From an uncultured Dehalococcoidia bacterium (GTDB lineage: Bacteria > Chloroflexota > Dehalococcoidia > Lucifugimonadales > UBA3495), in NCBI GenBank assembly GCA_951813535.1, contig OX638345.1, positions 323,029 to 387,028 on the forward strand: a DNA stretch of 64,000 nt, written 5' to 3'. The notes below the pieces were generated by a model. It was not told the origin of the DNA. It saw nothing but the letters and a program-made list of their open reading frames with translations, and ran no database searches. Positions within the stretch are counted from its first letter, which is position 1. Every line of letters starts with the position of its first letter. Both the position numbers and the translations under genes were made by a program. Positions 1 through 64,000 of the stretch are shown here, piece by piece.

Positions 1-97
1 CCGCCCTGCCGCCGACGGCGGGCAATTAGCGCAAGATCCACCGCCAAAAAGGCGCGCCGATCGATAGCCGGGACACCTCGAATAGCCGGGACACCGC

Positions 98-766
98 ATG
101 ACCACCAGGTCGAAGGAACCAGCGGTCGCTGCTCAACCCGCTGCTGAAGCGTGCGCGGAACCCACCGGTTCCGTCGTGCTACGTCTTGATGCCCTGGGAT
201 TTGATTTTCGCGCCGTCGACTTCCCGACGCGGTTCATCGAGTTCTGCGAAGCCAATGACGACTACGACATGGAAGTTAACGAGGCCGGGGAGTTGGTAAT
301 TCTGCCTATGGTGGGTTTCAGGGGGAACCGACGGGAACATTACCTAAACGTCTTCATGGGCAACTGGGAAATGGCCAACGGAGGCGTCAGCGCCTCGCAG
401 ACCAGCCGGTTCCGTCTCGCATCCGGGGCAATCCGCGGACCCGACGCCGCCTGGATCACGCAGGAACGTTATGATGCCGCCACCGAGGAAGAACGCGAAA
501 CCGTCTTCCCCGGCGCGCCTGATTTCGTTGTCGAGATCAGATCCCGCACCGACAACCTTGCTCCATTGCAGCGCAAGATGCAGCTCTGGATGGACGGCGG
601 CGCTCGCCTGGGCTGGCTCATCGACCCGCCCAACCGTCGCGTCTACGTCTACCGCGCCGGCCAGCCGGAGCCGGAAGCGTTGGAAGACCCGGAGACCCTG
701 GACGGCGAGGAGGTTCTGCCGGGTTTCTCTTTCGGCGTGCGGCAGTACATCTTCGACATGCAATAG
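98..766 (+). CDS. Uma2 family endonuclease-like protein (copy 1)
   Basis: 222 aa. Uma2 proteins have a PD-(D/E)XK nuclease-like fold; their cellular role is not established. The family signature is visible as PDFVVEIRS near residue 148, followed by KMQLWMDGGARLGWLIDP, which matches the usual 'yl..Gv..vWliDp' helix and strand. Residues 1-25 are low complexity. The ATG at 98 has only a weak ribosome site. The next gene starts 12 nt downstream and is a close paralogue (nearly identical over the C-terminal two thirds), so this is a tandem duplication, probably one transcript. Family assignment is firm; nuclease activity is inference. Confidence 0.85.
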   Translation: MTTRSKEPAVAAQPAAEACAEPTGSVVLRLDALGFDFRAVDFPTRFIEFCEANDDYDMEVNEAGELVILPMVGFRGNRREHYLNVFMGNWEMANGGVSASQTSRFRLASGAIRGPDAAWITQERYDAATEEERETVFPGAPDFVVEIRSRTDNLAPLQRKMQLWMDGGARLGWLIDPPNRRVYVYRAGQPEPEALEDPETLDGEEVLPGFSFGVRQYIFDMQ

Positions 767-778
767 CCGACGCTTGCC

Positions 779-1453
779 ATGACCACAGCGCCCAAATCAC
801 CGGCTGCGCGCGGGTCGTCAGCATCTGCCACTGAACACAGCGCGGAACCGACCGGCTCCGTTGTGCTGCGTCTTGACGCTCTGGGCCTTGATTTTCGGGC
901 CGCCGATTTCCCGTCCCGGTTCATCGAGTTCTGCGAAGCCAACGACGACTACGAAATGGAAGTGAACGAGGCGGGGGAGTTGGTGATTCTGCCCATGGTA
1001 GGTTTCAGAGGCAACCGTCAGGAAACGGAGACGAACATTGAGTTGGGGATATGGCAGCGGGCCAACGGAGGAGTGAACGCCTCTCAGACCAGCCGGTTCC
1101 GCCTCGCATCCGGGGCAATTCGAGGACCCGACGCCGCCTGGATCACCCAGGAACGTTATGACGCCGCCACCGAGGAAGAGCGCGAGACCGTCTTCCCCGG
1201 CGCGCCTGACTTCGTCGTCGAGATCCGCTCCCGCACCGATAACCTTGCTCCATTGCAGCGCAAGATGCAGCTCTGGATGGACGGCGGCGCACGCCTGGGC
1301 TGGCTCATCGACCCGCCCAACCGTCGCGTCTACGTCTACCGCGTGGGACAACCAGAGCCGGAAGCGCTGGAAGACCCGGAGACGCTGGATGGCGAGGACG
1401 TACTTGCCGGCTTTTCCTTCCAAGTGCGACAGTACATCTTCGACATGCAATAG
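779..1453 (+). CDS. Uma2 family endonuclease-like protein (copy 2)
   Basis: 224 aa, tandem paralogue of the gene ending at 766. It shares the blocks MEVNEAGELVILPMVGFRG and PDFVVEIRSRTDN. The two proteins differ mainly in the first 25 residues and in a patch after GFRGNR (EHYLNVFMGNWEMANGGV against ETETNIELGIWQRANGGV). A GC-rich hairpin follows the stop codon directly and probably ends the two-gene transcript. Its function is as uncertain as that of copy 1. Confidence 0.85.
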   Translation: MTTAPKSPAARGSSASATEHSAEPTGSVVLRLDALGLDFRAADFPSRFIEFCEANDDYEMEVNEAGELVILPMVGFRGNRQETETNIELGIWQRANGGVNASQTSRFRLASGAIRGPDAAWITQERYDAATEEERETVFPGAPDFVVEIRSRTDNLAPLQRKMQLWMDGGARLGWLIDPPNRRVYVYRVGQPEPEALEDPETLDGEDVLAGFSFQVRQYIFDMQ

Positions 1454-1484
1454 GGCGGGTTAGAAACCCGCCCCAGTCTTTTGG
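1453..1484 (+). terminator. Rho-independent terminator after Uma2 pair
   Basis: A 9-bp perfect stem (GGGCGGGTT / AACCCGCCC, 1453-1461 with 1465-1473) and a 3-nt loop overlap the stop codon and are followed by cccagtctttt. A 13-bp direct repeat (GGATCCGATCCGT, twice) lies just downstream. Confidence 0.65.
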
Positions 1485-1517
1485 ATCCGATCCGTGGGAT
1501 CCGATCCGTTCCCGGCG

Positions 1518-2378
1518 TCAGCGTCCCGCGATCCTCCGTCCCTCTACCAGGCCTCCGGCTGTCCGTGTGGGCGCGGTGATCAGGATGCTGAACCCCTGCT
1601 CCAAGCGCATGGGGACCTCCTCAGCGGTGCAACCCACGGCGCAGGGCACTCCCGCGTTCTTGCAGGTCTCCAGGATCCGCAGCAGCATCTCCTGCACCTC
1701 GGGGTGGCCGGCGTTGCCCTTGTGACCCAGCGCGACGGACATGTCGCCCGGGCCGGCCCAGACGGCGCCGATGCCCTTGACCTGGCTCAGAATGTCCGGC
1801 AGGTTCCGCACGCCGGTGGGCTCCTCGACGATGCCCATGAGCAGCATGTTGCCGTCGGGGTCCAGGGGCCACAGGTCGGCGGCGTCGTAGTACTCGCCGG
1901 CGGAGAGTCCCCAATAGCGCGGCGCGATGCGCTGCCACCAGCCCCGCTCGCCGTGGGGCTCGAAGTCGGCCACGCCCGGCACCTGCGGATACCGCGCCGA
2001 CTGGACGGCGGACATTGCGCCTTCCACGGTGTCCAAGTGGGGGAGGATGAGGCCGTACACGCCGGTGTCCAGGGCCTGCTTGATGACCCACTGGTTCTGC
2101 TCGCGGGTGTTGGGCGGGATGCGCACCACGGGGGTGGGATCGGCCATGAGGCCACCGCCCTCGGCGACGCGCTTGCGGTTGAGCAGGAACTGGAGCGACG
2201 TGCGCAGGTTGTTGAAGGACAACCCTTCGTGCTCCATCTCGATCATCACCATGTCGTAGTCGGAATCGGCGAAGTACATCATCTCGTCCAGGTTGCCGTT
2301 CCAGATCAGGCCAGTGCCGAACACCGGCTTGCCCTCCTCCAGCAGCTGGATCACCTTGCTGTAGCGCGTGGTAGCCAT
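1518..2378 (-). CDS. HpcH/HpaI aldolase family protein
   Basis: 286 aa, full length for class II pyruvate-dependent aldolases of the HpaI type, which reversibly cleave 4-hydroxy-2-oxo acids with a divalent metal. Visible signatures are GVYGLILPHLDTVEGAM, the metal-ligand glutamate in LLMGIVEEPTGVRN, and AVWAGPGDMSVALG, which holds the second metal-ligand Asp. The ATG at 2378 follows AAGGAGTCAAAACC, a good ribosome site. It stands alone between convergent and co-directional Uma2 genes, so the physiological substrate cannot be read from context. Confidence 0.88.
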   Translation of the reverse strand: MATTRYSKVIQLLEEGKPVFGTGLIWNGNLDEMMYFADSDYDMVMIEMEHEGLSFNNLRTSLQFLLNRKRVAEGGGLMADPTPVVRIPPNTREQNQWVIKQALDTGVYGLILPHLDTVEGAMSAVQSARYPQVPGVADFEPHGERGWWQRIAPRYWGLSAGEYYDAADLWPLDPDGNMLLMGIVEEPTGVRNLPDILSQVKGIGAVWAGPGDMSVALGHKGNAGHPEVQEMLLRILETCKNAGVPCAVGCTAEEVPMRLEQGFSILITAPTRTAGGLVEGRRIAGR

Positions 2379-2483
2379 GGTTTTGACTCCTTGTCTTGCG
2401 GAAATACCCGGTTGAGATTGCCGCTACGAGCGCGGCAGCGCTTCGGCTGGCTGTTTCCACCATCCTGGGTTAGCCGAACCCAG

Positions 2484-3245
2484 CTATTGATTGCCCCGGC
2501 GGCGAAGTTCGCTTTCCAGTTCCCGAACACGCGCTTCGGCCTGCAGGCGGGCCTCGCGCTCTCGCTCGGCCTGGGCCTCAGTGCGCCCGATCTGGGCTTC
2601 CGCGCGGTCAGCCCGGTCGCGCTGGGACTCGTAGGTGGGGATGTGTTCCCCAGTGGCCGGGACGTACCAACCGAGGCTCCCGCTCTCCCAGCGCAAGTGC
2701 AGGTTCAAGACCGAGCTGTATCCCTGCAACGCGCCTCCGCCCAACTCCTCAATCTCCATCGGTTCATACCGCCCATCCACCAGCCGGTCGCCAGCCAACC
2801 GTGCCCCGTGATGTTCGCCGGTCTCGTCAAATCGCCAGTATTCCAGGATGCCAAACGCCGCGTAGTCATCCCGCTTTTCTCCGACGTCGGTTTGCGCGGT
2901 GCTCGGCGACGCCACTTCCAGCACGAAGTCCGGGGGCTTGCCCTGCTCCGCGATAACGTACGCGTTGCGCGCCCGGTAAGCGGCGGGGTCCACGCCAAAG
3001 GCGATGAGCAGGTCGGGCACACGCCGCTCGGTGGCAGGCGAACCAAGTTCCCGGATAATGTAGCGATCGGTAGTGACGAGGGTGGTGTCAGGATTGCCCA
3101 GGTATTGGGTGAGGAAGTGAGAGTTGCCGGGCTGGTGCACGTGGTCGTAGCTGGTCATCTCGTCAGGGTGGCGGGGTGGCGGGTCCGGCAATTGAAATTG
3201 AGACTGGCGAGCCAGTGATTCGGTGGTGCTATTGGCAGTCGTCAT
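2484..3245 (-). CDS. Uma2 family endonuclease-like protein with C-terminal coiled coil
   Basis: 253 aa using the ATG at 3245; a longer reading frame upstream would overlap the M16 peptidase gene and does not look coding. The core carries MTSYDHVHQPGNSHFLTQYLG and the signature PPDFVLEVASPST, then YAAFGILEYWRFDETGEH. The last 55 residues (ESQRDRADRAEAQIGRTEAQ onwards) are a charged coiled coil of the type often appended to this Uma2 subtype. It is a clear paralogue of the gene at 25518-26234, with the same domain order and coiled-coil tail. Confidence 0.83.
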   Translation of the reverse strand: MTTANSTTESLARQSQFQLPDPPPRHPDEMTSYDHVHQPGNSHFLTQYLGNPDTTLVTTDRYIIRELGSPATERRVPDLLIAFGVDPAAYRARNAYVIAEQGKPPDFVLEVASPSTAQTDVGEKRDDYAAFGILEYWRFDETGEHHGARLAGDRLVDGRYEPMEIEELGGGALQGYSSVLNLHLRWESGSLGWYVPATGEHIPTYESQRDRADRAEAQIGRTEAQAEREREARLQAEARVRELESELRRRGNQ

Positions 3246-3294
3246 GGGGCACCTGCAGGGTTGAGAAGCCGGTGAACATTCACGATTTCGTCGA

Positions 3295-4563
3295 TCACTT
3301 TCCGGCCAGCGCCGCCTCGAACCCCGCGGCATCCTCGTGGGGGCCCACTATCGCCAGACGAAAGGCGTCGGCGTCCACCAGCCGTTGGGCGGCGCGCAGC
3401 ACGTCGGCGGGGCCAACCGCGTCGATGCTGGCGGCGGTCTCGTCGGGCGTGGTGATCTCGTCCATCAGGAGTTCCTGCGAGGCCAGCCATGAGGCCACCG
3501 CGCGGGAGTCCTCCATGCGCATCAGCAGGCGGCCCTTGATGTACTCGCGCACCTTGTGCACCTCAGCCTTGGGCGGAGCGGTCAGCAGGCCCTCCAGCTC
3601 ACGCCGGGTCGCGGCGACGGCCTCGGCCGCGCGGGACGGCTCGGTGCCGCAGGACACGACCAGCGCGCCGCAGTCGCGGTAGCTGCTCAGCGAGCTGTGG
3701 CAGTCGTAAGTCAGCCCGAGGTTCTCCCGCAGGTTCTGGAACAGGCGGCTGCTCATGCCGTCGCCCAGCAGACCGTTGAGCACGGTGGCGGCGTAGCGGT
3801 CCGGGTCGTTCAGGGCGAAGCCGGGCAGGGCCAGGCAGATGCTGGTGTCCTCGGTAACCCGATTGTCCAGCAGGATGGCCGGCGCGTCCTGCGAGGAAGC
3901 TGACACCGGTTGCCAAGTCAAAGACTCGCCGGGGGCCCAGTCCTTTGTTGCGTCCGCGACGAAGCGCACCGCCTCGTCGTGGCCGATGGCGCCGGCGATG
4001 CCGATGACGGTGTTGTTCGGGCGGTACTGCCGTTCCATGTAGCGGCTGACGTCGTCCAGGCTGATGGCCGTCACCGACTCCGCGGTGCCGCCCACGTCCC
4101 GGCCCATGGCCTGGTCGGGCCACAGGGCGCGGTCGATGAGGAGATCGCACACCTGGGCCGGATAGTCGTTGGTCATCCGAAGCTCGTCAAGGATGACCTC
4201 CCGCTCCTTCTCCATTTCGGCGGGGTCCATGAGCGGGTTCAGGATCAGGTCGAAGATCACCGGCAGGGCGCGGTCGGCATGGACGCTGGCGACCTTGCAC
4301 CAGAAGGATGTCATCTCCCGGTCGGTGGCCGCGTTCATGATGCCGCCGACGCCCTCGACGGCCTCGGAGATCGCCAGGGCGGTGGGCCAACGCTGGGTAC
4401 CCTTGAAGGGCAGGTGCTCCAGGAAGTGGGACAGGCCGGCCAGCTCGTCCGGCTCGTAGCGCGACCCCGCACCCACCGATACGAACATGGAAACGCTGCG
4501 GGTGTGCGGCATCTCCGCCGTCAGCACCCGCAGCCCGTTATCGAGAACCGTCTTGCGGTACAT
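3295..4563 (-). CDS. M16 family zinc metallopeptidase
   Basis: 422 aa. The inverted zinc motif HFLEH (in LSHFLEHLPFKGT, near residue 50) is intact, and the downstream glutamate region follows (EVILDELRMTNDYPAQ). The second half has the usual GLGLTYDCHSSLSSYRDCG-like and ENLGLTY features of a two-domain M16B peptidase (mitochondrial processing peptidase/PqqL group). I chose the ATG at 4563, preceded by TAGGAGTTTG, over the TTG one codon earlier. Peptide processing or turnover is the likely role; the partner or substrate is unknown. Confidence 0.9.
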   Translation of the reverse strand: MYRKTVLDNGLRVLTAEMPHTRSVSMFVSVGAGSRYEPDELAGLSHFLEHLPFKGTQRWPTALAISEAVEGVGGIMNAATDREMTSFWCKVASVHADRALPVIFDLILNPLMDPAEMEKEREVILDELRMTNDYPAQVCDLLIDRALWPDQAMGRDVGGTAESVTAISLDDVSRYMERQYRPNNTVIGIAGAIGHDEAVRFVADATKDWAPGESLTWQPVSASSQDAPAILLDNRVTEDTSICLALPGFALNDPDRYAATVLNGLLGDGMSSRLFQNLRENLGLTYDCHSSLSSYRDCGALVVSCGTEPSRAAEAVAATRRELEGLLTAPPKAEVHKVREYIKGRLLMRMEDSRAVASWLASQELLMDEITTPDETAASIDAVGPADVLRAAQRLVDADAFRLAIVGPHEDAAGFEAALAGK

Positions 4564-4622
4564 CAAACTCCTAACTTTTCACAGTTGATCCGGCCCATGC
4601 CGGAATCCGGGAGTTCAACCCA

Positions 4623-4667
4623 CCAGCATCCGGTTCTGCTGGATTCCCGCGTGCGCAGGAATAACGG
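4623..4667. repeat. Two adjacent small hairpins, REP-like
   Basis: CCAGCA/TGCTGG (4623-4628 with 4637-4642) is followed directly by an ATTCCcGCG/CGCaGGAAT hairpin (4643-4662). The second resembles the widespread dispersed 'ATTCCCGCG..CGGGAAT' repeat. It lies between the MBL and M16 genes and has no U tract in either direction. Confidence 0.5.
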
Positions 4668-4694
4668 TTTTAGTTGGACACGCCGGGCGTTCGG

Positions 4695-5357
4695 CTAGGT
4701 GTTCAGCCAGTCCACGTCGCCCTGCAGGTCGGCGGGATGCGACTTGGACATGAACACGTCGTAGCGTCGCTTGGCCTCGGCGATGGTGGTGTTCTCGGGG
4801 CCGTGTCCGGGATAGACGTAGGTGTCGGCGGGCAGGGTGAGCAGCTTGGAGCTGATGCTGCCCAGCTCCTGCTGCAGGGCCTCGGGGCTGCGGGAGCGGC
4901 CGGGTCCGCCGGGGAACAGCGTGTCGCCGGAGAACAGGAACCCGCCCACGAGGTAGCAGGTGGAGCCGTCGGTGTGGCCCGGCGTGTGGATGCACTGGAT
5001 GGCGCGGTTGCCGAACTGCACGGTGTCGCCGTCGTTGAGCTGACGCTGCACCGGGCTGGGCGGCAGGTGGGCATCCAACTCGCCGATGGCGGCGGGAGCG
5101 CCGATGCTGCCGGTGATCTCGGTGTAGCCGGCCAGGTGGTCGCCGTGGCCGTGGGTCACCAGGATGGCCTGGACGTCAACGCCGGCCTCGCGGACCTCGT
5201 TGATCATCTTCTCGGGCTGGTCCGGCGTGTCGATGCACACGGCCTGGTTGGTCTCGGGACAGATGATGATGTAGCCGTTGTTGCCGAGGCTCCCCATGTT
5301 CTCAATCTTGTGGACGGTGACGTCGCCCGCCCCCTGCGCCTGATGATGAACTGGCAT
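4695..5357 (-). CDS. MBL-fold metallo-hydrolase (glyoxalase II-like)
   Basis: 220 aa. The full metallo-beta-lactamase-fold ligand set is visible: THGHGDH (HxHxDH), HTPGHTDGS, LFSGDTLF and VYPGHGP. The length and order fit the hydroxyacylglutathione hydrolase-like group, thioester hydrolases of the cytoplasm. The start at 5357 is supported by GGAGG spaced 8 nt from the ATG; an upstream in-frame ATG at 5405 lacks a ribosome site. The actual thioester substrate is not known. Confidence 0.88.
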   Translation of the reverse strand: MPVHHQAQGAGDVTVHKIENMGSLGNNGYIIICPETNQAVCIDTPDQPEKMINEVREAGVDVQAILVTHGHGDHLAGYTEITGSIGAPAAIGELDAHLPPSPVQRQLNDGDTVQFGNRAIQCIHTPGHTDGSTCYLVGGFLFSGDTLFPGGPGRSRSPEALQQELGSISSKLLTLPADTYVYPGHGPENTTIAEAKRRYDVFMSKSHPADLQGDVDWLNT

Positions 5358-5445
5358 GCTGCTGCCCTCCTGTGGGTCGTGGAAAATGTGCGAGCATTGT
5401 AACAAACCGGGAAACCGCTAACTGTCGCGCTGCGAGTTCGTCCGA

Positions 5446-5474
5446 TTGAATATATGTACCTCCTCACGTACAAT
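5446..5474 (+). promoter_or_regulatory. Sigma70-type promoter of the RelE/ParE-Phd operon
   Basis: -35 TTGAAT (5446-5451), a 17-nt spacer and -10 TACAAT (5469-5474), 30 nt ahead of the toxin ATG at 5504. Confidence 0.65.
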
Positions 5475-5485
5475 ACATCGTACGT
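5466..5485 (+). promoter_or_regulatory. Candidate operator palindrome over the -10 box
   Basis: The perfect 6-bp arms ACGTAC (5466-5471) and GTACGT (5480-5485) flank 8 nt and overlap the -10 element. A site like this is where a toxin-antitoxin complex would be expected to repress its own operon. Binding is inference. Confidence 0.5.
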
Positions 5486-5503
5486 CATCATTGGGCTTCG
5501 CGC

Positions 5504-5833
5504 ATGGCATGGGAAGTATCATTCACTGCAGCGGCACTGGAATCCCTGAAAGGCGTTTCAGACCGCAGAGTTCAACGGCTTATCGTCAGCCGCGCCCAAC
5601 AACTGGCAGAAGATCCGTACGTATTGGGCGCTCCCCTGCGGGATGAATTGAGAGGTCTGCGTTCCACACGCGCAGCAGGACAGCGTTACAGGATCATTTT
5701 TCGAATCGACGAGGAACGACGTTTGATCATTGTGGTTGCGGTCGGCATCCGTCGCGAAGGCCACCGCCACGACATCTACGCACTGGCACAAAGGCTGATA
5801 CGGTTAGGTTTGGTAGACCCACCTCAGGATTAG
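5504..5833 (+). CDS. RelE/ParE family toxin of a type II TA module
   Basis: 109 aa. The N-terminal WEVSFTAAALESLKGV and the central RGLRSTRAAGQRYRIIFRIDEERRLIIVVAVGIRREG are typical of the RelE/ParE fold (LRG..G.YRi.Yri....i.Vl.ighR). RelE members cleave mRNA on the ribosome and ParE members target gyrase; the sequence does not decide between them. The toxin gene comes first, with the Phd-like antitoxin starting 9 nt later, the reverse of the common order. Confidence 0.85.
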   Translation: MAWEVSFTAAALESLKGVSDRRVQRLIVSRAQQLAEDPYVLGAPLRDELRGLRSTRAAGQRYRIIFRIDEERRLIIVVAVGIRREGHRHDIYALAQRLIRLGLVDPPQD

Positions 5834-5842
5834 GAGATCATC

Positions 5843-6139
5843 ATGGCGTCGGCATGGGAAACTGGCACTGAGCACATCCCCATCGTCAAGGCAAGGGCGA
5901 TGCTGACCCAACTACCCGAATTACTGGCGGAGGAAAACCGAGCCGTTGCGCTGACACGCCGGGGCAAACCGGTGCTCGCCGTGATGCCGTGGGAATTGTT
6001 TGAATCCATCATAGATACCATGGAGATCATGGGCGATGCAGACATGATGGCGGCACTACGGCAGGGCATCAGGGACGTGCAGGAAGGCAACATCGTGTCG
6101 TTGGACGAAGTGAAGGCCGAGTTGGGGATCAACGATTGA
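5843..6139 (+). CDS. Phd/YefM family antitoxin
   Basis: 98 aa. The Phd/YefM N-terminal DNA-binding fold is recognisable in IVKARAMLTQLPELLAEENRAVALTRRGKPVLAVMPWELFESI (..ar..l..ll..v....v.itr.G.pvavl.p...yesl). The C-terminal half is the acidic toxin-binding part. It is preceded by TTAGGAGATCATC, a strong ribosome site, and is probably co-transcribed with the toxin upstream. Confidence 0.85.
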   Translation: MASAWETGTEHIPIVKARAMLTQLPELLAEENRAVALTRRGKPVLAVMPWELFESIIDTMEIMGDADMMAALRQGIRDVQEGNIVSLDEVKAELGIND

Positions 6140-6178
6140 GGCGATCAGACTTCAGCCTTGCCGATCGCTGGAAACCGG

Positions 6179-6652
6179 TCAGTTCCGGCGCCTCCGGATC
6201 AGGGATTGAACCGCCACTGCCCTGCGCTCCTCCACGCTGACTTGCGTGAAGCCGCGTATGGCCTCCTCGGCCCGGTCGATCCAGGTGTTAGCCAGGTCCA
6301 CATCAAAAGTTTGGGCGTGGTCGTAATCAGCCCGGTGTCTTACTTCCTGGAGTTGGGCGAACGCCTTAGCGAACTGCCTGGTCTCCGGTGAAAAGATGTG
6401 TTGATCCTGCTGCAATTGAGCTTTCGCGAGCCCGTGTTCAAGACCCCGGTATATGCGGTCCCAAGCGTGCTCAGATAGCTGGTTTTGAGGAATCCCCACA
6501 ACGCAGTTGGCATTGCTGGTTGCTAACGCGTGAAACATGGCGTAATACGCCGTGCTGATCGCTCGTCGCAATGCCTCTTCAGCCGGCCCGCCAGAGGGCG
6601 GAGGCGGAGCAACGAGAACCCGGCTGCTGGCTATCAACGCCTCCCAATTCAT
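6179..6652 (-). CDS. HEPN domain protein
   Basis: 157 aa, all helical. The block RRAISTAYYAMFHALATSN (residues 29-47) is the conserved first helix of the HEPN superfamily (many members are RNases or nucleotidyltransferase partners). The canonical RNase motif R-x4-6-H is not obvious; RHRADYDHAQTF in the C-terminal half (near 113-123) is the best candidate. The start codon overlaps the stop of the 110-aa gene upstream by 4 nt (ATGA), so the two are translationally coupled, as in HEPN toxin-antitoxin pairs. Confidence 0.72.
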   Translation of the reverse strand: MNWEALIASSRVLVAPPPPSGGPAEEALRRAISTAYYAMFHALATSNANCVVGIPQNQLSEHAWDRIYRGLEHGLAKAQLQQDQHIFSPETRQFAKAFAQLQEVRHRADYDHAQTFDVDLANTWIDRAEEAIRGFTQVSVEERRAVAVQSLIRRRRN

Positions 6653-6981
6653 GCCGAACGACTACCCGGCAAGGTTCCCGAATCGGCAGTGGCCTGTCCG
6701 TCAACCTCCTTGCGGTTCGTGTAAGAGATGGGCACCACATCGTCTATCCCGATGGCCACCAGTAACGGCTCTATTTCCAGATCGAACTCGTTGAGCATCC
6801 TTGGGCTGAGATTTTTCCTTTCCCCGTCGTAGAAGACGGTGACATGGACGATATCATTCTGCTCGCCCATCCAGATTTCGGACTTGACCTGACGCACACG
6901 GATGCTCTCCGGCAGACGCTTGGGCAGCTCCGTCCGCACGATTTCTGAAACTTTATCCAAGGTTTCTGACGATATGTTCAT
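6649..6981 (-). CDS. Small protein coupled to HEPN gene, unrecognised
   Basis: 110 aa, no family recognised. It has a helical N-terminus (ETLDKVSEIVRTELPKRLPE), then alternating strands (IRVRQVKSEIWMGEQNDIVHV), and ends in a polar tail. There is no nucleotidyltransferase GS-x10-DxD motif, so it is not an MNT antitoxin. A strong ribosome site (AAGGGGAACTC before ATG 6981) and a 4-nt overlap with the HEPN gene make it the likely partner, and possibly the antitoxin or substrate-binding subunit, of that HEPN protein. Confidence 0.6.
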   Translation of the reverse strand: MNISSETLDKVSEIVRTELPKRLPESIRVRQVKSEIWMGEQNDIVHVTVFYDGERKNLSPRMLNEFDLEIEPLLVAIGIDDVVPISYTNRKEVDGQATADSGTLPGSRSA

Positions 6982-7045
6982 GAGTTCCCCTTCCGTGCCG
7001 GAGCGATGCCGGCCAAGTTCACAACGTCAAGGCGCCTGAGCGCCC

Positions 7046-8164
7046 CTACCCGCCCAGGCGCGCCCGCATGCTGTCGGGCACCTGGCGGATGCGGCGGCTG
7101 AAGGCGGTGTCCCAGCGCATGGGGACCTGGCGGGCCGCCTCGGTGCACAGCGCGGCGCCGTTGAGGTAGTCGTCCCGGTGGATGTACTCGGCGGCGATGG
7201 AGCCGTCGTCGGCGCCGTTGTGGTAGTTGCCCAGTGGGAACGCGACGCCGGTGGAGCGGTAGCCCCAGGCGTTGAAAGCGCTGGCCTCGCAGACGCCGCC
7301 GCTCATCAGCTGGCGCTGGCAGCGGAAGTCGGGCTGGCTCGCCGTCAGGGTCTCGCGAGCGCGGATCAGGGCCGACTCGGCGTCGGCGTTGAAGGTGCTG
7401 CCGGCGTCGCCCACGCGGATCACCGGCCCGCCGCCGATCACCGCGCCCGGCAGGGTCCGCGACGACTCCAGCGACACCACCAGCGTGTCCAGAGGCAGGG
7501 TTCGGGCCTCGGCCAGCAGGCGCGCGCCCACCAGACCGACCTCCTCGGCGCGAGTGAACACGCCGTACACGTCGCCGGCCGACGGCTCACTGCGCAATGC
7601 CGACAGCGTCGCCAGGATACAGCCGCAGCCGGCCAGGTCGTCGGCGGCGCGCATCACGATGCGGTCGTCCTCAATGCTGAAGTCGGGCAGGTCGAACACC
7701 GCCGGCGACGGGATTGGCACGTCTTCATCGTCCGACCCGGTCAGCCGGATCTGCGCCTGACGCTCGCGCTCCTCGCCGTGGGGTCCCACGGTCTCGGCGG
7801 GGATGCGCCGGCCGCCGGTCAGGACGATGTGCAGCGGCACGCCGGCGACAAAGGACCCCGATGGCACGCCGCCCAGGGCCTTGCCGATGAGATAGTCGCC
7901 GTCGCGACCCACAATCTCGAAGCCGGGATGGTCCATGTGGGCCATCAGGGCGATGGGCGGGTGCTGCTCGGCGTCCGTGCCGGCGATGCGGGCGATGATG
8001 TTGCCGAAGTTGTCGGTGCGCCAGGACACGCCGATCTCGGTCAGGGCGCCCCGCACCGCAGTGGCGACGCCCTGCTCGTGGAAGGCCACGGCCGGCTGCG
8101 CTCCCAGGCGGGCCAGGAAATCCAGGGCGCGGGCGTTGTAGTCGTCAAGGTTGTTGGTGCTCAA
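7046..8164 (-). CDS. M42 family (deblocking aminopeptidase-like) metallopeptidase
   Basis: 372 aa. Metal-binding motifs are in place: ALMAHMDHPGF, MRAADDLAGCG (the bridging Asp) and FTRAEEVGLVGA (the EE pair). The C-terminal HNGADDGS can supply the last His. M42 enzymes are dinuclear-metal cytosolic aminopeptidases or endoglucanase-like peptidases. I prefer the TTG start at 8164, with AGAGGT 7 nt upstream and located 5 nt after the Uma2 stop; an ATG at 8197 would overlap the Uma2 gene and has no ribosome site. It is probably co-transcribed with that Uma2 gene. Confidence 0.85.
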   Translation of the reverse strand: MSTNNLDDYNARALDFLARLGAQPAVAFHEQGVATAVRGALTEIGVSWRTDNFGNIIARIAGTDAEQHPPIALMAHMDHPGFEIVGRDGDYLIGKALGGVPSGSFVAGVPLHIVLTGGRRIPAETVGPHGEERERQAQIRLTGSDDEDVPIPSPAVFDLPDFSIEDDRIVMRAADDLAGCGCILATLSALRSEPSAGDVYGVFTRAEEVGLVGARLLAEARTLPLDTLVVSLESSRTLPGAVIGGGPVIRVGDAGSTFNADAESALIRARETLTASQPDFRCQRQLMSGGVCEASAFNAWGYRSTGVAFPLGNYHNGADDGSIAAEYIHRDDYLNGAALCTEAARQVPMRWDTAFSRRIRQVPDSMRARLGG

Positions 8165-8169
8165 TTCGG

Positions 8170-8706
8170 TTACCTCTGCCAGCGAAACAGGCTCCATACC
8201 GGAGCGGTGAATTCGGGGAGCAGATCCCCGCCGTCGATGGTGTCGTCCTCGCTCAACTCTACGGGCTGGGCACCGGGCCGGTACACGGTGATGGTGGTGG
8301 TATCGGGGTCGGCCACCCAGACCTGCCGGGCGCCGAAGCTGAGCCACATCTCCGCCTTGCGGCGCAAGGCGGAGCATTCGTCGGTGTGCGATTTCACTTC
8401 CACAATCAGATCGGGAGCAAGGTTGGGGTAGCCTGTCGTGCCCTCAGGTATCCTGCCGGGAGCAATCCACGCCACGTCGGTAGACCGGACCGTATCGGGC
8501 GCAACTTCCAGCAGGTATCCAGGGTCACCTGCAGCCACTTCCCCGTAATTGCGTGGATAGACGAACGTTCCCAATACCGTTGCTGCCATGGCGACCACAG
8601 CAGCTTTTGCGTTTCCGCTGGATGGCCGCTCGATCAATTCTCCCCGTATGAGTTCGTACCTTTTACCGTAGCCCCTGGGAAGGCGCAGCAGTTCGTTAGC
8701 AGTCAT
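8170..8706 (-). CDS. Uma2 family endonuclease-like protein
   Basis: 178 aa. The start is at MTANELLRLP (8706), with GGAGAG 8 nt upstream. It shows the standard short Uma2 layout: GKRYELIRGELIERPSSG, then APDTVRSTDVAWIAP, APDLIVEVKSHTDE (the nuclease-fold motif, with VEVKS matching E-x-K) and EMWLSFGARQVWVADP. This is the most canonical Uma2 in the window, with a Lys in the E-x-K position. It is followed 5 nt later by the M42 peptidase gene. Confidence 0.87.
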   Translation of the reverse strand: MTANELLRLPRGYGKRYELIRGELIERPSSGNAKAAVVAMAATVLGTFVYPRNYGEVAAGDPGYLLEVAPDTVRSTDVAWIAPGRIPEGTTGYPNLAPDLIVEVKSHTDECSALRRKAEMWLSFGARQVWVADPDTTTITVYRPGAQPVELSEDDTIDGGDLLPEFTAPVWSLFRWQR

Positions 8707-8853
8707 GCTGCTCTCTCCATCCAACGACGGGTTAGCTCCATTTTGACATCGCAGTATACGCCAGGCAAACGAGGGTCACCCGCCGGATGCTATACTGCCG
8801 CACGTATATTTTGACCCTGCAAATCCGCCCTCGCGGCGGACCGGAGGTGCGCT

Positions 8854-9930
8854 GTGCTGCCCAAGTTTCGTGTCAGTCTGGACGAGGCTACGATGGTTCC
8901 CGGGGACGACCTGAAGTCCACCGTCGCCGCCGTTTTCGAGAAGATGGGCGTGCCGCCCGAGGACGCTCAGCTGGGCGCCGACGTGCTGGTGGTCGCCGAC
9001 CTGCGCGGCGTCGACTCCCACGGCGTCTCCAACATGCTGCGCAGCTACGTCAGCGGCTACACCAGCGGGCAGATCAACCCCACTCCCGACATGCGGATCG
9101 TCCGCGAGACCCCCAGCACCGCCAGCATCGACTCCGACCGCGGCCTGGGCATCATCACCACACCCAAGGCCATGGACATCGCCATTCGCAAGGCCGCCGA
9201 GGTGGGCGTGGGCATGGTCACCCTGGGCAACGCGCGGCACCTGGGCATGGCCTCCTACCACGCCATGAGGGCGCTGGAGCACGACATGATCGGCGTGTGC
9301 ATGACCAGCTGTCCGCCGTCGGTGGTGCCGACCTTTGGCGCGGAGCCGCGCCTGGGCACCAACCCCATCGCCATCGCCGTGCCGTCGCGCAACGAGGCAC
9401 CCTTCGTGTTCGACGCCGCCACCAGCACGGTGGCCGGCAACAAGGTGGGCATCGCCCGCCGCCTGGGCGTCAAGCTGGAGCCGGGCTGGCTGGCCGACGC
9501 CGAGGGCAACCCCATCATGGAGGAGGCCGACGCGCCCGACAACTACACCCTGCTCACCCTGGGCAGCACCCGCGAGCTGGGCTCACACAAGGGCTACGGC
9601 CTGTCCTGCATGGTGGACATCCTGGCCGGCGTGCTCACCGGATTCGGCTACGGCGCGGTTCCCGGCCGGCCCAACTTTGGCCACTACGTCGCCGCCTACA
9701 ACGTGGCCGGCTTCGACGACCCCGACCACTTCAAGGACCAGATGGACGAGTGGCTGCACATGATGAAGACCACCCGCCCCGCCCCCGGCGAGGAGCGCGT
9801 CATGGTCGCCGGCCAGCCCGAGGCCGAGATGGAAGAGCTCCGCCGCGTCGAGGGCATCCCCCTGCATGAGGAGGTCGTCGACTGGTTCCACGACACCTGC
9901 GGTGAACTGGGCATCGACTGCCCCTTCTGA
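8854..9930 (+). CDS. Ldh family (malate/L-lactate/ureidoglycolate-type) NAD(P)-dependent oxidoreductase
   Basis: 358 aa, typical family length. Signatures are DLRGVDSHGVSNMLR (active-site His), LGNARHLGMASYHAMRAL, LGTNPIAIAVPS and GSHKGYGLSCMVDIL. These enzymes reduce or oxidise 2-hydroxy/2-oxo acids and use NAD(P)H through a fold unlike Rossmann dehydrogenases; the substrate cannot be told here. It starts at GTG 8854 behind GGAGG. The last codons and stop are followed by an exact 17-bp tandem duplication (9913-9929 and 9930-9946). Confidence 0.88.
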   Translation: MLPKFRVSLDEATMVPGDDLKSTVAAVFEKMGVPPEDAQLGADVLVVADLRGVDSHGVSNMLRSYVSGYTSGQINPTPDMRIVRETPSTASIDSDRGLGIITTPKAMDIAIRKAAEVGVGMVTLGNARHLGMASYHAMRALEHDMIGVCMTSCPPSVVPTFGAEPRLGTNPIAIAVPSRNEAPFVFDAATSTVAGNKVGIARRLGVKLEPGWLADAEGNPIMEEADAPDNYTLLTLGSTRELGSHKGYGLSCMVDILAGVLTGFGYGAVPGRPNFGHYVAAYNVAGFDDPDHFKDQMDEWLHMMKTTRPAPGEERVMVAGQPEAEMEELRRVEGIPLHEEVVDWFHDTCGELGIDCPF

Positions 9931-9946
9931 TCGACTGCCCCTTCTG
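9913..9946 (+). repeat. 17-bp perfect tandem duplication spanning a stop codon
   Basis: ATCGACTGCCCCTTCTG occurs twice head to tail. The first copy encodes the end of the Ldh protein and the second lies just after its stop codon, a simple slippage-type duplication. Confidence 0.8.
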
Positions 9947-9960
9947 ATGGGCGGCCCGTT

Positions 9961-10197
9961 TTAGATATTGGTGAACCACAGACACGTGACCGTGTTGGTC
10001 ACGCCGTTGATGGGACGGATTCGGTGGCGCATGATCTCGGTGAGGTCCTCCACCGTTCCCGCCTCCAGCTCGACCACCATGTCGTAGGGTCCCAAGACCT
10101 CGCGAACCGCCGCCCCGCTGATGGTGTTCAGGCGTTCGACCACCTCCTGCGTCCGCGCGGGTTCCACGTTGATGAGCACGTATGCGTTGGCCGCCAT
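9961..10197 (-). CDS. Stand-alone Lrp/AsnC ligand-binding (RAM) domain protein
   Basis: 78 aa. The whole protein is one RAM domain: AYVLINVEPARTQEVVERLNT, VREVLGPYDMVVELEAGTVEDLTEIMRHRI and TNTVTCLW. There is no helix-turn-helix, so it cannot act as a classical Lrp regulator alone; short RAM proteins form decamers and bind small molecules, often amino acids. A strong ribosome site (AAGGAGG) lies 7 nt before ATG 10197. It may modulate another regulator or enzyme. Confidence 0.85.
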   Translation of the reverse strand: MAANAYVLINVEPARTQEVVERLNTISGAAVREVLGPYDMVVELEAGTVEDLTEIMRHRIRPINGVTNTVTCLWFTNI

Positions 10198-10350
10198 TGC
10201 AATGCCTCCTTGCGGGTGATGCTTTTATCGTAACATTGCCCCACGCCGTATTCGCGACATCGCCGCTGGTTTCGACGTTCCAGGACGGTACCGGAAGTGT
10301 GCTCTATACTAGAGATCGGTCCTAGCAAGCCCAATGAAGGCTGACCACTC

Positions 10351-11598
10351 ATGATTACCGACATAACCCTCCAAAACTTCAAGTGCTTTCGTGAGGTCAG
10401 CATCTCGCCGAAGTTGGTGACCGTTCTAATCGGCCCGAATGGGACTGGCAAATCTGGTCTCCTACAAAGTTTGTTGTTACAAAAGCAATGGGGAGGGAGC
10501 GGAGATCCCCGAACGTTGGAATTAGATGGAAACCTGGTTCAGATGTCACCGGGGGAGTTCATCAACTTTTCCGGATCAGAGCCACCTCGCGAGGTTGAAT
10601 TTGCATGGTCGGGACGGTGGGTCCTTGAACGAGAGGCGCATGGGATTGAAGTTAGGTTCAATCTCATTTGCAAGTTTGATACCGCTGCGCGGATGACGTT
10701 TAAAAATGTTGACGCAAACTGTATGTTCCACGGCGACCCCGTGCATATTTTCGGTTCTACTAACGATGGGCCAATCTCGCTGGTATTTCAAGGTGAACGG
10801 ACGTCGCTGTCGCAAATTGCTGGCCCGCAGATCGCCCATCTATCTGGGTTAGAGTATATTCCTGTGGACATCAAGGATGTGCTTCCACAAGTCCTCAACT
10901 CTCCGCGATCGCTTTTTGCTCAAATGAAGCTGGTACCGGCGGTTCGAGGATTGGGACGCAGGCGATATTCCCTAGGCTCTGAACTGCACGACGATATATT
11001 GGTAACGGACGGACTAAGCGCACAAGAAGACGCGATGGTAACCACAATGGCATACTCAGGGGCCGAGATGACACTTGTATCCGATTGGATGCGTAGAGTA
11101 ACTGGGGTAGGCATCAAGGCACCAGTGGTCCCTCCTCAATCGGTGGCTCCAGTTTCAACTACCTCGTTCGGTGAGCCTAGTTTGCTGGCGGAAGGATCGG
11201 GCACAAACGCCTTGGTTCATCTCCTTTTCGAACTCGCAAGGGCTCGCAGCGGAGCGACCGTCCTGATCGAAGAACCCGAAATCCACTTGCATCCCGGCGC
11301 TCAGGCGGAACTGGCCTCTGTCATCGCCGGGGAGGCCAAAGCCTCGAACAAACAGGTGATCATGACCACGCACAGCGAACACATCGCTGGCCGACTGATG
11401 ATCGAAGTGGCCGAGGGCAATCTGTCGCCGGAGGATATTGCTATCTACTCGTTTGAAAAAGACGACGACGGGGTTTGTTCTGCCAGCGAGATCGAGGTGT
11501 CTGAAAATGGCCAGGTCGCCGGCGGGTTGCGGAGTTTCTTCCAGACCGACCTGGATGAAATGCGTCGCTACGTTGACGCTCTGCGGGCCAAAGCATGA
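10351..11598 (+). CDS. AAA-type ATPase (AAA_21/DUF3696-like, SMC/OLD-related)
   Basis: 415 aa. The N-terminal ITDITLQNFKCFREVSI leads into Walker A GPNGTGKS (near residues 29-36). The C-terminal part holds the Walker B region TVLIEEPEIHLHPGAQAEL and the H-loop-like IMTTHSEHI. This split ABC-type layout with few insertions is typical of ATPases that work with a nuclease partner in conflict systems. The downstream PIN-like gene overlaps it by 4 nt. The pair is visibly AT-richer than the flanks, which suggests horizontal gain. A -10-like TATACT sits about 45 nt upstream. Confidence 0.82.
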   Translation: MITDITLQNFKCFREVSISPKLVTVLIGPNGTGKSGLLQSLLLQKQWGGSGDPRTLELDGNLVQMSPGEFINFSGSEPPREVEFAWSGRWVLEREAHGIEVRFNLICKFDTAARMTFKNVDANCMFHGDPVHIFGSTNDGPISLVFQGERTSLSQIAGPQIAHLSGLEYIPVDIKDVLPQVLNSPRSLFAQMKLVPAVRGLGRRRYSLGSELHDDILVTDGLSAQEDAMVTTMAYSGAEMTLVSDWMRRVTGVGIKAPVVPPQSVAPVSTTSFGEPSLLAEGSGTNALVHLLFELARARSGATVLIEEPEIHLHPGAQAELASVIAGEAKASNKQVIMTTHSEHIAGRLMIEVAEGNLSPEDIAIYSFEKDDDGVCSASEIEVSENGQVAGGLRSFFQTDLDEMRRYVDALRAKA

Positions 11599-12065
11599 CT
11601 CCACGGTTCATCCTCGATGAGAACGTGGTTATCTGCGCACAGTTGGGGGTCGATCAGGACGGTGATCCAAGTCCGGTTTGTGCCGATTTAATTCAGCAAA
11701 TCATAGACATTTGCCACACGCTGATTGTGGATGATGCTCTTTGGGACAGGTACGAGGAGCAACTGCATCGTCCCCGGCACGCGCACCCGACTTTGGGACC
11801 TTACTTGATGCGCGTTCTTTGGAATGCACTCACCACGATCGCAAAAATAGATGGGCTAGGGCACAGCGCTCCACAATTTGATGACGAAGGTGTGATCCCT
11901 GCCGGTAGCCAAGATGACACCTTCATCGTCAGGCTAGCGGTGGAAACCGGCGCTATTTTGGTAACGGCCGACGAACCTCTGCGAGAAGATTTGCGGTCTT
12001 CTGGCATTGAAGCCCAGTATGATTTGTCAGTGCTTTCCCCGGAGGAAGCCTTGCACCAACTCTGA
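11595..12065 (+). CDS. PIN-like domain protein paired with AAA ATPase
   Basis: 156 aa. The acidic positions of a PIN-type fold are visible: RFILDENVVICAQ at the start, SQDDTFIVRLAVETGAILVTADEPLRED in the C-terminal half (last acidic pair near residue 130). PIN domains are metal-dependent RNases. The ATG overlaps the ATPase stop (ATGA), so the two proteins are coupled. The assignment rests on motif pattern only; length and spacing are slightly unusual for VapC. Confidence 0.68.
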   Translation: MTPRFILDENVVICAQLGVDQDGDPSPVCADLIQQIIDICHTLIVDDALWDRYEEQLHRPRHAHPTLGPYLMRVLWNALTTIAKIDGLGHSAPQFDDEGVIPAGSQDDTFIVRLAVETGAILVTADEPLREDLRSSGIEAQYDLSVLSPEEALHQL

Positions 12066-12106
12066 TTTGAGCAAGCGCGTGCGCTGGATCGCGCTTCGGC
12101 CACCCA

Positions 12107-13234
12107 TCACTCCTTCAGCGCCGGTATTACTTCCTTGCCGAACAGTTCTATGGAGCGCATGGTGTCGGCGTGGGAGAGTTGGCCGCCCTGGGCCTCTAGG
12201 AGGATGGAGCCGATGCCCAGCTCGTCGCGGATGTGGCGCAGCTTCTTGATGACGGTGTCGGGGCTGCCGACCACCAGGTGGTAGCGGTCCTGCAATTCCT
12301 GGTATGACATCTCGTTCAGGGGCGTGGGACGGCGGGCCGCCACCGCCGCGGCGCCGGCGCGGGACGTGTAGCCGGGCGGCGACCAGTATTCGCGGGGGCC
12401 GCGCAGGGGGTAGTTCATGCGCCAGAGGAACGCCTTGCCCGCCTCCTGCGCCTTCTCGTCGGTGTCGTTGACGTGGGCGCAGATCATGAAGGCGAACTTC
12501 TCGGGGCCGGGCTCCCAGCCGTCGGCCGCGGCGTACTCGCGGTAGCGGGCGAACAGGTTCTTCGCCACGTCCAGCGGGGTCAGGAAGGCCGCGTAGGTGT
12601 AGCGATGGCGCGCCGTCCACTCGACGGTCTCGGGACTGCCGGTGCCGGGAACCCACACCGGCGGGTGCGGCTTCTGGATGGGCAGCATCCAGGGGTTCAC
12701 CGCGCGGTAGTGGTAGTGGTTGCCCTCCCAGCGGAAGGGGCCGGGCGTGGTCCAGGTCTTCACCACGAGGTCGTGGCACTCCTCGAAGCGCTCGCGGTTG
12801 TGGATGGGGTTGGTGTTGTTGGCCCAGGACTCGATGCCGATGCCGCGCACGAAACCGGAGATGATGCGACCGCCGGAGATCACGTCCAGCAGGGCGATCT
12901 CCTCGGCCAGGCGGACGGGGTTGTCGGACGTGGGCAGCATGTTGCCCAGCATCAGGATCTTGGCCCGCTTGGTGATGCGCGCCAGGATGCCGCCGGTGAT
13001 GTTGACCTCGACGTCCATGCACGACGGCGTGTTGTGATGCTCGTTGAGCATCAGGCCGTCGAAGCCCATCTCCTCGGCGTGCTGGTACTCGTCCAGGTAG
13101 CGGTTCATCAGGCCGCTGGCGGTCTGGGGGTCGAAGTAGGTGTTGGGGAAGGTGAGCCGCATGGACGGGAACTTCTCCGCCTCCGACTCCGGGAACTCGG
13201 CGTAGGGCATCTCGGTGAAGTAGAAAACGTCCAT
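12107..13234 (-). CDS. LLM class flavin-dependent oxidoreductase
   Basis: 375 aa, a luciferase-like TIM barrel. Diagnostic stretches are HAEEMGFDGLMLNEHHNT, ARITKRAKILMLGNMLP, RLAEEIALLDVISGGRIISGFVRGI and SPDTVIKKLRHI. These enzymes use reduced FMN (or F420) and O2 to oxidise diverse organic compounds. The start at 13234 follows GGAGG; upstream in-frame sequence is not coding-like. The lineage inferred here is known for large expansions of this family, and a second member lies at 47404. Confidence 0.9.
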   Translation of the reverse strand: MDVFYFTEMPYAEFPESEAEKFPSMRLTFPNTYFDPQTASGLMNRYLDEYQHAEEMGFDGLMLNEHHNTPSCMDVEVNITGGILARITKRAKILMLGNMLPTSDNPVRLAEEIALLDVISGGRIISGFVRGIGIESWANNTNPIHNRERFEECHDLVVKTWTTPGPFRWEGNHYHYRAVNPWMLPIQKPHPPVWVPGTGSPETVEWTARHRYTYAAFLTPLDVAKNLFARYREYAAADGWEPGPEKFAFMICAHVNDTDEKAQEAGKAFLWRMNYPLRGPREYWSPPGYTSRAGAAAVAARRPTPLNEMSYQELQDRYHLVVGSPDTVIKKLRHIRDELGIGSILLEAQGGQLSHADTMRSIELFGKEVIPALKE

Positions 13235-13439
13235 CAGCTTGCCTCCGTGAACATCCGCGGATTCCTCGCCGGTGAAATGAGGGCGGCGTTCCGCGATTGT
13301 GGCGAAGTATAGCACGGGGGTTTCGGCGGCCCTTTTCCGCAGCGTTGCCCGCCCGCGCAGCGGGTCACCGAAAGCGTGGTAGATTCGGCCGATGTCGCAT
13401 CCCGCAACGCCGGGTTCCTCGCCGCCCAAGGGGACACGC

Positions 13440-14642
13440 ATGCCGATCGCAGCAACGCCCGATGATCACGCCGCCAACCTGCGCGGCGCGCTGGTCGAGG
13501 ACCTCGTCAACCAGGGCGCAATCGTCAGCCAGCCAGTGCGCGATGCGTTCGCGAGCGTGCCCCGCCACCTGTTTGTGCCCAGAGTCGACCTGCACGCCGC
13601 CTATGCGGACCAGCCGGTCTTCATTCGTTGGGACGGTGGGATCCCCATCAGTTCGTCCACGCAGCCCACCATGATGGCCATCATGGCGGAGCAGTTGCGC
13701 CTGGAACCCGGCTGCCGGGCGCTGGAAATCGGCGCCGGCACCGGATACAACGCGGCCATCCTTTCACACATCGTCGGCGAAAACGGCCAGGTCGTCACGG
13801 TGGACATCGACCAGGACATCGTGGACGAGGCGGCCGGCAATCTGTCCAACGCTGGGTACGGCGACGTCGAGGCGGTGTGCCGGGACGGGTTCGAAGGATA
13901 CTCCCCGAGCGGGCCCTACGACCGCATCATGGTTACCGTGGGCGCCCAGGATATCTCGCTCCATTGGGTTGAACAGTTGAGGGAGGGCGGGATCATAGTG
14001 GCGCCGCTGTGGTTCAGGGGTTACCGTCTCAGCGTGGCCCTGCAGAAACGCGACGGCGGGCTCGAGAGTTTGTCCGCAGCGCCGTGCATGTTCATCCCGA
14101 TCCGCGGCAGCGCCGACCGAACCGAGGGGTATTTCCCCGTCGGCAATCCTCCCGGCGACGCCCCCCAAATGTACATTGGTATGGAACGGGACGACCCCGA
14201 CCACCGCCGTCTTCTGGATCGCGTGTTTGCCCAGGAGGAGCAACTCCGGGATATCGGGCGTTCCCTGGAGGGCCAGTTTCATACCCAGGACCTTTCATCC
14301 GGTTTCTACATGTTCCTCACAGCCGACCCACGGATCAACATCATTCACTGGGAATCCGGCGATGGACTTTTCCAGGGCGCCGGCTATGCGCTGATTGACC
14401 TCGAAACCATGAGCGCGGCCGTGCTGTGCGACGGTCGACCAGACCAGGTGATGGTCTACGGGAACGACGCCGCGCACGTTGAGCTGATCGGGCTTCTTGA
14501 CGGTTGGGACGTGCTGGGCCGGCCTTCGATCCGCAGCCTGCGCATACGCGCGTTCTCCAGCCCTCCGCAATCCTTGCCGGACGGCCATTGGTCAGTCGCC
14601 AAGAGATCGCCCTTCACCTGGGCCATGTCGTGGGACGGTTGA
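13440..14642 (+). CDS. PCMT-type methyltransferase with long C-terminal extension
   Basis: 400 aa. Residues about 10-210 match protein-L-isoaspartate O-methyltransferase: LVEDLVNQGAIVSQPVRDAF, VPRHLFVP, ISSSTQPTMMAIM and the SAM-binding ALEIGAGTGYNAAIL. Classical PCMT is about 210-230 aa; the extra 190 residues form a second domain seen in long PCMT homologues, including the FxLD-lanthipeptide-associated group. No lanthipeptide precursor is visible next to it. The ATG at 13440 has AGGGGA upstream. Repair of isoaspartate or modification of a dedicated peptide are both possible. Confidence 0.82.
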   Translation: MPIAATPDDHAANLRGALVEDLVNQGAIVSQPVRDAFASVPRHLFVPRVDLHAAYADQPVFIRWDGGIPISSSTQPTMMAIMAEQLRLEPGCRALEIGAGTGYNAAILSHIVGENGQVVTVDIDQDIVDEAAGNLSNAGYGDVEAVCRDGFEGYSPSGPYDRIMVTVGAQDISLHWVEQLREGGIIVAPLWFRGYRLSVALQKRDGGLESLSAAPCMFIPIRGSADRTEGYFPVGNPPGDAPQMYIGMERDDPDHRRLLDRVFAQEEQLRDIGRSLEGQFHTQDLSSGFYMFLTADPRINIIHWESGDGLFQGAGYALIDLETMSAAVLCDGRPDQVMVYGNDAAHVELIGLLDGWDVLGRPSIRSLRIRAFSSPPQSLPDGHWSVAKRSPFTWAMSWDG

Positions 14643-14752
14643 CGCGTTAGTTCTTGAAGCAATAGACCATGATTCACCGATTTCGGTACATCTCGACTTC
14701 CACACGGCCATAATCCGGCAATAGGGAACTTGCATACGCTGTGGTTCAGCCG

Positions 14753-14781
14753 TTGACATTCATATCATATTGCAATACTTT
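14753..14781 (+). promoter_or_regulatory. Sigma70-type promoter for the histidine kinase operon
   Basis: A perfect -35 TTGACA (14753-14758), a 17-nt spacer and -10 TACTTT (14776-14781) lie in an AT-rich patch 73 nt before the kinase start. Confidence 0.6.
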
Positions 14782-14853
14782 GTATCGTCATAATGAAAGG
14801 CTGCTTACGAGCACGGGCTGCATAACGTATCCAGCGGTCGGGAGACGCGGGTG

Positions 14854-16272
14854 ATGAGCACACAGCAGGACCAGCAGCAGGAAATCGCCCGCCTCACCGC
14901 AGCGCTGGCGGAGCGCGACCAGGAATTGGCCTCGCTGCGCACCCGGCTCACCCTGGACGAGAGCGGGGGGCGGGCGCCGATCGTTCGCGGCGAGCCGGCG
15001 GCCGGCGACGTCAGTGACGCGGAGACCTTCCACGAAGCGCTGCACGGCCTGGCCCTGGTGTCCCGCCTGCGCATCGGCGCCCACCAGGCCGCCCTCAGCT
15101 ACGTGCCCGACGGGAACTTCAAATCGGCCATCCACACCCACTCCTTCTCCGAGAAGTACGCCCGGTACAACGCCTACGACGTGATGCCGACGGGCGACGG
15201 CATCTGGGGCCTGGTGGTCAAGACCCGGGCGCCGGTGCGCATGACCACGGACGAGCTCTACGCCCATCCGGACTTCAAGCGTTTCAGCGACCTCAAGAAC
15301 ACCCACGGCCTGGAGCACCCGCCCCTGCCGGGCTGGCTGGCCGTGCCCGTGCTGCGCCGCGACGGCGGTTTGATCGGCGTGGTGCAGCTGAGCGACAAGT
15401 TCGACGGGGAGTTCACCCAGGCCGACGAGGACCAGTTGGTGCAGCTGGCCAAGTTCTACACGGCGACCTTTGAACTCCAGTACGTGTACGAAGACCTGCG
15501 GCTGCTGACCGGCGCGCTGCGGCAGGCGACGCGGGAATTGCAACGCTCCAACGCCGAGCTCGAACAGTTCGCCTACGTGGCCTCCCACGACCTGCAGGAA
15601 CCGCTGCGGATGGTGACGAGCTACCTGCAACTGCTCGAACGCCGGTACAAAGCGAACCTGGACCAGGACGCCAGCGACTTCATCGCCTTTGCCGTTGACG
15701 GCGCGGCCCGGATGCAGACCCTCATCCAGGACCTGCTGACCTACTCCCGCGTCGGCACCCGGGGCGTTTCCTTCGAACCCACGGACTGCCAGGCGGTGTT
15801 GGATCAGGTGCTGATGAACCTGGAAGTGGCCGTCGGCGAGAGCGACACTGAAATCAGCTCCGGCCCCCTGCCGAACCTGTCCGCCGACGCGTCACAATTG
15901 GCGCAGTTGCTGCAGAACCTGATCGGCAACGCCATCAAGTTTCGGGGCGACAGCCCCCCACGCATTCGTGTCGAAGCCGCGCAACGCAGCGACGATTGGC
16001 TCTTCTCTGTCCAGGACAACGGAATCGGCATTGACCCCCAGTACTCGGACCGCATCTTCCAGGTATTCCAGCGCCTGCACGGGATTGGACAGTACCCGGG
16101 CACCGGCATCGGGCTGGCCGTCTGCAAGAAGATCGTGGAACGGCATCAGGGAAGCATCTGGGTGGAGTCGCAGGCCGGCGCCGGGGCGACCTTTTTCTTC
16201 ACCATACCGGTCCATCTCGACTCGCTCCCGGACGCCGACCGGGCCGCGGCATTGACGGGGCCGTCCGGGTGA
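14854..16272 (+). CDS. GAF-domain sensor histidine kinase
   Basis: 472 aa with no membrane segment, so cytosolic. Order: short coiled coil (10-35), GAF-like sensor (about 55-210), linker coiled coil, HisKA with phosphoacceptor His in [12 protein letters not shown] (near 246), and HATPase with N box [10 protein letters not shown]1 DNGIGID and G2 [18 protein letters not shown]. The HisKA subtype ([14 protein letters not shown]) is the phytochrome/Cph1-like group, which typically signals to Rcp1-like regulators such as the two encoded next. It starts at ATG 14854, directly after an alternative GTG. Confidence 0.9.
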
Positions 16273-16330
16273 CCGCTGCGCCATCACTCGACAAACCCCA
16301 ACTATCACCCTAGCGCAGGAGGACGGGGCA

Positions 16331-16777
16331 ATGACACTACAATCACGCAGCAAGCCCATACAAATTCTCCTGGTCGAAGACAACCCCGGCGACGCGAGGC
16401 TGACCCGCGAGGCTTTTGCCGACGCCAGTGTCTCCAACAACCTCTCCGTGGTGGGCGATGGAGAACAGGCGATGGCATTCCTCAGGCGGCAGGGCGATTA
16501 CGCCGGCGCGCCGCGCCCCGACCTCATTCTCCTGGACCTGAACCTGCCCCGCAAGAGCGGCCGCGAGGTGCTGGAAGACGTCAAAACCGACCCGGAACTG
16601 CTCTCCATTCCCGTCGTGGTGATGACCACCTCGGAAGCGGAGGGGGACATCCTCAACTCCTACTACCACCACGCCAACGCGTACGTCACCAAGCCCGTTG
16701 ACCTCGATCGTTTCATCGACGTTGTCAGCAAGATCGAGGGGTTCTGGCTCACCGTGGCGAAGCTGCCGCCGGAGTGA
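16331..16777 (+). CDS. Single-domain response regulator, Rcp1-like
   Basis: 148 aa, a receiver domain only. [18 protein letters not shown] holds the acidic pocket, [13 protein letters not shown] the phosphorylated Asp, [12 protein letters not shown] the Thr/Ser switch and [11 protein letters not shown] the conserved Lys. The '[11 protein letters not shown]' start and the hydrophobic C-terminus are typical of Rcp1-like partners of phytochrome-type kinases. It lies 58 nt after the kinase. Confidence 0.9.
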
Positions 16778-16909
16778 CCTGCTAATGAGCAATCCGTCGC
16801 GTCAGCAGCGCGCCGTGCAGGTCAGCGGTTACACCACCAGGGCCACGATCACGACACCGCCGTCACGATGTCCGACAAGCACGATGTCCGACAAAGGAGG
16901 AAGAGCGCC

Positions 16910-17419
16910 ATGACTACACGCTCCCCGGAAAACCCCATCGAGGTGCTGCTGGTTGAGGACAACCCCGCAGACGCCAGGCTGACGGAGGAGATTCTGAAAG
17001 ACTCGGCGTACGCCGTGAATCTCTCGGTGGTCGAGGACGGAGAGGACGCAATGACCTATCTCCGCCGCCAGGGCGAGTACGCGTACACTCTCCGGCCCGA
17101 CCTGGTCCTGCTGGACCTGATGCTGCCCAAAAAGAGCGGCCAGGAGGTCCTTACCGAGATCAACGACGACGCCAACCTGCGGAACATTCCGGTGATGATT
17201 CTGACCGGAACCGCGGCGGAACAGAGCCTGCTCTGGACATACAACATTTCCCCCGGAAGGTTCTGCCGCAAGCCCATCGAATTGCATCGTTTTGACGCGG
17301 CCGTCGCTCAACTCGAGACGCTCAGCGAGCGTCCCCTGGTAATGTCGACGCCGCAATGGGCGCAGGAACAAACCGCCGAGAGAAGCGGCCGAAAGTGGTG
17401 GTGGCCCTTCGGCCGCTAG
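16910..17419 (+). CDS. Second Rcp1-like response regulator
   Basis: 169 aa. The start at 16910 is fixed by AAAGGAGGAAG; an upstream ATG at 16868 has no ribosome site. The receiver is IEVLLVEDNPADARLTEEIL, LVLLDLMLPKKSG (phospho-Asp), MILTGTAAEQS (Thr switch) and FCRKPIELHRF (Lys). The C-terminal 25 residues are basic and aromatic (RSGRKWWWPFGR), unlike the first regulator. Two regulators behind one kinase suggest either branched output or a phosphate sink. Confidence 0.9.
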   Translation: MTTRSPENPIEVLLVEDNPADARLTEEILKDSAYAVNLSVVEDGEDAMTYLRRQGEYAYTLRPDLVLLDLMLPKKSGQEVLTEINDDANLRNIPVMILTGTAAEQSLLWTYNISPGRFCRKPIELHRFDAAVAQLETLSERPLVMSTPQWAQEQTAERSGRKWWWPFGR

Positions 17420-17441
17420 CGGGAAGCGCACTTCAGCTACC

Positions 17442-17608
17442 CCTCATGCGTACCCACTTTCGTAAATCGTCAGAATCAGGATTACGGGATTTTATGATTT
17501 GCAGGATTGGGAGATCTCCATCGCAGAACGGTTCAAATCCGGATAATCCCTAAATCTGGAAAATCCTGATTCTGACGTTTCCGCGCCGCCAAACCGGATA
17601 CGCGTGAG
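17442..17608 (-). repeat. Dispersed palindromic element, copy 1 (inverted orientation)
   Basis: About 167 bp. The outer arms CCTCATGCGTACCC / GGATACGCGTGAG bracket inner arms CGTCAGAATCAGGATT / AATCCTGATTCTGACG. The asymmetric centre (GGTTC near CCATCGCAGAAC) reads on the minus strand relative to copies 2-4. It lies between the response regulator and the P-loop-like gene. Confidence 0.8.
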
Positions 17609-17656
17609 CCGGCCTGCCGGGTTGACAGACCCGCAGCGTGCGGGCATCGTAAATGC

Positions 17657-18895
17657 ATGCGCGCGTTGCTGGCCGGCATCTCCGGCGTCAACAAGAACAT
17701 CGTCGTCGCCAACCTGCTGGCCCGCCTCCGCGCCCACGGCGAGGTCAACGCGCCGGCCGGCCCGGATACCCTGGGCCCCGACCCCGCCGAGCTGCTCACC
17801 GCCAGCATTGAGGACGCACTGGCCGCCCAGGGCAACGAGCTGGCCGGCGTGCTGGCCGCCTTCCGGCCCGCCTACCAGCTGGCGGCGTGGCAGCGGGCCG
17901 GCCGAGCCATCGCCGAGCGGATCGAGGCGGCCGACCCGCGCCACAGCCTGATCGCCGCGCACCTGACCTACTACACCAGCGGCCGGCAGTTCTCGCTGAT
18001 CGACCTGCCCACCATCCGGCGTTGGCGTCCCGACTGCATCATCACGCTGGTGGACGACATGCTGGACATCCACAGCGCCCTGGCCCAGCGCGACACCGAC
18101 CGGCACACCAACTTCCGGCTGCGCCTGCGGGAGATCCTGGGCTGGCGCAGCGCCGAAATCGCCATGGCCGACCTGCTGGCCCGCAACCTCTACCCCGAAC
18201 GCGCCGTGCCGCACTACGTGGTCAGCATCAAGCACCCGGCGGAGATGCTCTACCGGCTGATCTTCGCACGCCGCAACTACCCGCTGGTGTACTCCAGCTT
18301 CCCCATCACCGCCATACGCTATGATCCCGAGTTGCGCGCCGGCGTCGACGACATTCGCGCCGAGCTGCACCGCCGGTTCATCATCTTTGATCCCCTGACG
18401 CTGGATGAGGGCACGCCGCAGGTGTTCGACAAGGCCCGGGCCGCCTGCGCTGAGGGCGCCACCGAAATCGCCATCGACGCCGAGGAGGCCCGCTGGCCGC
18501 TGGACACATCCGGCGCGCTCACCGAGGGCCGCGCCGACCCGTATCCCATGACCCTGGACCCCCGGGAGGCGCTGGAGGTGTGGGACGACATGGAGAACCA
18601 AGTGCGCCACCGCGACCTGACCATGGTGGAGCAGGCCCAGTGCGTCGCGGCCTACCGCATAACCATGGGCGGCCGGCTATCGACGGGCATGTACTCCGAG
18701 CTGATGTACGCGTCGCACACCGCCGAGCCGGCCCGGCCGGTGCTGATGTACGCCGACCCGGCCGACGGCGGCCTGGACCACCCCTTCCTGCGCAACTTCA
18801 ACCACCGCACCTTCCACGAGATGGAGGAGTGGTTCGACGCCATCCGGCAAATCGCGCCCGACGCCGAACCGGACCCGCAACGGCCGCTGTTCTGA
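17657..18895 (+). CDS. P-loop-like protein with degenerate Walker A, function unknown
   Basis: 412 aa, not confidently assigned. The extreme N-terminus MRALLAGISGVNKNIVVANLL looks like a strand-P-loop-helix start (archaeal adenylate kinase or nucleoside kinase style), but the G-K-T/S is replaced by N-K-N. Later features are FSLIDLPTIRRWRPDCIITLVDD (a possible Walker B strand), LRLREILGWRSAEIAMADLLA and VVSIKHPAEMLYRLIF. No membrane segment is seen. It is flanked on both sides by palindromic elements. Confidence 0.7.
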   Translation: MRALLAGISGVNKNIVVANLLARLRAHGEVNAPAGPDTLGPDPAELLTASIEDALAAQGNELAGVLAAFRPAYQLAAWQRAGRAIAERIEAADPRHSLIAAHLTYYTSGRQFSLIDLPTIRRWRPDCIITLVDDMLDIHSALAQRDTDRHTNFRLRLREILGWRSAEIAMADLLARNLYPERAVPHYVVSIKHPAEMLYRLIFARRNYPLVYSSFPITAIRYDPELRAGVDDIRAELHRRFIIFDPLTLDEGTPQVFDKARAACAEGATEIAIDAEEARWPLDTSGALTEGRADPYPMTLDPREALEVWDDMENQVRHRDLTMVEQAQCVAAYRITMGGRLSTGMYSELMYASHTAEPARPVLMYADPADGGLDHPFLRNFNHRTFHEMEEWFDAIRQIAPDAEPDPQRPLF

Positions 18896-18950
18896 CGGGA
18901 CGGCTGCCTTTCGTCACGTGGCCAGGCTGCCTCACGGTCAACGCGGTCAC

Positions 18951-19123
18951 CCGTCTCGCGCGTAGCCAGTTTCGTAAATCGTCAGAATCAGGATTTTCAA
19001 GATTTACGGATTATCAGGATTTGAACCGTTCCGTGATGGAGACTTCGCCAATCCTGACAGATCATAGAATACGGTAAATCCTGATTCTGACGTTTACCAA
19101 CCACAAACCGGGTACGCATGAGG
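18951..19123 (+). repeat. Dispersed palindromic element, copy 2
   Basis: About 173 bp. The inner arms CGTCAGAATCAGGATTT and AAATCCTGATTCTGACG are a near-perfect 17-bp inverted repeat. GATT recurs about every 9-10 nt inside the left arm. Outer arms ctcgcgcgtagcc / gggtacgcatgag extend the palindrome, and matching GGTCACCC/GGGTCACCC ends may extend it to 18945-19130. It fills most of the 377-bp gap before the DUF5671 gene; nothing else is seen there. Confidence 0.85.
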
Positions 19124-19272
19124 GTCACCCGCAACCTGGCCTCCCGCTATTCCGGAAAACCCCAGCAACGGTGGGGCGCGCACAGGACAATAATCCTGTC
19201 GAATGCAACAATATATCCCGCTTTGAACGAGAAGATAACTCGTCGCACGACATAACTGATCGAGAGGGCAAT

Positions 19273-20343
19273 ATGAACGAAGAACTCCGCCGGTTCATCA
19301 AGGAATCACTGGAGAAGGGCATCGACCGGGAGACTATCCGCAACGTGCTGCTGGAGGCCGGCTGGCAGGAGCGCGACGTGCGCAGCGCCATGGCCGCCTA
19401 CGCCGACGTGGACTTTCCGGTGGCGGTGCCAAGGCCACGACCCTACCTGCACGCTCGGGAGGCCTTCCTCTACCTGGTGTCGTTCATCGCCCTGTACGTC
19501 TTCGCCTTCAGCCTGGGGGCAGTGCTCTTCGGCCTCATCGACCACACCTTCTCGGACGCCCTGGACCGCTACCGGTCTTCGCCCTCAACGGCGGATGCCA
19601 CGGCCATTGCGGCGGTGATCGTCGCCTTTCCCCTGTACCTGATCCTGATGCGCCGGCTCACCGCTGCCGTCGCCGCCGACCCCGAGCGTCGCCAGTCGCT
19701 GGTGCGCCGGTGGCTGACCTACCTGACGCTGGTGGTGGGCGCGGGCATCATCCTGGGCGACATCATCGCCCTGCTGGCCAGCCTGCTCACGGGCGACCCC
19801 ACGGTGAACTTCTTCCTCAAGGTCGCCACCGTCCTGCTGATCGTCGTGCCCATCTTCGGCTACTACCTGTGGGACATGCGCCAGGCCGAGGACGAGGTGT
19901 CCGCATCGGCGGCGCGGGCCGCTCCCATCCTGCGCGCCCTGGTCATCGCCGCAGTGGTGGTCGTGGTGGCCGTCGTGGGCTACTCCATCTACGTGGTCGG
20001 GACGCCCGGCCAGCAGCGCAACGTCCGTCTCGATGAGCAGCGCATCGACGACCTGCGCAGCATCTCCCGCAACGTGGACCGCTATTACGAGACCAACGGC
20101 GCAATGCCCGCCAACCTCTTCGATCTGCAGGGTCCGCAGTACTCCGTCCGGTCCATAACAGACCCGGACACGGGCCGTCCCTACGGGTACCATCTCGTGG
20201 GCGGCGTGGACTACGAGCTGTGCGCAGTGTTCAACACCGAAAGACCGGAGCGGCGGGACGAGCGCCGCCCCTTCTCCGAATCGATCTGGGACCACGGCTC
20301 CGGTCTCACCTGCTTCGGGTTGACGGCGGAGGGGGAGCGGTAG
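19273..20343 (+). CDS. DUF5671 domain membrane protein
   Basis: 356 aa. Residues 1-45 form a helical, soluble segment (ELRRFIKESLEKGIDRETIR). PRPYLHAREAFLYLVSFIAL marks DUF5671, followed by four to five membrane helices (about 60-90, 110-130, 155-180, 190-210, 230-250). The C-terminal 100 residues (RIDDLRSISRNVDRYYETNG onwards) resemble the soluble tail of type IV pilin-like or G-type proteins and are probably extracytoplasmic. ATG 19273 follows GAGAGGGCAAT. Function is unknown. Confidence 0.8.
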   Translation: MNEELRRFIKESLEKGIDRETIRNVLLEAGWQERDVRSAMAAYADVDFPVAVPRPRPYLHAREAFLYLVSFIALYVFAFSLGAVLFGLIDHTFSDALDRYRSSPSTADATAIAAVIVAFPLYLILMRRLTAAVAADPERRQSLVRRWLTYLTLVVGAGIILGDIIALLASLLTGDPTVNFFLKVATVLLIVVPIFGYYLWDMRQAEDEVSASAARAAPILRALVIAAVVVVVAVVGYSIYVVGTPGQQRNVRLDEQRIDDLRSISRNVDRYYETNGAMPANLFDLQGPQYSVRSITDPDTGRPYGYHLVGGVDYELCAVFNTERPERRDERRPFSESIWDHGSGLTCFGLTAEGER

Positions 20344-20585
20344 AATCGGCTCGTACCTCGCATCATGATCCTCCACTTCGCCAGCCGGTGTGGGGGAGTC
20401 ACCAGTTTGTTGCATGTCAACGCCGACGTTACATGCGAATGCACCGCACACTTGCCGGCAGGTTATCCGGCGCTGTCCGTTCCCGGACGGGGCGTATAAT
20501 GGATGCAGCAAGAGCAGGAAACCAACGGCTATTTCCCCATAGCAGCGGCTGATAAGCTTCGTAGCCGAACAAAACGAAGCGCACC

Positions 20586-21437
20586 ATGATCCCCAACGCT
20601 CCGGATCCGCACGCACTGGCAACCGCCCGGGCAGCCCAGGCCCAACTGCCAGATGCCACGGTGATACTCTTCGGTTCCCGTGCCATCGGTCGACACCGCT
20701 CGAGCTCAGACATTGATCTCCTCGTCGTAACCGGCGAACGCAATCCGCTTGGCGCCGAGATGAGGGCCCGCAAGGCCGCAATGGGTTATCTGAAGGCGAA
20801 CCCGCCCCGATTGCCGGTGGACGTAATCGGCATAACCCGCACCCAGTTCGAACGCTGTAGCAAGGCCAATCAACACATCGCTGGCCAGGCAGTTCGATAC
20901 GGAGTCAACGTGAGCGGAGAAGAGCTACACCCCACCTTATCTGACAACGATGGATACCCGGACCACTGGCCGGAAACCAGGCGCCGTATTGAACGCGCTC
21001 AAGCCTGGAACCAAAGCCTCGCAGACGTTATCGAAAACCAACACCAGGAATTGATCGGATTTACCGCACAACAAGCAGTCGAAAACGCTCTCAAAGGCTG
21101 GCTGTCGGCGTACAACGACGCGCGCACGTTTGGGCACGAGCTGACTGAGCTTTGGGAAGACATCAAGGACATTGAGGATTGGAGCGATCCTGACTTGAAC
21201 CGAGCGTCACAGGCGGTCAACGACCTGTTCGATTTCACGCGATACCGCAACCCGGACGATCCAGACGAATACAAGGACTGGCTCACCGATTATGCAGCCA
21301 GGTATCGTTACTCGGGCACAGCCTACGTCATGACGAGTTCGGAAAGGCAAGAACTACAGCGACTGGTCAACCAGTTCGTCCTTGTCGTGGTGGCAAGAAT
21401 CCACCGGCTCAGCGGTACCAATCACCGCGATGTATGA
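20586..21437 (+). CDS. MNT nucleotidyltransferase-HEPN fusion protein
   Basis: 283 aa. Residues about 20-60 carry the minimal nucleotidyltransferase motif ILFGSRAIGRHRSSSDIDLLVV (GSR-x9-D-x-D). From about residue 120 a helical HEPN-like domain follows (ENQHQELIGFTAQQAVENALKGWLSA, then ARTFGHELTELW). Separate MNT and HEPN proteins form TA pairs in which MNT AMPylates the HEPN toxin; here both halves are in one chain. It stands alone, without a partner gene. Domain calls are by motif; TA function is inference. Confidence 0.8.
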   Translation: MIPNAPDPHALATARAAQAQLPDATVILFGSRAIGRHRSSSDIDLLVVTGERNPLGAEMRARKAAMGYLKANPPRLPVDVIGITRTQFERCSKANQHIAGQAVRYGVNVSGEELHPTLSDNDGYPDHWPETRRRIERAQAWNQSLADVIENQHQELIGFTAQQAVENALKGWLSAYNDARTFGHELTELWEDIKDIEDWSDPDLNRASQAVNDLFDFTRYRNPDDPDEYKDWLTDYAARYRYSGTAYVMTSSERQELQRLVNQFVLVVVARIHRLSGTNHRDV

Positions 21438-21485
21438 CAACCCTGGGAACTGCACCACTCCGGGCCGCGCAGCCTTGACCATGGA

Positions 21486-21515
21486 TTGACGTACCCCCGT
21501 CGTTTTTCGTAAAAT
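21486..21515 (+). promoter_or_regulatory. Sigma70-type promoter of erpA
   Basis: -35 TTGACG (21486-21491), an 18-nt spacer and -10 TAAAAT (21510-21515), 39 nt ahead of the ATG. Confidence 0.65.
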
Positions 21516-21554
21516 CATCGTATCCACAACTCCCACAGCGGAGGTTACCAAACC

Positions 21555-21911
21555 ATGCCCATCACCCAGAACGGCGCCGAACTCACCGTAGAGATTTCGG
21601 AAAAGGCTGCCGAAAAGATCAAGTATTTCGCCGACAAAGAGGGTCTCACCGACAATATCGGTCTGCGCGTCGCCGTCAAGGGCGGCGGCTGCTCAGGTCT
21701 GACCTACGACCTGACCATCACCGACCAGGAGCGCGAATCCGACAAGATCGTCGAGCAGTTCGGCGTCAAGGTGATGGTGGACAAGAAGTCCTACATTTAC
21801 CTGGTCGGCACCCAGCTCGACTTCTCCGACGGCCTCAACGGCAAGGGCTTCATCTTCGAGAACCCCAACGCCAAGAAGGCCTGCGGCTGCGGCACCTCCT
21901 TCGCCGTGTAG
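21555..21911 (+). CDS. erpA: Iron-sulfur cluster insertion protein (A-type carrier)
   Basis: 118 aa. The three A-type cysteines are present: GGGCSGL and the C-terminal KKACGCGTSF (C-x-C). A-type carriers receive Fe-S clusters from a scaffold and deliver them to apoproteins in the cytosol. VTKPVDL-like features are absent and the LTYDLTITDQ core is typical, so this is ErpA/IscA and not the selenoprotein-like relative at 39117. It has an excellent ribosome site (GGAGG), its own promoter and a terminator after it. The ErpA versus IscA/SufA label is uncertain. Confidence 0.9.
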   Translation: MPITQNGAELTVEISEKAAEKIKYFADKEGLTDNIGLRVAVKGGGCSGLTYDLTITDQERESDKIVEQFGVKVMVDKKSYIYLVGTQLDFSDGLNGKGFIFENPNAKKACGCGTSFAV

Positions 21912-21942
21912 CCGGCGCGCCCAAACCCGATACGACGCGGCG

Positions 21943-21971
21943 CAGGGGCGGGTTGCAGACCCGCCCCTGTT
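21943..21971 (+). terminator. Rho-independent terminator after erpA
   Basis: An 11-bp perfect stem CAGGGGCGGGT / ACCCGCCCCTG (21943-21953 with 21959-21969) with a 5-nt loop, followed by TTG. Confidence 0.6.
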
Positions 21972-22018
21972 GCGTATCCTGACCTCGCCACCCGTAAGTC
22001 CTGATCCCGGAGGCCCAC

Positions 22019-23041
22019 ATGACCAGCGCCGTCCTTGACACTCACACCGCCGAAGAGTTCCGCGCCGCCACCGAGCGCGCCGCCGTTTATCCCGACGACG
22101 CCGGCATCCTGCTGCTCACCGGCGAGGATGCCCGCGACCTGCTCAACCGCCTCTCCACCAACGAGATCGACCCGGACGCTCCGGCCGGCGAGGTTGCCGT
22201 GACCGTGCTGACCAGCGATCGTGGCCGCATCGTGGACCTGGTCTACGTCATCCACTGTGGCGACCACCAGGTGATGATCACCAGCCCGGGCCAGCAGCAG
22301 AACGTGACCGACTTCCTGGACAAGTACACGATCATGGAGGACCTGGAGGTCGAGGACATCACGGAGAAGACTTCCCTGCTGCGGCTAACCGGTCCGCGCG
22401 CCGCCGACATTCTGGGCGGGGTATCGGACGATGGAATCCTGGTGGTGGATCCTCCGACGGACCCGGACGACCCGGACCGTCCGCCCACGCGATACCTGCT
22501 CGCCGACGATCCTGATGACGCCGCGCGCATTGCATCCGACCTGGGAGCGGCCGGCGCGGTGAGCATCAGCGCGGAGACGGCCGAAGCGCTGCGCATCGCC
22601 CAGGCCCGGCCGGCCCACGGCTCGGAGATGAGCGACACCTACAACCCGCTGGAGGCGGGCCTCATCGGCGCCATCGACTTTCACAAGGGCTGCTACATCG
22701 GCCAGGAGGTCATCGCCCGCCTGGACACCTACCACAAGGTGCAGAAGTACCTGGTGTCCCTGCGCTTCGACGCGGATCCGGCCGAGGCTGGCGCGCTGCC
22801 CGGGTCGCGCCTGGTCAACGACGATGGCGCGGCCATGGGCCTGGTCACATCGGCGACGGTGGTTCCCTCGCCAGACGGCGCTCGCATAATCGGCCTGGGC
22901 TACGTGCGCACGGCGGCAGTGCAGATTGGGGCGGCGCTACAAGTGGTCGCTGAGGAAGAGAGCGGCGACACCGGCATCACGGCCCGCATCATCGCGCAGC
23001 CGCTGCTCTTCGGCGGTGAAAAGCCGGGGCCGGGGCGGTAG
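22019..23041 (+). CDS. ygfZ: YgfZ/GcvT-family folate-binding protein
   Basis: 340 aa. The YgfZ hallmark K-G-C-Y-x-G-Q-E is present (FHKGCYIGQEVIARLDTY, near residue 222). The GcvT-like fold begins at DDAGILLLTGEDARDLLNRLSTNEID. YgfZ proteins help maintain or repair Fe-S enzymes in a folate-dependent way, which fits the adjacent erpA gene 107 nt upstream on the same strand. Start ATG 22019 follows CGGAGG. Confidence 0.88.
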   Translation: MTSAVLDTHTAEEFRAATERAAVYPDDAGILLLTGEDARDLLNRLSTNEIDPDAPAGEVAVTVLTSDRGRIVDLVYVIHCGDHQVMITSPGQQQNVTDFLDKYTIMEDLEVEDITEKTSLLRLTGPRAADILGGVSDDGILVVDPPTDPDDPDRPPTRYLLADDPDDAARIASDLGAAGAVSISAETAEALRIAQARPAHGSEMSDTYNPLEAGLIGAIDFHKGCYIGQEVIARLDTYHKVQKYLVSLRFDADPAEAGALPGSRLVNDDGAAMGLVTSATVVPSPDGARIIGLGYVRTAAVQIGAALQVVAEEESGDTGITARIIAQPLLFGGEKPGPGR

Positions 23042-23069
23042 GTGCAGTCATCGGGATGAGGGGGTAGAA

Positions 23070-23354
23070 ATGTTCAGGACCGTCAAAGCAAAATTTATCA
23101 ATGGCGCCCTGGTTCCCATTGAGACCCTGGACCTCAAGGAGGGCGACGAAGTCCTGGTCACCGTGGACACCAAAACCGCCGTGTCCGCCATGTCTGCCGA
23201 GGAAATTACCGAACGGTCAAAGGCGGCCGCCGGCGGCTGGATAGGAGGCGGCATCGACGGCGAGGAGTTGAAACGGCTCATTTACACTTCCCGTCATCGC
23301 GGCCTCGACTGCGATTGCATCTACTGCGCCCCGAAGACGTCAGCAAATGAGTAG
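23070..23354 (+). CDS. Antitoxin, AF2212/DUF104-like
   Basis: 94 aa. The start MFRTVKAKFINGALVPIETLDLKEGDEVLVTV is the beta-barrel-like N-terminus of the DUF104/AF2212 antitoxin family. The C-terminal half is variable and ends in C-x-C-x-x-C (CDCIYC). It overlaps the VapC-type PIN toxin gene by 8 nt, the normal antitoxin-first arrangement. GTG/ATG codons upstream lie inside ygfZ, so the ATG at 23070 is preferred. Confidence 0.8.
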   Translation: MFRTVKAKFINGALVPIETLDLKEGDEVLVTVDTKTAVSAMSAEEITERSKAAAGGWIGGGIDGEELKRLIYTSRHRGLDCDCIYCAPKTSANE

Positions 23355-23739
23355 CCTGCTGGACACCGACTGGGCTATTGACTATCTGAACCGTGTCGCT
23401 GACACCATGCAACGCGTAGATGAGCTGCGTCCCGACGGCATCGTCATCAGCATCATTTCTGTGGCAGAGTTGTACGAGGGGGTGCTGAACAGCCACGACC
23501 CGGAACGACGCGAAAGAGCGCTGCAAGATTTCCTGCGCCCATTTCGCATCGTTGAGCTGGACGTCCCCATCTGCCGTATCTTTGGCATGGAGCGCGCCAG
23601 ACTGCGCGCCGCGGGAACACGCATACAGGACATGGACCTGCTCATCGGCGCAACTGCTTTGCACCACGACCTGACGCTCCTGAGCAACAACCGGCGCCAC
23701 TTCGAGCGGCTGTCGGGCCTGCGCATCATATCCGTCTGA
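23347..23739 (+). CDS. vapC: VapC-type PIN domain toxin
   Basis: 130 aa. The PIN acidic residues are in place: LLDTDWAIDYL (first Asp), SVAELYEGV (conserved Glu), and IQDMDLLIGATALHHDLTLLSNNRRHF (later Asp cluster and the closing strand). VapC toxins are Mg-dependent RNases, often cutting tRNA or rRNA. It overlaps the DUF104 antitoxin gene by 8 nt. Confidence 0.87.
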   Translation: MSSLLDTDWAIDYLNRVADTMQRVDELRPDGIVISIISVAELYEGVLNSHDPERRERALQDFLRPFRIVELDVPICRIFGMERARLRAAGTRIQDMDLLIGATALHHDLTLLSNNRRHFERLSGLRIISV

Positions 23740-23757
23740 GCGTCTCCGGCAGCAATC

Positions 23758-25443
23758 ATGACTTCGCCAACCAACCCGAACACCTCACAGAACTTCGCCC
23801 CCCTCACCGAATATCTGGGGCGCTGGCTTGCTGCGGCCCCCGCAGCGGGCCTGTCCATCTCCGTCACCGACCGGCGGCAGACCCTCTTCACCGCCGGCGT
23901 CGGGTACGCCGACCTGGCGGCGCGGAGCCCGGTGCTCGCCGACACCACCTTTCAGATTGGCAGCATCGGCAAGTCGATGACCGCCCTGGCGCTGCTGCAA
24001 CTGGCACAGGCCGGCCGCCTCGACCTCAACGCGCCGATCAGCACGCATCTTCCGTGGCTGGCCCTGCCCTCCCGATACGGCCCGATCACCCTCCGGCACC
24101 TGCTCAGCCACACCGCCGGCCTGCCCTCCGGCGCCGACTTCACCCCCGCGGCTCGCTACGAGGGCTACGCCCTGCGCGACACCGAGGCCGCCTGGGAACC
24201 CGGCTCCCGGTTCCACTACTCCAACACCGCCTACAAGCTGCTGGGCTGGCTGCTGGAGGACGTCACCGGCCAGGATTACGGCAGCGCCATCCGCGAGCGC
24301 GTCCTGGAACCGCTGGGGATGCACGCCAGCGAACCGGTCATCAGCCATCGCACCTGGCACGGCATGGCCACCGGCTACGTGGACCTCCACGACGATCGCC
24401 CGCGCCGGCTGGACGACACCCTCATCCCGGCCCACTGGTCAGAATACGCCGTCGGCGACGGCAGCCAGGTCTCCACCGCCAGCGACATGGCGCGCTACGC
24501 CCGGCTGTGGCTCAGCGACGGCCGGGGAGACGCGGGTCCCCTGATCTCTCAAGCCCTGTACCGGCAGATGACCACTCCGGTCATCGAGATGCCCGGTCGC
24601 TGGGGCGACCAGCATGAGTACGGCTACGGCTTCGGTTTGATAATCCACCGGGCCGACGGTCACGATTTCATCGGCCACGGCGGCGGCACCGTGGGCTTCC
24701 GGTCCATCATGATTACGGACCAGACGGACGGGTTGGGCGTCGTCATATTGTGCAACCGCTCCGGAGGAGACCTGTATCCTGCGGCACGGTACGCCCTCCA
24801 GGTGGCGTCCGCTATCCGCGGCGGCGACCCGGTTCCGGAAGCGCCGGCCCTGTCCGACCCCACGCGGGTTGAATCCGCCGACCGCTACGCCGGCCAATTC
24901 GTTGACGAGGCATCCGGCGCCGCCCTGACCGTAACCGCCCGGGACGGCCGGCTTCTCCTGCACCGGCAGGACCGGCCCGACATAACCCTGGAGCACATCG
25001 GGGGCAACACCTTCTGCGTCCCCGATGACGAGTTCGACCCGTTCCCCCTGCGCTTCCGCGCGCCGGAGGACGCCGGCGACGCTGCCCCGATGGCCGAGAT
25101 GCGCCACGGCCCCGCCGTGTACGTCCGAGATGGAGCCGCGCCCCTGGCTGTCGCTGTACCCTACCCTCCGGAATGGGCCGCTTTCGCCGGCCACTACCGC
25201 AGCCACGCGCCCTACCTGACCAGCTTTCGCGTCATCCTGCGCCGGGGACGCCTCTACCTGGCGTGGCCCAACGGCGGCGAGGAGCCGCTGACACCACGGG
25301 CCGGGGATCCCGAAGCGTCACCGCGCTTTTACGTTGGACCCGCGGGCGAACCCTCTGCCGAGTGGGTCAGGTTCGATACCGTCGTGGGGAGCCGTGCCCT
25401 GCGCGCCCGTTGGGCCGGCGGCGGCAGTTTCTACCGGGTGTAA
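23758..25443 (+). CDS. Serine hydrolase, beta-lactamase/class C-type family
   Basis: 561 aa. The S-x-x-K nucleophile motif is in GSIGKSMTALALLQL (near residue 66) and the Y-x-N motif in HYSNTAYKLLGW (near 157). The third element appears as GHGGGTVGFRS. Residues 1-350 are the hydrolase; the remaining 200 form beta-rich C-terminal domains like those attached to D-aminopeptidase/esterase EstB relatives. No signal peptide is visible, so it is probably cytosolic. Substrate unknown; a peptidase, esterase or lactonase are all possible. Confidence 0.88.
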   Translation: MTSPTNPNTSQNFAPLTEYLGRWLAAAPAAGLSISVTDRRQTLFTAGVGYADLAARSPVLADTTFQIGSIGKSMTALALLQLAQAGRLDLNAPISTHLPWLALPSRYGPITLRHLLSHTAGLPSGADFTPAARYEGYALRDTEAAWEPGSRFHYSNTAYKLLGWLLEDVTGQDYGSAIRERVLEPLGMHASEPVISHRTWHGMATGYVDLHDDRPRRLDDTLIPAHWSEYAVGDGSQVSTASDMARYARLWLSDGRGDAGPLISQALYRQMTTPVIEMPGRWGDQHEYGYGFGLIIHRADGHDFIGHGGGTVGFRSIMITDQTDGLGVVILCNRSGGDLYPAARYALQVASAIRGGDPVPEAPALSDPTRVESADRYAGQFVDEASGAALTVTARDGRLLLHRQDRPDITLEHIGGNTFCVPDDEFDPFPLRFRAPEDAGDAAPMAEMRHGPAVYVRDGAAPLAVAVPYPPEWAAFAGHYRSHAPYLTSFRVILRRGRLYLAWPNGGEEPLTPRAGDPEASPRFYVGPAGEPSAEWVRFDTVVGSRALRARWAGGGSFYRV

Positions 25444-25517
25444 CCGTCTGCCCACCAGCCAATCCTCTACGCAGGCATAATTGCCGCCAACACACGCCGA
25501 GCCGGGCGAGGTTCAAC

Positions 25518-26234
25518 ATGACCACCGCCAAGACACCCCAATCCTCACCTGACTTCATGCTGCCGGATGTTCCCGAAATCCCGGACGAGATGATGACCTC
25601 CTACGACCACCTCACCGAAAACGGCAGCTCCCATTTCCTGGCTCAATACCTCGGGAACCTGGAAACCACCCTCGTCGCCGGCGGACGCTACATCACGGCC
25701 GTGCTACCTTCAGAACGCGCCGACATGACCGGCTCGGTTTACCCTGATATGCTCGTGGCCTTCAACGTCGACCGGGCTGTCTACCGGGCCCGCAACGGTT
25801 ACGTCATCTCCGAACAGGGCAAGCCTCCCGATTTCGTGCTCGAAATCGGCTCGCGTTCAACCGGACGGAGGGACACCGTCGACAAGCGCGTCATCTACGC
25901 GGATCTGGGCATCCCGGAGTACTGGCGATTCGACGAGACCGGTCACTACCACGGCGCCCGCCTCGCCGGGGACCGGCTGTCGGACGGCCGGTACGAGCCG
26001 ATCACGATTGATGAGCTGCCCGACGGGAGCCTGCAGGGCCACAGCGTCGTCCTGAACGTGGAACTGCGCTGGACCAGCGGACAACTGGGCTGGTACGACC
26101 CGAACACTGGAGAACACGTCCCCACCATGGAGTCGGAACGCGCGGCCCTCGCCCAGGAGCAACAAGCCCGCACGCAGGCTGAAGCCAAGGTCCGGGAACT
26201 GGAAGAGCAGATACGCCAACTGCGCGGCGAATGA
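25518..26234 (+). CDS. Uma2 family endonuclease-like protein with C-terminal coiled coil
   Basis: 238 aa from ATG 25518. Core: MMTSYDHLTENGSSHFLAQYL, PPDFVLEIGSRSTGRRD and YADLGIPEYWRFDETGHYHG. From about residue 195 it is a Q/E/A-rich coiled coil (ERAALAQEQQARTQAEAKVRE). Clear paralogue of 2484-3245 (same order, about the same length). It is convergent with pyrE. Confidence 0.85.
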   Translation: MTTAKTPQSSPDFMLPDVPEIPDEMMTSYDHLTENGSSHFLAQYLGNLETTLVAGGRYITAVLPSERADMTGSVYPDMLVAFNVDRAVYRARNGYVISEQGKPPDFVLEIGSRSTGRRDTVDKRVIYADLGIPEYWRFDETGHYHGARLAGDRLSDGRYEPITIDELPDGSLQGHSVVLNVELRWTSGQLGWYDPNTGEHVPTMESERAALAQEQQARTQAEAKVRELEEQIRQLRGE

Positions 26235-26245
26235 CCGCCCCAGTA

Positions 26246-26815
26246 CTACGCCGGTCGTATCTTCCCGTCCTCGCCGGCGGTGAGCAGCGCCTCGAACCGG
26301 TAGTCCCGCTCGATAATTGCGCTGCCACCGTCTTTCCGGTCCAACACTGCCAAAACCAACCCGACGGTGCATCCAGCACTTTCAGCCGCCTTTATTGCAT
26401 GAAGGAGCGATTTCCCGGTGGTGCAGGTGTCGTCCACAATTGCAACAGTAGCGTTTTCGGGCAAACGGCCCTCAATCAGCCGTTCTGTTCCATGTTCCTT
26501 AGGTTCTTTTCGTACGATGAAAGCCGGTATCGGATTCGGGCGCTCACGAGATGCGATCGCGACGGCCGTCACGATAGGGTCTGCACCCAGAGTTGGACCA
26601 CCAACCGCATCTACCCCGGCATCAGCGAGTATTGGTAGCAACGCTTTCCCGAGCTGGTATGCCCCTTCCGGATCCAAACTCAGCAAGCGGCCATCAAAAT
26701 AGTAGGAACTCTTGAGGCCCGAAGACAGCGTGAAGTCGCCGTAAGAGATCGCTCCTACCTTCTCTGCGACCTCAATCAGCAATTCCACTTGAGGCAAATG
26801 TTGGGTGGCAACCAT
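26246..26815 (-). CDS. pyrE: Orotate phosphoribosyltransferase
   Basis: 189 aa. The PRPP-binding motif is VAIVDDTCTTGKSL; FTLSSGLKSSYYFDGRLL and IVRKEPKEHGTERLIEG (catalytic Lys loop) are family signatures. It catalyses transfer of orotate to PRPP to give OMP in UMP synthesis. ATG 26815 has AGGA 7 nt upstream; an in-frame TTG two codons earlier is less likely. It stands alone, without other pyr genes. Confidence 0.92.
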   Translation of the reverse strand: MVATQHLPQVELLIEVAEKVGAISYGDFTLSSGLKSSYYFDGRLLSLDPEGAYQLGKALLPILADAGVDAVGGPTLGADPIVTAVAIASRERPNPIPAFIVRKEPKEHGTERLIEGRLPENATVAIVDDTCTTGKSLLHAIKAAESAGCTVGLVLAVLDRKDGGSAIIERDYRFEALLTAGEDGKIRPA

Positions 26816-26867
26816 TTTCAATTCCTATGCAAAAACCGTCCGCGTCAGTTTGGGCGAACGGTGAAGG

Positions 26868-26897
26868 CGTATATCATATCATATCTGCGCTTGTCAA
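26868..26897 (-). promoter_or_regulatory. Promoter of pyrE
   Basis: On the minus strand a perfect -35 TTGACA (26897-26892), an 18-nt spacer and -10 TATACG (26873-26868) lie in an AT-rich stretch (tandem ATATGAT-like words), about 55 nt before pyrE. Confidence 0.6.
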
Positions 26898-26941
26898 TAG
26901 CGATCGTCATCAATACTCGCTATGACTAAGTGCATTTTCGG

Positions 26942-27577
26942 CTAGGGATCAGTATACAGTCCGTTATCTTGTATGTATTTCGCCACCGCATCCGGTATCT
27001 GGTAGCGGGTGGATTGGCCGGCTACCAGCACCCGACGCAACTCAGATGCGCTGAAGTCGACCCTCGGGCCGGCCACCGACACCACCGCGCCGGCGTCCAG
27101 CGCGTCCGAGAAGTTCTCCCGCAGCGTGGCTATGCCTTCTTCCGGGCCGCCGGGTCGCTCGATCACCGCAAGGCGGCACAGATCCAGGATGGCCTCCGGT
27201 TCCTTCCAGCGGTGGAACTGTTCCAGGACGTCCGAGCCGACGATGAAATACAGTTCCGTGTCGCGAGGAAACCCGCACCGCAGTTGCCGCAGCGTATCCA
27301 CAGTGTAGGTCGCTCCGGTGCGCCTGATCTCGCAATCGGAGACGCAGAAGTCGGGATTGTCGGCCACGGCCAGCTGGACCATGCGCAGCCTGTGGTGAGT
27401 CGGCGTGATGCGCTGCCCCGACTTGAGCCAGGGCTCCCCGGCCGGCAGGAACATCACCGACTCCAGGTCCAATGCCACCCGCGCCGTCTCGGCGATCAGC
27501 AGGTGGCCCAGGTGCGGCGGATCGAAGGTGCCGCCCAGAATGCCGATGCGTCGCCAGTCAGGGTCCCCGGCGGACAT
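26942..27577 (-). CDS. nadD: Nicotinate-nucleotide adenylyltransferase
   Basis: 211 aa. Nucleotidyltransferase motifs GILGGTFDPPHLGHLLIAE (H-x-G-H) and the C-terminal FSASELRR (the S-x-x-x-R class motif) are clear. It makes nicotinic acid adenine dinucleotide in NAD synthesis. The ATG overlaps the obgE stop (TGATG), so the two genes are translationally coupled, an arrangement common in bacteria. The usual yqeK neighbour is displaced to 37284. Confidence 0.92.
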   Translation of the reverse strand: MSAGDPDWRRIGILGGTFDPPHLGHLLIAETARVALDLESVMFLPAGEPWLKSGQRITPTHHRLRMVQLAVADNPDFCVSDCEIRRTGATYTVDTLRQLRCGFPRDTELYFIVGSDVLEQFHRWKEPEAILDLCRLAVIERPGGPEEGIATLRENFSDALDAGAVVSVAGPRVDFSASELRRVLVAGQSTRYQIPDAVAKYIQDNGLYTDP

Positions 27578-28884
27578 CAGAACCACTCCAGCTCGGCGTC
27601 ACCGATGCGGATGGTGTCGCCGGCCTCGATGCCGGCCTCCTGCAGCCGCTGCGCGATGCCGAGGCGGCTCATCTCGCGCCACAGCTGCAGCATCACGCGG
27701 TAGTCCCGCATGTCGGCGCGCCCGGTGAGCCGCTCCAGTCTTTCCGACTCGACGACATACACGTCGCCATCCAGGTAGAACCCCAGCGGAGGCCGTTCGC
27801 GAGGCGCGCCGGCAACCGGCAACTCACTCGCCCATTCCGACGCGTCGATGCCGTCGCGCGGAGCCTCGGCAAGTATCCTGACGAGGTCGCCGAGCAACCC
27901 CTCCACCCCCACGCCCGATACCGAAGAAATGAAGTGGATCGGGGTTTCATCATCGCCCGATACCATGCCATCGTCCATGGCCATGGCGCGGCGCAGCTCC
28001 TCCTCGATGACGTCCCGCAGCTCGTAGGTCTCGGTGGTATCCAGCTTGCTCACCGCCACCACCTGGGGCTTGGCCGCCAGCATCGGGCTGAATTCCCGCA
28101 ACTCCCGGTTGAGCATCAGGAAATCGCCGGCCGGGTCGTCGGACATCCCGTCGATCAGGTGGACATAGGCCCTGGCCCGCTCCGCGTGGCGCAGGAACTG
28201 ATGCCCCAGGCCGATGCCGCGGTGCGCGCCCTCCAGCAGGCCGGGGATCTCCATCATCACGAAATCCTGCCCGCCGTGGGTGACCACGCCCAGCACCGGC
28301 TCCACGGTGGTGAAGGGATAGTCGGCGACCTTGGGCTTTGCGGCGGAGCAACGGGAGATCAGCGTGGACTTGCCGGCGTTGGGCTTGGCCAGCAGGCCCA
28401 CGTCGGCCAGCAGCTTGAGCTCCAGCCACAGCACGGTGTACTCGCCCTTATCGCCCGATTCCGACAGCATCGGTTCCTGGTTGGTCGACGACACGAACCG
28501 GGCGTTGCCCCAACCGCCCTTGCCACCCTTGGCCACCAGCACCGGCTCGTCAGTAGTCACGTCCGCAACAAAGTCCTTGCTGCCGTCCCGGTGCATACGC
28601 CAGACCACCGTGCCCAGGGGCACCCGGATCTCGGTGTCCTTGCCGTTGGCGCCGCGCTGGTTCTTGCCCTTGCCGTGGATGCCACGATCCAGGTAGAAGG
28701 TGCTGTTGAACTTCAGATGCAGCAGCGTGTTGATGGACGAGTCGCCGACGATGTAGGCGCTGCCGCCATCGCCGCCGTCGCCGCCATCGGGTCCGCCGCG
28801 GGGCTGGTACTTGAGCCGCAGAAAGCTGATGCAGCCATCGCCGCCATTCCCAGCTTTGACGTTGATTCTAACTGTATCGATCAT
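27577..28884 (-). CDS. obgE: GTPase Obg/CgtA
   Basis: 435 aa. Residues 1-158 are the glycine-rich Obg domain (KAGNGGDGCISFLRLKY, RGGPDGGDGGDGGS, RGANGKDTEIRVPLGTV). The G domain follows with G1 AKPNAGKSTL, switch ADYPFTT, G3 EIPGLLEGAHRG and NKxD-like SKLDTT. The C-terminal 80 residues are the Obg C-terminal (OCT) domain. Obg acts in large ribosomal subunit assembly and stress responses. nadD is coupled downstream. Confidence 0.94.
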   Translation of the reverse strand: MIDTVRINVKAGNGGDGCISFLRLKYQPRGGPDGGDGGDGGSAYIVGDSSINTLLHLKFNSTFYLDRGIHGKGKNQRGANGKDTEIRVPLGTVVWRMHRDGSKDFVADVTTDEPVLVAKGGKGGWGNARFVSSTNQEPMLSESGDKGEYTVLWLELKLLADVGLLAKPNAGKSTLISRCSAAKPKVADYPFTTVEPVLGVVTHGGQDFVMMEIPGLLEGAHRGIGLGHQFLRHAERARAYVHLIDGMSDDPAGDFLMLNRELREFSPMLAAKPQVVAVSKLDTTETYELRDVIEEELRRAMAMDDGMVSGDDETPIHFISSVSGVGVEGLLGDLVRILAEAPRDGIDASEWASELPVAGAPRERPPLGFYLDGDVYVVESERLERLTGRADMRDYRVMLQLWREMSRLGIAQRLQEAGIEAGDTIRIGDAELEWF

Positions 28885-28935
28885 TTGGATTTGGAATCTT
28901 TAAGCGTAGTGGTAATCGTAATAAGCCGGTGGATA

Positions 28936-28944
28936 CTGTGGATA
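28936..28944 (-). promoter_or_regulatory. Perfect DnaA-box sequence
   Basis: TTATCCACA on the minus strand in the 245-bp gap upstream of obgE. Weaker relatives (GTATCCACG, TTATCAACG) lie within 220 bp. There are too few for an origin, so regulatory or chance. The gap holds no convincing gene. Confidence 0.3.
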
Positions 28945-29129
28945 ACCATTAGTGCCAAGCATGGTTTGGGCGTTCATAAGTAGCGTTGGAACGCGGAAAG
29001 ACGCGTCCGTAACACCACAGAAATCGGTTCTTTTCGTTGATACAGTGAGGTGATTAACCAGGAGCAGGGTCCGTATCGACTGAACCTCAGAGGTTGCCGA
29101 CGCTGTATCCACGGAAAGCAAACCGTATA

Positions 29130-29546
29130 TCAACGACTTATGAACAGGTTATCAACGTCCTCCAGGTATTCAGCAAGCGTCGCGATGCGGATATTTCGGA
29201 AACTCCCGAGGGCCAGCATCTGCCGGTCGCCGGTGACAATCACGTCCGCGTTGGCCGTGACGGCGCACTCCAGGACCCGGTTGTCGGGCTCGTCGGCGAG
29301 GACGTGGAGGTTTTCCGTGGGAGCGACCAAGTGACCAAATTGCTGGATGAAAGCCCGTACTGCTTCCAGTTCAACTTCCGTTCGCCCGAATTTGTCGGCA
29401 AGCACCCGGAGGAGTTCCTTGATGATAGGGTGAGAAATAAACATCAGATCACGTTCTGACCTGATGTTCAGGAGAACTAGAGCGGCGCGTCCGTTGGGGA
29501 ATTCAAATGCCGATACCAGTATATTGGTATCGAAAGTGACTTTCAT
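29130..29546 (-). CDS. PIN domain toxin of the COG1569 type
   Basis: 138 aa. KVTFDTNILVSAFEFPNG is the typical start of this 'putative toxin-antitoxin system toxin component, PIN family', followed by SHPIIKELLRVLADKFG and DEPDNRVLECAVTANADVIVTGDRQML, which hold the remaining acidic residues. Predicted metal-dependent RNase. The start overlaps the stop of the RHH antitoxin gene upstream by 4 nt. Confidence 0.87.
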   Translation of the reverse strand: MKVTFDTNILVSAFEFPNGRAALVLLNIRSERDLMFISHPIIKELLRVLADKFGRTEVELEAVRAFIQQFGHLVAPTENLHVLADEPDNRVLECAVTANADVIVTGDRQMLALGSFRNIRIATLAEYLEDVDNLFISR

Positions 29547-29791
29547 GATTCCAAGTATCTGAAAATGTCATCTTCACTGAATAGTCCAAGTCTCATCATA
29601 CGAAGGTGCCAGCCTTCGTGAATGTTGGCCAGTTGCCTGTCAAAATCACCCTTACGAGCATCTCGCAGGGCTTTGGCAACGAAATCGTCCAGCGTCTGGC
29701 CATCCCGCTCCGCCATCCTCTCAACAGCGTCGGCCAGATCAACCGGTAGGGAAATAGCGATGGTCTTTGCTGCATTCGCAGTAGCAGTCAT
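29543..29791 (-). CDS. Ribbon-helix-helix antitoxin
   Basis: 82 aa from ATG 29791, which has AGGGGA 8 nt upstream; a longer upstream frame runs into the deacetylase gene and is not coding. KTIAISLPVDLADAVERMAERDGQTLDDFVAKALRD is the CopG/RHH DNA-binding fold: a strand that pairs in the dimer, then two helices. It is coupled to the PIN toxin downstream by an ATGA overlap; the usual antitoxin-first order suggests autoregulation. Confidence 0.82.
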   Translation of the reverse strand: MTATANAAKTIAISLPVDLADAVERMAERDGQTLDDFVAKALRDARKGDFDRQLANIHEGWHLRMMRLGLFSEDDIFRYLES

Positions 29792-29864
29792 GGTGATGTC
29801 CCCTTTGGATCTCAATCCCTGCTGATCCAATATAACTGTCGGTTTACAGGGCGGCAAGGGCAGG

Positions 29865-30737
29865 CTACTTTGCGCCCACCTGCCCGTTGTACCAGTCCAG
29901 GATGCCGCTGCCGGTCCAGAACGTGACGCCTTCGAGCTGGGTGACGTATTCCAGCAGCCGCCGGAAGTGCCCGATCCGGTGGGCCGCGCCGGTGATGTAG
30001 GGGTGCATTGAGATGGCCATGACCCGGGCGTTGTCCTCACCCTCGGCCAGCATGACCTCCAGCGAGTCCTTGGCCCGGCGGAACAGCTCGGGCGCCGAGT
30101 GGTGCTGCACCAGGTAGATGGGGATGTCGTTCAGCTCCACCGTGTAGGGCAGGGCCACCAGCCGGCCCGACTTGACCTGCATCTCGTAGGGCTGGTCGTC
30201 GTTCACCCAGTCGGCCACGTACTCGACGCCTTCCTCGGCCAGGATGTCCGGCGTGTGGTGGGTCTCGGCCAGGCCCGGGCCCATCCAGCCTCGGGGCGCG
30301 CTACCGCTGAACTCGCGGATCACCTCGATGGTCTTGCGGATGGTGGCGCGTTCGTCCGGCTCCTTGTGCAACACCTGCTGGATGTAGCCGTGGCCCAGCA
30401 GCTCCCAGTCCAGGTCCAGGCAGGACTGCACCAGCTGCGGGTAGGCCTCGCACACCGCCGCGTTGAGGCTGATGGTGCAGGGCAGATTGAAGTCGGCCAA
30501 AGCCCGCTGCATCCGCCAGAAGCCCACGCGCATGCCGTAGTCGAACCACGAGTAGTTGGGGATGTCCGGCGACGTGGCCGCGCCCTGCGGCGAGGGCAGC
30601 ACCGTCCGCGCCATGGGCTGGTCGATGTCCCACTCCTCGACGTTGATGATGAACCAGACGGCGACCTTGGCCCCATCGGGCAGAGTCAGCTTGGGCCGGT
30701 CGAAGATGGGGGAGAACTCGGCGCGGGGGTTGGGCAT
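29865..30737 (-). CDS. Polysaccharide deacetylase family protein (PuuE-like)
   Basis: 290 aa. The family's NodB-like barrel is recognisable in VAVWFIINVEEWDIDQP, YGMRVGFWRMQRALADFNLPCTISLN, WELLGHGYIQQVLH and MAISMHPYITGAAHRIGHFR. The last His motif fits the allantoinase/PuuE branch, which often acts on small C-N bonds instead of chitin. No signal peptide, so cytosolic. ATG 30737 follows GGAGG. Exact substrate unknown. Confidence 0.85.
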   Translation of the reverse strand: MPNPRAEFSPIFDRPKLTLPDGAKVAVWFIINVEEWDIDQPMARTVLPSPQGAATSPDIPNYSWFDYGMRVGFWRMQRALADFNLPCTISLNAAVCEAYPQLVQSCLDLDWELLGHGYIQQVLHKEPDERATIRKTIEVIREFSGSAPRGWMGPGLAETHHTPDILAEEGVEYVADWVNDDQPYEMQVKSGRLVALPYTVELNDIPIYLVQHHSAPELFRRAKDSLEVMLAEGEDNARVMAISMHPYITGAAHRIGHFRRLLEYVTQLEGVTFWTGSGILDWYNGQVGAK

Positions 30738-30777
30738 GGGGACGGGCCTCCGGGTGTGTCTTGGTCAACCAACCCTA

Positions 30778-31437
30778 TCACGGATTTAGACCGTTCAGGT
30801 AATCCAGCAGTTCTCGGGCATGGGGGCAGGCTGCGGCAACTTGCTCCGGGTCAATCTCGGCCAGAATACCGTAAGACCTTCTGCCTTTGCTGTAATGCCG
30901 TCGGCATCGGAGGGTAGCCTGCCTCAACATGTCCAGCGCATCCTCTTTCAGGATTGTTTCCAAAGGTGACGAATTCTGAAAGACATTTGTGTCAAGCGAG
31001 GAATCGAAAAAGCGCTGCAACGCCGGTGGGTCGGCTATAAACCAGGTTTCCATAGCCTGAACCATCATAAATGCGCTGTTGTCATCGGCTGCTGTAGGTC
31101 GTTGGAAGCGGTGGTATAGTCGAGTTTGCAGGTGATCCCACACGGTGTGTCCGGCCGCAACCGATTCCTCGCTGTCAACGAGCAGCAAGGGCTTGGATTC
31201 TGCCTCTTCGTGCGCCAAATAACGACTAAGCTGGTCGTTGAATAGCGAGAAAGCCTCCTGTTGCCCGCCGCCAACGGCAATCTCCAACATCTGGCCGTCC
31301 ACGCCGGCTTTGCTGAAGAAGATTTGCCACGCCCTGCGGAAAGCTTCGGCGTTGGCGTCCACCATGGCGGTGCGGCTCATTTGCCCGTGGTCTGGGTCCG
31401 CTGCCCCGCCGCCTTCTATGTACAGCCGGCATCTCAC
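30778..31437 (-). CDS. DUF4276 family protein, partner of the AAA ATPase
   Basis: 219 aa from the GTG at 31437, which overlaps the ATPase stop as GTGA. VRCRLYIEGGGAADP at the start, AVGGGQQEAF, LLLVDSEESV and MVQAMETWFIADP match DUF4276. The R-x-Y-x-E-G-G and later acidic L-V-D-x-E pattern recalls a TOPRIM-like metal site; that relation is inference. DUF4276 genes are regularly coupled to AAA ATPases like the one upstream, which points to a two-gene nuclease/ATPase unit. Confidence 0.78.
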   Translation of the reverse strand: MRCRLYIEGGGAADPDHGQMSRTAMVDANAEAFRRAWQIFFSKAGVDGQMLEIAVGGGQQEAFSLFNDQLSRYLAHEEAESKPLLLVDSEESVAAGHTVWDHLQTRLYHRFQRPTAADDNSAFMMVQAMETWFIADPPALQRFFDSSLDTNVFQNSSPLETILKEDALDMLRQATLRCRRHYSKGRRSYGILAEIDPEQVAAACPHARELLDYLNGLNP

Positions 31438-32693
31438 CAACGGTTGCCTCCCAGCTCGCCGATGCTCCACAGGTAGCCCAGGCTGTACTTTTCCAGCCAT
31501 GCCTCCAACCGCTCGGGATCGAGCCGTTCCATCTGGGTTTGTCCGTCTCGTTTTTCACAAACCACTACGCTGGAGGCGTGGTCTTCAAGCGCATTGATGA
31601 GCACGCGGGAATGCGTGGTAACTACCAACTGAGTCCTCTCTGATGCACTGATCAGCATCTCACCGATGGGTAGCATCACATCCGGGTGCAGCCCCAATTC
31701 CGGCTCTTCAATCACCACCAGAGGCGGGGGTTCCGGGTCCAGCAGGATGGCCGCCAGCGCCATGTAGCGCAGCGTTCCGTCGGAGAGGCGGGACGCCGGG
31801 ATGTAGCGCGCGCCGGCGCCTTTTTCCACTATGAAAAGCTCGGCCCGTCCGCCGCCAACCTCGACTTGAAAATCTTCAATGCCGTCGTAAAGCTGCTGCA
31901 GCGAACGGACAACCTTCTGGCGGCTCTCGCCTCGAAGCTTGGACAGCAGCAATGGCAGGTTCTCGCCACGCTCCGTCAGAAATGTGCTGGGTTCGTCTGC
32001 TCGCGGTGACTTACGCAGTCCCGCCTCTGGCCCGAACTCCCAATTCCGGTAGAGCCGGATGCCGCCATACTGCTCTTGTAACCAGCGCAATACCTTATGC
32101 AATTCGGGATCACGCATTTGCGAGAGTATCGATTCTTCAGGGTTGATATTTTGGCCGGAGAATCGCCTTTCCGCAAAAAACCTTTCATCAAAGCCTGCGG
32201 AGTCCATCCTCAATACCGCGGTACCTCTCAAGAAATGGTAAATCAGATCCTTTCCGGTAGGATGAACCACAGGCTCCCGGGCATACTCGATCGCTTCGTC
32301 CCTCAACTCAAATCGGCTGCCGTGCTCCGTGATTTCCAACGTATGCAGCAGAGGAGTAGCGCCTGTTGGATAATCGACCACGGCTTCTATTCTGGCCACA
32401 CCCGTTGCCCCGTCGCCCTTCCACAACCACTCCGAAATGCCGCCCATCCGCTTCACCGGGCCGGACAGGTCCCGAGGCGCCGCCTGCAGCAAGGCCAGTG
32501 CTTCGATAAAGTTGGACTTGCCCGACCCGTTGGGCCCGATGAGCACGTTCAGTGGCTCCATGGGCAGGTCGATCCCGTCCGGACCGAAGGATAGCATCCC
32601 GCTGATTTTCAGCCGGCGGATGAGCATATTGCCGGCATTTGACGGCCGGGCCGTCTCGTCAGCAGCGCTAACAGCGGGATCAATGGAGGTCAT
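31434..32693 (-). CDS. AAA family ATPase (AAA_21, SMC-like)
   Basis: 419 aa. MLIRRLKISGMLSFGPDGIDL leads into LNVLIGPNGSGKSN (Walker A, near residues 52-59). Walker B and signature region: PPLVVIEEPELGLHPDVM, then QLVVTTHSRVLIN. It matches the COG4637-type predicted ATPases. ATG 32693 has GGGAGG 7 nt upstream; DUF4276 is translationally coupled downstream. The layout resembles AAA15/OLD-like ATPase plus nuclease pairs (for example PARIS, whose partner is DUF4435), but it is not one of those. Confidence 0.85.
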   Translation of the reverse strand: MTSIDPAVSAADETARPSNAGNMLIRRLKISGMLSFGPDGIDLPMEPLNVLIGPNGSGKSNFIEALALLQAAPRDLSGPVKRMGGISEWLWKGDGATGVARIEAVVDYPTGATPLLHTLEITEHGSRFELRDEAIEYAREPVVHPTGKDLIYHFLRGTAVLRMDSAGFDERFFAERRFSGQNINPEESILSQMRDPELHKVLRWLQEQYGGIRLYRNWEFGPEAGLRKSPRADEPSTFLTERGENLPLLLSKLRGESRQKVVRSLQQLYDGIEDFQVEVGGGRAELFIVEKGAGARYIPASRLSDGTLRYMALAAILLDPEPPPLVVIEEPELGLHPDVMLPIGEMLISASERTQLVVTTHSRVLINALEDHASSVVVCEKRDGQTQMERLDPERLEAWLEKYSLGYLWSIGELGGNRW

Positions 32694-32735
32694 GGCCCGG
32701 CCTCCCGTTTGGGCAGTGGCGCGGACGGAACGTGC

Positions 32736-33155
32736 CTACAGCCCGAGCGCCTGCGCGCCCAGGCGGGCGAGGTCCTCGTCTTCCTGGGCGGACAGGCCGC
32801 TGACGCCGATGGCGCCCAGCACGAGGTCCGTCTCGGGGTCGCGCACGACGACGGCGCCTTGCACGGCCACCAGTTGCGAATCGCCGAAGTCGGCGATGTT
32901 GCGGCCCTCGTTCTTCAGACGCTCGGCATATGCGTTGGAGTCGGAACCGGACATGGCGGAGGTATAGGCCTTGCTCACGGCCATGCGCTGGGGCAGGGCG
33001 CGGCAGTTGTCCATGCGGGCGTAGCTCAGCATCTTGGCGTCGCCGTCAACGATGGCGATGGCCAACGGGCGGTCGGGTTCCTGCTGCGCCTTGTCCAGCA
33101 TGGCGTTCATGGCGGCGCGGACCTGGCTCAGGCTCAAGGTGGGTCGGTTGTACAT
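32736..33155 (-). CDS. GlcG/HbpS family heme-degrading-like protein
   Basis: 139 aa. The GlcG/HbpS fold is visible in MNAMLDKAQQEPDRPLAIAIVDGDAKMLSYARMD, MAVSKAYTSAM and VRDPETDLVLGAIGVSGLSAQEDEDLARLGAQAL. Family members bind heme or flavin-related ligands or act in glycolate/propanediol operons; no such genes are near. ATG 33155 follows GGAGGCTTCCC. Confidence 0.85.
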   Translation of the reverse strand: MYNRPTLSLSQVRAAMNAMLDKAQQEPDRPLAIAIVDGDAKMLSYARMDNCRALPQRMAVSKAYTSAMSGSDSNAYAERLKNEGRNIADFGDSQLVAVQGAVVVRDPETDLVLGAIGVSGLSAQEDEDLARLGAQALGL

Positions 33156-33275
33156 GGGAAGCCTCCGTGGAGTGCAATGCGATGGCGGGGAAGGATGACG
33201 CCAGCATTCTACACGGGGGCGATGATGGGCGGCAATGAAGTGTGCGGATGCCGCACAAGGGTATAGATTGAAGCC

Positions 33276-33557
33276 TCATCCCAGGCGACGACGCAATCGC
33301 TCGTAGATGTCGCCGCGTTGTCCCACTATCAGGACCAGAACTATCAGGCGGCCACCATCAACGATGTAGCAGATTCGCCAGTCTCCGACTCGAATGCGCC
33401 AAACTTCGTCGGCAGCACGGAGTTTTTGCGCTCGAGGCGAGTATGGATCTTCGGCCAGAGCTTCAATCGCCTCCGATAACCGCCGGCGGGTATGCGCATC
33501 CCGTACGCTGCGGAGGTCCCTTTGCGCAGGTCGGGAGACGATGATTTGGTAGGTCAA
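33276..33557 (-). CDS. RelE/ParE family toxin
   Basis: 93 aa. YQIIVSRPAQRDLRSVRDAHTRRRLSEAIEALAEDP and LRAADEVWRIRVGDWRICYIVDGGRLIVLVLIVGQRGD give the full RelE/ParE pattern. The start overlaps the antitoxin stop by 4 nt (ATGA). It is the second RelE/ParE-Phd type module of the window, here in the common antitoxin-first order. Confidence 0.88.
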   Translation of the reverse strand: MTYQIIVSRPAQRDLRSVRDAHTRRRLSEAIEALAEDPYSPRAQKLRAADEVWRIRVGDWRICYIVDGGRLIVLVLIVGQRGDIYERLRRRLG

Positions 33558-33829
33558 ATCCCCAAGTCCGACTTAAGGTCGGTCCATTCCACTCCGCCGT
33601 GTGCCCGGTAGTCGGCCAGTGCGTCCAGTGCGTCCAGCAAGTCAAGGCGTTCTTCCAGGGCTTCCAGCGCGGCCATGTCAGAAGTCGGGATCAGCACGGC
33701 TACCGTGCGGCCATCCTTCTCAACAGGGATGCGCTCGCCCGCGTGCTGAACTCGCGCGGAGATGTCGGACACGTCTTGCGGTATCCGCAGCGTCTGACCA
33801 GGTTCGGTTCCGCCAGTATGAGTTGTCAT
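33554..33829 (-). CDS. Phd/YefM-type antitoxin
   Basis: 91 aa from ATG 33829 (AGAGGT about 9 nt upstream). QDVSDISARVQHAGERIPVEKDGRTVAVLIPTSDMAALEALEERLD is the Phd/YefM DNA-binding core, then an acidic tail with DALADYRAHGGVEW. Coupled to the ParE-like toxin downstream. Confidence 0.83.
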   Translation of the reverse strand: MTTHTGGTEPGQTLRIPQDVSDISARVQHAGERIPVEKDGRTVAVLIPTSDMAALEALEERLDLLDALDALADYRAHGGVEWTDLKSDLGI

Positions 33830-34009
33830 TGCCACGTCACCTCTTGTTATGTTGTCCCGTCAACGGTTAGTGAGGCCAAATCCGCAGCCATTCATGCATC
33901 CAATGCTCATCGTCGTCCTCACCTTCGCGCGCTGCCCGGTGCCGGCGCACTCGGCCTTGAAAACTTTTGTGCCGCAGATGCTCTTTCATGCAGGCAGGAC
34001 CGATCCAAC

Positions 34010-34051
34010 AAAAAACGCCCCTCCCTGGTGCGCCGTTCCGATGAGAGGCGT
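34010..34051 (-). terminator. Minus-strand terminator-like hairpin ahead of phd-parE
   Basis: On the minus strand a 9-bp stem with one G-U pair (ACGCCTCTC / GAGGGGCGT, 34051-34043 with 34023-34015) and a 19-nt loop is followed by six T (34015-34010). It sits only about 13 nt after the predicted start of transcription from the promoter at 34071-34099, so it could yield a short RNA of about 55 nt or attenuate the TA operon. Confidence 0.5.
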
Positions 34052-34070
34052 GGAGGGTTCTGTTGCTAAT

Positions 34071-34099
34071 ATTGTATGGCAAACCAAGACGGGCATCAA
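34071..34099 (-). promoter_or_regulatory. Minus-strand promoter upstream of phd-parE
   Basis: -35 TTGATG (34099-34094), a 17-nt spacer and -10 TACAAT (34076-34071). It is divergent from the acyl-CoA dehydrogenase promoter. Confidence 0.5.
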
Positions 34100-34116
34100 A
34101 CTCGCTCGTGCTCAAT

Positions 34117-34145
34117 TTGCCGGTGCCGGCCCGGTAGGCTATACT
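34117..34145 (+). promoter_or_regulatory. Promoter of the acyl-CoA dehydrogenase gene
   Basis: -35 TTGCCG (34117-34122), a 17-nt spacer and -10 TATACT (34140-34145), 39 nt before the ATG. Confidence 0.55.
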
Positions 34146-34184
34146 TCCCGCGATTTCCCCGACATTGCCCTGGAGGGCCTACTT

Positions 34185-35324
34185 ATGGACATGGGACTGA
34201 GCGAGATTCAGCAGATGCTGAAGAACTCGGCGCGCGAATTCCTGGCGCAGGAATGCCCGCTCACGCTGGTGCGCGAACTGGAAAACGACCCGCAGGGCTT
34301 CAGCGAAGACCTGTGGCGGCAGGTGGCCAGCCTCGGATGGACCGGCATACCCTTCCCCGAACAGTACGGCGGAACCGGCGGTTCCTTCCTTGACCTGGCC
34401 GTGCTGGTTGAGGAGATGGGCCGCGCCCTGCTGCCGGCTCCCTTCTTCGCCACCGTCGTCCTGGGCGGACTCACCGTGCTGGACGCCGGCAGCGACGACC
34501 AGAAGCGCGACATCCTCACCGGCGTCTGCGCCGGTACCGTCCGCCTCACCCTGGCCCTGACCGAGCCGTCGGCCACCACCGAGGCGTGGGGTGTTGAGGC
34601 CCAGGCCAGCGCATCCGGCGACGGCTACAGCATCAGCGGCACCAAGCTGTTTGTTCCCGACGCTCACGCTGCCGACACCATCATCGTCGCCGCCCGAACC
34701 ATGCCCGCCGGCGACGACCCCGAGCAGGGCATCACCCTGTTCCTCGTCCCGTCCAATGCCGCCGGCGTGGAGATCGAGCAGGTTGGCACCATCGGCAACG
34801 AGCGGCTCTGCGAGGTTCGGCTCAACAATGTTGCCGTGGGCGGCGGCGCCGTGCTCGGCGAGGTTGGCCAGGCCTGGCCGGTCATCGAGCGGACGCTGGC
34901 CCAGGCCACCGCGGCCCACTGCGTGCAGATGGTGGGCGGCGCCGAGGCGGTGGTCGACATGACCGTGGAGTACGTCAAGCAGCGCACCCAGTTCGGCCGG
35001 CCCGTGGGCAGTTTCCAGGCTGTGCAGCACCACTGCGCCAACATGGCCACCGACGTCGAGGGCGCGCGCCACGTGGCCTACCAGGCGGCGTGGGCCCTGG
35101 CCGAGGGTCAGTCCGGCCGGCGCGAGGTCGCCATCGCCAAGGCCTGGTGCAGCGGAGCCTACCAACGCGTCTGCTCGCTCGGCCACCAGTGCCACGGCGC
35201 CATCGGCTTCACCCAGGAGCACAACCTCCAGCTCTACACCCGTCGCGCCAAGGTCCAGGAGCTATCCTACGGCAGCGTCCACGACCACAAGGAAGTGGCG
35301 TTGCAGGAGATTGAGGCTGGGTAA
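34185..35324 (+). CDS. Acyl-CoA dehydrogenase family protein
   Basis: 379 aa from ATG 34185 (TGGAGGGCCT upstream). Flavoprotein signatures: LGWTGIPFPEQYGGTGGSFLDL, RLTLALTEPSATTEAWGVEA (the TEP flavin loop), YVKQRTQFGRPVGSFQAVQH and GHQCHGAIGFTQEHNLQLYTRR. The E in GFTQEH is the position next to the canonical catalytic site. It oxidises an acyl-CoA to the 2-enoyl-CoA with FAD; chain length is unknown. No electron-transfer flavoprotein genes are adjacent. Confidence 0.9.
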   Translation: MDMGLSEIQQMLKNSAREFLAQECPLTLVRELENDPQGFSEDLWRQVASLGWTGIPFPEQYGGTGGSFLDLAVLVEEMGRALLPAPFFATVVLGGLTVLDAGSDDQKRDILTGVCAGTVRLTLALTEPSATTEAWGVEAQASASGDGYSISGTKLFVPDAHAADTIIVAARTMPAGDDPEQGITLFLVPSNAAGVEIEQVGTIGNERLCEVRLNNVAVGGGAVLGEVGQAWPVIERTLAQATAAHCVQMVGGAEAVVDMTVEYVKQRTQFGRPVGSFQAVQHHCANMATDVEGARHVAYQAAWALAEGQSGRREVAIAKAWCSGAYQRVCSLGHQCHGAIGFTQEHNLQLYTRRAKVQELSYGSVHDHKEVALQEIEAG

Positions 35325-35352
35325 CGAAGCCTGATCAGGATGGAGGAAGGCT

Positions 35353-36009
35353 ATGACTTTTGCCTACGTGGTCAAAGGTTTTGGCTGGATGCTGGTTGGA
35401 TTCGTCTTGGGCGGATTGTTTGGGGCGCTGCTGGGATACGTGTTTGCTTCGACCGTGCTATGTGATTTTGGATTTGAGTTTGCATTGTTTTGCGACGAGA
35501 TAAGACAGTTAGCCGCGTTGGGAGGCGCAGCTGTTTTCAGTTTTATGGCCGGAATCGTCTGTGGCGTCGTTGGCGGGGTTACTGGGAGCCTCCAGGTTGC
35601 GCGGACCGTCCCACAATCCAGCCAGACTTCACAACAACCGGAGCGACAGAACACCCCCACAACATCACAAACTGAGCGGAGCCAGCCGAGCGCGCCCCCG
35701 AGCGTAAATTCGACAGACATCGGCGTTAGCAACGCCAACCCATCAACTGGCGAATTCATTACGCTTACTGCTAGCTCTACTGGCGCATTGTCCTCAGGCC
35801 GTCCATACATGTACCAACGGAAGTCCCCCGAGGACACTGACTGGCGCAATTTGGGAACTCACCGAGCAGAGGACACGCTGGCGGTTTTCTCTGACGTTCC
35901 CATCACCTACGAGTATCGGGCAATCGTGACCGAGAGTGACGGTACTTCGGTTGCTTCAGGCGCCGTCTCTGTAACGTGGTCTGCCTCCGATACTGCGTCC
36001 GAAACATAG
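35353..36009 (+). CDS. Membrane protein with Ser/Thr/Gln linker and Ig-like tail, unknown
   Basis: 218 aa, family not recognised. Two membrane helices (about 8-32 and 53-78), then a Q/S/T/P-rich linker (85-120) and a beta-rich C-terminal domain (about 120-215: SNANPSTGEFITLTASSTGA, YEYRAIVTESDGTSVASGAV) of the kind found in adhesin or fibronectin-type repeats. Visibly less GC-rich than its neighbours. ATG 35353 follows GGAGG. Confidence 0.65.
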   Translation: MTFAYVVKGFGWMLVGFVLGGLFGALLGYVFASTVLCDFGFEFALFCDEIRQLAALGGAAVFSFMAGIVCGVVGGVTGSLQVARTVPQSSQTSQQPERQNTPTTSQTERSQPSAPPSVNSTDIGVSNANPSTGEFITLTASSTGALSSGRPYMYQRKSPEDTDWRNLGTHRAEDTLAVFSDVPITYEYRAIVTESDGTSVASGAVSVTWSASDTASET

Positions 36010-36055
36010 GCCGGAGCCAGCGGCATTCATTGATCACCCTCCAGGAGTTTCTCAA

Positions 36056-36412
36056 ATGACCATGACCCCCGCCCGCAGTTCGCCCTTCGCCGCCATGGCC
36101 CGCGACCCGCTGCATCCCGACGTGATCTACCGGGACGAGCGCTGCTTCGTGGTGCGCGACATCAACCCCAAGGCGCCGGTGCACCTGCTGATCATCCCCA
36201 ACATGCCCATCAATGGGCTGGATTACATCAGCCCCGCCATGGAGGCAAACATGGGCCACCTGTTCGTGGTTGCCGCCGAGATGGCGCGGCGCGAGGGCGT
36301 CACCATCAGCGGCTACCGGCTGGTGGTCAACAACGGCGAGGACGCCGGCCAGACCATCGCCTGGCCCCACATGCACCTGCTGGGCGGCCGGGGGCTAGGG
36401 GACATGGGCTGA
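36056..36412 (+). CDS. HIT family protein with altered histidine triad
   Basis: 118 aa. The fold is clear: FAAMARDPLHPDVIYRDERCFVVRDINPKAPVHLLIIP, then GYRLVVNNGEDAGQTIAWPHMHLLGGRGLG. HIT enzymes are nucleotide hydrolases or transferases with H-x-H-x-H-x-x; here the first triad position is Trp (W-P-H-M-H-L-L), while the catalytic middle His and the last His remain. GGR after the triad is typical of the Hint branch. Overlapping ATGs at 36056 and 36062 are both possible starts. Confidence 0.85.
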   Translation: MTMTPARSSPFAAMARDPLHPDVIYRDERCFVVRDINPKAPVHLLIIPNMPINGLDYISPAMEANMGHLFVVAAEMARREGVTISGYRLVVNNGEDAGQTIAWPHMHLLGGRGLGDMG

Positions 36413-36417
36413 CCGCA

Positions 36418-36822
36418 ATGGGCGACTTCATGGCCGAAATCCACATCGGGAACATCACCGGGGGCGATACGCACCCGGTGACTGCGCTGGTGGATACCGG
36501 CGCCACCGAATCCGCCTTTCCGGCGGACCTGCTGGAGTGGCTCCACATCCCGGCGACGGAACGACCGATGGACTACGTCCTGGCCGATGGGACCATCCTG
36601 CGGTGTCCGCGCGGGTACGCGCGCATCTCCATAACGGTCCGGTCCGGCGAGACTTTCAGCAGCATCTGTCCGGTGGCTTTCTGGCCGGATGAGAGTGGGC
36701 AGTGCATCGGCGCAACCACGCTGCAGATCCTGACGCTGGCAGTTGATCCCGTCAGCGAGGAACTGGCGCCAGTTTCAGCTCTCAGACGGGGCTGGGGCGG
36801 AGACATCCCGGTGCAGCGATGA
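36418..36822 (+). CDS. Retropepsin-like aspartic protease
   Basis: 134 aa. Clan AA single-lobe aspartic protease: VTALVDTGATESAFPADLLEWLHI holds the catalytic D-T-G-A, and QCIGATTLQILTLAVDP the later hydrophobic-hydrophobic-G motif. It needs to dimerise to be active. It starts 6 nt after the HIT gene. A second member of this clan lies at 63504-63953. Substrates are unknown; such small proteins are frequent next to TA and defence genes. Confidence 0.8.
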   Translation: MGDFMAEIHIGNITGGDTHPVTALVDTGATESAFPADLLEWLHIPATERPMDYVLADGTILRCPRGYARISITVRSGETFSSICPVAFWPDESGQCIGATTLQILTLAVDPVSEELAPVSALRRGWGGDIPVQR

Positions 36823-36855
36823 TTGTGCTCAGTGTGAAGTAAAGGTGACCACCCC

Positions 36856-37242
36856 ATGACCACGCCCACCATTGAACCCGCCACCGTGTTCGCCGATGCT
36901 CACGAGATGTACGCCGCCGCGCTGGAGCGCCTGGAGCAGGACGACATCCGCGACGCCGCGGAGAAGGCATGGTGCGCCGCCAAGCGGGCTACCGATGCCC
37001 TCATTCTGGCTCACACCAACGTCCTGCCGCCCCGGTCTCCCGATACTACCAGGGGCTTGCGCACCCTGGCCGCAGCTGATCCCGCATTCAGTAGCCTGCG
37101 TGATCGTTACTTTGCAAGGCAGGCGGCTCTGCATGGCGACTGCTTTTACACCGGATGGTGCGAACCCATCGCTGATACGGAGTTGCTGATACGCGAAACG
37201 ATAGAATACATTCGGGACGCCGAGGGTCTGGCGCGCCGCTGA
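36856..37242 (+). CDS. PaREP1/HEPN-like helical protein
   Basis: 128 aa, all helical. EMYAAALERLEQDDIRDAAEKAWCAAKRATDALILAH is the helix pair of the PaREP1-type HEPN-like family. PaREP1 proteins have no established function. There is no obvious R-x4-H catalytic motif. Its repeat is similar to each half of the double-domain protein at 58068. The ATG at 36856 lacks a strong ribosome site. Confidence 0.65.
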   Translation: MTTPTIEPATVFADAHEMYAAALERLEQDDIRDAAEKAWCAAKRATDALILAHTNVLPPRSPDTTRGLRTLAAADPAFSSLRDRYFARQAALHGDCFYTGWCEPIADTELLIRETIEYIRDAEGLARR

Positions 37243-37283
37243 GCCCGGGCATAGACTCCGCTCCTACCCAATGGAGGCTGGCA

Positions 37284-37886
37284 ATGACCACCATCGAAAT
37301 CTCCGACCGCGTGGTCGACCGCATCCACCGCCGGATCCGCCGCCTCCCGCCCGGGCTCCAGGAACACTGCCAGCGGGTGGAGCAGATCGCCCGCGGCCTC
37401 GCCGAGCGCCACGGGCAGGACGTGGAAGCCGTCGGCCTGACCGGCCTGGCCCACGACGCCACCAAGCACTTCTCCGGCCTGGAGAACCTCCTCCGAATGG
37501 AGGAGTATGACCTGCCTCCGGTCACCGAGTTCGAACGCCGGAACCCGGCGATCCTCCACGGCATGGTGGGCGCCGAGCTGCTCAAGCGGGAGGACGGCCT
37601 GGGCCATCCGCAGCTGTACAATGCGGTGTACTGGCATACCACCGGCGACCCCGCCGGCGGCGACCCCATCGCCCACATAGTTTTCCTCGCCGACAAGCTG
37701 GACCCGGTCAAGGTCAAGCGCTACCCCTGGCAGGGTGAGCTGAAGGAACTGGCGGAGAACGACCTGCCCGCCGCCATGACCATGTTCCTCACCCGAAACG
37801 TCGTCCGGATGCTGGACAAGGGTTCGGCGGTGCATCCCGCGGCGATAGAAGCGCGTAACGCCTTGCTGTTGTCGAAAGCATCGTAG
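37284..37886 (+). CDS. yqeK: HD-domain hydrolase, YqeK-like
   Basis: 200 aa. HCQRVEQIARGLAERHGQD, GLTGLAHDATKHF (the HD pair), NPAILHGMVGAELL and HTTGDPAGGDPIAHIVFLADKLDP match YqeK, an HD phosphohydrolase that cleaves symmetric diadenosine tetraphosphate to ADP. In many bacteria yqeK follows nadD; here it is 10 kb away. The ATG is preceded by AATGGAGGCTGGCA. Confidence 0.85.
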   Translation: MTTIEISDRVVDRIHRRIRRLPPGLQEHCQRVEQIARGLAERHGQDVEAVGLTGLAHDATKHFSGLENLLRMEEYDLPPVTEFERRNPAILHGMVGAELLKREDGLGHPQLYNAVYWHTTGDPAGGDPIAHIVFLADKLDPVKVKRYPWQGELKELAENDLPAAMTMFLTRNVVRMLDKGSAVHPAAIEARNALLLSKAS

Positions 37887-37899
37887 CTCACGGTATAAT
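37869..37899 (+). promoter_or_regulatory. Promoter of the hicBA cluster
   Basis: A perfect -10 TATAAT (37894-37899) sits 30 nt before hicB1. The best -35, TTGTCG (37869-37874), has a long 19-nt spacer. Confidence 0.5.
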
Positions 37900-37928
37900 T
37901 GCGTTATCCCCAAGACAGAGGTCATATC

Positions 37929-38219
37929 ATGGAGTACCAAGTTGTCGTTTGGCGCGGCACACTGTCCGATGATTCCATCTGCTACGCGGCAGTTTTCCCT
38001 GCACTGAATCACGCCAACGGCCAGGGGGATACCGAAGCGGAAGCACTGGTTGAAGTTGCGGACAGCATTGCCTGCTTCCTGGAGCATATACCTGAAAGGC
38101 TCAAGACCGGCCAGGCGGCTCAGGACGAAATGTCGGAGCTGGTGGCAGAGCTGACCTCCGAGGGTGTTGAGCACTGGTTCCGTCAGGTTACCCCGCGCCG
38201 CATTACTGTGTCTGCATAG
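37929..38219 (+). CDS. hicB: HicB-type antitoxin (copy 1)
   Basis: 96 aa. EYQVVVWRGTLSDDSICYAAVFPAL, ANGQGDTEAEALVEVADSIACFLE is the degraded RNase H-like fold of HicB (..y..v.f.....vyvasvp.lp...a.GdT.eEAl.na..ai...l). The toxin hicA1 starts 2 nt after its stop. HicB proteins neutralise HicA and bind the operon promoter. Confidence 0.82.
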   Translation: MEYQVVVWRGTLSDDSICYAAVFPALNHANGQGDTEAEALVEVADSIACFLEHIPERLKTGQAAQDEMSELVAELTSEGVEHWFRQVTPRRITVSA

Positions 38220-38221
38220 CG

Positions 38222-38509
38222 ATGCCGAGAATAGCCAACGTTAAAGCACGTGAGCTAATCCGTTTACTGCGTCGTATGAGATTTACTCCGCATAATCGGG
38301 ATCACGTGTATTTCTACCACGAATGGCTGAACATATCGGCGATGGTCTCGCACGGAGACAAAGAGGTTGACGCTGACTTGATGGGAGACATCGCCATCAA
38401 GCAGATGAAGATGAACAGCGCCGAGGAGTTTCGCGCCGCGCTGCGCGGTAACATACCCCGCCGCTACCTCGACCCCGACGCGCCGTGGGACGGCCAGGCC
38501 TTGGACTAG
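38222..38509 (+). CDS. hicA: HicA-type toxin (copy 1)
   Basis: 95 aa. VKARELIRLLRRMRFTPHNRDHVYFYHEWLN, VSHGDKEVDADLMGDIAIKQMKM follow HicA, a small dsRBD-like mRNase. The usual G-S-H site appears as N-R-D-H here. The tail MNSAEEFRAALRGNIPRRYL is unusually long for HicA and is shared with copy 2. Confidence 0.8.
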   Translation: MPRIANVKARELIRLLRRMRFTPHNRDHVYFYHEWLNISAMVSHGDKEVDADLMGDIAIKQMKMNSAEEFRAALRGNIPRRYLDPDAPWDGQALD

Positions 38510-38526
38510 ATTGAAGGATTGGAAGC

Positions 38527-38817
38527 ATGGAATACGATGTTGTTGTCTGGCGCGGGACCCTGTCTGACGGTTCCACCTGCTACGCGGCCATCTGTCCAGC
38601 CGTCGATCATGCTCATGGCCAGGGTGACACGGAAGCAGAGGCCCTGGTTGACGTTGCGGATACCATGGCCATCTTTCTGGATCATGAGCCGGAAAGGTTC
38701 AAAACCGGGCAAGAGGCACAGGACGCAATCCGCAGGTTGAAGGAAGAGCTCGCCGAAAATGGGACCACCTGTTGGGTAAAGCAGGTTGCGCCGGCGCGCA
38801 ATCAGGTCCCCGCTTAG
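38527..38817 (+). CDS. hicB: HicB-type antitoxin (copy 2)
   Basis: 96 aa. Tandem paralogue of copy 1 (EYDVVVWRGTLSDGSTCYAAICPAVDHAHGQGDTEAEALVDVADTMAIFLDH), same length, about three quarters identical. It lies 17 nt after hicA1 and 3 nt before hicA2, so a four-gene hicBA-hicBA unit is likely. Confidence 0.82.
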   Translation: MEYDVVVWRGTLSDGSTCYAAICPAVDHAHGQGDTEAEALVDVADTMAIFLDHEPERFKTGQEAQDAIRRLKEELAENGTTCWVKQVAPARNQVPA

Positions 38818-38820
38818 GTC

Positions 38821-39108
38821 ATGGTCAGGATTGCCAACGTCAAGACTAGACAATTGCTTCGATTGTTACGCAGGATAGGTTTTACACAGAGTAATCGGGA
38901 CTATGTGTACTTCATACATGCGTGGCTGAATCTGCGGACCAAGGTGTCGCATGGAGATAAAGAAGTGGACGCTGATCTCATGGGAGAGATCGCTATCGTG
39001 CAACTCAAGATGAACAGCGCCGAGGAGTTTCGCGCCGCGCTGCGCGGCAACATTCCCCGCCGCTACCTCGACCCCGACGCGCCGTGGGACGGACAGCCCC
39101 TGGACTAG
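38821..39108 (+). CDS. hicA: HicA-type toxin (copy 2), possibly inactive
   Basis: 95 aa. Parallels copy 1 but the presumptive active-site His is Tyr (N-R-D-Y-V-Y). The SHGDKEVDADLMG block and the C-terminal tail are kept. The last 99 nt are about 95 % identical to those of copy 1, far more than the rest, which suggests gene conversion. It ends 8 nt before the probable selenoprotein gene. Confidence 0.78.
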   Translation: MVRIANVKTRQLLRLLRRIGFTQSNRDYVYFIHAWLNLRTKVSHGDKEVDADLMGEIAIVQLKMNSAEEFRAALRGNIPRRYLDPDAPWDGQPLD

Positions 39109-39116
39109 TGAACAAC

Positions 39117-39446
39117 ATGACCACACAGCTTGAAATAACTCCGGAAGCTGCCCAGTTCATCCGGCACAAGGGCGGCCAGGCCGTCGTCGATCTGATCTGC
39201 TGGAAGGGTTGAAGCGGCGAGTCCGTTGAGGTATCGGTCGATACCAACGTGCGCCGCCGCCGCAGCCTGGAGTCCTATGACCCTGCCAGCCAGGACGACA
39301 TCACCCTGTACCTGGCGCCGGGCATCGCCGAATACGCCGTGCAGGTGGACGTTTCCATGAGCCGGTTCCTGCTCTTCCGGAACCTGAAGGCCACCATCGT
39401 GCTGCCCCACGGCGTCACGCTGGGCCGGCGCGCTTCCCTCGTTTAG
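39117..39446 (+). CDS. Probable selenoprotein, HesB/IscA-like with C-x3-U motif (in-frame UGA)
   Basis: 109 codons plus stop. The reading frame runs ATG 39117 to TAG 39444, interrupted only by TGA at codon 32 (39210-39212). Around it the protein reads VVDLICWKG-U-SGESVEV, a C-x3-U pair, and the N-terminus LEITPEAAQFIRHKGG resembles the start of HesB/A-type carriers. I recall an NCBI family of 'CC/Se motif (seleno)proteins' of this kind; I could not search. TGA is a normal stop elsewhere in the window, so recoding must be specific. A SECIS-like hairpin follows. No selA, selB, selC or selD gene is in the window. The alternatives are a pseudogene or a sequencing error. Confidence 0.72.
39230..39245 (+). 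promoter_or_regulatory. SECIS-like hairpin 17 nt after in-frame UGA
   Basis: A perfect 6-bp stem GGTATC / GATACC (39230-39235 with 39240-39245) with loop GGTC. The loop starts 23 nt after the UGA. Bacterial SECIS elements lie within the coding region just downstream of UGA, with an apical loop that in E. coli fdhF includes GGUC. Confidence 0.6.
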
Positions 39447-40018
39447 CCGGAGCGGGCCGGCAGCATGTCCGCCACGGCGCAGGTGAATCCCGGCAGGTAG
39501 TCCCCGCCGTCCACCGAGTCGGCGTCGGTGAGAACCAGCGGCGGCGCATCGGATGTGTGCACCGTCAGCGTGCGGGCGTCGATGTCAATTACCCAAACTG
39601 CCCTGCCGCCGGCGTCCAGATATTCGCGGATCTTCCGGGCAATTTCGCTTGCAGTGTTGCTTTCGGACAGAATTTCGACGGCAAGATCGGGCGCACCATC
39701 GTAGAGCATTCCGGCTAGATCGGGTTGCGCGAGCCGCGCGTTCGACACGAACGAGACGTCGGGCATCCGCGACGTAGCCGGAGAATCGGGTCCGGTAACG
39801 TAGCCCCGGTTGCTGAGGTACACCCGGCCCAACTGGTTGGGGAAGACGTGCTCCGCCATTCGCCAATTGACCAGAGAGCCGGTATATTCGTGCTCTTCCG
39901 ATGCTACCATTTGCTCAACGAGAACTCCTCTCACCAACTCGTAGCGAGGATGCTTGGGCAACGCTGCGTATTCTTCCAGCGAAACCGGCGGTGCGGCGGC
40001 CATGTTTCGTGTCGACAT
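39443..40018 (-). CDS. Uma2 family endonuclease-like protein (array copy C)
   Basis: 191 aa. PKHPRYELVRGVLVEQMVASEEHE, LAQPDLAGMLYDGAPDLAVEILSESNTASEI (family motif PDLAVEIL) and YLDAGGRAVWVIDI. Last of three leftward tandem paralogues; ATG 40018 has GGGAGG upstream. Its end overlaps the convergent selenoprotein gene by a few nt. It differs from its sisters mainly after EEHE (TGSLVNWRMAEHVFPNQLG). Confidence 0.87.
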   Translation of the reverse strand: MSTRNMAAAPPVSLEEYAALPKHPRYELVRGVLVEQMVASEEHEYTGSLVNWRMAEHVFPNQLGRVYLSNRGYVTGPDSPATSRMPDVSFVSNARLAQPDLAGMLYDGAPDLAVEILSESNTASEIARKIREYLDAGGRAVWVIDIDARTLTVHTSDAPPLVLTDADSVDGGDYLPGFTCAVADMLPARSG

Positions 40019-40034
40019 GCTCGAGCCTCCCGGT

Positions 40035-40604
40035 TCACGCCGCGGGCAACATATCCGCGACGGCGCAGGTGAAGCCGGGCAGATAGTCTCCGCCGTCCAC
40101 GGTGTCGGTGTCGGTGAGAGTGAGCGGTTGTGCGTCTGCGGTGTGCACCGTCAGCGTGCGGTCGTCGATGTCAATTACCCAAACTGCCCTGCCGCCGGCG
40201 CTCAGGTATTCGGCCACCTTCTGCGCTATCTCAGCGGGGGTGTTGCTGTCCGACAGTATTTCCACGGCCAGGTCGGGGGCGCCGTTGTAAAGCATCCCCG
40301 CCAAGTCTGGCTGGCTCAATCGCGCGTTGGAAACAAACGAAACGTCAGGCATCCGCGACGTGGCCGGATAATCGGGTCCGGTGACGAATCCTCGATTACT
40401 TCCATATACTTTACCGAGCCCGCGGGGGCGCGTGTGACCCAACATATGATGGCCCACTAGCAGAACCGTTTCCTCGTGCTCTTCCGACGCTACCATCAGC
40501 TCGACCAATATTCCCTTCACCAGTTCATACCGCGGGTGTTTGGGCAGCGTGGCGTACTCCTCCAGCGTAACCGGCGGCGCGGCGGCGATGTTTCGCGTCG
40601 TCAT
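40035..40604 (-). CDS. Uma2 family endonuclease-like protein (array copy B)
   Basis: 189 aa. Same layout as its neighbours: PKHPRYELVKGILVELMVASE, GAPDLAVEILSDSNTPAEIAQ, YLSAGGRAVWVIDIDD. The region after EEHEE (TVLLVGHHMLGHTRPRGLGKVYGS) is the most divergent of the three. Own ribosome site GGGGAGG. It is 16 nt upstream of copy C. Confidence 0.87.
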   Translation of the reverse strand: MTTRNIAAAPPVTLEEYATLPKHPRYELVKGILVELMVASEEHEETVLLVGHHMLGHTRPRGLGKVYGSNRGFVTGPDYPATSRMPDVSFVSNARLSQPDLAGMLYNGAPDLAVEILSDSNTPAEIAQKVAEYLSAGGRAVWVIDIDDRTLTVHTADAQPLTLTDTDTVDGGDYLPGFTCAVADMLPAA

Positions 40605-40619
40605 GTGGAGCCTCCCCGT

Positions 40620-41189
40620 TCACGCGGCCGGCCGCAGATCCGCGACGGCGCAGGTGAAGCCGGGCAGGTAGTCCCCGCCGTCCACCGCGTCGGCGTCGGT
40701 GAGAACCAGCGGCGGCGCATCGGATGTGTGCACCGTCAGCGTGCGGGCATCGATGTCGATGACCCAAACGGCCTTCCCGCCGGCGTCCAGATATTCGCGG
40801 ATCTTCCGGGCAATTTCGTTTGCAGTGTTGCTCTCGGACAGAATTTCGACAGCCAAGTCCGGCGCGCCGTCGTATAGCATTCCGGCCAGGTCGGGTTGCG
40901 TGAGCCGCGCGTTCGACACGAACGAGACGTCGGGCATTCGCGACGTAGCCGGAGAATCGGGTCCGGTGACATAGCCCCGGTTGCTGAGGTAAACCCGGCC
41001 TAGACGATTCAACAGCACATGATTGCCGACTCTTATGACGACCAGCGATCCGGTATGCTCGTGTTCTTCCGACGCTACCATCAGCTCGACCAATACTCCC
41101 TTCACCAATTCAAACCGCGGGTGCTTGGGCAGAGCGGCGTACTCTTCCAGTGAAACCGGCGGCGCGGACGCGATGTTCTGCGATGTCAT
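40620..41189 (-). CDS. Uma2 family endonuclease-like protein (array copy A)
   Basis: 189 aa. PKHPRFELVKGVLVELMVAS, GAPDLAVEILSESNTANEIA and YLDAGGKAVWVIDIDA. Variable patch: TGSLVVIRVGNHVLLNRLG. Ribosome site GAGGAGG before ATG 41189. First of the array and 34 nt downstream of the MoxR-type gene, so possibly co-transcribed with it. Confidence 0.87.
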   Translation of the reverse strand: MTSQNIASAPPVSLEEYAALPKHPRFELVKGVLVELMVASEEHEHTGSLVVIRVGNHVLLNRLGRVYLSNRGYVTGPDSPATSRMPDVSFVSNARLTQPDLAGMLYDGAPDLAVEILSESNTANEIARKIREYLDAGGKAVWVIDIDARTLTVHTSDAPPLVLTDADAVDGGDYLPGFTCAVADLRPAA

Positions 41190-41223
41190 GGTGACACCTC
41201 CTCGCAGAGGAAGCAGAGTGATC

Positions 41224-42633
41224 TTACCGGGCGTACCGGTAGCCGCCGGCCGGCGTGCGGGCGCAGTTCAGCCGCCGGTTCAGGTGCAGCCCTTCCAGCA
41301 CGAATTCCACCGCCGATGCCACCACCTCCGGCCGCTTGTCGTCTCCGACCAGCGCGGTGACGGCGGCGCTCAGCCCGTCCACGTTGTCCAGGGCTGAGGC
41401 GTAGGCGGCGGCCGGCACGTCGTTCCCAGTTTCCACGGCGTTGCCGAGGTCGAAGGACGTGACGATGTCGTCCAGGTTGTCCACGGTGCAGTAGCGGCCG
41501 AAGATGCCCAGCGTCGCCCGCTTGGTGAGGTCCTCGACCAGCCGGTCCTCCCGGCCCTCGCCGAAGGTCTCCAGCTCGATCTTTCCCCCCAGGGAGGCGA
41601 CGAGAAAGGGCAGGTCGCTGATGCGAGGGCAGGCGATATCCTCCCCCAGCCGGATGCTGCGCCGCAGCGCGTTGCTGATGAGCGTTTCGTAGTTGGCGAT
41701 GGAGACGCGCACGCTCACGCCGGAACGCTGGTTGATCTCGTTGCTGGAACGTGCCCGCGCCGTCACCTCGGCGATGATGTCCGTCATGAACTGGGGGACC
41801 ACCACCCGATCCTCGTCGGGGAAGCGGTTGCGTTCCTGGTCCATGATGGCGATTTCTTCGTCGAGCGTCTGAGGATAGTGGGTGTGAATCTGCGCGCCGT
41901 AGCGGTCCTTGAGCGGGGTGACGATGCGACCGCGGTTGGTGTAGTCCTCGGGGTTGGCCGTGGCCACCACGAACACGTCCAGCGGCATCCGGATGCGGTA
42001 GCCCTTGATCTGCACGTCCCGCTCTTCCATCAAGTTGAACAGGCCCACCTGGATCCGTTCGGCCAGGTCGGGCAGTTCGTTGATGCAGAAGATGCCCCGG
42101 TTGGTTCGCGGCACCAGGCCGTAGTGGATGGCCGTCTCGTCCGACAGGTGCCGGCCCTCCGCCACCTTGATGGGGTCGATCTCGCCGATGAGGTCGGCGA
42201 TGGAGATGTCAGGGGTGGCCAGCTTTTCCGAGTAGCGCATGTCCCGCCCGATCCAAGCCACGGGCGTGTCGTCGCCCATATCGGCCACCATCTGCCTGGC
42301 GTCCGGACTGAGCGGACTGTACGGGTCGTCGTTCAGCTCGCTGCCGGCGATGACCGGGAGCTGCTCGTCCAGCAGGTTCACCATCTCCCGTATCAGCCGG
42401 GTCTTGGCCTGCCCGCGCTCGCCCAGGAGGATGATGTCCTGTCCCGCCAGGATGGCGTTTTCCAGCTGCGGGATCACCGTCTGGTCAAAGCCGACGATGC
42501 CGGGGAACACCGGCTCTTCGGACCGGATCTTGGCGATCAGGTTGCGCCGGATCTCCTCGCGCACCGAAACCGATTGATAGCCGCTATCGCGGAGTTCGCC
42601 GATGGTGGCGGGCATGGCGTTATTCGTGGACAT
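41224..42633 (-). CDS. MoxR/ChlI-type AAA+ ATPase
   Basis: 469 aa. Walker A is LLGERGQAKTRLI and Walker B FCINELPDLAERIQVGLFNLMEERDVQIKGYRI, followed by FVVATANPEDYTNRGRIVTPLKDRYG, the typical sensor and arginine-finger stretch of magnesium chelatase subunit I/MoxR-like ATPases. No vWA partner is adjacent; the only vWA genes of the window are at 56-58 kb. ATG 42633 is the natural start, but the frame stays open upstream through the whole 18-bp repeat array, so longer products are formally possible. Confidence 0.85.
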   Translation of the reverse strand: MSTNNAMPATIGELRDSGYQSVSVREEIRRNLIAKIRSEEPVFPGIVGFDQTVIPQLENAILAGQDIILLGERGQAKTRLIREMVNLLDEQLPVIAGSELNDDPYSPLSPDARQMVADMGDDTPVAWIGRDMRYSEKLATPDISIADLIGEIDPIKVAEGRHLSDETAIHYGLVPRTNRGIFCINELPDLAERIQVGLFNLMEERDVQIKGYRIRMPLDVFVVATANPEDYTNRGRIVTPLKDRYGAQIHTHYPQTLDEEIAIMDQERNRFPDEDRVVVPQFMTDIIAEVTARARSSNEINQRSGVSVRVSIANYETLISNALRRSIRLGEDIACPRISDLPFLVASLGGKIELETFGEGREDRLVEDLTKRATLGIFGRYCTVDNLDDIVTSFDLGNAVETGNDVPAAAYASALDNVDGLSAAVTALVGDDKRPEVVASAVEFVLEGLHLNRRLNCARTPAGGYRYAR

Positions 42634-42692
42634 GGAAGCGGTCCATCCTTTGATCAGAGTAGGGGTTTGGCGGCAGTATAGCAAAACGCCTG

Positions 42693-42951
42693 CTGCCATA
42701 CCGTCGCGGCCTGCCATACCGTCGCGGCCTGCCATACCGTCGCGGCCTGCCATACCGTCGCGGCCTGCCATACCGTCGCGGCCTGCCATACCGTCGCGGC
42801 CTGCCATACCGTCGCGGCCTGCCATACCGTCGCGGCCTGCCATACCGTCGCGGCCTGCCATACCGTCGCGGCCTGCCATACCGTCGCGGCCTGCCATACC
42901 GTCGCGGCCTGCCATACCGTCGCGGCCTGCCATACCGTCGCGGCCTGCCAT
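42693..42951. repeat. 18-bp minisatellite, 14 perfect units
   Basis: CTGCCATACCGTCGCGGC repeated 14 times without visible mismatch (42693-42944), plus a partial unit. It occupies the 350-bp gap between the divergent MoxR-type and DUF1232 genes. The unit length is a multiple of three and every frame is open: on the minus strand it reads (MAGRDG)n in frame with the MoxR-type gene. Confidence 0.95.
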
Positions 42952-42983
42952 GTGCTAACATCGTAGAATACGGTGAACCGACT

Positions 42984-43370
42984 ATGCTTCGCTTCCTCTG
43001 GCCCATCCTTCTCATGTTCGGCCCCCAGCTGGGGCCGCGCATAGTCAAGTTCGTGCGTGCGCTGTGGCGTCTGCACCGGGATTCCCGCGTCAACCTGCTG
43101 ATCAAGCTGCTGATTCCGCTGGCGTTGGTCTACGCCGTTTTCCCCTTAGACCTGGTGCGCGACCGCATTCCCTACGGACTGGGCCGATACGACGACCTGA
43201 TCATCCTCGGACTGGCGGTCTGGCTGTTCTGGAACCTGTGCCCCCGGGCCGTCGTGCGCGAGCACATGGGCGAACCGCCGCCTCCCCGGCCGGAAGACGA
43301 GGACCCCGACAGCGTGGTGGATGGACAGGCCCGTCCCACCGACGACTCGGACGACCAGCGCGGTGGTTGA
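42984..43370 (+). CDS. DUF1232-like membrane protein
   Basis: 128 aa. LIPLALVYAVFPLDLVRDRIPYGLGRYDDLIILGLAVWLFW matches DUF1232 (the '..SPiDLiPdfiP.lG.lDDl..l' motif), with two membrane helices flanking. The C-terminal 40 residues are acidic, Pro-rich and cytosolic-looking. Divergent from the MoxR-type gene across the minisatellite. Function unknown. Confidence 0.8.
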   Translation: MLRFLWPILLMFGPQLGPRIVKFVRALWRLHRDSRVNLLIKLLIPLALVYAVFPLDLVRDRIPYGLGRYDDLIILGLAVWLFWNLCPRAVVREHMGEPPPPRPEDEDPDSVVDGQARPTDDSDDQRGG

Positions 43371-43403
43371 CCATGCCCAGGACCCAGCGATATTGACTCC
43401 GTG

Positions 43404-43438
43404 GTAGGGGCGAATGACCATTCGCCCCTACGTTTTAG
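43404..43438 (+). terminator. Terminator after the DUF1232 gene
   Basis: A long perfect palindrome GTAGGGGCGAATG / CATTCGCCCCTAC (43404-43416 with 43419-43431) followed by GTTTTAG. The word resembles a common dispersed hairpin of GC-rich bacteria. Confidence 0.65.
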
Positions 43439-43467
43439 TCATACCTCCCCAGCGTTCAGGATGCGTT

Positions 43468-44733
43468 ATGTTCCAATCCGCGCAATCCCTTGACCATACC
43501 GCTTTCACATTGGACGAGGGCATCTCGCTATACGTGCACGTGCCGTTCTGCCTGAGCAAGTGTCCTTACTGCGACTTCAACACCTACCAGGGCATCGAGT
43601 CCCAGTTCGACGACTTCCTCACCGCCGTCGTCCAGGAGATATCCGCTTGGTCCACGGTTCTCGGCCGGCCAACCGTCAACACCGTTTTCCTGGGCGGCGG
43701 CACCCCGTCCTACCTGCCCGACGGCGACGTGGCCCGTATCCTGGACGCCATCGCCCGCAACTACGTCGTCCGCGCCGACGCCGAGATCACAGCTGAGTGC
43801 AACCCCAACGACCTGTCTCTCGAGAAGTGCGCGGAGATCCGGGCCGCCGGCATCAACCGGGTTAGCATCGGCGTGCAGAGCATGGACAACGGCCTGCTGG
43901 CGATGCTGGGCCGCCGCCACGACGCCGACGAGGCCGCCCAAGCGCTGGAGCGTTGCCGCGGCGCCGGTTTCGACAACGTGAACCTGGACCTGATGTACGG
44001 CCTGCCGCAACAGTCGTTGGGCCAGTGGCGGGACACCGTGGCGCGGGTGGTCGCGCTGGCTCCGGAGCACCTGTCGTTATATTCACTGACGCTGGAGGAG
44101 GGCACTCCCCTGCGCCGCTGGGTGCAGCAGGGCCGCCTGCCCGAGCCCGACCCGGATCTGGCCGCCGATATGTACGACCACGCCCGCGCCGCCCTGGCCG
44201 CCGCCGGCTACCACCATTACGAGATCAGCAACTGGACGCTGCCCGGGCTGGAGTCGGAGCACAACCTGGCCTACTGGCGGAACCTGCAGTGGGTGGGCGT
44301 TGGTCCGGGAGCCCACTCGTCCCTGCGCGTCGGCGATGCCGGGTCCGCCTGCCGGTTCTGGACGGTGCGCTCGCCCCGGGAGTACGCACGGCTGGCCTGG
44401 GAGTGGGCTGAAGGCTTGGCTACGGACGACGCATGGCCGGCGGTAACAGAAGGCCGGATCGCGGAGGTCCCGACGGTAGACGGTTCGGAAGTATCCGACG
44501 AGGCGACCACAGCCGCTGAGACCATGTTCCTGGGCCTGCGCTTGCTGGACGGGATGGACATCGCCGCCGCGTCCGAGCGCATCGGCATCGACCTGTTGGC
44601 CCGCTACGAGCGGGAACTTGCCGAGCTCACGGAGGACGGGCTGCTGGTGTGGGAAGGGGATAGCCGGCTGCGGCTGACGGAGGAGGCGTACCTGGTAGCC
44701 AACCAGGTGTTCACGCGGTTCTTGGTAGAGTAG
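43468..44733 (+). CDS. hemW: Radical SAM heme chaperone HemW
   Basis: 421 aa. SLYVHVPFCLSKCPYCDFNTYQG contains the radical SAM C-x3-C-x2-C. VFLGGGTPSYLP, ECNPNDLSLEK and GVQSMDNGLLAMLGRRHD are the family's further motifs, and EHNLAYWRNLQWVGVGPGAHS marks HemW against HemN. The HNxxYW element binds heme; HemW delivers heme to membrane enzymes. The ATG at 43468 follows CAGGA. Confidence 0.9.
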   Translation: MFQSAQSLDHTAFTLDEGISLYVHVPFCLSKCPYCDFNTYQGIESQFDDFLTAVVQEISAWSTVLGRPTVNTVFLGGGTPSYLPDGDVARILDAIARNYVVRADAEITAECNPNDLSLEKCAEIRAAGINRVSIGVQSMDNGLLAMLGRRHDADEAAQALERCRGAGFDNVNLDLMYGLPQQSLGQWRDTVARVVALAPEHLSLYSLTLEEGTPLRRWVQQGRLPEPDPDLAADMYDHARAALAAAGYHHYEISNWTLPGLESEHNLAYWRNLQWVGVGPGAHSSLRVGDAGSACRFWTVRSPREYARLAWEWAEGLATDDAWPAVTEGRIAEVPTVDGSEVSDEATTAAETMFLGLRLLDGMDIAAASERIGIDLLARYERELAELTEDGLLVWEGDSRLRLTEEAYLVANQVFTRFLVE

Positions 44734-44744
44734 ACGGCGATGCT

Positions 44745-45032
44745 ATGCAGGAATCTATCGGAAATATCGTGAAGATACTGGCGGCACTCTGGCAGAGGCT
44801 GCCGCGGCAATGGACGGTTGCGTTTTCGATAAGTTTTTCCGTAGCAATCCTTTTCCGGGTAATAGCTCCAGTGGTGGAAAGGCGTCTAGCTAGCCCAGTT
44901 CCACCATCATCCTTCACACCGGTCGTTGTTCAGGTATTTGATGCTGTACTGATCTTCGTGATGCTGATACCGGTAGCGATCGCTCTCGCATATTTGGCCT
45001 GTCTCATTTATGAGCTACTGCGTCGGAATTAA
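44745..45032 (+). CDS. Small membrane protein, unknown
   Basis: 95 aa. Two membrane helices (about 25-42 and 65-88: VFDAVLIFVMLIPVAIALAYLACLIY), with a short amphipathic start. No family recognised. It begins 11 nt after hemW and its 3' end overlaps the convergent gene at 45004 by 29 bp, so one of the two may be spurious. The region is AT-richer than its flanks. Confidence 0.5.
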   Translation: MQESIGNIVKILAALWQRLPRQWTVAFSISFSVAILFRVIAPVVERRLASPVPPSSFTPVVVQVFDAVLIFVMLIPVAIALAYLACLIYELLRRN

Positions 45033-45354
45033 TTCTCTGCCTTACCAACTGGTAAATCAGGATCACGGCGGCTAATCCCCATGCCATTCCCCCGAGGCAG
45101 ATCACTGTAGTTCCGGCGAGAACGGTGATAGCGCTGGCAGCCAGGTACTCCCCGATCACGATTACGAGGAAACCAAGGGCAGTTATTCCGCCGAAAACGA
45201 AGCTGGCGGCAGCCACCCAATCCCTCGTTGTACCCGTGTTCCGACCGATGCCAACGCCATTGTCAACGGCACCGGTTGCGGCGAAATGGGCTCCGTCGGA
45301 ATGTGTTTGTTCATCGGTTTCAACGTATCCGGTTTCGGTGCCGGGAGTAACCAT
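45004..45354 (-). CDS. Small two-helix membrane protein, unknown
   Basis: 116 aa from ATG 45354, fixed by AGGAGG 7 nt upstream. A polar N-terminus of 40 residues precedes two membrane helices (AAASFVFGGITALGFLVIVIG and VICLGGMAWGLAAVILIYQL). No family recognised. Confidence 0.6.
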   Translation of the reverse strand: MVTPGTETGYVETDEQTHSDGAHFAATGAVDNGVGIGRNTGTTRDWVAAASFVFGGITALGFLVIVIGEYLAASAITVLAGTTVICLGGMAWGLAAVILIYQLVRQRINSDAVAHK

Positions 45355-45512
45355 TTTCGTGCCTCCTGTCACCATCTTACCACTTGGCAAGACCCGTCAA
45401 CCACGTTGCCGACTGGCGCGCGTCTGCGCCTATGCTAAACTGCCGGAGGCGCCCGCTTCGTGCGGATTGCTCCCACACACTTGACCACAAAACGCTCCTC
45501 GGAGGTTCAACC

Positions 45513-46739
45513 ATGGCGGTACAGCCCTACACCATCAACGTGCCCGACGACGTGCTGGAAGACCTCCGGCACCGGCTGAACCACGTGCGCTGGCCCGACG
45601 AGATTCCCGGCGCCGAGTGGGACTACGGCTCCAACCTCGACTACATCAAGGAACTGGTGGCCTACTGGCGCGACGGCTTCGACTGGCGCAAGGCCGAGGC
45701 CGGCCTCAATGCCTTCGCCAACTTCTACACCACCATCGAGGGCCAGGGCATTCACTTCATCCACGAGAGGGGCAAGGGTCCCAACCCCATGCCCATCATC
45801 GTCACCCACGGCTGGCCTGGCTCCATCTACGAGATGCACAAGATCATCCCGCTGCTCACCGACCCCGCCAGCCACGGCGGCGACCCGGCCGACTCCTTCG
45901 ACGTCGTCGTTCCCTCAATGCCCGGCTACGGGTTCAGTGCCCAGACCCGCGAGCGCGGGGTCAACACCCGCCGCATCGCCGAGCTGTGGGACAAGCTCAT
46001 GGCCGATGAACTGGGCTACCAGCGCTACGCCGCCCAGGGCGGCGACTGGGGCGCCGGCGTGACCGCCCGCCTGGGCTTCCACCATGCCAACCACGTCCTG
46101 GCCATCCATACCACCTCCGTGACCCAGGCCATACCCTACCAGGGCGCCAGTCTCGAGGGCCTGAGCATGCGGGAGCGCCTGGAGCAGGTCATCGGCACGC
46201 CCCAGGGCGGATACCGGCGCGACTTCGCCTCCTCCCTGTCCGACGACGAACTGGCCATGATCGACCAGCGCGTTTCCTGGCAGGCGGCCGAGGGCGGGTA
46301 CGCCCACATCCAGGGCACCAAGCCCCAGACCCTGGCCTATGGCCTCAACGATTCCCCCGTCGGCCTGTGCGCCTGGATCGTGGAGAAGTACCGGACCTGG
46401 AGCGACTGCAACGGCGACGTGGAAAGCGTCTACACCAAGGACGACCTGCTGACCACCGTGATGATCTACTGGGTCACCCAGACCATCAACTCCAGCACCC
46501 GCCTCTACTACGAGAACAGCCGCACGCCCTGGTATTTCGGACCCGACGACCAGATCGGCGTGCCGTGCGCCATAGCGGTGTTCCCCAAGGAACTGTCCAC
46601 GCCGCCGCGCTCCTGGGCGGAGCGCACCTACAACGTGCAGCGCTGGACCGAAATGGACAGCGGCGGCCACTTCGCCGCGCTGGAGAAGCCGGCCGAGCTG
46701 GTGAGCGACATGCGCGAGTTCTTCCGGGGGCTGCGCTGA
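45513..46739 (+). CDS. Epoxide hydrolase (alpha/beta hydrolase, EHN domain)
   Basis: 408 aa. The N-terminal epoxide hydrolase (EHN) region YTINVPDDVLEDLRHRLNHVRWPDE is followed by the alpha/beta core: oxyanion hole THGWPGSIYEM, nucleophile elbow AAQGGDWGAGVTARLG (Asp) and the C-terminal acid/His region ending in MDSGGHFAALEKP (His). It opens epoxides to diols through an Asp-ester intermediate. Strong ribosome site (GGAGG) before ATG 45513. Fits xenobiotic or terpenoid oxidation next to LLM oxidoreductases. Confidence 0.92.
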   Translation: MAVQPYTINVPDDVLEDLRHRLNHVRWPDEIPGAEWDYGSNLDYIKELVAYWRDGFDWRKAEAGLNAFANFYTTIEGQGIHFIHERGKGPNPMPIIVTHGWPGSIYEMHKIIPLLTDPASHGGDPADSFDVVVPSMPGYGFSAQTRERGVNTRRIAELWDKLMADELGYQRYAAQGGDWGAGVTARLGFHHANHVLAIHTTSVTQAIPYQGASLEGLSMRERLEQVIGTPQGGYRRDFASSLSDDELAMIDQRVSWQAAEGGYAHIQGTKPQTLAYGLNDSPVGLCAWIVEKYRTWSDCNGDVESVYTKDDLLTTVMIYWVTQTINSSTRLYYENSRTPWYFGPDDQIGVPCAIAVFPKELSTPPRSWAERTYNVQRWTEMDSGGHFAALEKPAELVSDMREFFRGLR

Positions 46740-46789
46740 CGGAGTCGGCGCGGTGATGCAAACGTTTCCCCGTCGAACGGAGTTTGGCT

Positions 46790-47290
46790 ATGGGCCCCAC
46801 AGAATGGACGATCATCGGCGTCGGCATCGCCCTACTTTTGGCGCTGGTTTCTATGGCGAGGGTGGGCAATTCATCCCTCCAAAACGCTCTAAAGGCAAGC
46901 AGCGCCGAAATCAGAACGGAGATATATGGAGTCAAGACGGAGATCGCCGAAGTCAGAACGGAAATTGCCGATCTACGCACGGAACTGAAGGGCGATCTAG
47001 CCGGCCTGCGCACGGAACTGAAGGGCGATATAGCCGGCCTGCGCGCGGAGTTGAAGGGCGACATGGCCGGCCTGCGCGCGGAGCTGAAAAGCGACATGGC
47101 TGAACTGCGCACCGAGTTGAAGCTGGACTTTCAGGCCAACCGGGCCGAGATCATCACCAACCGGCGGATGCTGGGGCGGTTCGCGCTGCATCGTCACGGC
47201 GACGACGGCCTGCCCCTGGCCCCGCTGACCGACGCTCTGGAGCCCCTCGACGGCAACGACCCATCGGACAACGAAAACGGAAGCGATTAG
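46790..47290 (+). CDS. Membrane-anchored coiled-coil protein with hendecad repeats
   Basis: 166 aa. One membrane helix (about 6-24), then a coiled coil (35-120) built from about five 11-residue units such as GDMAGLRAELK. The DNA repeats with a 33-nt period (about 46970-47110), so the coil grew by in-frame duplication. The C-terminal 45 residues are acidic and loose. Resembles DUF1640-like helpers; function unknown. ATG 46790 has GGAG 7 nt upstream; a TTG at 46784 is an alternative. Confidence 0.72.
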   Translation: MGPTEWTIIGVGIALLLALVSMARVGNSSLQNALKASSAEIRTEIYGVKTEIAEVRTEIADLRTELKGDLAGLRTELKGDIAGLRAELKGDMAGLRAELKSDMAELRTELKLDFQANRAEIITNRRMLGRFALHRHGDDGLPLAPLTDALEPLDGNDPSDNENGSD

Positions 47291-47403
47291 CCGACCCGGC
47301 AGACCCCCGGCTGACAGCATTCCCAAAACCCGCTACCATATTCGCCAACAAAGTTTGAACCCAGGCCGGCTCACCGGTCCGTCACCAAGGAGGAACCCTC
47401 TAC

Positions 47404-48591
47404 ATGATTACCAAATTTGGCAGCCTTTGGGCCGGCAACGTCGACATGGACAACCCCGGCTACCAGGGCACCCCCGCCAATGACCGCTGGCTCCCCGACG
47501 AGGAACTGGCCGGCGGCGCCATCGAGAAGGCCGAACAGATCGCCATCGCCATGGACCGCCTCGGCTACGACACATTCTGGATCGCCGAACACCACTTCCA
47601 GCGCGAGGGTTACGAGTGCATCCCCAACCTGTTGATGCTGTACGTTCACCTTGCTCACCTCACCGAGAAGCTGCGCTTCGGTTGCGGTTTCAACATCAAC
47701 CCCATGTGGAACCCCCTGCGCCTGGCCGAAGACTACGCCACCTCCGACTGGCTCACCGATGGCCGCGTGCGGTTCGGCGTCGGCCGCGGCTACCACACCC
47801 GCGAGGTTGAGGTCTTCGGCTCGCCCATCATGGACCAGAACGCCAACCGCGAGCTCTTCGAGGAACAGGTGGAGGTGATGTGGAAGGCGTTCAACCAGCG
47901 CAGCTTCTCTCACCACGGCAAGCATTACGACATTCCGCCCAACGTGCCCTATCGCGGCTATGATCTCGAAGAGATCACGCTGGTTCCCCGGCCCAAGAAC
48001 GAGGTCGAGTGGTGGCAGCCGGTGGTGTCGGCCAGCGACCGGGCCATCAACTTCATGGCCCGCTGGGGCATCAAGGGGATCATCGGCGGCGGCGCGGCCA
48101 CCGGTGGCGCCAGCGACGAGGTGATCCACCGCTGGCAGGCCATCCACGCCGAGCACGGCAAGGAGTGGCAACTGGGCGAGGGTCTCGCCGTGGGTTATTC
48201 CGTGCAGATCGCCAACTCCGAGAAGGAAGCCATGGATCAGGCGCGTCTGTGGATGGAAGAGCGGGTCAAGATGTTCGGCCCGTTGGGCTTCATCGCCGGC
48301 CTGAGTGAGGAGCAGCTGGGCGCCCTCAACGCCTTCGGCCGCCCGGTGCCTCAGGGCTTGAAGATGCCGTCGATCGAGGAATCCGTTGCCGCCGGCCAGT
48401 ATCTCGTCGGCCCGCCCGACCGGATCACCGAGCAGTTGATGGAAATCCAGGACCGCTATCCCGGCCTGGAGGAGGTCAACATCGGCATCACCAACATGGG
48501 CATGCCGACCTCCGCATCGATGGAGCAGCTGGAATGGTTCGCCAGCGACGTGATGCCGCACTTCAACACCAAGCAGGGCGCGGACAACTGA
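47404..48591 (+). CDS. LLM class flavin-dependent oxidoreductase
   Basis: 395 aa. KAEQIAIAMDRLGYDTFWIAEHHFQREGYECIPN, FNINPMWNPLRLAEDYATSDWLTDGRVRFGVGRGYH and VGPPDRITEQLMEIQ are bacterial luciferase-like features. Not closely similar to the member at 12107. AAGGAGGAACCC precedes the ATG and a strong terminator follows, so it is monocistronic. Confidence 0.92.
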   Translation: MITKFGSLWAGNVDMDNPGYQGTPANDRWLPDEELAGGAIEKAEQIAIAMDRLGYDTFWIAEHHFQREGYECIPNLLMLYVHLAHLTEKLRFGCGFNINPMWNPLRLAEDYATSDWLTDGRVRFGVGRGYHTREVEVFGSPIMDQNANRELFEEQVEVMWKAFNQRSFSHHGKHYDIPPNVPYRGYDLEEITLVPRPKNEVEWWQPVVSASDRAINFMARWGIKGIIGGGAATGGASDEVIHRWQAIHAEHGKEWQLGEGLAVGYSVQIANSEKEAMDQARLWMEERVKMFGPLGFIAGLSEEQLGALNAFGRPVPQGLKMPSIEESVAAGQYLVGPPDRITEQLMEIQDRYPGLEEVNIGITNMGMPTSASMEQLEWFASDVMPHFNTKQGADN

Positions 48592-48618
48592 GCCCGCTGA
48601 CGTAGTCCACGTGATCTC

Positions 48619-48647
48619 AGCCGGCGGCTACATGCCGCCGGCTTTTA
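48619..48647 (+). terminator. Rho-independent terminator after the LLM gene
   Basis: A 10-bp perfect stem AGCCGGCGGC / GCCGCCGGCT (48619-48628 with 48634-48643), loop TACAT, then TTTT. Confidence 0.8.
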
Positions 48648-48658
48648 GGTAAAGGTGC

Positions 48659-49579
48659 ATGTATTTTTTCTACGTTGACGAATCAGGCTCGCGTGACCCA
48701 TCAGTGGGTACTGAACAAACCCCGAAGCCCCACATATACGTACTGCTTGCAGTGGGAATTTACGAACGGATGTGGTTGCCTCTTGAACAGGAGTTGTCCG
48801 GACTGAAAATTTCTCTGGTTGACCAATTGCGGCAAGCCGGTGCGGGAACTTTTGAACTTGCGGACTGCGAAGTGAAATCAAACTGGCTCCGTAACCCTCA
48901 AGGGCGCGTAAAACACAGCCCGTTTCTAAGTTCGTTATCTTCTAGTCAACTACGGACTATCGCGGAGACATATTTTGCACAGTTGCGGAAGCGTCGTGCT
49001 GTGGTGATCGCTTCTGTAATCGATAAGCGAAATTTGCCCAGTGGCACGACACTGCGCATACTGCACCAGCACGCATATGAACTGGTACTACAGCGAATAC
49101 AGAGTTACATGCGCACGTATCATCCGCGCCATCAAGCATTGATCGTAATGGATGATACTGATAAAAATCTAAACCAGATCGTTGCGATGCAACACGCGTC
49201 GTTTTTGCGTGAAGGTAAATGGCTGACTTCTGAGAAAAGCATCAACGAATTCCACCTTCCTTCTGCCAACGATCTCCCTGGCGGTGTCCAGCTTACAATG
49301 AACCCAACTTTCCCAAACATCGTTGAGTATCCATTTTTTACACGTAGTGAGTTGTCAAACGGGGTACAACTTGCTGATCAACTGGCGTACAACGTTTATC
49401 GCGCTTTTCGCCATCATGACGAAACGTATCCGCCATTTGAAAAGATGCTGCCCTACGTTTATCGAAGCAGGGACAGCGCTACATTGCACGGCCTCGTGGT
49501 TTGGCCAGATGCCTCTCCGCTAGTTGGAGTCGCGGAAGATTGGTGGAGCGAGCACAAGCAAAAAGCCCTCACGCCGTGA
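48659..49579 (+). CDS. DUF3800 domain protein
   Basis: 306 aa. MYFFYVDESGSRDPS is the DUF3800 start, with a D-E-S-G acidic motif shared with RNase H-like nucleases, and GVQLADQLAYNVYRAFRHH the typical C-terminal helix. Catalytic activity is not established. Markedly AT-richer than its neighbours and alone between two terminators, which suggests a recently acquired cargo or defence gene. Confidence 0.85.
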   Translation: MYFFYVDESGSRDPSVGTEQTPKPHIYVLLAVGIYERMWLPLEQELSGLKISLVDQLRQAGAGTFELADCEVKSNWLRNPQGRVKHSPFLSSLSSSQLRTIAETYFAQLRKRRAVVIASVIDKRNLPSGTTLRILHQHAYELVLQRIQSYMRTYHPRHQALIVMDDTDKNLNQIVAMQHASFLREGKWLTSEKSINEFHLPSANDLPGGVQLTMNPTFPNIVEYPFFTRSELSNGVQLADQLAYNVYRAFRHHDETYPPFEKMLPYVYRSRDSATLHGLVVWPDASPLVGVAEDWWSEHKQKALTP

Positions 49580-49590
49580 GGGCTCTAATT
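49564..49590. terminator. Hairpin at the DUF3800 stop codon
   Basis: A 9-bp stem AGCCCTCAC / GTGAGGGCT (49564-49572 with 49576-49584) overlapping the stop codon, flanked by AAAA and CTAATTT, so it may work in both directions. Confidence 0.6.
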
Positions 49591-49727
49591 TGCATTGATG
49601 TCAGGCTGGGCTAACCATTTCAAGCTCCTCTTGGGAGCACCCGACATGATTAATATTACACTACCATTAATTTCTATGTCAATCCTATTTTTGTGGCCCA
49701 CAGCCAATACTTGAAGAACTCCCCTTG

Positions 49728-50741
49728 ATGCCCGATCACCCATTCCCCCTCGCCGTCGTCGGCGCCACCACCTGGGGCACCACCCTTGCCGTCCTGGCGG
49801 CCCGCGGCGGCGCTCCGGTGCGTCTGCTTTGCCGGACGCCGGACGAAGCCGATGCCCTGCGGCGGACCGGCGAGCACACCCGGCGTCTGCCCGGTGTGCC
49901 GTTCCCCGATACTCTGTCCGTCGAGCATGATCCGGCGAAGGCGCTGAGCGAAACCCACCTGGTAATTGTCGCCGTGCCTTCGGACCGCTTCCGCCAGAAT
50001 GTCGGTGGCATCGCCGAGCACGTACCCAAAGACGCCGTCGTGCTCAGCGTCACCAAGGGGCTGGAATTGCCCGCCGGCCTGCGCATGAGCGAGGTATGGT
50101 CCCAGGAAATGCCCGGTCACCCGCCCGGGTGCTTTGCCGTCCTGTCGGGCCCCAACCTCGCCGGCGAAGTCATAGCTGGCAAACCGGCCGTGACCGTGGT
50201 GGCCGCTTCGGACGAAGGATCCCGCAGTCTCGTCCAGGATGCCCTGATGTCGCCGGCGTTTCGCGTCTACACCAGCGACGACGTTGTCGGCGTGGAGATG
50301 GGCGGATCGCTGAAGAATATCATCGCGCTGGCCGCCGGCATCGCGGATGGCATGGATGTGGGAGATAACGCCAAGGCGGCCCTGATCACCCGCGGTCTGA
50401 ACGAGATCGGACGCCTGGGCATCGCGGCCGGCGCCCAGCTCATGACCTTTGCCGGCCTGGCCGGCCTGGGCGACGTCATGGCTACCTGTTCCAGCCCATT
50501 GAGCCGCAACCGCCGCGTCGGCGAGGAGTTGGCGCGAGGTCGCAGCCTGCCCGATATCCTGACCGACATGGGCGCCGTGGCCGAGGGCATCAACACCGCG
50601 GTCGCCGCGCTGGAAATCGCCGAGCGCCTGGACGTGGACATGCCCATCACCCGCCTGATGTCGCAGGTGTTGTTCGAAGGCCTCCCCGCCGCCGATTGCA
50701 TTCCGGTCCTGATGGAGCGCCCGCCCCGGTCGGAGTGGTAG
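49728..50741 (+). CDS. gpsA: Glycerol-3-phosphate dehydrogenase [NAD(P)+]
   Basis: 337 aa. N-terminal Rossmann motif VVGATTWGTTLAVLAARGG (the usual third Gly is Thr), VLSGPNLAGEVIAGKPAV, the catalytic Lys in GVEMGGSLKNIIALAAGIADG, and AGLAGLGDVMATC. It makes sn-glycerol 3-phosphate for membrane lipid synthesis. ATG 49728 is used; a TTG precedes it. The last 138 nt are present a second time at 52245. Confidence 0.92.
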   Translation: MPDHPFPLAVVGATTWGTTLAVLAARGGAPVRLLCRTPDEADALRRTGEHTRRLPGVPFPDTLSVEHDPAKALSETHLVIVAVPSDRFRQNVGGIAEHVPKDAVVLSVTKGLELPAGLRMSEVWSQEMPGHPPGCFAVLSGPNLAGEVIAGKPAVTVVAASDEGSRSLVQDALMSPAFRVYTSDDVVGVEMGGSLKNIIALAAGIADGMDVGDNAKAALITRGLNEIGRLGIAAGAQLMTFAGLAGLGDVMATCSSPLSRNRRVGEELARGRSLPDILTDMGAVAEGINTAVAALEIAERLDVDMPITRLMSQVLFEGLPAADCIPVLMERPPRSEW

Positions 50742-50799
50742 CTCCTCACGCCGCACATATTATCTGGCATCGGCGGACACCGAACAACTTCGACGGCGC

Positions 50800-51903
50800 T
50801 CACGGGCTGACGGGCTCTGGGGACTCGTCGTCCACGGCGGCCAGCGACAGCGTATATGGGCCGGTGTTGCCGTCGCTTTCAAACGTGGTTCCGACCGCCA
50901 CGTAGTAGGTACCCGGCTGGTAGCGCAGCGCCACGGAGCTTACCGGTGGGGCCCAGGCGAAGTACCACCGGGACCCGTCGTATTCCCACACCGACCAGAC
51001 GACCAACTCATCGCGCTCGTCGCTCACCGAAAGGCGATATGTGCCCTCCCGGGCGATCTCGAAGCGGAACACGTCCCGGTCGTCCAGCGACTCGACTCCC
51101 CACAGTGGCTCTGAGAAGTCGCCCCAATCGAGCCAGTCCCACGGGTTCAGCCTGGGGTCGTCCGGAGATACGTCGGAGTCGATGGTCGCGGTGATGGTCT
51201 CTCCGGGCGTGATGGCAGTATCAGGCTTCGTCCGCCAGTCGTCGGCGTGGTCATCCTGGCGCACGGTTATGGTGTAGTGTCCGGTGCCCGACGGGTGGCT
51301 GTGTCCGCTGCCCACGGCGATGTAGTGATCGCCGTCTGCCTCGGGCGTGAAGAAGCCGCGCGCCCAATTCGGATTGTAGCCACCCTGGTCCTGCTCTCCC
51401 ATCACCTGCTCGCCGGCTGCGTTCACCACCTCCAGGATGCTCGGGTCCACCAGGTAGTCCTCGACGTAGTGGACGTCCCCGTCGTCGTGGATGTCCATTC
51501 TGCATTCCACGTCGATGATGTAGCTTACGCCGGCCGTGGCGGCGAAGCTGAAGGCGTCCCTGCCACCGTCTGCGTCGGTGAGTTCGCCGTGCTCGAAGTT
51601 GAAGAGGCCGTTCCCCAGCGAAGTGGCGTTCTCCATCCACCGGTGGGGCAGGAGGCCAGGTACCGGCACATCCTCGGCTGGCGTCGCGGTCGCCATCGCC
51701 TCGTGAGGTCTGATCGTGCGCCCGGGTTCGGAGGCGGTAACACTAGCCGCCGCGATCACGACGCCAGCCGACAGTGCCATTGATGCGAGCAGGATGGGCA
51801 ACCCCAGGAATATCGTGAGGGCAGCCGGCATCCGAATATTTGTCGTTCTGGTCCTCTGCGCTCCCAGTATTTTGGAACCGCGCCGCACGATTGTACTTAG
51901 CAT
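50800..51903 (-). CDS. Secreted or membrane-anchored PPC-domain-like protein
   Basis: 367 aa from ATG 51903 (GGAGG 8 nt upstream). One N-terminal membrane segment (about 27-52: ALTIFLGLPILLASMALSAG) then two beta-rich domains (about 80-215 and 230-360) with DAFSFAATAGVSYIIDVECR, FTPEADGDHYIAVGSG, DVFRFEIAREGTYRLSVS and YQPGTYYVAVGT, the pattern of bacterial pre-peptidase C-terminal domains. No catalytic domain is present. Likely surface-exposed. Confidence 0.72.
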   Translation of the reverse strand: MLSTIVRRGSKILGAQRTRTTNIRMPAALTIFLGLPILLASMALSAGVVIAAASVTASEPGRTIRPHEAMATATPAEDVPVPGLLPHRWMENATSLGNGLFNFEHGELTDADGGRDAFSFAATAGVSYIIDVECRMDIHDDGDVHYVEDYLVDPSILEVVNAAGEQVMGEQDQGGYNPNWARGFFTPEADGDHYIAVGSGHSHPSGTGHYTITVRQDDHADDWRTKPDTAITPGETITATIDSDVSPDDPRLNPWDWLDWGDFSEPLWGVESLDDRDVFRFEIAREGTYRLSVSDERDELVVWSVWEYDGSRWYFAWAPPVSSVALRYQPGTYYVAVGTTFESDGNTGPYTLSLAAVDDESPEPVSP

Positions 51904-52069
51904 TTGATTATCCTCCGGTGGCCTCGGTCGTTTCCGGCAGGTGACCCGCACCGGATGCCAGGGGAAAGCGTCACCGTCGGCCACGTAATTATCTATTCCA
52001 ATATTGAGTATTTGTATATATGATATCATGTACTAAGTCATCGCCGGCGTTGTCAATCGCTTACAGACT

Positions 52070-52234
52070 CTCAGAGGTACCCGGTTTGCGGCAGCGAAAC
52101 GTCAGGATCAGGATGTTCCAGATTTAGGGGGTTATCAGGATTGAAACCGTTCTGTGATGGAGATCTCCTGATCCTCCCAAATCATGAAATCCCGTAAATC
52201 GTGGTTCAGACGATTTGAGGAACTGGGTACGCAC
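52070..52234 (+). repeat. Dispersed palindromic element, copy 3
   Basis: About 165 bp. Left CTCAGAGGTACCCGGTTTG and right GAACTGGGTACGCAC outer arms; inner GTCAGGATCAGGAT, then CCGTTCTGTGATGGAGATCTCC as in copies 2 and 4, and AAATCATGAAATCCCGTAAATC. The right inner arm is damaged (GTGGTTCAGACG). It abuts the gpsA fragment. Confidence 0.78.
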
Positions 52235-52244
52235 AAGCACCACG

Positions 52245-52382
52245 GCCGCGCTGGAAATCGCCGAGCGCCTGGACGTGGACATGCCCATCACCCGCCTGAT
52301 GTCGGAGGTGTTGTTCGAGGGCCTCCCCGCGGCCGATTGCATCCCGGTCCTGATGGAGCGCCCGCCCCGGTCGGAGTGGTAG
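52245..52382 (+). pseudogene. gpsA: Duplicated 3' fragment of gpsA
   Basis: 138 nt (46 codons including the stop) match gpsA 50604-50741 with only 4 mismatches. It lacks start and N-terminal domain, so it is not functional. It starts 11 nt after palindromic element copy 3. The intervening gene at 50800-51903 and the element therefore lie between the intact gene and its fragment. Confidence 0.88.
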
Positions 52383-52409
52383 CCGCGACGCGGGGGGCAC
52401 AAGCTAACG

Positions 52410-52733
52410 TCACCAGCCGGAGCCGCGGAGGCGGCGCATCAGAGCGCGCACCAGAGGTATGCTGATGTTGGCTGCCGATTCCTCGTCCTCGTCATCCTCG
52501 CCCATGGAAACGTACACCAGGTTGCGGTCGCGGCGGACACGGGCCGGGATTTCCCGGTATTCCAGGTACTCGTTCATCAGCCGCTCCAGAAGCACCGCCA
52601 GCAGATCCGGGTCGGCCCCATCGATGGCCATATGGTACATGGGGGATTGCCCCAGCCGGGGAGCCATCCAGTCAGCCATCTCCTCGATGCCGGCGTCGTC
52701 AAAGGGATTGCCCCACTGGATTTTCCCGGTCAC
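52410..52733 (-). CDS. Small hypothetical protein
   Basis: 107 aa. No family recognised. GTG 52733 has GGGAGG 6 nt upstream, better supported than the ATG at 52775. Composition: helical, acidic in the middle (SMGEDDEDEES), ends LVRALMRRLRGSGW. Downstream of and on the same strand as the Fic gene, 62 nt apart. Confidence 0.55.
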   Translation of the reverse strand: MTGKIQWGNPFDDAGIEEMADWMAPRLGQSPMYHMAIDGADPDLLAVLLERLMNEYLEYREIPARVRRDRNLVYVSMGEDDEDEESAANISIPLVRALMRRLRGSGW

Positions 52734-52795
52734 TCCGCTCCTCCCGGTAGCATGGTTGGCCTGCGATGTTATCACGCCGCCAGCGCCGGTTGGCG

Positions 52796-53959
52796 CTACA
52801 ACGGCTCCGTCCCCTCGCTGAGGATGGACAGGTATTCGTCGTAGGCGAACAGCCGGTTGCGCCGTTGTCCCGTAATTTCGCGCACGATTCCCAGATCGAC
52901 AAGTGTTCGCATCGTCGCCGATACTGCACGAAAGGACAACTGCGCCTGTTGCCCAGCATCGGATAGCGAAAGGATGGGATGCGCCATCAACGCCTGGTGC
53001 ACTTGCAGGGCCGAAATGGCCCGGCGACCGCTCTGTCGGATGAGGTTGCGGTCCGTCTCGAACAGGCGAGACAAACGCAGCGTCGTTTCCACCGCCTCAT
53101 TGGCGGTCTCGCGCACTCCATCCAGGAAAAAACTCAGCCACCGTTCCCAATCCCCGGTGCGTCGCACCCGGTCCAGCATCTGGTAATAAACCGAGCGATG
53201 CCGCTTGAAAAACAGACTCAGATATAGCACCGGATCCTGCAGCGCTCCGGTGTGGCAGAGCAGCAAGGTAATCAGTAGCCGTCCCACGCGGCCGTTCCCA
53301 TCGAGGAATGGATGGATCGTTTCAAACTGCAAGTGGGCAAGACCGGCCCGCAAGAGTATTGGCATCCCATCGTCGGTTGCATGACAAAAGCTTTCCAGGT
53401 CGCCCATGCAGCCAGCAACAAGGTGATGCGGCGGAGGCACGAAGTCCGCGTCTCCGGGCCTCCTTCCTCCTATCCAGTTTTGTGAGGTGCGAAATTCTCC
53501 GGGATGCAGGTGACTTCCGCGTCCGCTGGACAGCAAGATGCCGTGCATCTCCCGAAGCAGGCGGTTGGACAGCGGGAATCCATTGCGCATGCGTTCCAGA
53601 CCGTGTTCCATAGCGGCCACGTAATTCGATACTTCGGCTATGTCGTCGACCGGCACTCCTGGCGCCTCTGCTACTTCGGACAGCAACAAGTCCGCCAGCG
53701 ATGACCGGGAGCCTTCAATCTGAGAAGAAAGGACCGCTTCTTTGCGCACGTACGCGTAGATGAATAGCGCTTTGTCCGGTATCAATGTGGAGGTAGCGCT
53801 CAACCCTCCCAGCGCCAACGACGCTGCTTCGAGGGCCTGGAGGAACTGACCATCCAGTTCCAGAGGGGGATCCGGCGGTAGGGGGTCGGGTACAAAGGCG
53901 CTGACCCGCTCGCCGCCTACCACCCGCACTTCGTAATGTCCGATCGCTCCGCGTTCCAT
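52796..53959 (-). CDS. Fic family protein, class II, with winged helix
   Basis: 387 aa. The Fic motif HPFLDGNGRVGR (H-P-F-x-[D/E]-G-N-G-R) is complete. The N-terminal inhibitory helix S-S-Q-I-E-G-S places it in class II. A Fic_N region precedes (DKALFIYAYVRKEAVLSSQIEG) and a C-terminal winged helix (LQVHQALMAHPILSLSD... FRAVSATMRTLVDLGIV) follows. Fic enzymes AMPylate proteins and the inhibitory Glu holds them back. The DNA-binding tail suggests autoregulation. Confidence 0.9.
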   Translation of the reverse strand: MERGAIGHYEVRVVGGERVSAFVPDPLPPDPPLELDGQFLQALEAASLALGGLSATSTLIPDKALFIYAYVRKEAVLSSQIEGSRSSLADLLLSEVAEAPGVPVDDIAEVSNYVAAMEHGLERMRNGFPLSNRLLREMHGILLSSGRGSHLHPGEFRTSQNWIGGRRPGDADFVPPPHHLVAGCMGDLESFCHATDDGMPILLRAGLAHLQFETIHPFLDGNGRVGRLLITLLLCHTGALQDPVLYLSLFFKRHRSVYYQMLDRVRRTGDWERWLSFFLDGVRETANEAVETTLRLSRLFETDRNLIRQSGRRAISALQVHQALMAHPILSLSDAGQQAQLSFRAVSATMRTLVDLGIVREITGQRRNRLFAYDEYLSILSEGTEPL

Positions 53960-53975
53960 CACCGTGCTGACCCTT

Positions 53976-54016
53976 ATTGTACTTTCGGTAAATAGCCCAC
54001 GACACTATTATACTTT
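53976..54016 (-). promoter_or_regulatory. Fic promoter with spaced direct repeats
   Basis: On the minus strand AAAGTATAAT (54016-54007) contains a perfect -10 TATAAT. AAAGTACAAT (53985-53976) repeats it exactly 31 bp (three helical turns) downstream. Candidate promoter plus operator for the Fic winged helix. Confidence 0.5.
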
Positions 54017-54063
54017 GGGGCCAAAAACGCAAATAAAGCTGACAGCACCGCAGAGTCAACCCA

Positions 54064-56109
54064 CTACACCTCCGTCAGCCACCACCGCGCCGTCCCATCC
54101 CCGCCGGAACCGGCCGCAATCTCCATTCCCTCCAGCAGCCATGCTCCGCTGATGCCCTGGGCTGCGGCGCGTATCGCCACCACGTCGGATAGGCGAGCTT
54201 CCGTCACCGCGCGGGCGTTGGATCCGGCGAACAGCGGCAGCGTCGCCTCGACTTGCGCGCGTCGCACCGAGCGTTCGCCCAGCCGCGCCTCCGCGCCCGC
54301 CTGCGCCGCCGCGTAGTTGTCAACGTACCGGCAGCTCACCAGCGTACCGGATGCGAACGCGTCCGCGGCGCCGGCCCGGTGGGCGGTCGTTGATTCCGCC
54401 CGCCAGCAGTGGTCGGCGGACAAGCTCAGGGTCTGCACGTAAGCCCGAGCCGCTCCGTTGTTGCAGATCCGCAGCATTCGACCTCGACCGCCGACGCCCG
54501 ATCCTTCCTCGGTCAGCAATTCCACCGTGACGTCGCCGGTCACGTCGGTCCCGGTTCCGGCGGCATCATCCGTCGCCGAGTAATCGGTCGGCGCGATTGG
54601 AGTTTGCACCCCGTCAATCGCCTCCCAGGCCTCGGACGCCGCCAGGACCAGGCGTTCCTGCCCGGCATCGATCGCCAGGGGCTCGTTGAGGCTCCAGACC
54701 CTTTGCGCGCCCTCGTCGGTCAGCCTCCGATAGCGGAACACCACCGCATCCTCAGTTGCGGAAGCTCCGTCGTCCCGCCGCAGTTTTGAAGCATAAGGGC
54801 CGTCGCCGTCCGATGAACCTCCCACCGTCGCCCTGGCCAGGGATGCCGGATCACCGTGCGCCCGGATGTCCGACCGCAACGTCGAGGCTTCCAGCCGGAC
54901 GCGGCCGTGTCCGTCCGTGTGGATCAACCCGTGCTCCTCCCGCTGCAAGCGGCGCAGCGCCCGCGCCGCCGACACCTCCCAAACCGACCGCGCCCCGCCC
55001 GTGAGCAGCGCCCGACCCGAGTCCAGACGGTACTCGCCAGGGGATAGGCCCGACCACGCGAGGATCGAGGCGGCCACGTCGCCGGAACGCATCGGCCCGC
55101 CCGGCAGCGCCCGGCGCAACCGCACCGTTTCCAACCTTTGCATCACATCCGCCGCTTCGATGCGGCAGGTTCCGGCCTCGTAGTCCGGTGAGATGGCGGT
55201 GATGCGTCCCCGAAACAACCCGCGACCCACACCGAACCCTCCCCAGCGGTCCGCCGTGTTGCGGAAGCTGTGCCAGAGCCCGTGCCGACCCGAGGCCGGC
55301 GCGTCGGCGATGCCGTTTGCCGCTAGGATGGTTCGCCCGACCGGGTCGCTCGCTGCCAGGTTGATCGCGTGTACTCGAACGCTGTCCGCGGTCTGCTCGA
55401 TTTCCAGCTCGTGCCACGCCGCCGACGCCAGCGGACCACCGGACGCCAGCCGTGTCACCGTGGAACCCGACACCCGTTCCAGCACGCTGGATACGCGGTC
55501 GAACCTCAGCCGCAGACAGTCGTTGGCGGCGACGCACCGCAGGACGAACCCGCCCTGGCCGTTGGTCGCCCTTCGGTAGCGTGCCGTGAGTGTTGCGGTG
55601 GCATCTTCCGTTTCCAGCAGGGCCACCGCGTCCGACGGGGGAAACGAACCCACAGCGCCTCGAACTTCCCCGTCCAGGACTGAGAATCCGTTTCCCGCCG
55701 TGGCATTCACTTCCCAGCGCGTGTCGCCGAACGTCGGCTTTCGATTGTGCAGGTCCTCGGATCCCGTCCCGCCGGTCGCGAAGTTGTCGTGCTGCCGGCT
55801 GACCCCCAAGCGCACTTCACGACCGGTCCCGGGGTCCGATCCCAGCGGGCCGCCGTGATTTTCGGGGGTGCAGGGATGGTCGGCATTGTCCAGGGTCAAT
55901 TCCAGTTCCGCCGGCGGCGCGAACTCCGGCGCCGACAATCCCCGGCGTCCCCAAACCCAGCGCAGGCTCAGAACGCGCGCCGAGATGTCCGCACCCGCAG
56001 CGCCCCAGACCCCTTCGCCGTCGCAATCCACTCGGACCCGCCACCGCAGGGCGAGAAGTGATGCGGGGCCGTCCGACGGTGATGCGGTAGTTTCAAGGTT
56101 CATAGTCAT
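54064..56109 (-). CDS. Phage tail-like structural protein
   Basis: 681 aa. An N-terminal segment (LLALRWRVRVDCDGEGVWG ... LELTLDNADHPCTPENHGG), a central LamG-like beta-sandwich (about 125-280, AAWHELEIEQTADSVRVHA), and C-terminal repeats (ERSVRRAQVEATLPLFAGSN) resemble long phage tail/baseplate proteins that carry a sugar-binding insert. Start at MTMNLE (56109), 21 codons inside the longest frame. Leftward like the capsid genes, but separated from them by five rightward genes. Confidence 0.6.
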   Translation of the reverse strand: MTMNLETTASPSDGPASLLALRWRVRVDCDGEGVWGAAGADISARVLSLRWVWGRRGLSAPEFAPPAELELTLDNADHPCTPENHGGPLGSDPGTGREVRLGVSRQHDNFATGGTGSEDLHNRKPTFGDTRWEVNATAGNGFSVLDGEVRGAVGSFPPSDAVALLETEDATATLTARYRRATNGQGGFVLRCVAANDCLRLRFDRVSSVLERVSGSTVTRLASGGPLASAAWHELEIEQTADSVRVHAINLAASDPVGRTILAANGIADAPASGRHGLWHSFRNTADRWGGFGVGRGLFRGRITAISPDYEAGTCRIEAADVMQRLETVRLRRALPGGPMRSGDVAASILAWSGLSPGEYRLDSGRALLTGGARSVWEVSAARALRRLQREEHGLIHTDGHGRVRLEASTLRSDIRAHGDPASLARATVGGSSDGDGPYASKLRRDDGASATEDAVVFRYRRLTDEGAQRVWSLNEPLAIDAGQERLVLAASEAWEAIDGVQTPIAPTDYSATDDAAGTGTDVTGDVTVELLTEEGSGVGGRGRMLRICNNGAARAYVQTLSLSADHCWRAESTTAHRAGAADAFASGTLVSCRYVDNYAAAQAGAEARLGERSVRRAQVEATLPLFAGSNARAVTEARLSDVVAIRAAAQGISGAWLLEGMEIAAGSGGDGTARWWLTEV

Positions 56110-56167
56110 GCGCGTTGTTGGACCTCCAGTAGAGCGGTCGGTCCTTTTTGATTGCACTATGGTTTGG

Positions 56168-56340
56168 CTCATGTGTGCTCGGTTTGCAGGCGGGTAGTCG
56201 TCAGAATAAGGATTTTCAAGATTTGGGGATTATCGGGATTGGAACCATTCGGTGATTGAGTTCTCCCAATCCGGCCAAATCATGAAATCCGGTAAATCCC
56301 GATTCTGACGTTTCCCCGCTGCAAACCGAACACGCGTGAG
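56168..56340 (+). repeat. Dispersed palindromic element, copy 4
   Basis: About 173 bp; the best outer arms of all copies: CTCATGTGTGCTCGGTTTGCAG against the reverse complement of CTGCAAACCGAACACGCGTGAG. Inner arms CGTCAGAATAAGGATTT / AAATCCCGATTCTGACG. It occupies most of the 312-bp gap at the left border of the rightward cargo genes. Confidence 0.85.
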
Positions 56341-56421
56341 GGTGGTCTGGGTATGGCGTCGTGAGATTGGCGAAAATCAGCGAAAACGTTTAGCATCGGG
56401 GTTGCGGAAGGAGCGTGGAGC

Positions 56422-57081
56422 ATGGCCAGGCATTGGATCAGCTATAGCGTTGACCAGGACCCGCGACGACGGCAGCGCCGGGGCTGGCGGTGGAGATGGC
56501 CGTGGGATTGGGGCCGGGGCCCGCGCTACGGGCGTCCCCATGTCGTGCGGGTCCAACGCACCCGCCAACGCGCCCGTTACGACGACGGCGAACGGCGGCG
56601 CATCTGGCCGTGGCTGCTGCTCCTGTTGCTGCTCCTGCTGTTCCTGGGGCTCCTGGCATTTCTCCTCCTTGACGATCCGGAGCGGTCCGGCAGCGCTGAC
56701 CAAACCAACGGCGGCAACGAGCCCAACGGGGCCGCGAACCTGATTTCCGGCGGCATTGTTCCGCCCGTCGGTACGGCCCTGGCCCTGTCCCGCGCCGCCG
56801 ATGGCAGCACCATGGTCTCGGTCCCGGACCGGCCTTCGTTCCGGCTCGATGACGGCGCGAAGGTGATGGATCTGGGCGCCGGCTCCTGCCACGACCAGCG
56901 CTACGTGCTGATGACCGATGGCAAAGCCGTTCCCATAGAGGACCTCGACGAGGCGACGGTCGACGCGCTGGCCCAGTCCGATGTCCCCATCGATACCGTG
57001 GCTCTCAGCCCAGACGTCGACACCGGCGCCCTCCAGGCCATCGCCGCCCGCACCGGTGGCACGTTCACGAAGATGGATTGA
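56422..57081 (+). CDS. Membrane-anchored protein with a truncated vWA-like domain
   Basis: 219 aa. A highly basic, Arg/Trp-rich start, a Leu-only membrane helix (WPWLLLLLLLLLFLGLLAFLL, about 64-84), then a domain whose end, RYVLMTDGKAVPIEDLDE ... PIDTVALSPDVDTGALQAIAARTGGTFTK, matches the C-terminal half of the intact vWA protein downstream. The N-terminal half with the metal-binding D-x-S-x-S is missing. Same architecture as its neighbour, so a degenerate paralogue. Confidence 0.68.
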   Translation: MARHWISYSVDQDPRRRQRRGWRWRWPWDWGRGPRYGRPHVVRVQRTRQRARYDDGERRRIWPWLLLLLLLLLFLGLLAFLLLDDPERSGSADQTNGGNEPNGAANLISGGIVPPVGTALALSRAADGSTMVSVPDRPSFRLDDGAKVMDLGAGSCHDQRYVLMTDGKAVPIEDLDEATVDALAQSDVPIDTVALSPDVDTGALQAIAARTGGTFTKMD

Positions 57082-57202
57082 ACTACCCCGAGCTGAACCG
57101 CCCGTCTTTCTTTCAAACGACATGCAGTTCACGATCGGCTGCCGCAGCGTTGCTGCTCCTCCGTTAAGATTGCAAACTGGATTACCGTGAGATGGGATTC
57201 CC

Positions 57203-58006
57203 ATGGCATATTCGTCACGTTGGTTGAGCTACGACCAGGACGACAGGCGCAGGCGGCGCAGGGAAGGACGGCGCAAATGGCCATGGCTTCTGCTGCTGCT
57301 CTTGCTGCTTGCCGCGCTCCTTGTCGCGGGCTGGGCATGGTATGAAAACTCCGAAGGTGTTGACCTCGCCCAGCCGGTGGCAATCCAGACGGCTTTGCCC
57401 GCTCTGCTGACTGATGACGCCATGGTGGTCTATGTGGTGGACAACTCCGGCAGCATGGAGGACAAACTGTTGCCGCTGCATCAGGCTCTGCACGAGGTGG
57501 CTGCCAAACCCACCGAGAACAGCGAAATCGCAATGTTGATGTTTGGCTCGTCGCACCAGATGTTGTTTGACTTCTCCGAGCCGGACGCCGCGCCCTGGGA
57601 TACCGCCATTCCATCCTTTGCGGCCGGCAGCGGGGGAACCGCGATGTTTTTGGCCCTGGAAACGGCTCTGGAAATACTTCCGGAACGCCAGGTCTGCGTC
57701 GAGGAAACCCAGTTTTTCGTTTTCAGCACCACCACCTGCCGGCAGAACCGCATCGTGCTGATGTCCGATGGTTTTGCGAACGACGCTTTCGTGATGTCCG
57801 GCACACCCATGTCACCCAATCTGAGCGCTCAACAAGAAGCGGAGTTATTGCAGGAGCAATCATCGCTTGAAGTGTTGATCGTAGAACGACTGGTCCAGTC
57901 CGGCACGCCGGTTGACACCATTGCATTTGGCATCGATGCTGACGAAGAAGGACTGAGGTTCATTTCCGAGCTCACCGGCGGCACGTTCATTCAAGCCTAC
58001 TACTGA
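57203..58006 (+). CDS. Membrane-anchored vWA domain protein
   Basis: 267 aa. Basic N-terminus (RRRRREGRRKWPWLLLLLLLL), membrane helix about 27-48, then a vWA domain: AMVVYVVDNSGSMEDK (complete MIDAS D-x-S-G-S), GSGGTAMFLALETAL (the T of the MIDAS) and RIVLMSDGFAN (third MIDAS Asp), ending GLRFISELTGGTFIQAYY. Two Cys-rich positions (RQVCVEETQ, TTTCRQN) suggest an exported domain. vWA domains bind partner proteins through the metal. Confidence 0.85.
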   Translation: MAYSSRWLSYDQDDRRRRRREGRRKWPWLLLLLLLLAALLVAGWAWYENSEGVDLAQPVAIQTALPALLTDDAMVVYVVDNSGSMEDKLLPLHQALHEVAAKPTENSEIAMLMFGSSHQMLFDFSEPDAAPWDTAIPSFAAGSGGTAMFLALETALEILPERQVCVEETQFFVFSTTTCRQNRIVLMSDGFANDAFVMSGTPMSPNLSAQQEAELLQEQSSLEVLIVERLVQSGTPVDTIAFGIDADEEGLRFISELTGGTFIQAYY

Positions 58007-58067
58007 CCCCGCGAATTCCCCTTCGACCCGGCTGCAATCCTCACCACATACGTGACGGTGGCTATCC

Positions 58068-58793
58068 ATGATGCTCACTCAACATACGGCTCAAGCCACC
58101 CAGGCTTTCTTCGACGCTGCCGACCAGCATTTCGAGGACGAGGAGCCGCTGCTGGCCTACGACAACCTGTGGAACGCCGCGGCTCACGCCCTGACCGCCG
58201 TGGCCGATGCGCGAGGCTGGCCGACGGGTGACCCTCAAGACCTGAAGACCGCCTCCGACCGCCTGGCCAACGAGGCCAGCGACCACCACCTGCGTCACCA
58301 GTTTGCCGTGGCCCAGCAGTTCCGCGCCAGGTTCAACAACGGCTTCGTGGAGCGTCACCAGCTGGCCGACTACTGCCGCCTGATGCGCGAGTTCGTCGAC
58401 CGGATGCTCACCCTGTTGGACGCCTACGGGCAGGACGCTCCGCTGACACCCCTCGAGCACGTTGGGGCAGCACGGCACGCGCTGCAATCGGCCGAGGCGG
58501 AGTTCGCGGCGGGACAGGTTGTGGCCGGTTCGGCCAGTCTCTGGCAGGCCGCCGTCCACGCGGTGACGGCCGTGGCCCTTGAGCGCGGTTGGCCCAGCGA
58601 CGGTCACCAGGCGGTGAAAGCCGCCGCCGACCGCATCGCCGCCGGAGATGCCACAGCAATCGCCGGCTTCTTCGCCGCCCAGCAGTTTCACGCCAACGCC
58701 ACCCACGGCTTCATGGAGCCGGACGACGTCGCGCGGGGCCTTCCGCTGGTGCAGGATTTCGTCTGTCGCACCCTCGCCCGGCTTGAAGACTGA
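58068..58793 (+). CDS. Double HEPN/PaREP1-like helical protein
   Basis: 241 aa made of two repeats of about 115 residues. AYDNLWNAAAHALTAVADARGWPTGD and SASLWQAAVHAVTAVALERGWPSDG are equivalent, as are VAQQFRARFNNGFVE and AAQQFHANATHGFME. This is the PaREP1-like helical unit also seen singly at 36856. It follows the vWA gene by 61 nt on the same strand. Function unknown. Confidence 0.68.
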   Translation: MMLTQHTAQATQAFFDAADQHFEDEEPLLAYDNLWNAAAHALTAVADARGWPTGDPQDLKTASDRLANEASDHHLRHQFAVAQQFRARFNNGFVERHQLADYCRLMREFVDRMLTLLDAYGQDAPLTPLEHVGAARHALQSAEAEFAAGQVVAGSASLWQAAVHAVTAVALERGWPSDGHQAVKAAADRIAAGDATAIAGFFAAQQFHANATHGFMEPDDVARGLPLVQDFVCRTLARLED

Positions 58794-58871
58794 CCTCGAA
58801 TCAGACATTGCCGCAACCGGGCGCTTATGCCATAATCGCGCCATCGCCTGTTGCTTTACTGGACCTTTCCA

Positions 58872-59258
58872 ATGATGACCCCAGCGGATTATTACCTCCT
58901 CGGTCTGCTGAGTTTCATCGCTCTGCTGCTGATTGCCATCCTGGGCACCCTCTACCGCCAGGGCCGTGCCATTGGCCGGCTTGAGGGCCAGTTCGATGGC
59001 CTGAACGAGCGCATCAATGGCCTGAACGAGCGCATCAATGGCCTGAACGAGCGCATCAATGGCCTGAACGAGCGTATCAGCAGTCTTGCGGCCAGGATCG
59101 AAAGATTGGAGGAACAAATGGCCGCCCTGCGCGCGGAAATGGGTGAGGTCAGGGGATTGCTGGTATCCCTGCACGAGCGGGTGGATCTGTTGATGCGCCA
59201 CCGCCATGACGACGCCGGCCGCGTTGTGATTACCCCTGAAGAAGTAGCCGCAGACTGA
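58872..59258 (+). CDS. Membrane-anchored coiled-coil protein with heptad repeats
   Basis: 128 aa from ATG 58872. Membrane helix about 7-29 (LLGLLSFIALLLIAILGTLY) and a coiled coil of about 60 residues containing four copies of GLNERIN, encoded by a 21-nt tandem repeat (58998-59081). Polar tail rich in Arg and Asp. Same design as 46790 and 59346. Confidence 0.7.
   Translation: MMTPADYYLLGLLSFIALLLIAILGTLYRQGRAIGRLEGQFDGLNERINGLNERINGLNERINGLNERISSLAARIERLEEQMAALRAEMGEVRGLLVSLHERVDLLMRHRHDDAGRVVITPEEVAAD
58998..59081 (+). repeat. 21-bp coding tandem repeat
   Basis: GGCCTGAACGAGCGCATCAAT three times with no mismatch (58998-59060) plus one variant unit. Exactly a heptad per unit. Confidence 0.9.
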
Positions 59259-59345
59259 GTGCGCCATTAGTGCCTTGTAATCCCGCACTCTGCGGCCGGC
59301 CCGATTGGGCATGGACTGCCAATCCTCACTCATGGAGCGCCAGCA

Positions 59346-59615
59346 ATGAATACTCCCGCGGAATATGCTTTCCTTGGCACACTCAGTTTCGTCCTGCTTG
59401 TTTCAGGAGTGGCTGTGGCCCTGCTGTGGTGGCGAACTTTTGTCAATCCCCGTTTCCCCGGTCGCGGGCTTCCTCAACGCCTTGACGATCAAGAGTCGCG
59501 AATTGCCCAACTCGAGGTTCGTGTCGCAGCCCAGGAGGCGCAGCTGGAGGTTTTGCGGCAACGGGTGGTTGAGCTGAGCGACCAACTCGCCAGTCTGAAC
59601 CGCAGGGAAACCTAG
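59346..59615 (+). CDS. Small membrane-anchored coiled-coil protein
   Basis: 89 aa. Membrane helix about 8-28, a short Pro/Arg linker, then a coiled coil (RLDDQESRIAQLEVRVAAQE onward). Same layout as the gene 88 nt upstream but no repeats. Ends 11 nt before the convergent tail-tube-like gene. It could be a phage accessory (holin or spanin-like) or a cell protein; neither can be shown. Confidence 0.65.
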   Translation: MNTPAEYAFLGTLSFVLLVSGVAVALLWWRTFVNPRFPGRGLPQRLDDQESRIAQLEVRVAAQEAQLEVLRQRVVELSDQLASLNRRET

Positions 59616-59626
59616 TTCGGCGCCTT

Positions 59627-60058
59627 TCACCACGTACCCAGCGACGCCGGCCCGTCCTGGCGGAACCGCGCTTCGAACCGCACCGGCTCGCCGGCCGCGC
59701 TGCTGATCCGGTAGGATAGGCACACGAACCGGCCCGACACCCGACGCTGGCCCGTCCCGTTGCCCGCCGGCCCGTACTCGACGGCAACCGTCCGGCCCAC
59801 GATCCCCGACAGCACGGCGTCCGGCCCGATGCCCGGCGTGTCATCCCACCGGCCCGACAGGGTGAACTCCTGGGCCAGCTCGGTTCCTGCCGCCGTTCGG
59901 GGAGCGGCGTCGTTGACGCCGGTGGCGTCTCGTGAGTCCAGCTCCCGACCCAGCGGCCCGACCCGTTCCATCCACGGTGACAGGTCCCGCATCACGCCGT
60001 CCGCGTCCTCCACGGCGAGGTGGCTGCGGCCGGCGCTGGAATATCCGGTCACGCTCAC
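59627..60058 (-). CDS. Phage tail-tube-like protein
   Basis: 143 aa from GTG 60058, which overlaps the upstream stop as GTGA. EDADGVMRDLSPWMERVGPLG, TAAGTELAQEFTLSGRWDDTPGIGPDAVLSGIVG and YRISSAAGEPVRFEARFRQ have the beta-rich composition and position (directly after the connector) of a tail-tube or neck protein. The assignment depends on genome order. Confidence 0.55.
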   Translation of the reverse strand: MSVTGYSSAGRSHLAVEDADGVMRDLSPWMERVGPLGRELDSRDATGVNDAAPRTAAGTELAQEFTLSGRWDDTPGIGPDAVLSGIVGRTVAVEYGPAGNGTGQRRVSGRFVCLSYRISSAAGEPVRFEARFRQDGPASLGTW

Positions 60059-60903
60059 ACCCCCAATGCGGCGGCGCGCCGGCGATACGGCTTGAGGAGC
60101 GCGCGGACCGCCGGGGAGACGCCATCCGCATCTCCCCGACCATCGCCCTCCGGCGGCGAGAAAGGCGCCCCAAGCCTCTCCCGCCACCAGACGGCGGCCT
60201 GCTGCAGGCACGCTTCGGTCACCGCCGATGGATAGCGATACACCGACACTCCCGACCCCACGGCGTGCGTCGCCGGCATCGTGCCGTTGACGCCGCGCTG
60301 TACGGTTAGCGTGATCGTGCCCTGGGTGTCGGCAGCGCCGGTCACGTAGATCTGCTCGTCGCCGATCCGGACCGTGTGGCCGGCCGACAGTGGAGCGGAA
60401 ACGCCGCCGGATGCGGCAACCGTGATTTGGGTGTCTGCCATGGTCACCTCCGCGCCCGACACCTGCAATCCGGTGTCCTCGCGCACGTCGCCGTAGCCCC
60501 ACGCGCCGGCGATGATCACGCCGCCCCGGCTCAGCGGGAACCGCCGGCCGCCGGCCGTGGCCGCGATGCGGGTGTAGGGCCGCCCGTCGGGCTCCGTGGG
60601 CGCGGCGTTCAGCGGGTAGGCCAGCCATTCGCCGGAGTTCCAGCCGACCCAACGGCCGTTGGATCCCTGGCGCACCCGCACCTCGGCGGCGGACACCAGG
60701 TCGGTCACCGCCAGCGCCACCCGTCCGGTGCCGTCGAACCGGCGCTTGCCCTCCGTGACGAAGAAGTGGCGGTCGCAGTGTCCGTCGATCCACCGGGACG
60801 CCGTTTCCAGCATCCCCAGCAACCGTTCGTCGTGTCCGTCGTCCGGCGTGTTCAGAAACGCCGGCGATTTCAGCGTGGTCAGGTCACCGTAAGCGTTGGG
60901 CAT
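60055..60903 (-). CDS. Phage head-tail connector-like protein
   Basis: 282 aa from ATG 60903 (GGGAGG upstream). DLTTLKSPAFLNTPDDGHDERLLGMLETASRWIDGHCDRHFF is typical of gp6-like head-tail connectors (helical, with D..L...ie.as..Id...gr.F), followed by an inserted beta-domain of about 130 residues, and SAVTEACLQQAAVWWRERLGAP as last connector helix. Located directly after the capsid gene, which supports the call. Confidence 0.72.
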   Translation of the reverse strand: MPNAYGDLTTLKSPAFLNTPDDGHDERLLGMLETASRWIDGHCDRHFFVTEGKRRFDGTGRVALAVTDLVSAAEVRVRQGSNGRWVGWNSGEWLAYPLNAAPTEPDGRPYTRIAATAGGRRFPLSRGGVIIAGAWGYGDVREDTGLQVSGAEVTMADTQITVAASGGVSAPLSAGHTVRIGDEQIYVTGAADTQGTITLTVQRGVNGTMPATHAVGSGVSVYRYPSAVTEACLQQAAVWWRERLGAPFSPPEGDGRGDADGVSPAVRALLKPYRRRAAALGV

Positions 60904-60916
60904 CAATCCTCCCATT

Positions 60917-61025
60917 GTCAGAAGCAGGATTTACCGGATTTGAGGATTGGCACGATTGGTATGGTTTCGCCACCGAATGGCCCCAATCCTGCCAATCCCG
61001 AAATCCTGGCAATCCTGGTTCTGAC
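60917..61025 (-). repeat. Dispersed palindromic element, copy 5 (short)
   Basis: 109 bp with only the inner arms: GTCAGAAGCAGGATT / AATCCTGGTTCTGAC. Its centre CCATTCGGTGGCG (minus strand) matches CCATTCGGTGATT of copy 4. It fills the gap between the capsid and connector genes. Confidence 0.7.
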
Positions 61026-61027
61026 GA

Positions 61028-62368
61028 CTACACCGTGATGTTGTATTGCAGCGCCGTATGCGTCGCCGCCGACCGCGTCCCCGTCCGCTCCATGAAGGCC
61101 AGGCGCATGCTCACCACCATGATGTTCTGCCGCTTCTGGATGTCCCGCGTCGTCTCGATCATCAGCTCGCGGCGGAAACCGAGTCGCCACTGCGTCCGGT
61201 TCACGGCCAGCAGCCGGCCCTTGGTGTTGCTGTTGCCGCCGTCGGTCACCTTGCCGTCGGCGTCGGACTGCGCCATCTGCTCGGACACGATGACCGGGAT
61301 GCCGTCGACCTGGGCGAGCTGACCGTTGAGCAGCGTCGCCTGCGGGCCCAGCTTGTCCAGCGTGCGGAACTCGCCGACGGCCAGCGACTTGATGTAGGTG
61401 CCCACGTCGGCGACGTAGGCCAGTTCCGACGGGCGTACGCCGTACTTGCCCAGGAGACCCCGCGCCTCGTTGAACATGTCGGCGCTGGGCGCCGCAGCGT
61501 GGTTGTTGCCCTGGGTCGTGTTGTCCACCAGGGGCAGGTGCAGCAGCCCGTCGAAGCCGACCAGCCAGTGCGCGTTGCCGGCCGTGGACGCGGCAATGGT
61601 CGCGCCGTCAGCGTTGATGTTGTTCTGCAGGGTGGTGTCCGCGTTGAGCAGCACGTCGTCGATGACCTCCACGGCGTTGCGCACCAGCGTGCTGCGCACC
61701 TCCGCCGCCATGGCGATCACGGCGTCCTCCTCCAGCGTCAGCGACCACGGGACCTCGGCGACCAGCTCGTAGGCGGTCAGCGTCTGCCGCCCGGTGGCCA
61801 GCGCGGTCTCGGCGGTGGCGGTGTTCTCCGTGCCGGGATACCAGGACACGTCGCCCAGCTGCAGGGGGATCTCGAAGGGGTTGGTCGGCATGTCGACGCG
61901 GGTGAACAGGCCGGCCACGAGGGTATCCACGTTGATGTCGGCCCACAGGGCCGCCGCCTCGCCGGTGGCGACCAGCTCATCACCCGTGCCGGCCGTAGTG
62001 CTGTCCATGGCCGCCTTCAGGTTGGTCTGCCAGTCCTCGAGGGCCCGGGGATTAACGTCGCCCGGCTCGCGCTGTTGCGCCGCCAGCACGCTGCGCACGC
62101 AGGCCAGGTCCAGCGCGTCCATCCCCTGGTACTTGCCGAAAGACACGCGCGGACGGTCGCCGCCCCGCTCCATGCCGGCGTAGCGGGCCAGCATGGCCTG
62201 CTTCTCACCGACCCGCTGCTTCTCGGTCAGTTCGCCCACGGCCCGGCTGAGCCGTTCCATCTCCTCGCGCAGGGGCGGCAGGTCGGCGTCCATCCGCTGC
62301 CGGTAGAACTCGCGCACCTCCGCGACCTCGTTCTTGATCGTCTCCAGTTCCCATGTTGAAAGCGTCAT
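61028..62368 (-). CDS. Major capsid protein, HK97 fold
   Basis: 446 aa. An N-terminal coiled coil of about 55 residues (EVAEVREFYRQRMDADLPPLREEMERL) stands for the delta domain removed by the protease. Then the HK97 core: LATGRQTLTAYELVAEVPWSLTLEEDAVIAM, SELAYVADVGTYIKSLAV, NGQLAQVDGIPVIVSEQMAQ and RLAFMERTGTRSAATHTAL. Upstream prohead protease and downstream connector confirm the role as capsid subunit. Confidence 0.85.
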   Translation of the reverse strand: MTLSTWELETIKNEVAEVREFYRQRMDADLPPLREEMERLSRAVGELTEKQRVGEKQAMLARYAGMERGGDRPRVSFGKYQGMDALDLACVRSVLAAQQREPGDVNPRALEDWQTNLKAAMDSTTAGTGDELVATGEAAALWADINVDTLVAGLFTRVDMPTNPFEIPLQLGDVSWYPGTENTATAETALATGRQTLTAYELVAEVPWSLTLEEDAVIAMAAEVRSTLVRNAVEVIDDVLLNADTTLQNNINADGATIAASTAGNAHWLVGFDGLLHLPLVDNTTQGNNHAAAPSADMFNEARGLLGKYGVRPSELAYVADVGTYIKSLAVGEFRTLDKLGPQATLLNGQLAQVDGIPVIVSEQMAQSDADGKVTDGGNSNTKGRLLAVNRTQWRLGFRRELMIETTRDIQKRQNIMVVSMRLAFMERTGTRSAATHTALQYNITV

Positions 62369-62413
62369 ACCTTTGCAAACTCCTTAAAATCCTGTCCATC
62401 CTGTCCATCGATG

Positions 62414-63160
62414 TCAGTTACGCAGCCCCCGCAGCAGGCCCACCACCTCGTCCAGCGCGCGTCCCGTCTCTGCCGGCGCGCTGCCTGAACCCAGGGCCTC
62501 CTCCGCCAGCAGGGCGCCGCCGTTGGCCGGCACCGGCACCGCGCTGATCTCCAGCAGTTCCTGCTCCAGGAACCGGATGCCCAGGAACGCGCCGTTCACC
62601 GGATCGCGCCGCTCCTCGAAGCGCAGCGGGCGGAAGCCAACGGACACGCCCTTCTGGTAGCCTTGGCGGTACAGCCGTTCCACCTGGCCGGCGAACTCCG
62701 TGGGCGCGAACTCCAGCCGCGCCCGCAGCGCCCGTCCGTCGCTCCACACCGCCTCCGCCCGCCCGATGGCAGGCTCGCCGTAGTCGTGGGCCCACAGCAC
62801 CACCGGGTTGTCCCGGTAGGCGTCCAGCCGCCATCCCCCCGGCGCGACGGTATCGCCGTGCCGGTCCACCTCGCCCGTGGACGCCACGAACACCAGCGGG
62901 CCGGCCGTGGCCTCCTTGCCGGTGGTTGGTTCGCTCGATCGCGCACGGCGCGCCGGGGCGACTGTCGTCGCGCTGCGATCCCGGGTTCCGGCGTCCCACT
63001 TGCAGACCACCGGCGCCTCGGCCGCGCCCCGCCGGTGTGCCGCCAGGGCAGCCAGCAGCGCGGCCCGTCCGTCGGGCAGACCCCGCGACGCGCGCCAGCC
63101 GGCCGTGCGTCCGGAGTGCCGGGCTCCGGCATTCATCATCGTCCGCCTCATCATCGTCAT
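62414..63160 (-). CDS. HK97-type prohead protease
   Basis: 248 aa from ATG 63160 (GGAGG 5 nt upstream). GPLVFVASTGEVDRHGDTVAPGGWRLDAYRDNPVVLWAHDYGEPAIGRA contains the catalytic His (W-A-H-D). GYQKGVSVGFRPLRFEE contains the Ser, and FLEQELLEISAVPVPANGGAL the conserved E-x-S-x-V-P-x-P-A. The first 80 residues are basic and low complexity. It matures the capsid by cutting the delta domain. Confidence 0.85.
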   Translation of the reverse strand: MTMMRRTMMNAGARHSGRTAGWRASRGLPDGRAALLAALAAHRRGAAEAPVVCKWDAGTRDRSATTVAPARRARSSEPTTGKEATAGPLVFVASTGEVDRHGDTVAPGGWRLDAYRDNPVVLWAHDYGEPAIGRAEAVWSDGRALRARLEFAPTEFAGQVERLYRQGYQKGVSVGFRPLRFEERRDPVNGAFLGIRFLEQELLEISAVPVPANGGALLAEEALGSGSAPAETGRALDEVVGLLRGLRN

Positions 63161-63215
63161 CCAGACCTCCCCGCCGGCGTTGTCCGATGCCCGGGCCGTA
63201 CGCCACCGACTCACG

Positions 63216-63261
63216 CAAAAAGCCGGTGGACCCGACCCGCCATCGGGTCAGTCCACCGGCT
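63216..63261 (-). terminator. Nested terminator upstream of the prohead protease
   Basis: On the minus strand an 11-bp perfect stem AGCCGGTGGAC / GTCCACCGGCT (63261-63251 with 63231-63221) encloses a second 6-bp stem (GACCCG/CGGGTC), followed by TTTTT. It lies in the 343-bp gap between the protease and the aspartic protease gene, ends 56 nt before the protease ATG and should isolate it from upstream transcription. Nothing else convincing is in that gap. Confidence 0.72.
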
Positions 63262-63503
63262 CTCGTCTCGCTTGATTTACTACAGGCTAACGGGCGGTTG
63301 GGTGCGGGGTCAACGGGATGGTGTCAGCAAATCTCCGGTCAATTTGCATGTGCGGCGAATGGTTGACTCGTTGACATCTGCCGGGTTGACACGTTGGCAT
63401 TACTAAGTAAGCGCGGAGTGGTCGGAGCACGCCGTCCTGCTTGAGAGACAGGCGCCGGACATAGCCGCGCTTCTGCATTTTGTGCAGCTTTCGGAGACCC
63501 TCA

Positions 63504-63953
63504 TCATCCGTCGCCCTGCACGCTGTCGGCGCTCTTCACCGTGAATTCGAGGATCCCCTCCGTGCGGTCATACACCATGCGCCAGCGACCGATGATGTCC
63601 CGCCCCAGCAGCGAAGGGATCCGGTTCATGCTGTGCATCGGGTCCGTGGCCGGCTTTGCGATGAGGACATCAACCTCGTAACTGCGAATTTCTCTTGCGT
63701 CGCCGTCGACGAATTCCAGGACAGCGCGCTCCCTGAAATATGTCGCGGAACCGCCCACGCCATAGGAGGTGGCGGGGGCTTCCAGTTGGTCGAAGGGAAT
63801 TGCGGCGGGCACACCATCCCGAGGGTGGATGCAGGTCGCATGAGCTCCGGTATCAACCAGGAAAGTTATATTTCTGGTTATTCCGAACCGGGGCAGCGTC
63901 AGGAAACCTTCAACAAAGGGTTGCCCGGTAGGCCCGAATTCTCCGAGAATCAC
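63504..63953 (-). CDS. Retropepsin-like aspartic protease
   Basis: 149 aa, GTG start at 63953 overlapping the stop of the upstream partial gene (GTGA). RNITFLVDTGAHATCIHPRD contains the catalytic D-T-G-A, and IPSLLGRDIIGRWRMVYD the typical 'LLGRDvl...' C-terminal motif of single-lobe proteases of the clan AA. Same clan as the gene at 36418. Active as a dimer. The substrate is unknown. Confidence 0.83.
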   Translation of the reverse strand: MILGEFGPTGQPFVEGFLTLPRFGITRNITFLVDTGAHATCIHPRDGVPAAIPFDQLEAPATSYGVGGSATYFRERAVLEFVDGDAREIRSYEVDVLIAKPATDPMHSMNRIPSLLGRDIIGRWRMVYDRTEGILEFTVKSADSVQGDG

Positions 63954-64000
63954 AGTATCAACGACGTCGGATCGGAGTCTAGGAACTCAATGACGACGTT
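63950..64000 (-). CDS. C-terminal end of a gene running out of the window
   Basis: An open frame of 16 codons (NVVIEFLDSDPTSLIL) ends at TGA 63950 and overlaps the aspartic protease start by 4 nt, the usual layout of a coupled operon. Too short to name. Confidence 0.45.
   Translation of the reverse strand, partial: NVVIEFLDSDPTSLIL

Follow-up and report, generated by a model that had tools for sequence, protein, structure and literature searches.

The gene at positions 39117–39446 (plus strand) of the window (that is, the whole 64,000-nucleotide stretch of DNA analysed here) is, judging from comparative sequence data, a genuine and well-supported selenoprotein gene that belongs to an already catalogued family, and its internal UGA (39210–39212) is almost certainly a selenocysteine (Sec) codon. 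Conservation of the UGA among relatives, Sec machinery in the same genome, a conserved hairpin downstream of the codon and Cys counterparts in distant homologues together lead us to conclude that the UGA is read as selenocysteine, and the same evidence upholds the first-pass annotation, which had called the locus a probable selenoprotein. As the best explanation overall, we consider it highly probable that SelB- and hairpin-dependent decoding places Sec at residue 32 of a protein with an IscA/SufA-type fold, for which a single-selenolate redox activity would be the most likely role. The family concerned (CC/Se motif) is catalogued by NCBI but uncharacterised; what is new here is a near-universal Sec form in one order, a correction of the motif, Cys counterparts and a fold, and the resulting comparative set brings together 90 relatives in the Sec form and three or more in the Cys form, along with a predicted fold.

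Reading frame and family membership

From the ATG at 39117 to the TAG at 39444–39446, the frame spans 109 residues and is interrupted by a single TGA at codon 32, as had been proposed and as translation bore out. The N-terminal part of the readthrough product (MTTQLEITPEAAQFIRHKGGQAVVDLICWKGUSGESVEVSVDTN...) places Cys28 four residues before the UGA (C-W-K-G-U). The earlier view that coding character continues on both sides of this codon agrees with the conserved protein sequence that flanks it in a 60-sequence alignment. General reassignment of TGA had been discounted from the outset, and rightly so, as neighbouring genes end in TGA in the usual way and so, in some relatives, does the selenoprotein gene itself.

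The coding sequence was assigned on the basis of readthrough translation, relatives and a profile match. When the product was searched with U at position 32, its sole NCBIfam match was NF041239 (‘CC/Se motif family (seleno)protein’), with a score of 45.2 bits where the curated threshold is 40; the alignment covers nearly the whole length, and the family has either Sec or Cys at the same column. Pfam gave no match for the 109-residue product on its own, and the PDB searched by sequence gave none for the protein or for the profile. A 2026 review includes NF041239 among predicted selenoproteins as a ‘hypothetical protein predicted in Moorella thermoacetica’ with the motif CxxU (PMC13188914, Table 1). 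Several distant relatives score below the NF041239 cut-off. The warning that a standard-code annotator would split or lose the gene was correct in that the locus then becomes ORFs of 42 and 65 amino acids, and the same would happen in genomes of this order if their annotation relied only on the standard code; it was too broad in that NCBI already names the family and its current pipeline could recover the gene.

Conservation of the UGA among relatives

At 15 named loci the homologous codon is TGA throughout: 13 are close relatives with 70–97% identity (from Dehalococcoidia, the SAR202 cluster and other Chloroflexota bins), and two are distant, one dehalococcoidial (47%) and one actinobacterial (40%). 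Such agreement is far more than chance would produce. When 247 genomes from the order were searched with a profile, 84 of them yielded 90 matches in total; the in-frame TGA is present in each match (90/90), and all 70 distinct relatives that were read individually have it in the same column. No homologue whose frame ends at this position was found among these relatives (90 matches; 70 read), and the UGA thus appears to be kept in every relative found in this marine Chloroflexota branch. Six genomes carry two neighbouring copies of the gene, with TGA in both. Relatives of the selenoprotein were found neither in the viral contigs nor in the plasmids searched.

Outside the order, the phylum of the actinobacterial locus contributes five relatives with TGA, and it is also there that the Cys counterparts anticipated by the first-pass annotation were found: the Sec column is Cys in three distant actinobacterial relatives (L134, TGC; L135, TGT; L138, TGC), and a fourth Cys-type relative of the same phylum, L139, has Cys-Cys. 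Of the three (L134, L135 and L138), two come from genomes that have no selA match, and none keeps the EVSVDT hairpin sequence.

Selenocysteine machinery

The source assembly consists of a single 4.38-Mb contig, and all four of the genes that the first-pass annotation had proposed to look for (selA, selB, selC and selD) are present on it, so that the objection of a complete genome lacking selB and selC does not apply. The selB match scores above its family cut-off, the tRNA-Sec (selC) has the anticodon UCA, and the selD match is full-length except for one in-frame TGA of its own, with a strong hairpin downstream of it. The best formate dehydrogenase alpha subunit (FdhA; L142, positions 2554548–2556650 of its own genome) has no internal stop; therefore, Sec is not kept in this genome for that FdhA. 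Across the order, selA is above cut-off in 75 of the 84 gene-bearing genomes (a hand count from two tables); the nine without it are all 60–88% complete, and all gene-bearing genomes that are at least 90% complete have selA.

A covarying hairpin downstream of the UGA

A SECIS hairpin (GGUAUC-GGUC-GAUACC; 39230–39245, plus strand, apical loop 39236–39239) lies 23 nt 3′ of the UGA, and the sequence GAGGTATCGGTCGATACC downstream of the UGA is common to nearly all close relatives. Within the genus (14 members), codons 39–44 are invariant and the mean synonymous difference is 0.10 over codons 37–44 versus 0.42 elsewhere (Mann–Whitney p 0.0007). Distant relatives show paired changes (GTA...GAT to GTG...GAC; TCG...GTC to TCA...GTT or TCC...GTG). 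The third-position stem pair 6–15 is unbroken in 62 sequences, being A-U in 37, G-C in 24 and G-U in 1, with 6 changes on the tree, and 96% of stem cells are paired as opposed to 25–58% in slid-partner controls.

The published bacterial SECIS model has a loop of 3–9 nt with G in the first two positions, a stem of 4–16 bp, a distance of 16–37 nt from the UGA and an MFE of at most −7.5 (PMC13188914). The hairpin described here lies within these bounds: its GGUC loop sits on a 6-bp stem at a distance of 23 nt from the UGA, and the 24-nt hairpin has an energy of −7.7 kcal/mol (−6.4 for the 18-nt stem-loop on its own). Its loop has a covarying N1–N2 pair, as in the published model. The hairpin energy of the single sequence is unexceptional (z −1.79 over 55 nt and −0.16 over 45 nt; p 0.13 when compared with synonymous recodings). 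We set this energy aside as evidence; energy alone would not have revealed the SECIS element. Pairs spanning the UGA that were given by RNAalifold were likewise set aside.

In the second copies of the tandem genes (L105, L106, L107 and L108), the SECIS region is changed and has possibly moved upstream: the GGUAUC-type stem is absent from second copies (for example, L107, 683–1006), and in some of them a candidate alternative stem, CCGAG-GU-CUCGG, was seen by eye slightly upstream.

Two other readings of the codon can be weighed against these observations. If the UGA were a true stop (that is, if the gene were a fossil, the TGA a sequencing error, or the locus two separately translated short ORFs), the 42- and 65-aa ORFs of the standard code would be accounted for, but TGA in 90/90 relatives of the order with conserved protein sequence on both sides, Cys in its place in distant relatives and the covariation of the RNA hairpin would not; because of these comparative data, we regard this reading as refuted and assign it practically no probability. 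It is also very improbable that a suppressor tRNA or general recoding places Trp or Cys at the UGA, a reading that is opposed by the use of TGA as an ordinary stop in neighbouring genes and at the 3′ ends of relatives, by the presence of tRNA-Sec and all of the Sec genes, by the SECIS hairpin downstream of the codon, and by the homologues, in whose Sec column Cys and never Trp was reported. On the sequence evidence, selenocysteine at residue 32 is close to certain.

Motif and predicted fold

The first-pass annotation had taken C-x3-U to be the expected redox or metal site. Cysteine counts cover 69 relatives (the 70th, L089, is included in the TGA column count but left out here): Cys stands at −4 from Sec in 33 of the 69 and is lineage-specific, and 25 of the 69 have Sec but no Cys. 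What is conserved is therefore Sec by itself and not C-x3-U, and the only invariant columns in the 60-sequence alignment are A11 and the Sec/Cys column. The name of NF041239 suggests Cys-Cys or Cys-Sec, and CU or CC does occur in the distant relatives L028, L139, L026 and L027; unlike this motif, and unlike the tabulated CxxU (PMC13188914), the source genus has C-x3-U and many relatives lack any Cys. The comparative set shows selection apparently keeping Sec itself and not a C-x-U or CC motif. Another HesB-like selenoprotein family, TIGR01911, has the motif UxGP (PMC1794560, PMC13188914). It resembles the protein studied here in being Sec-containing and HesB-related, whereas most members of the present family have U-[S/T/A/G]-G, and TIGR01911 was not reported for the product even at E 1.

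AlphaFold2 models of the protein (pLDDT 84, pTM 0.77–0.78) support an IscA/SufA (HesB)-type fold. The predicted model matches SufA in Foldseek (E 1.8e-4) and in VIA-align (Z 9.3, rmsd 2.5 over 87 residues), with further VIA-align matches to IscA (Z 8.4 and 8.3) and DsrR (Z 7.9) and unrelated rows from Z 3.3; the best chains are mainly A-type Fe-S proteins. The HesB/IscA-like context that had been noted around the UGA is supported by this comparison. Pfam Fe-S_biosyn (PF01521) is weakly matched by 17 of 60 members (best E 5e-4). The window itself encodes a canonical A-type Fe-S protein (IscA/SufA; 21555–21911, plus strand) with all three ligand Cys, which served for comparison, and hhalign places Sec32 on its first ligand Cys, albeit with low probability (19%). 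The selenoprotein would thus resemble the A-type Fe-S carriers IscA, SufA and HesB (PF01521, TIGR00049) in its predicted fold and in having Sec at the position of the first ligand Cys, but differ from the three-Cys IscA and SufA in that the C-terminal C-x-C is absent and only the first position is retained, as Sec. This model-based placement on an A-type carrier fold offers a concrete start for biochemistry.

Proposed mechanism and role

We envision that SelB, bound to the downstream hairpin (23 nt from the UGA), would deliver Sec-tRNA-Sec, that the UGA would be decoded as selenocysteine 32 and that the ribosome would go on to the TAG. The product may have an IscA/SufA-type scaffold in which Sec replaces the first ligand Cys and the C-terminal C-x-C has been lost, so that a single reactive selenolate would act and the protein would not be a normal Fe-S carrier. 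Such a protein could be a small redox protein whose resolving thiol comes from outside, as no Cys is universally present, or from Cys28 where this residue occurs. We give the single-selenolate redox role of the predicted selenoprotein an even chance; its basis is general Sec chemistry, and the fold itself is that of a metal-binding family. Tentatively, and with more doubt than this, we suggest that an Fe-S carrier fold may have been turned into a one-residue selenium enzyme, found in this order in the Sec form only, with Sec as the sole invariant reactive residue, no resolving Cys required and UGA in both copies where genes are in tandem.

An alternative that accepts the Sec is that the protein handles metal or Fe-S clusters, the selenolate serving as a ligand (perhaps one per dimer subunit) so that metal is carried or scavenged and no redox catalysis takes place. 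The fold shared with the IscA/SufA metal and cluster carriers, the alignment of Sec with the first ligand Cys of the window's IscA and the weak Fe-S_biosyn matches all point in this direction, but the C-terminal C-x-C pair is missing, 25 of the 69 members have no Cys besides Sec, and the same window already has a canonical IscA; we hold this alternative to be rather unlikely.

Gene neighbourhood

In the family, the acyl-CoA dehydrogenase gene is usually followed by hinT, yqeK and then the selenoprotein gene (L042, L129 and L117 are examples); related genera have this order, and it was not seen outside the family. In the window, the ancestral neighbours are a HIT-domain (HinT-like) gene (36056–36412, plus strand) and, as the ancestral upstream neighbour, yqeK (37284–37886, plus strand), which encodes a symmetrical Ap4A hydrolase with an HD domain. 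Between yqeK and the selenoprotein gene lie two hicB-like/hicA-like pairs (37929–38509 and 38527–39108, both on the plus strand), described in the first-pass annotation as a duplicated hicBA locus. The tandem duplication is real (the pairs are 64% and 80% identical to each other); the HicA/HicB label is weak, with E values of 0.004 (HicA) and 0.073 (HicB) for the first pair, both below Pfam cut-offs, no HicA or HicB match in Pfam for the second pair, and nothing from PADLOC for these proteins. Their adjacency to the selenoprotein gene is incidental, because in L041, of the same genus, the pairs are absent and yqeK lies directly upstream of the selenoprotein gene. A functional link was rejected in view of L041 and of the hicBA-free order in related genera; the pairs are insertions between the two genes and are not thought, from these sequence comparisons, to be part of the selenoprotein's function.

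Downstream, three tandem Uma2 (putative nuclease) genes of 189–191 aa occupy 39443–41189 on the minus strand; the first of them shares 4 bases with the end of the selenoprotein gene and matches the PADLOC candidate PDC-S03, and Uma2 copy number at this place varies among relatives in the genus. An ORF for an AAA/MoxR-type ATPase opens with an 18-bp repeat (42693–42951) that runs perfectly in tandem for 14.4 copies (100% identity) and reads in frame as (GMAGRD)n; the true start codon of this ORF probably lies downstream.
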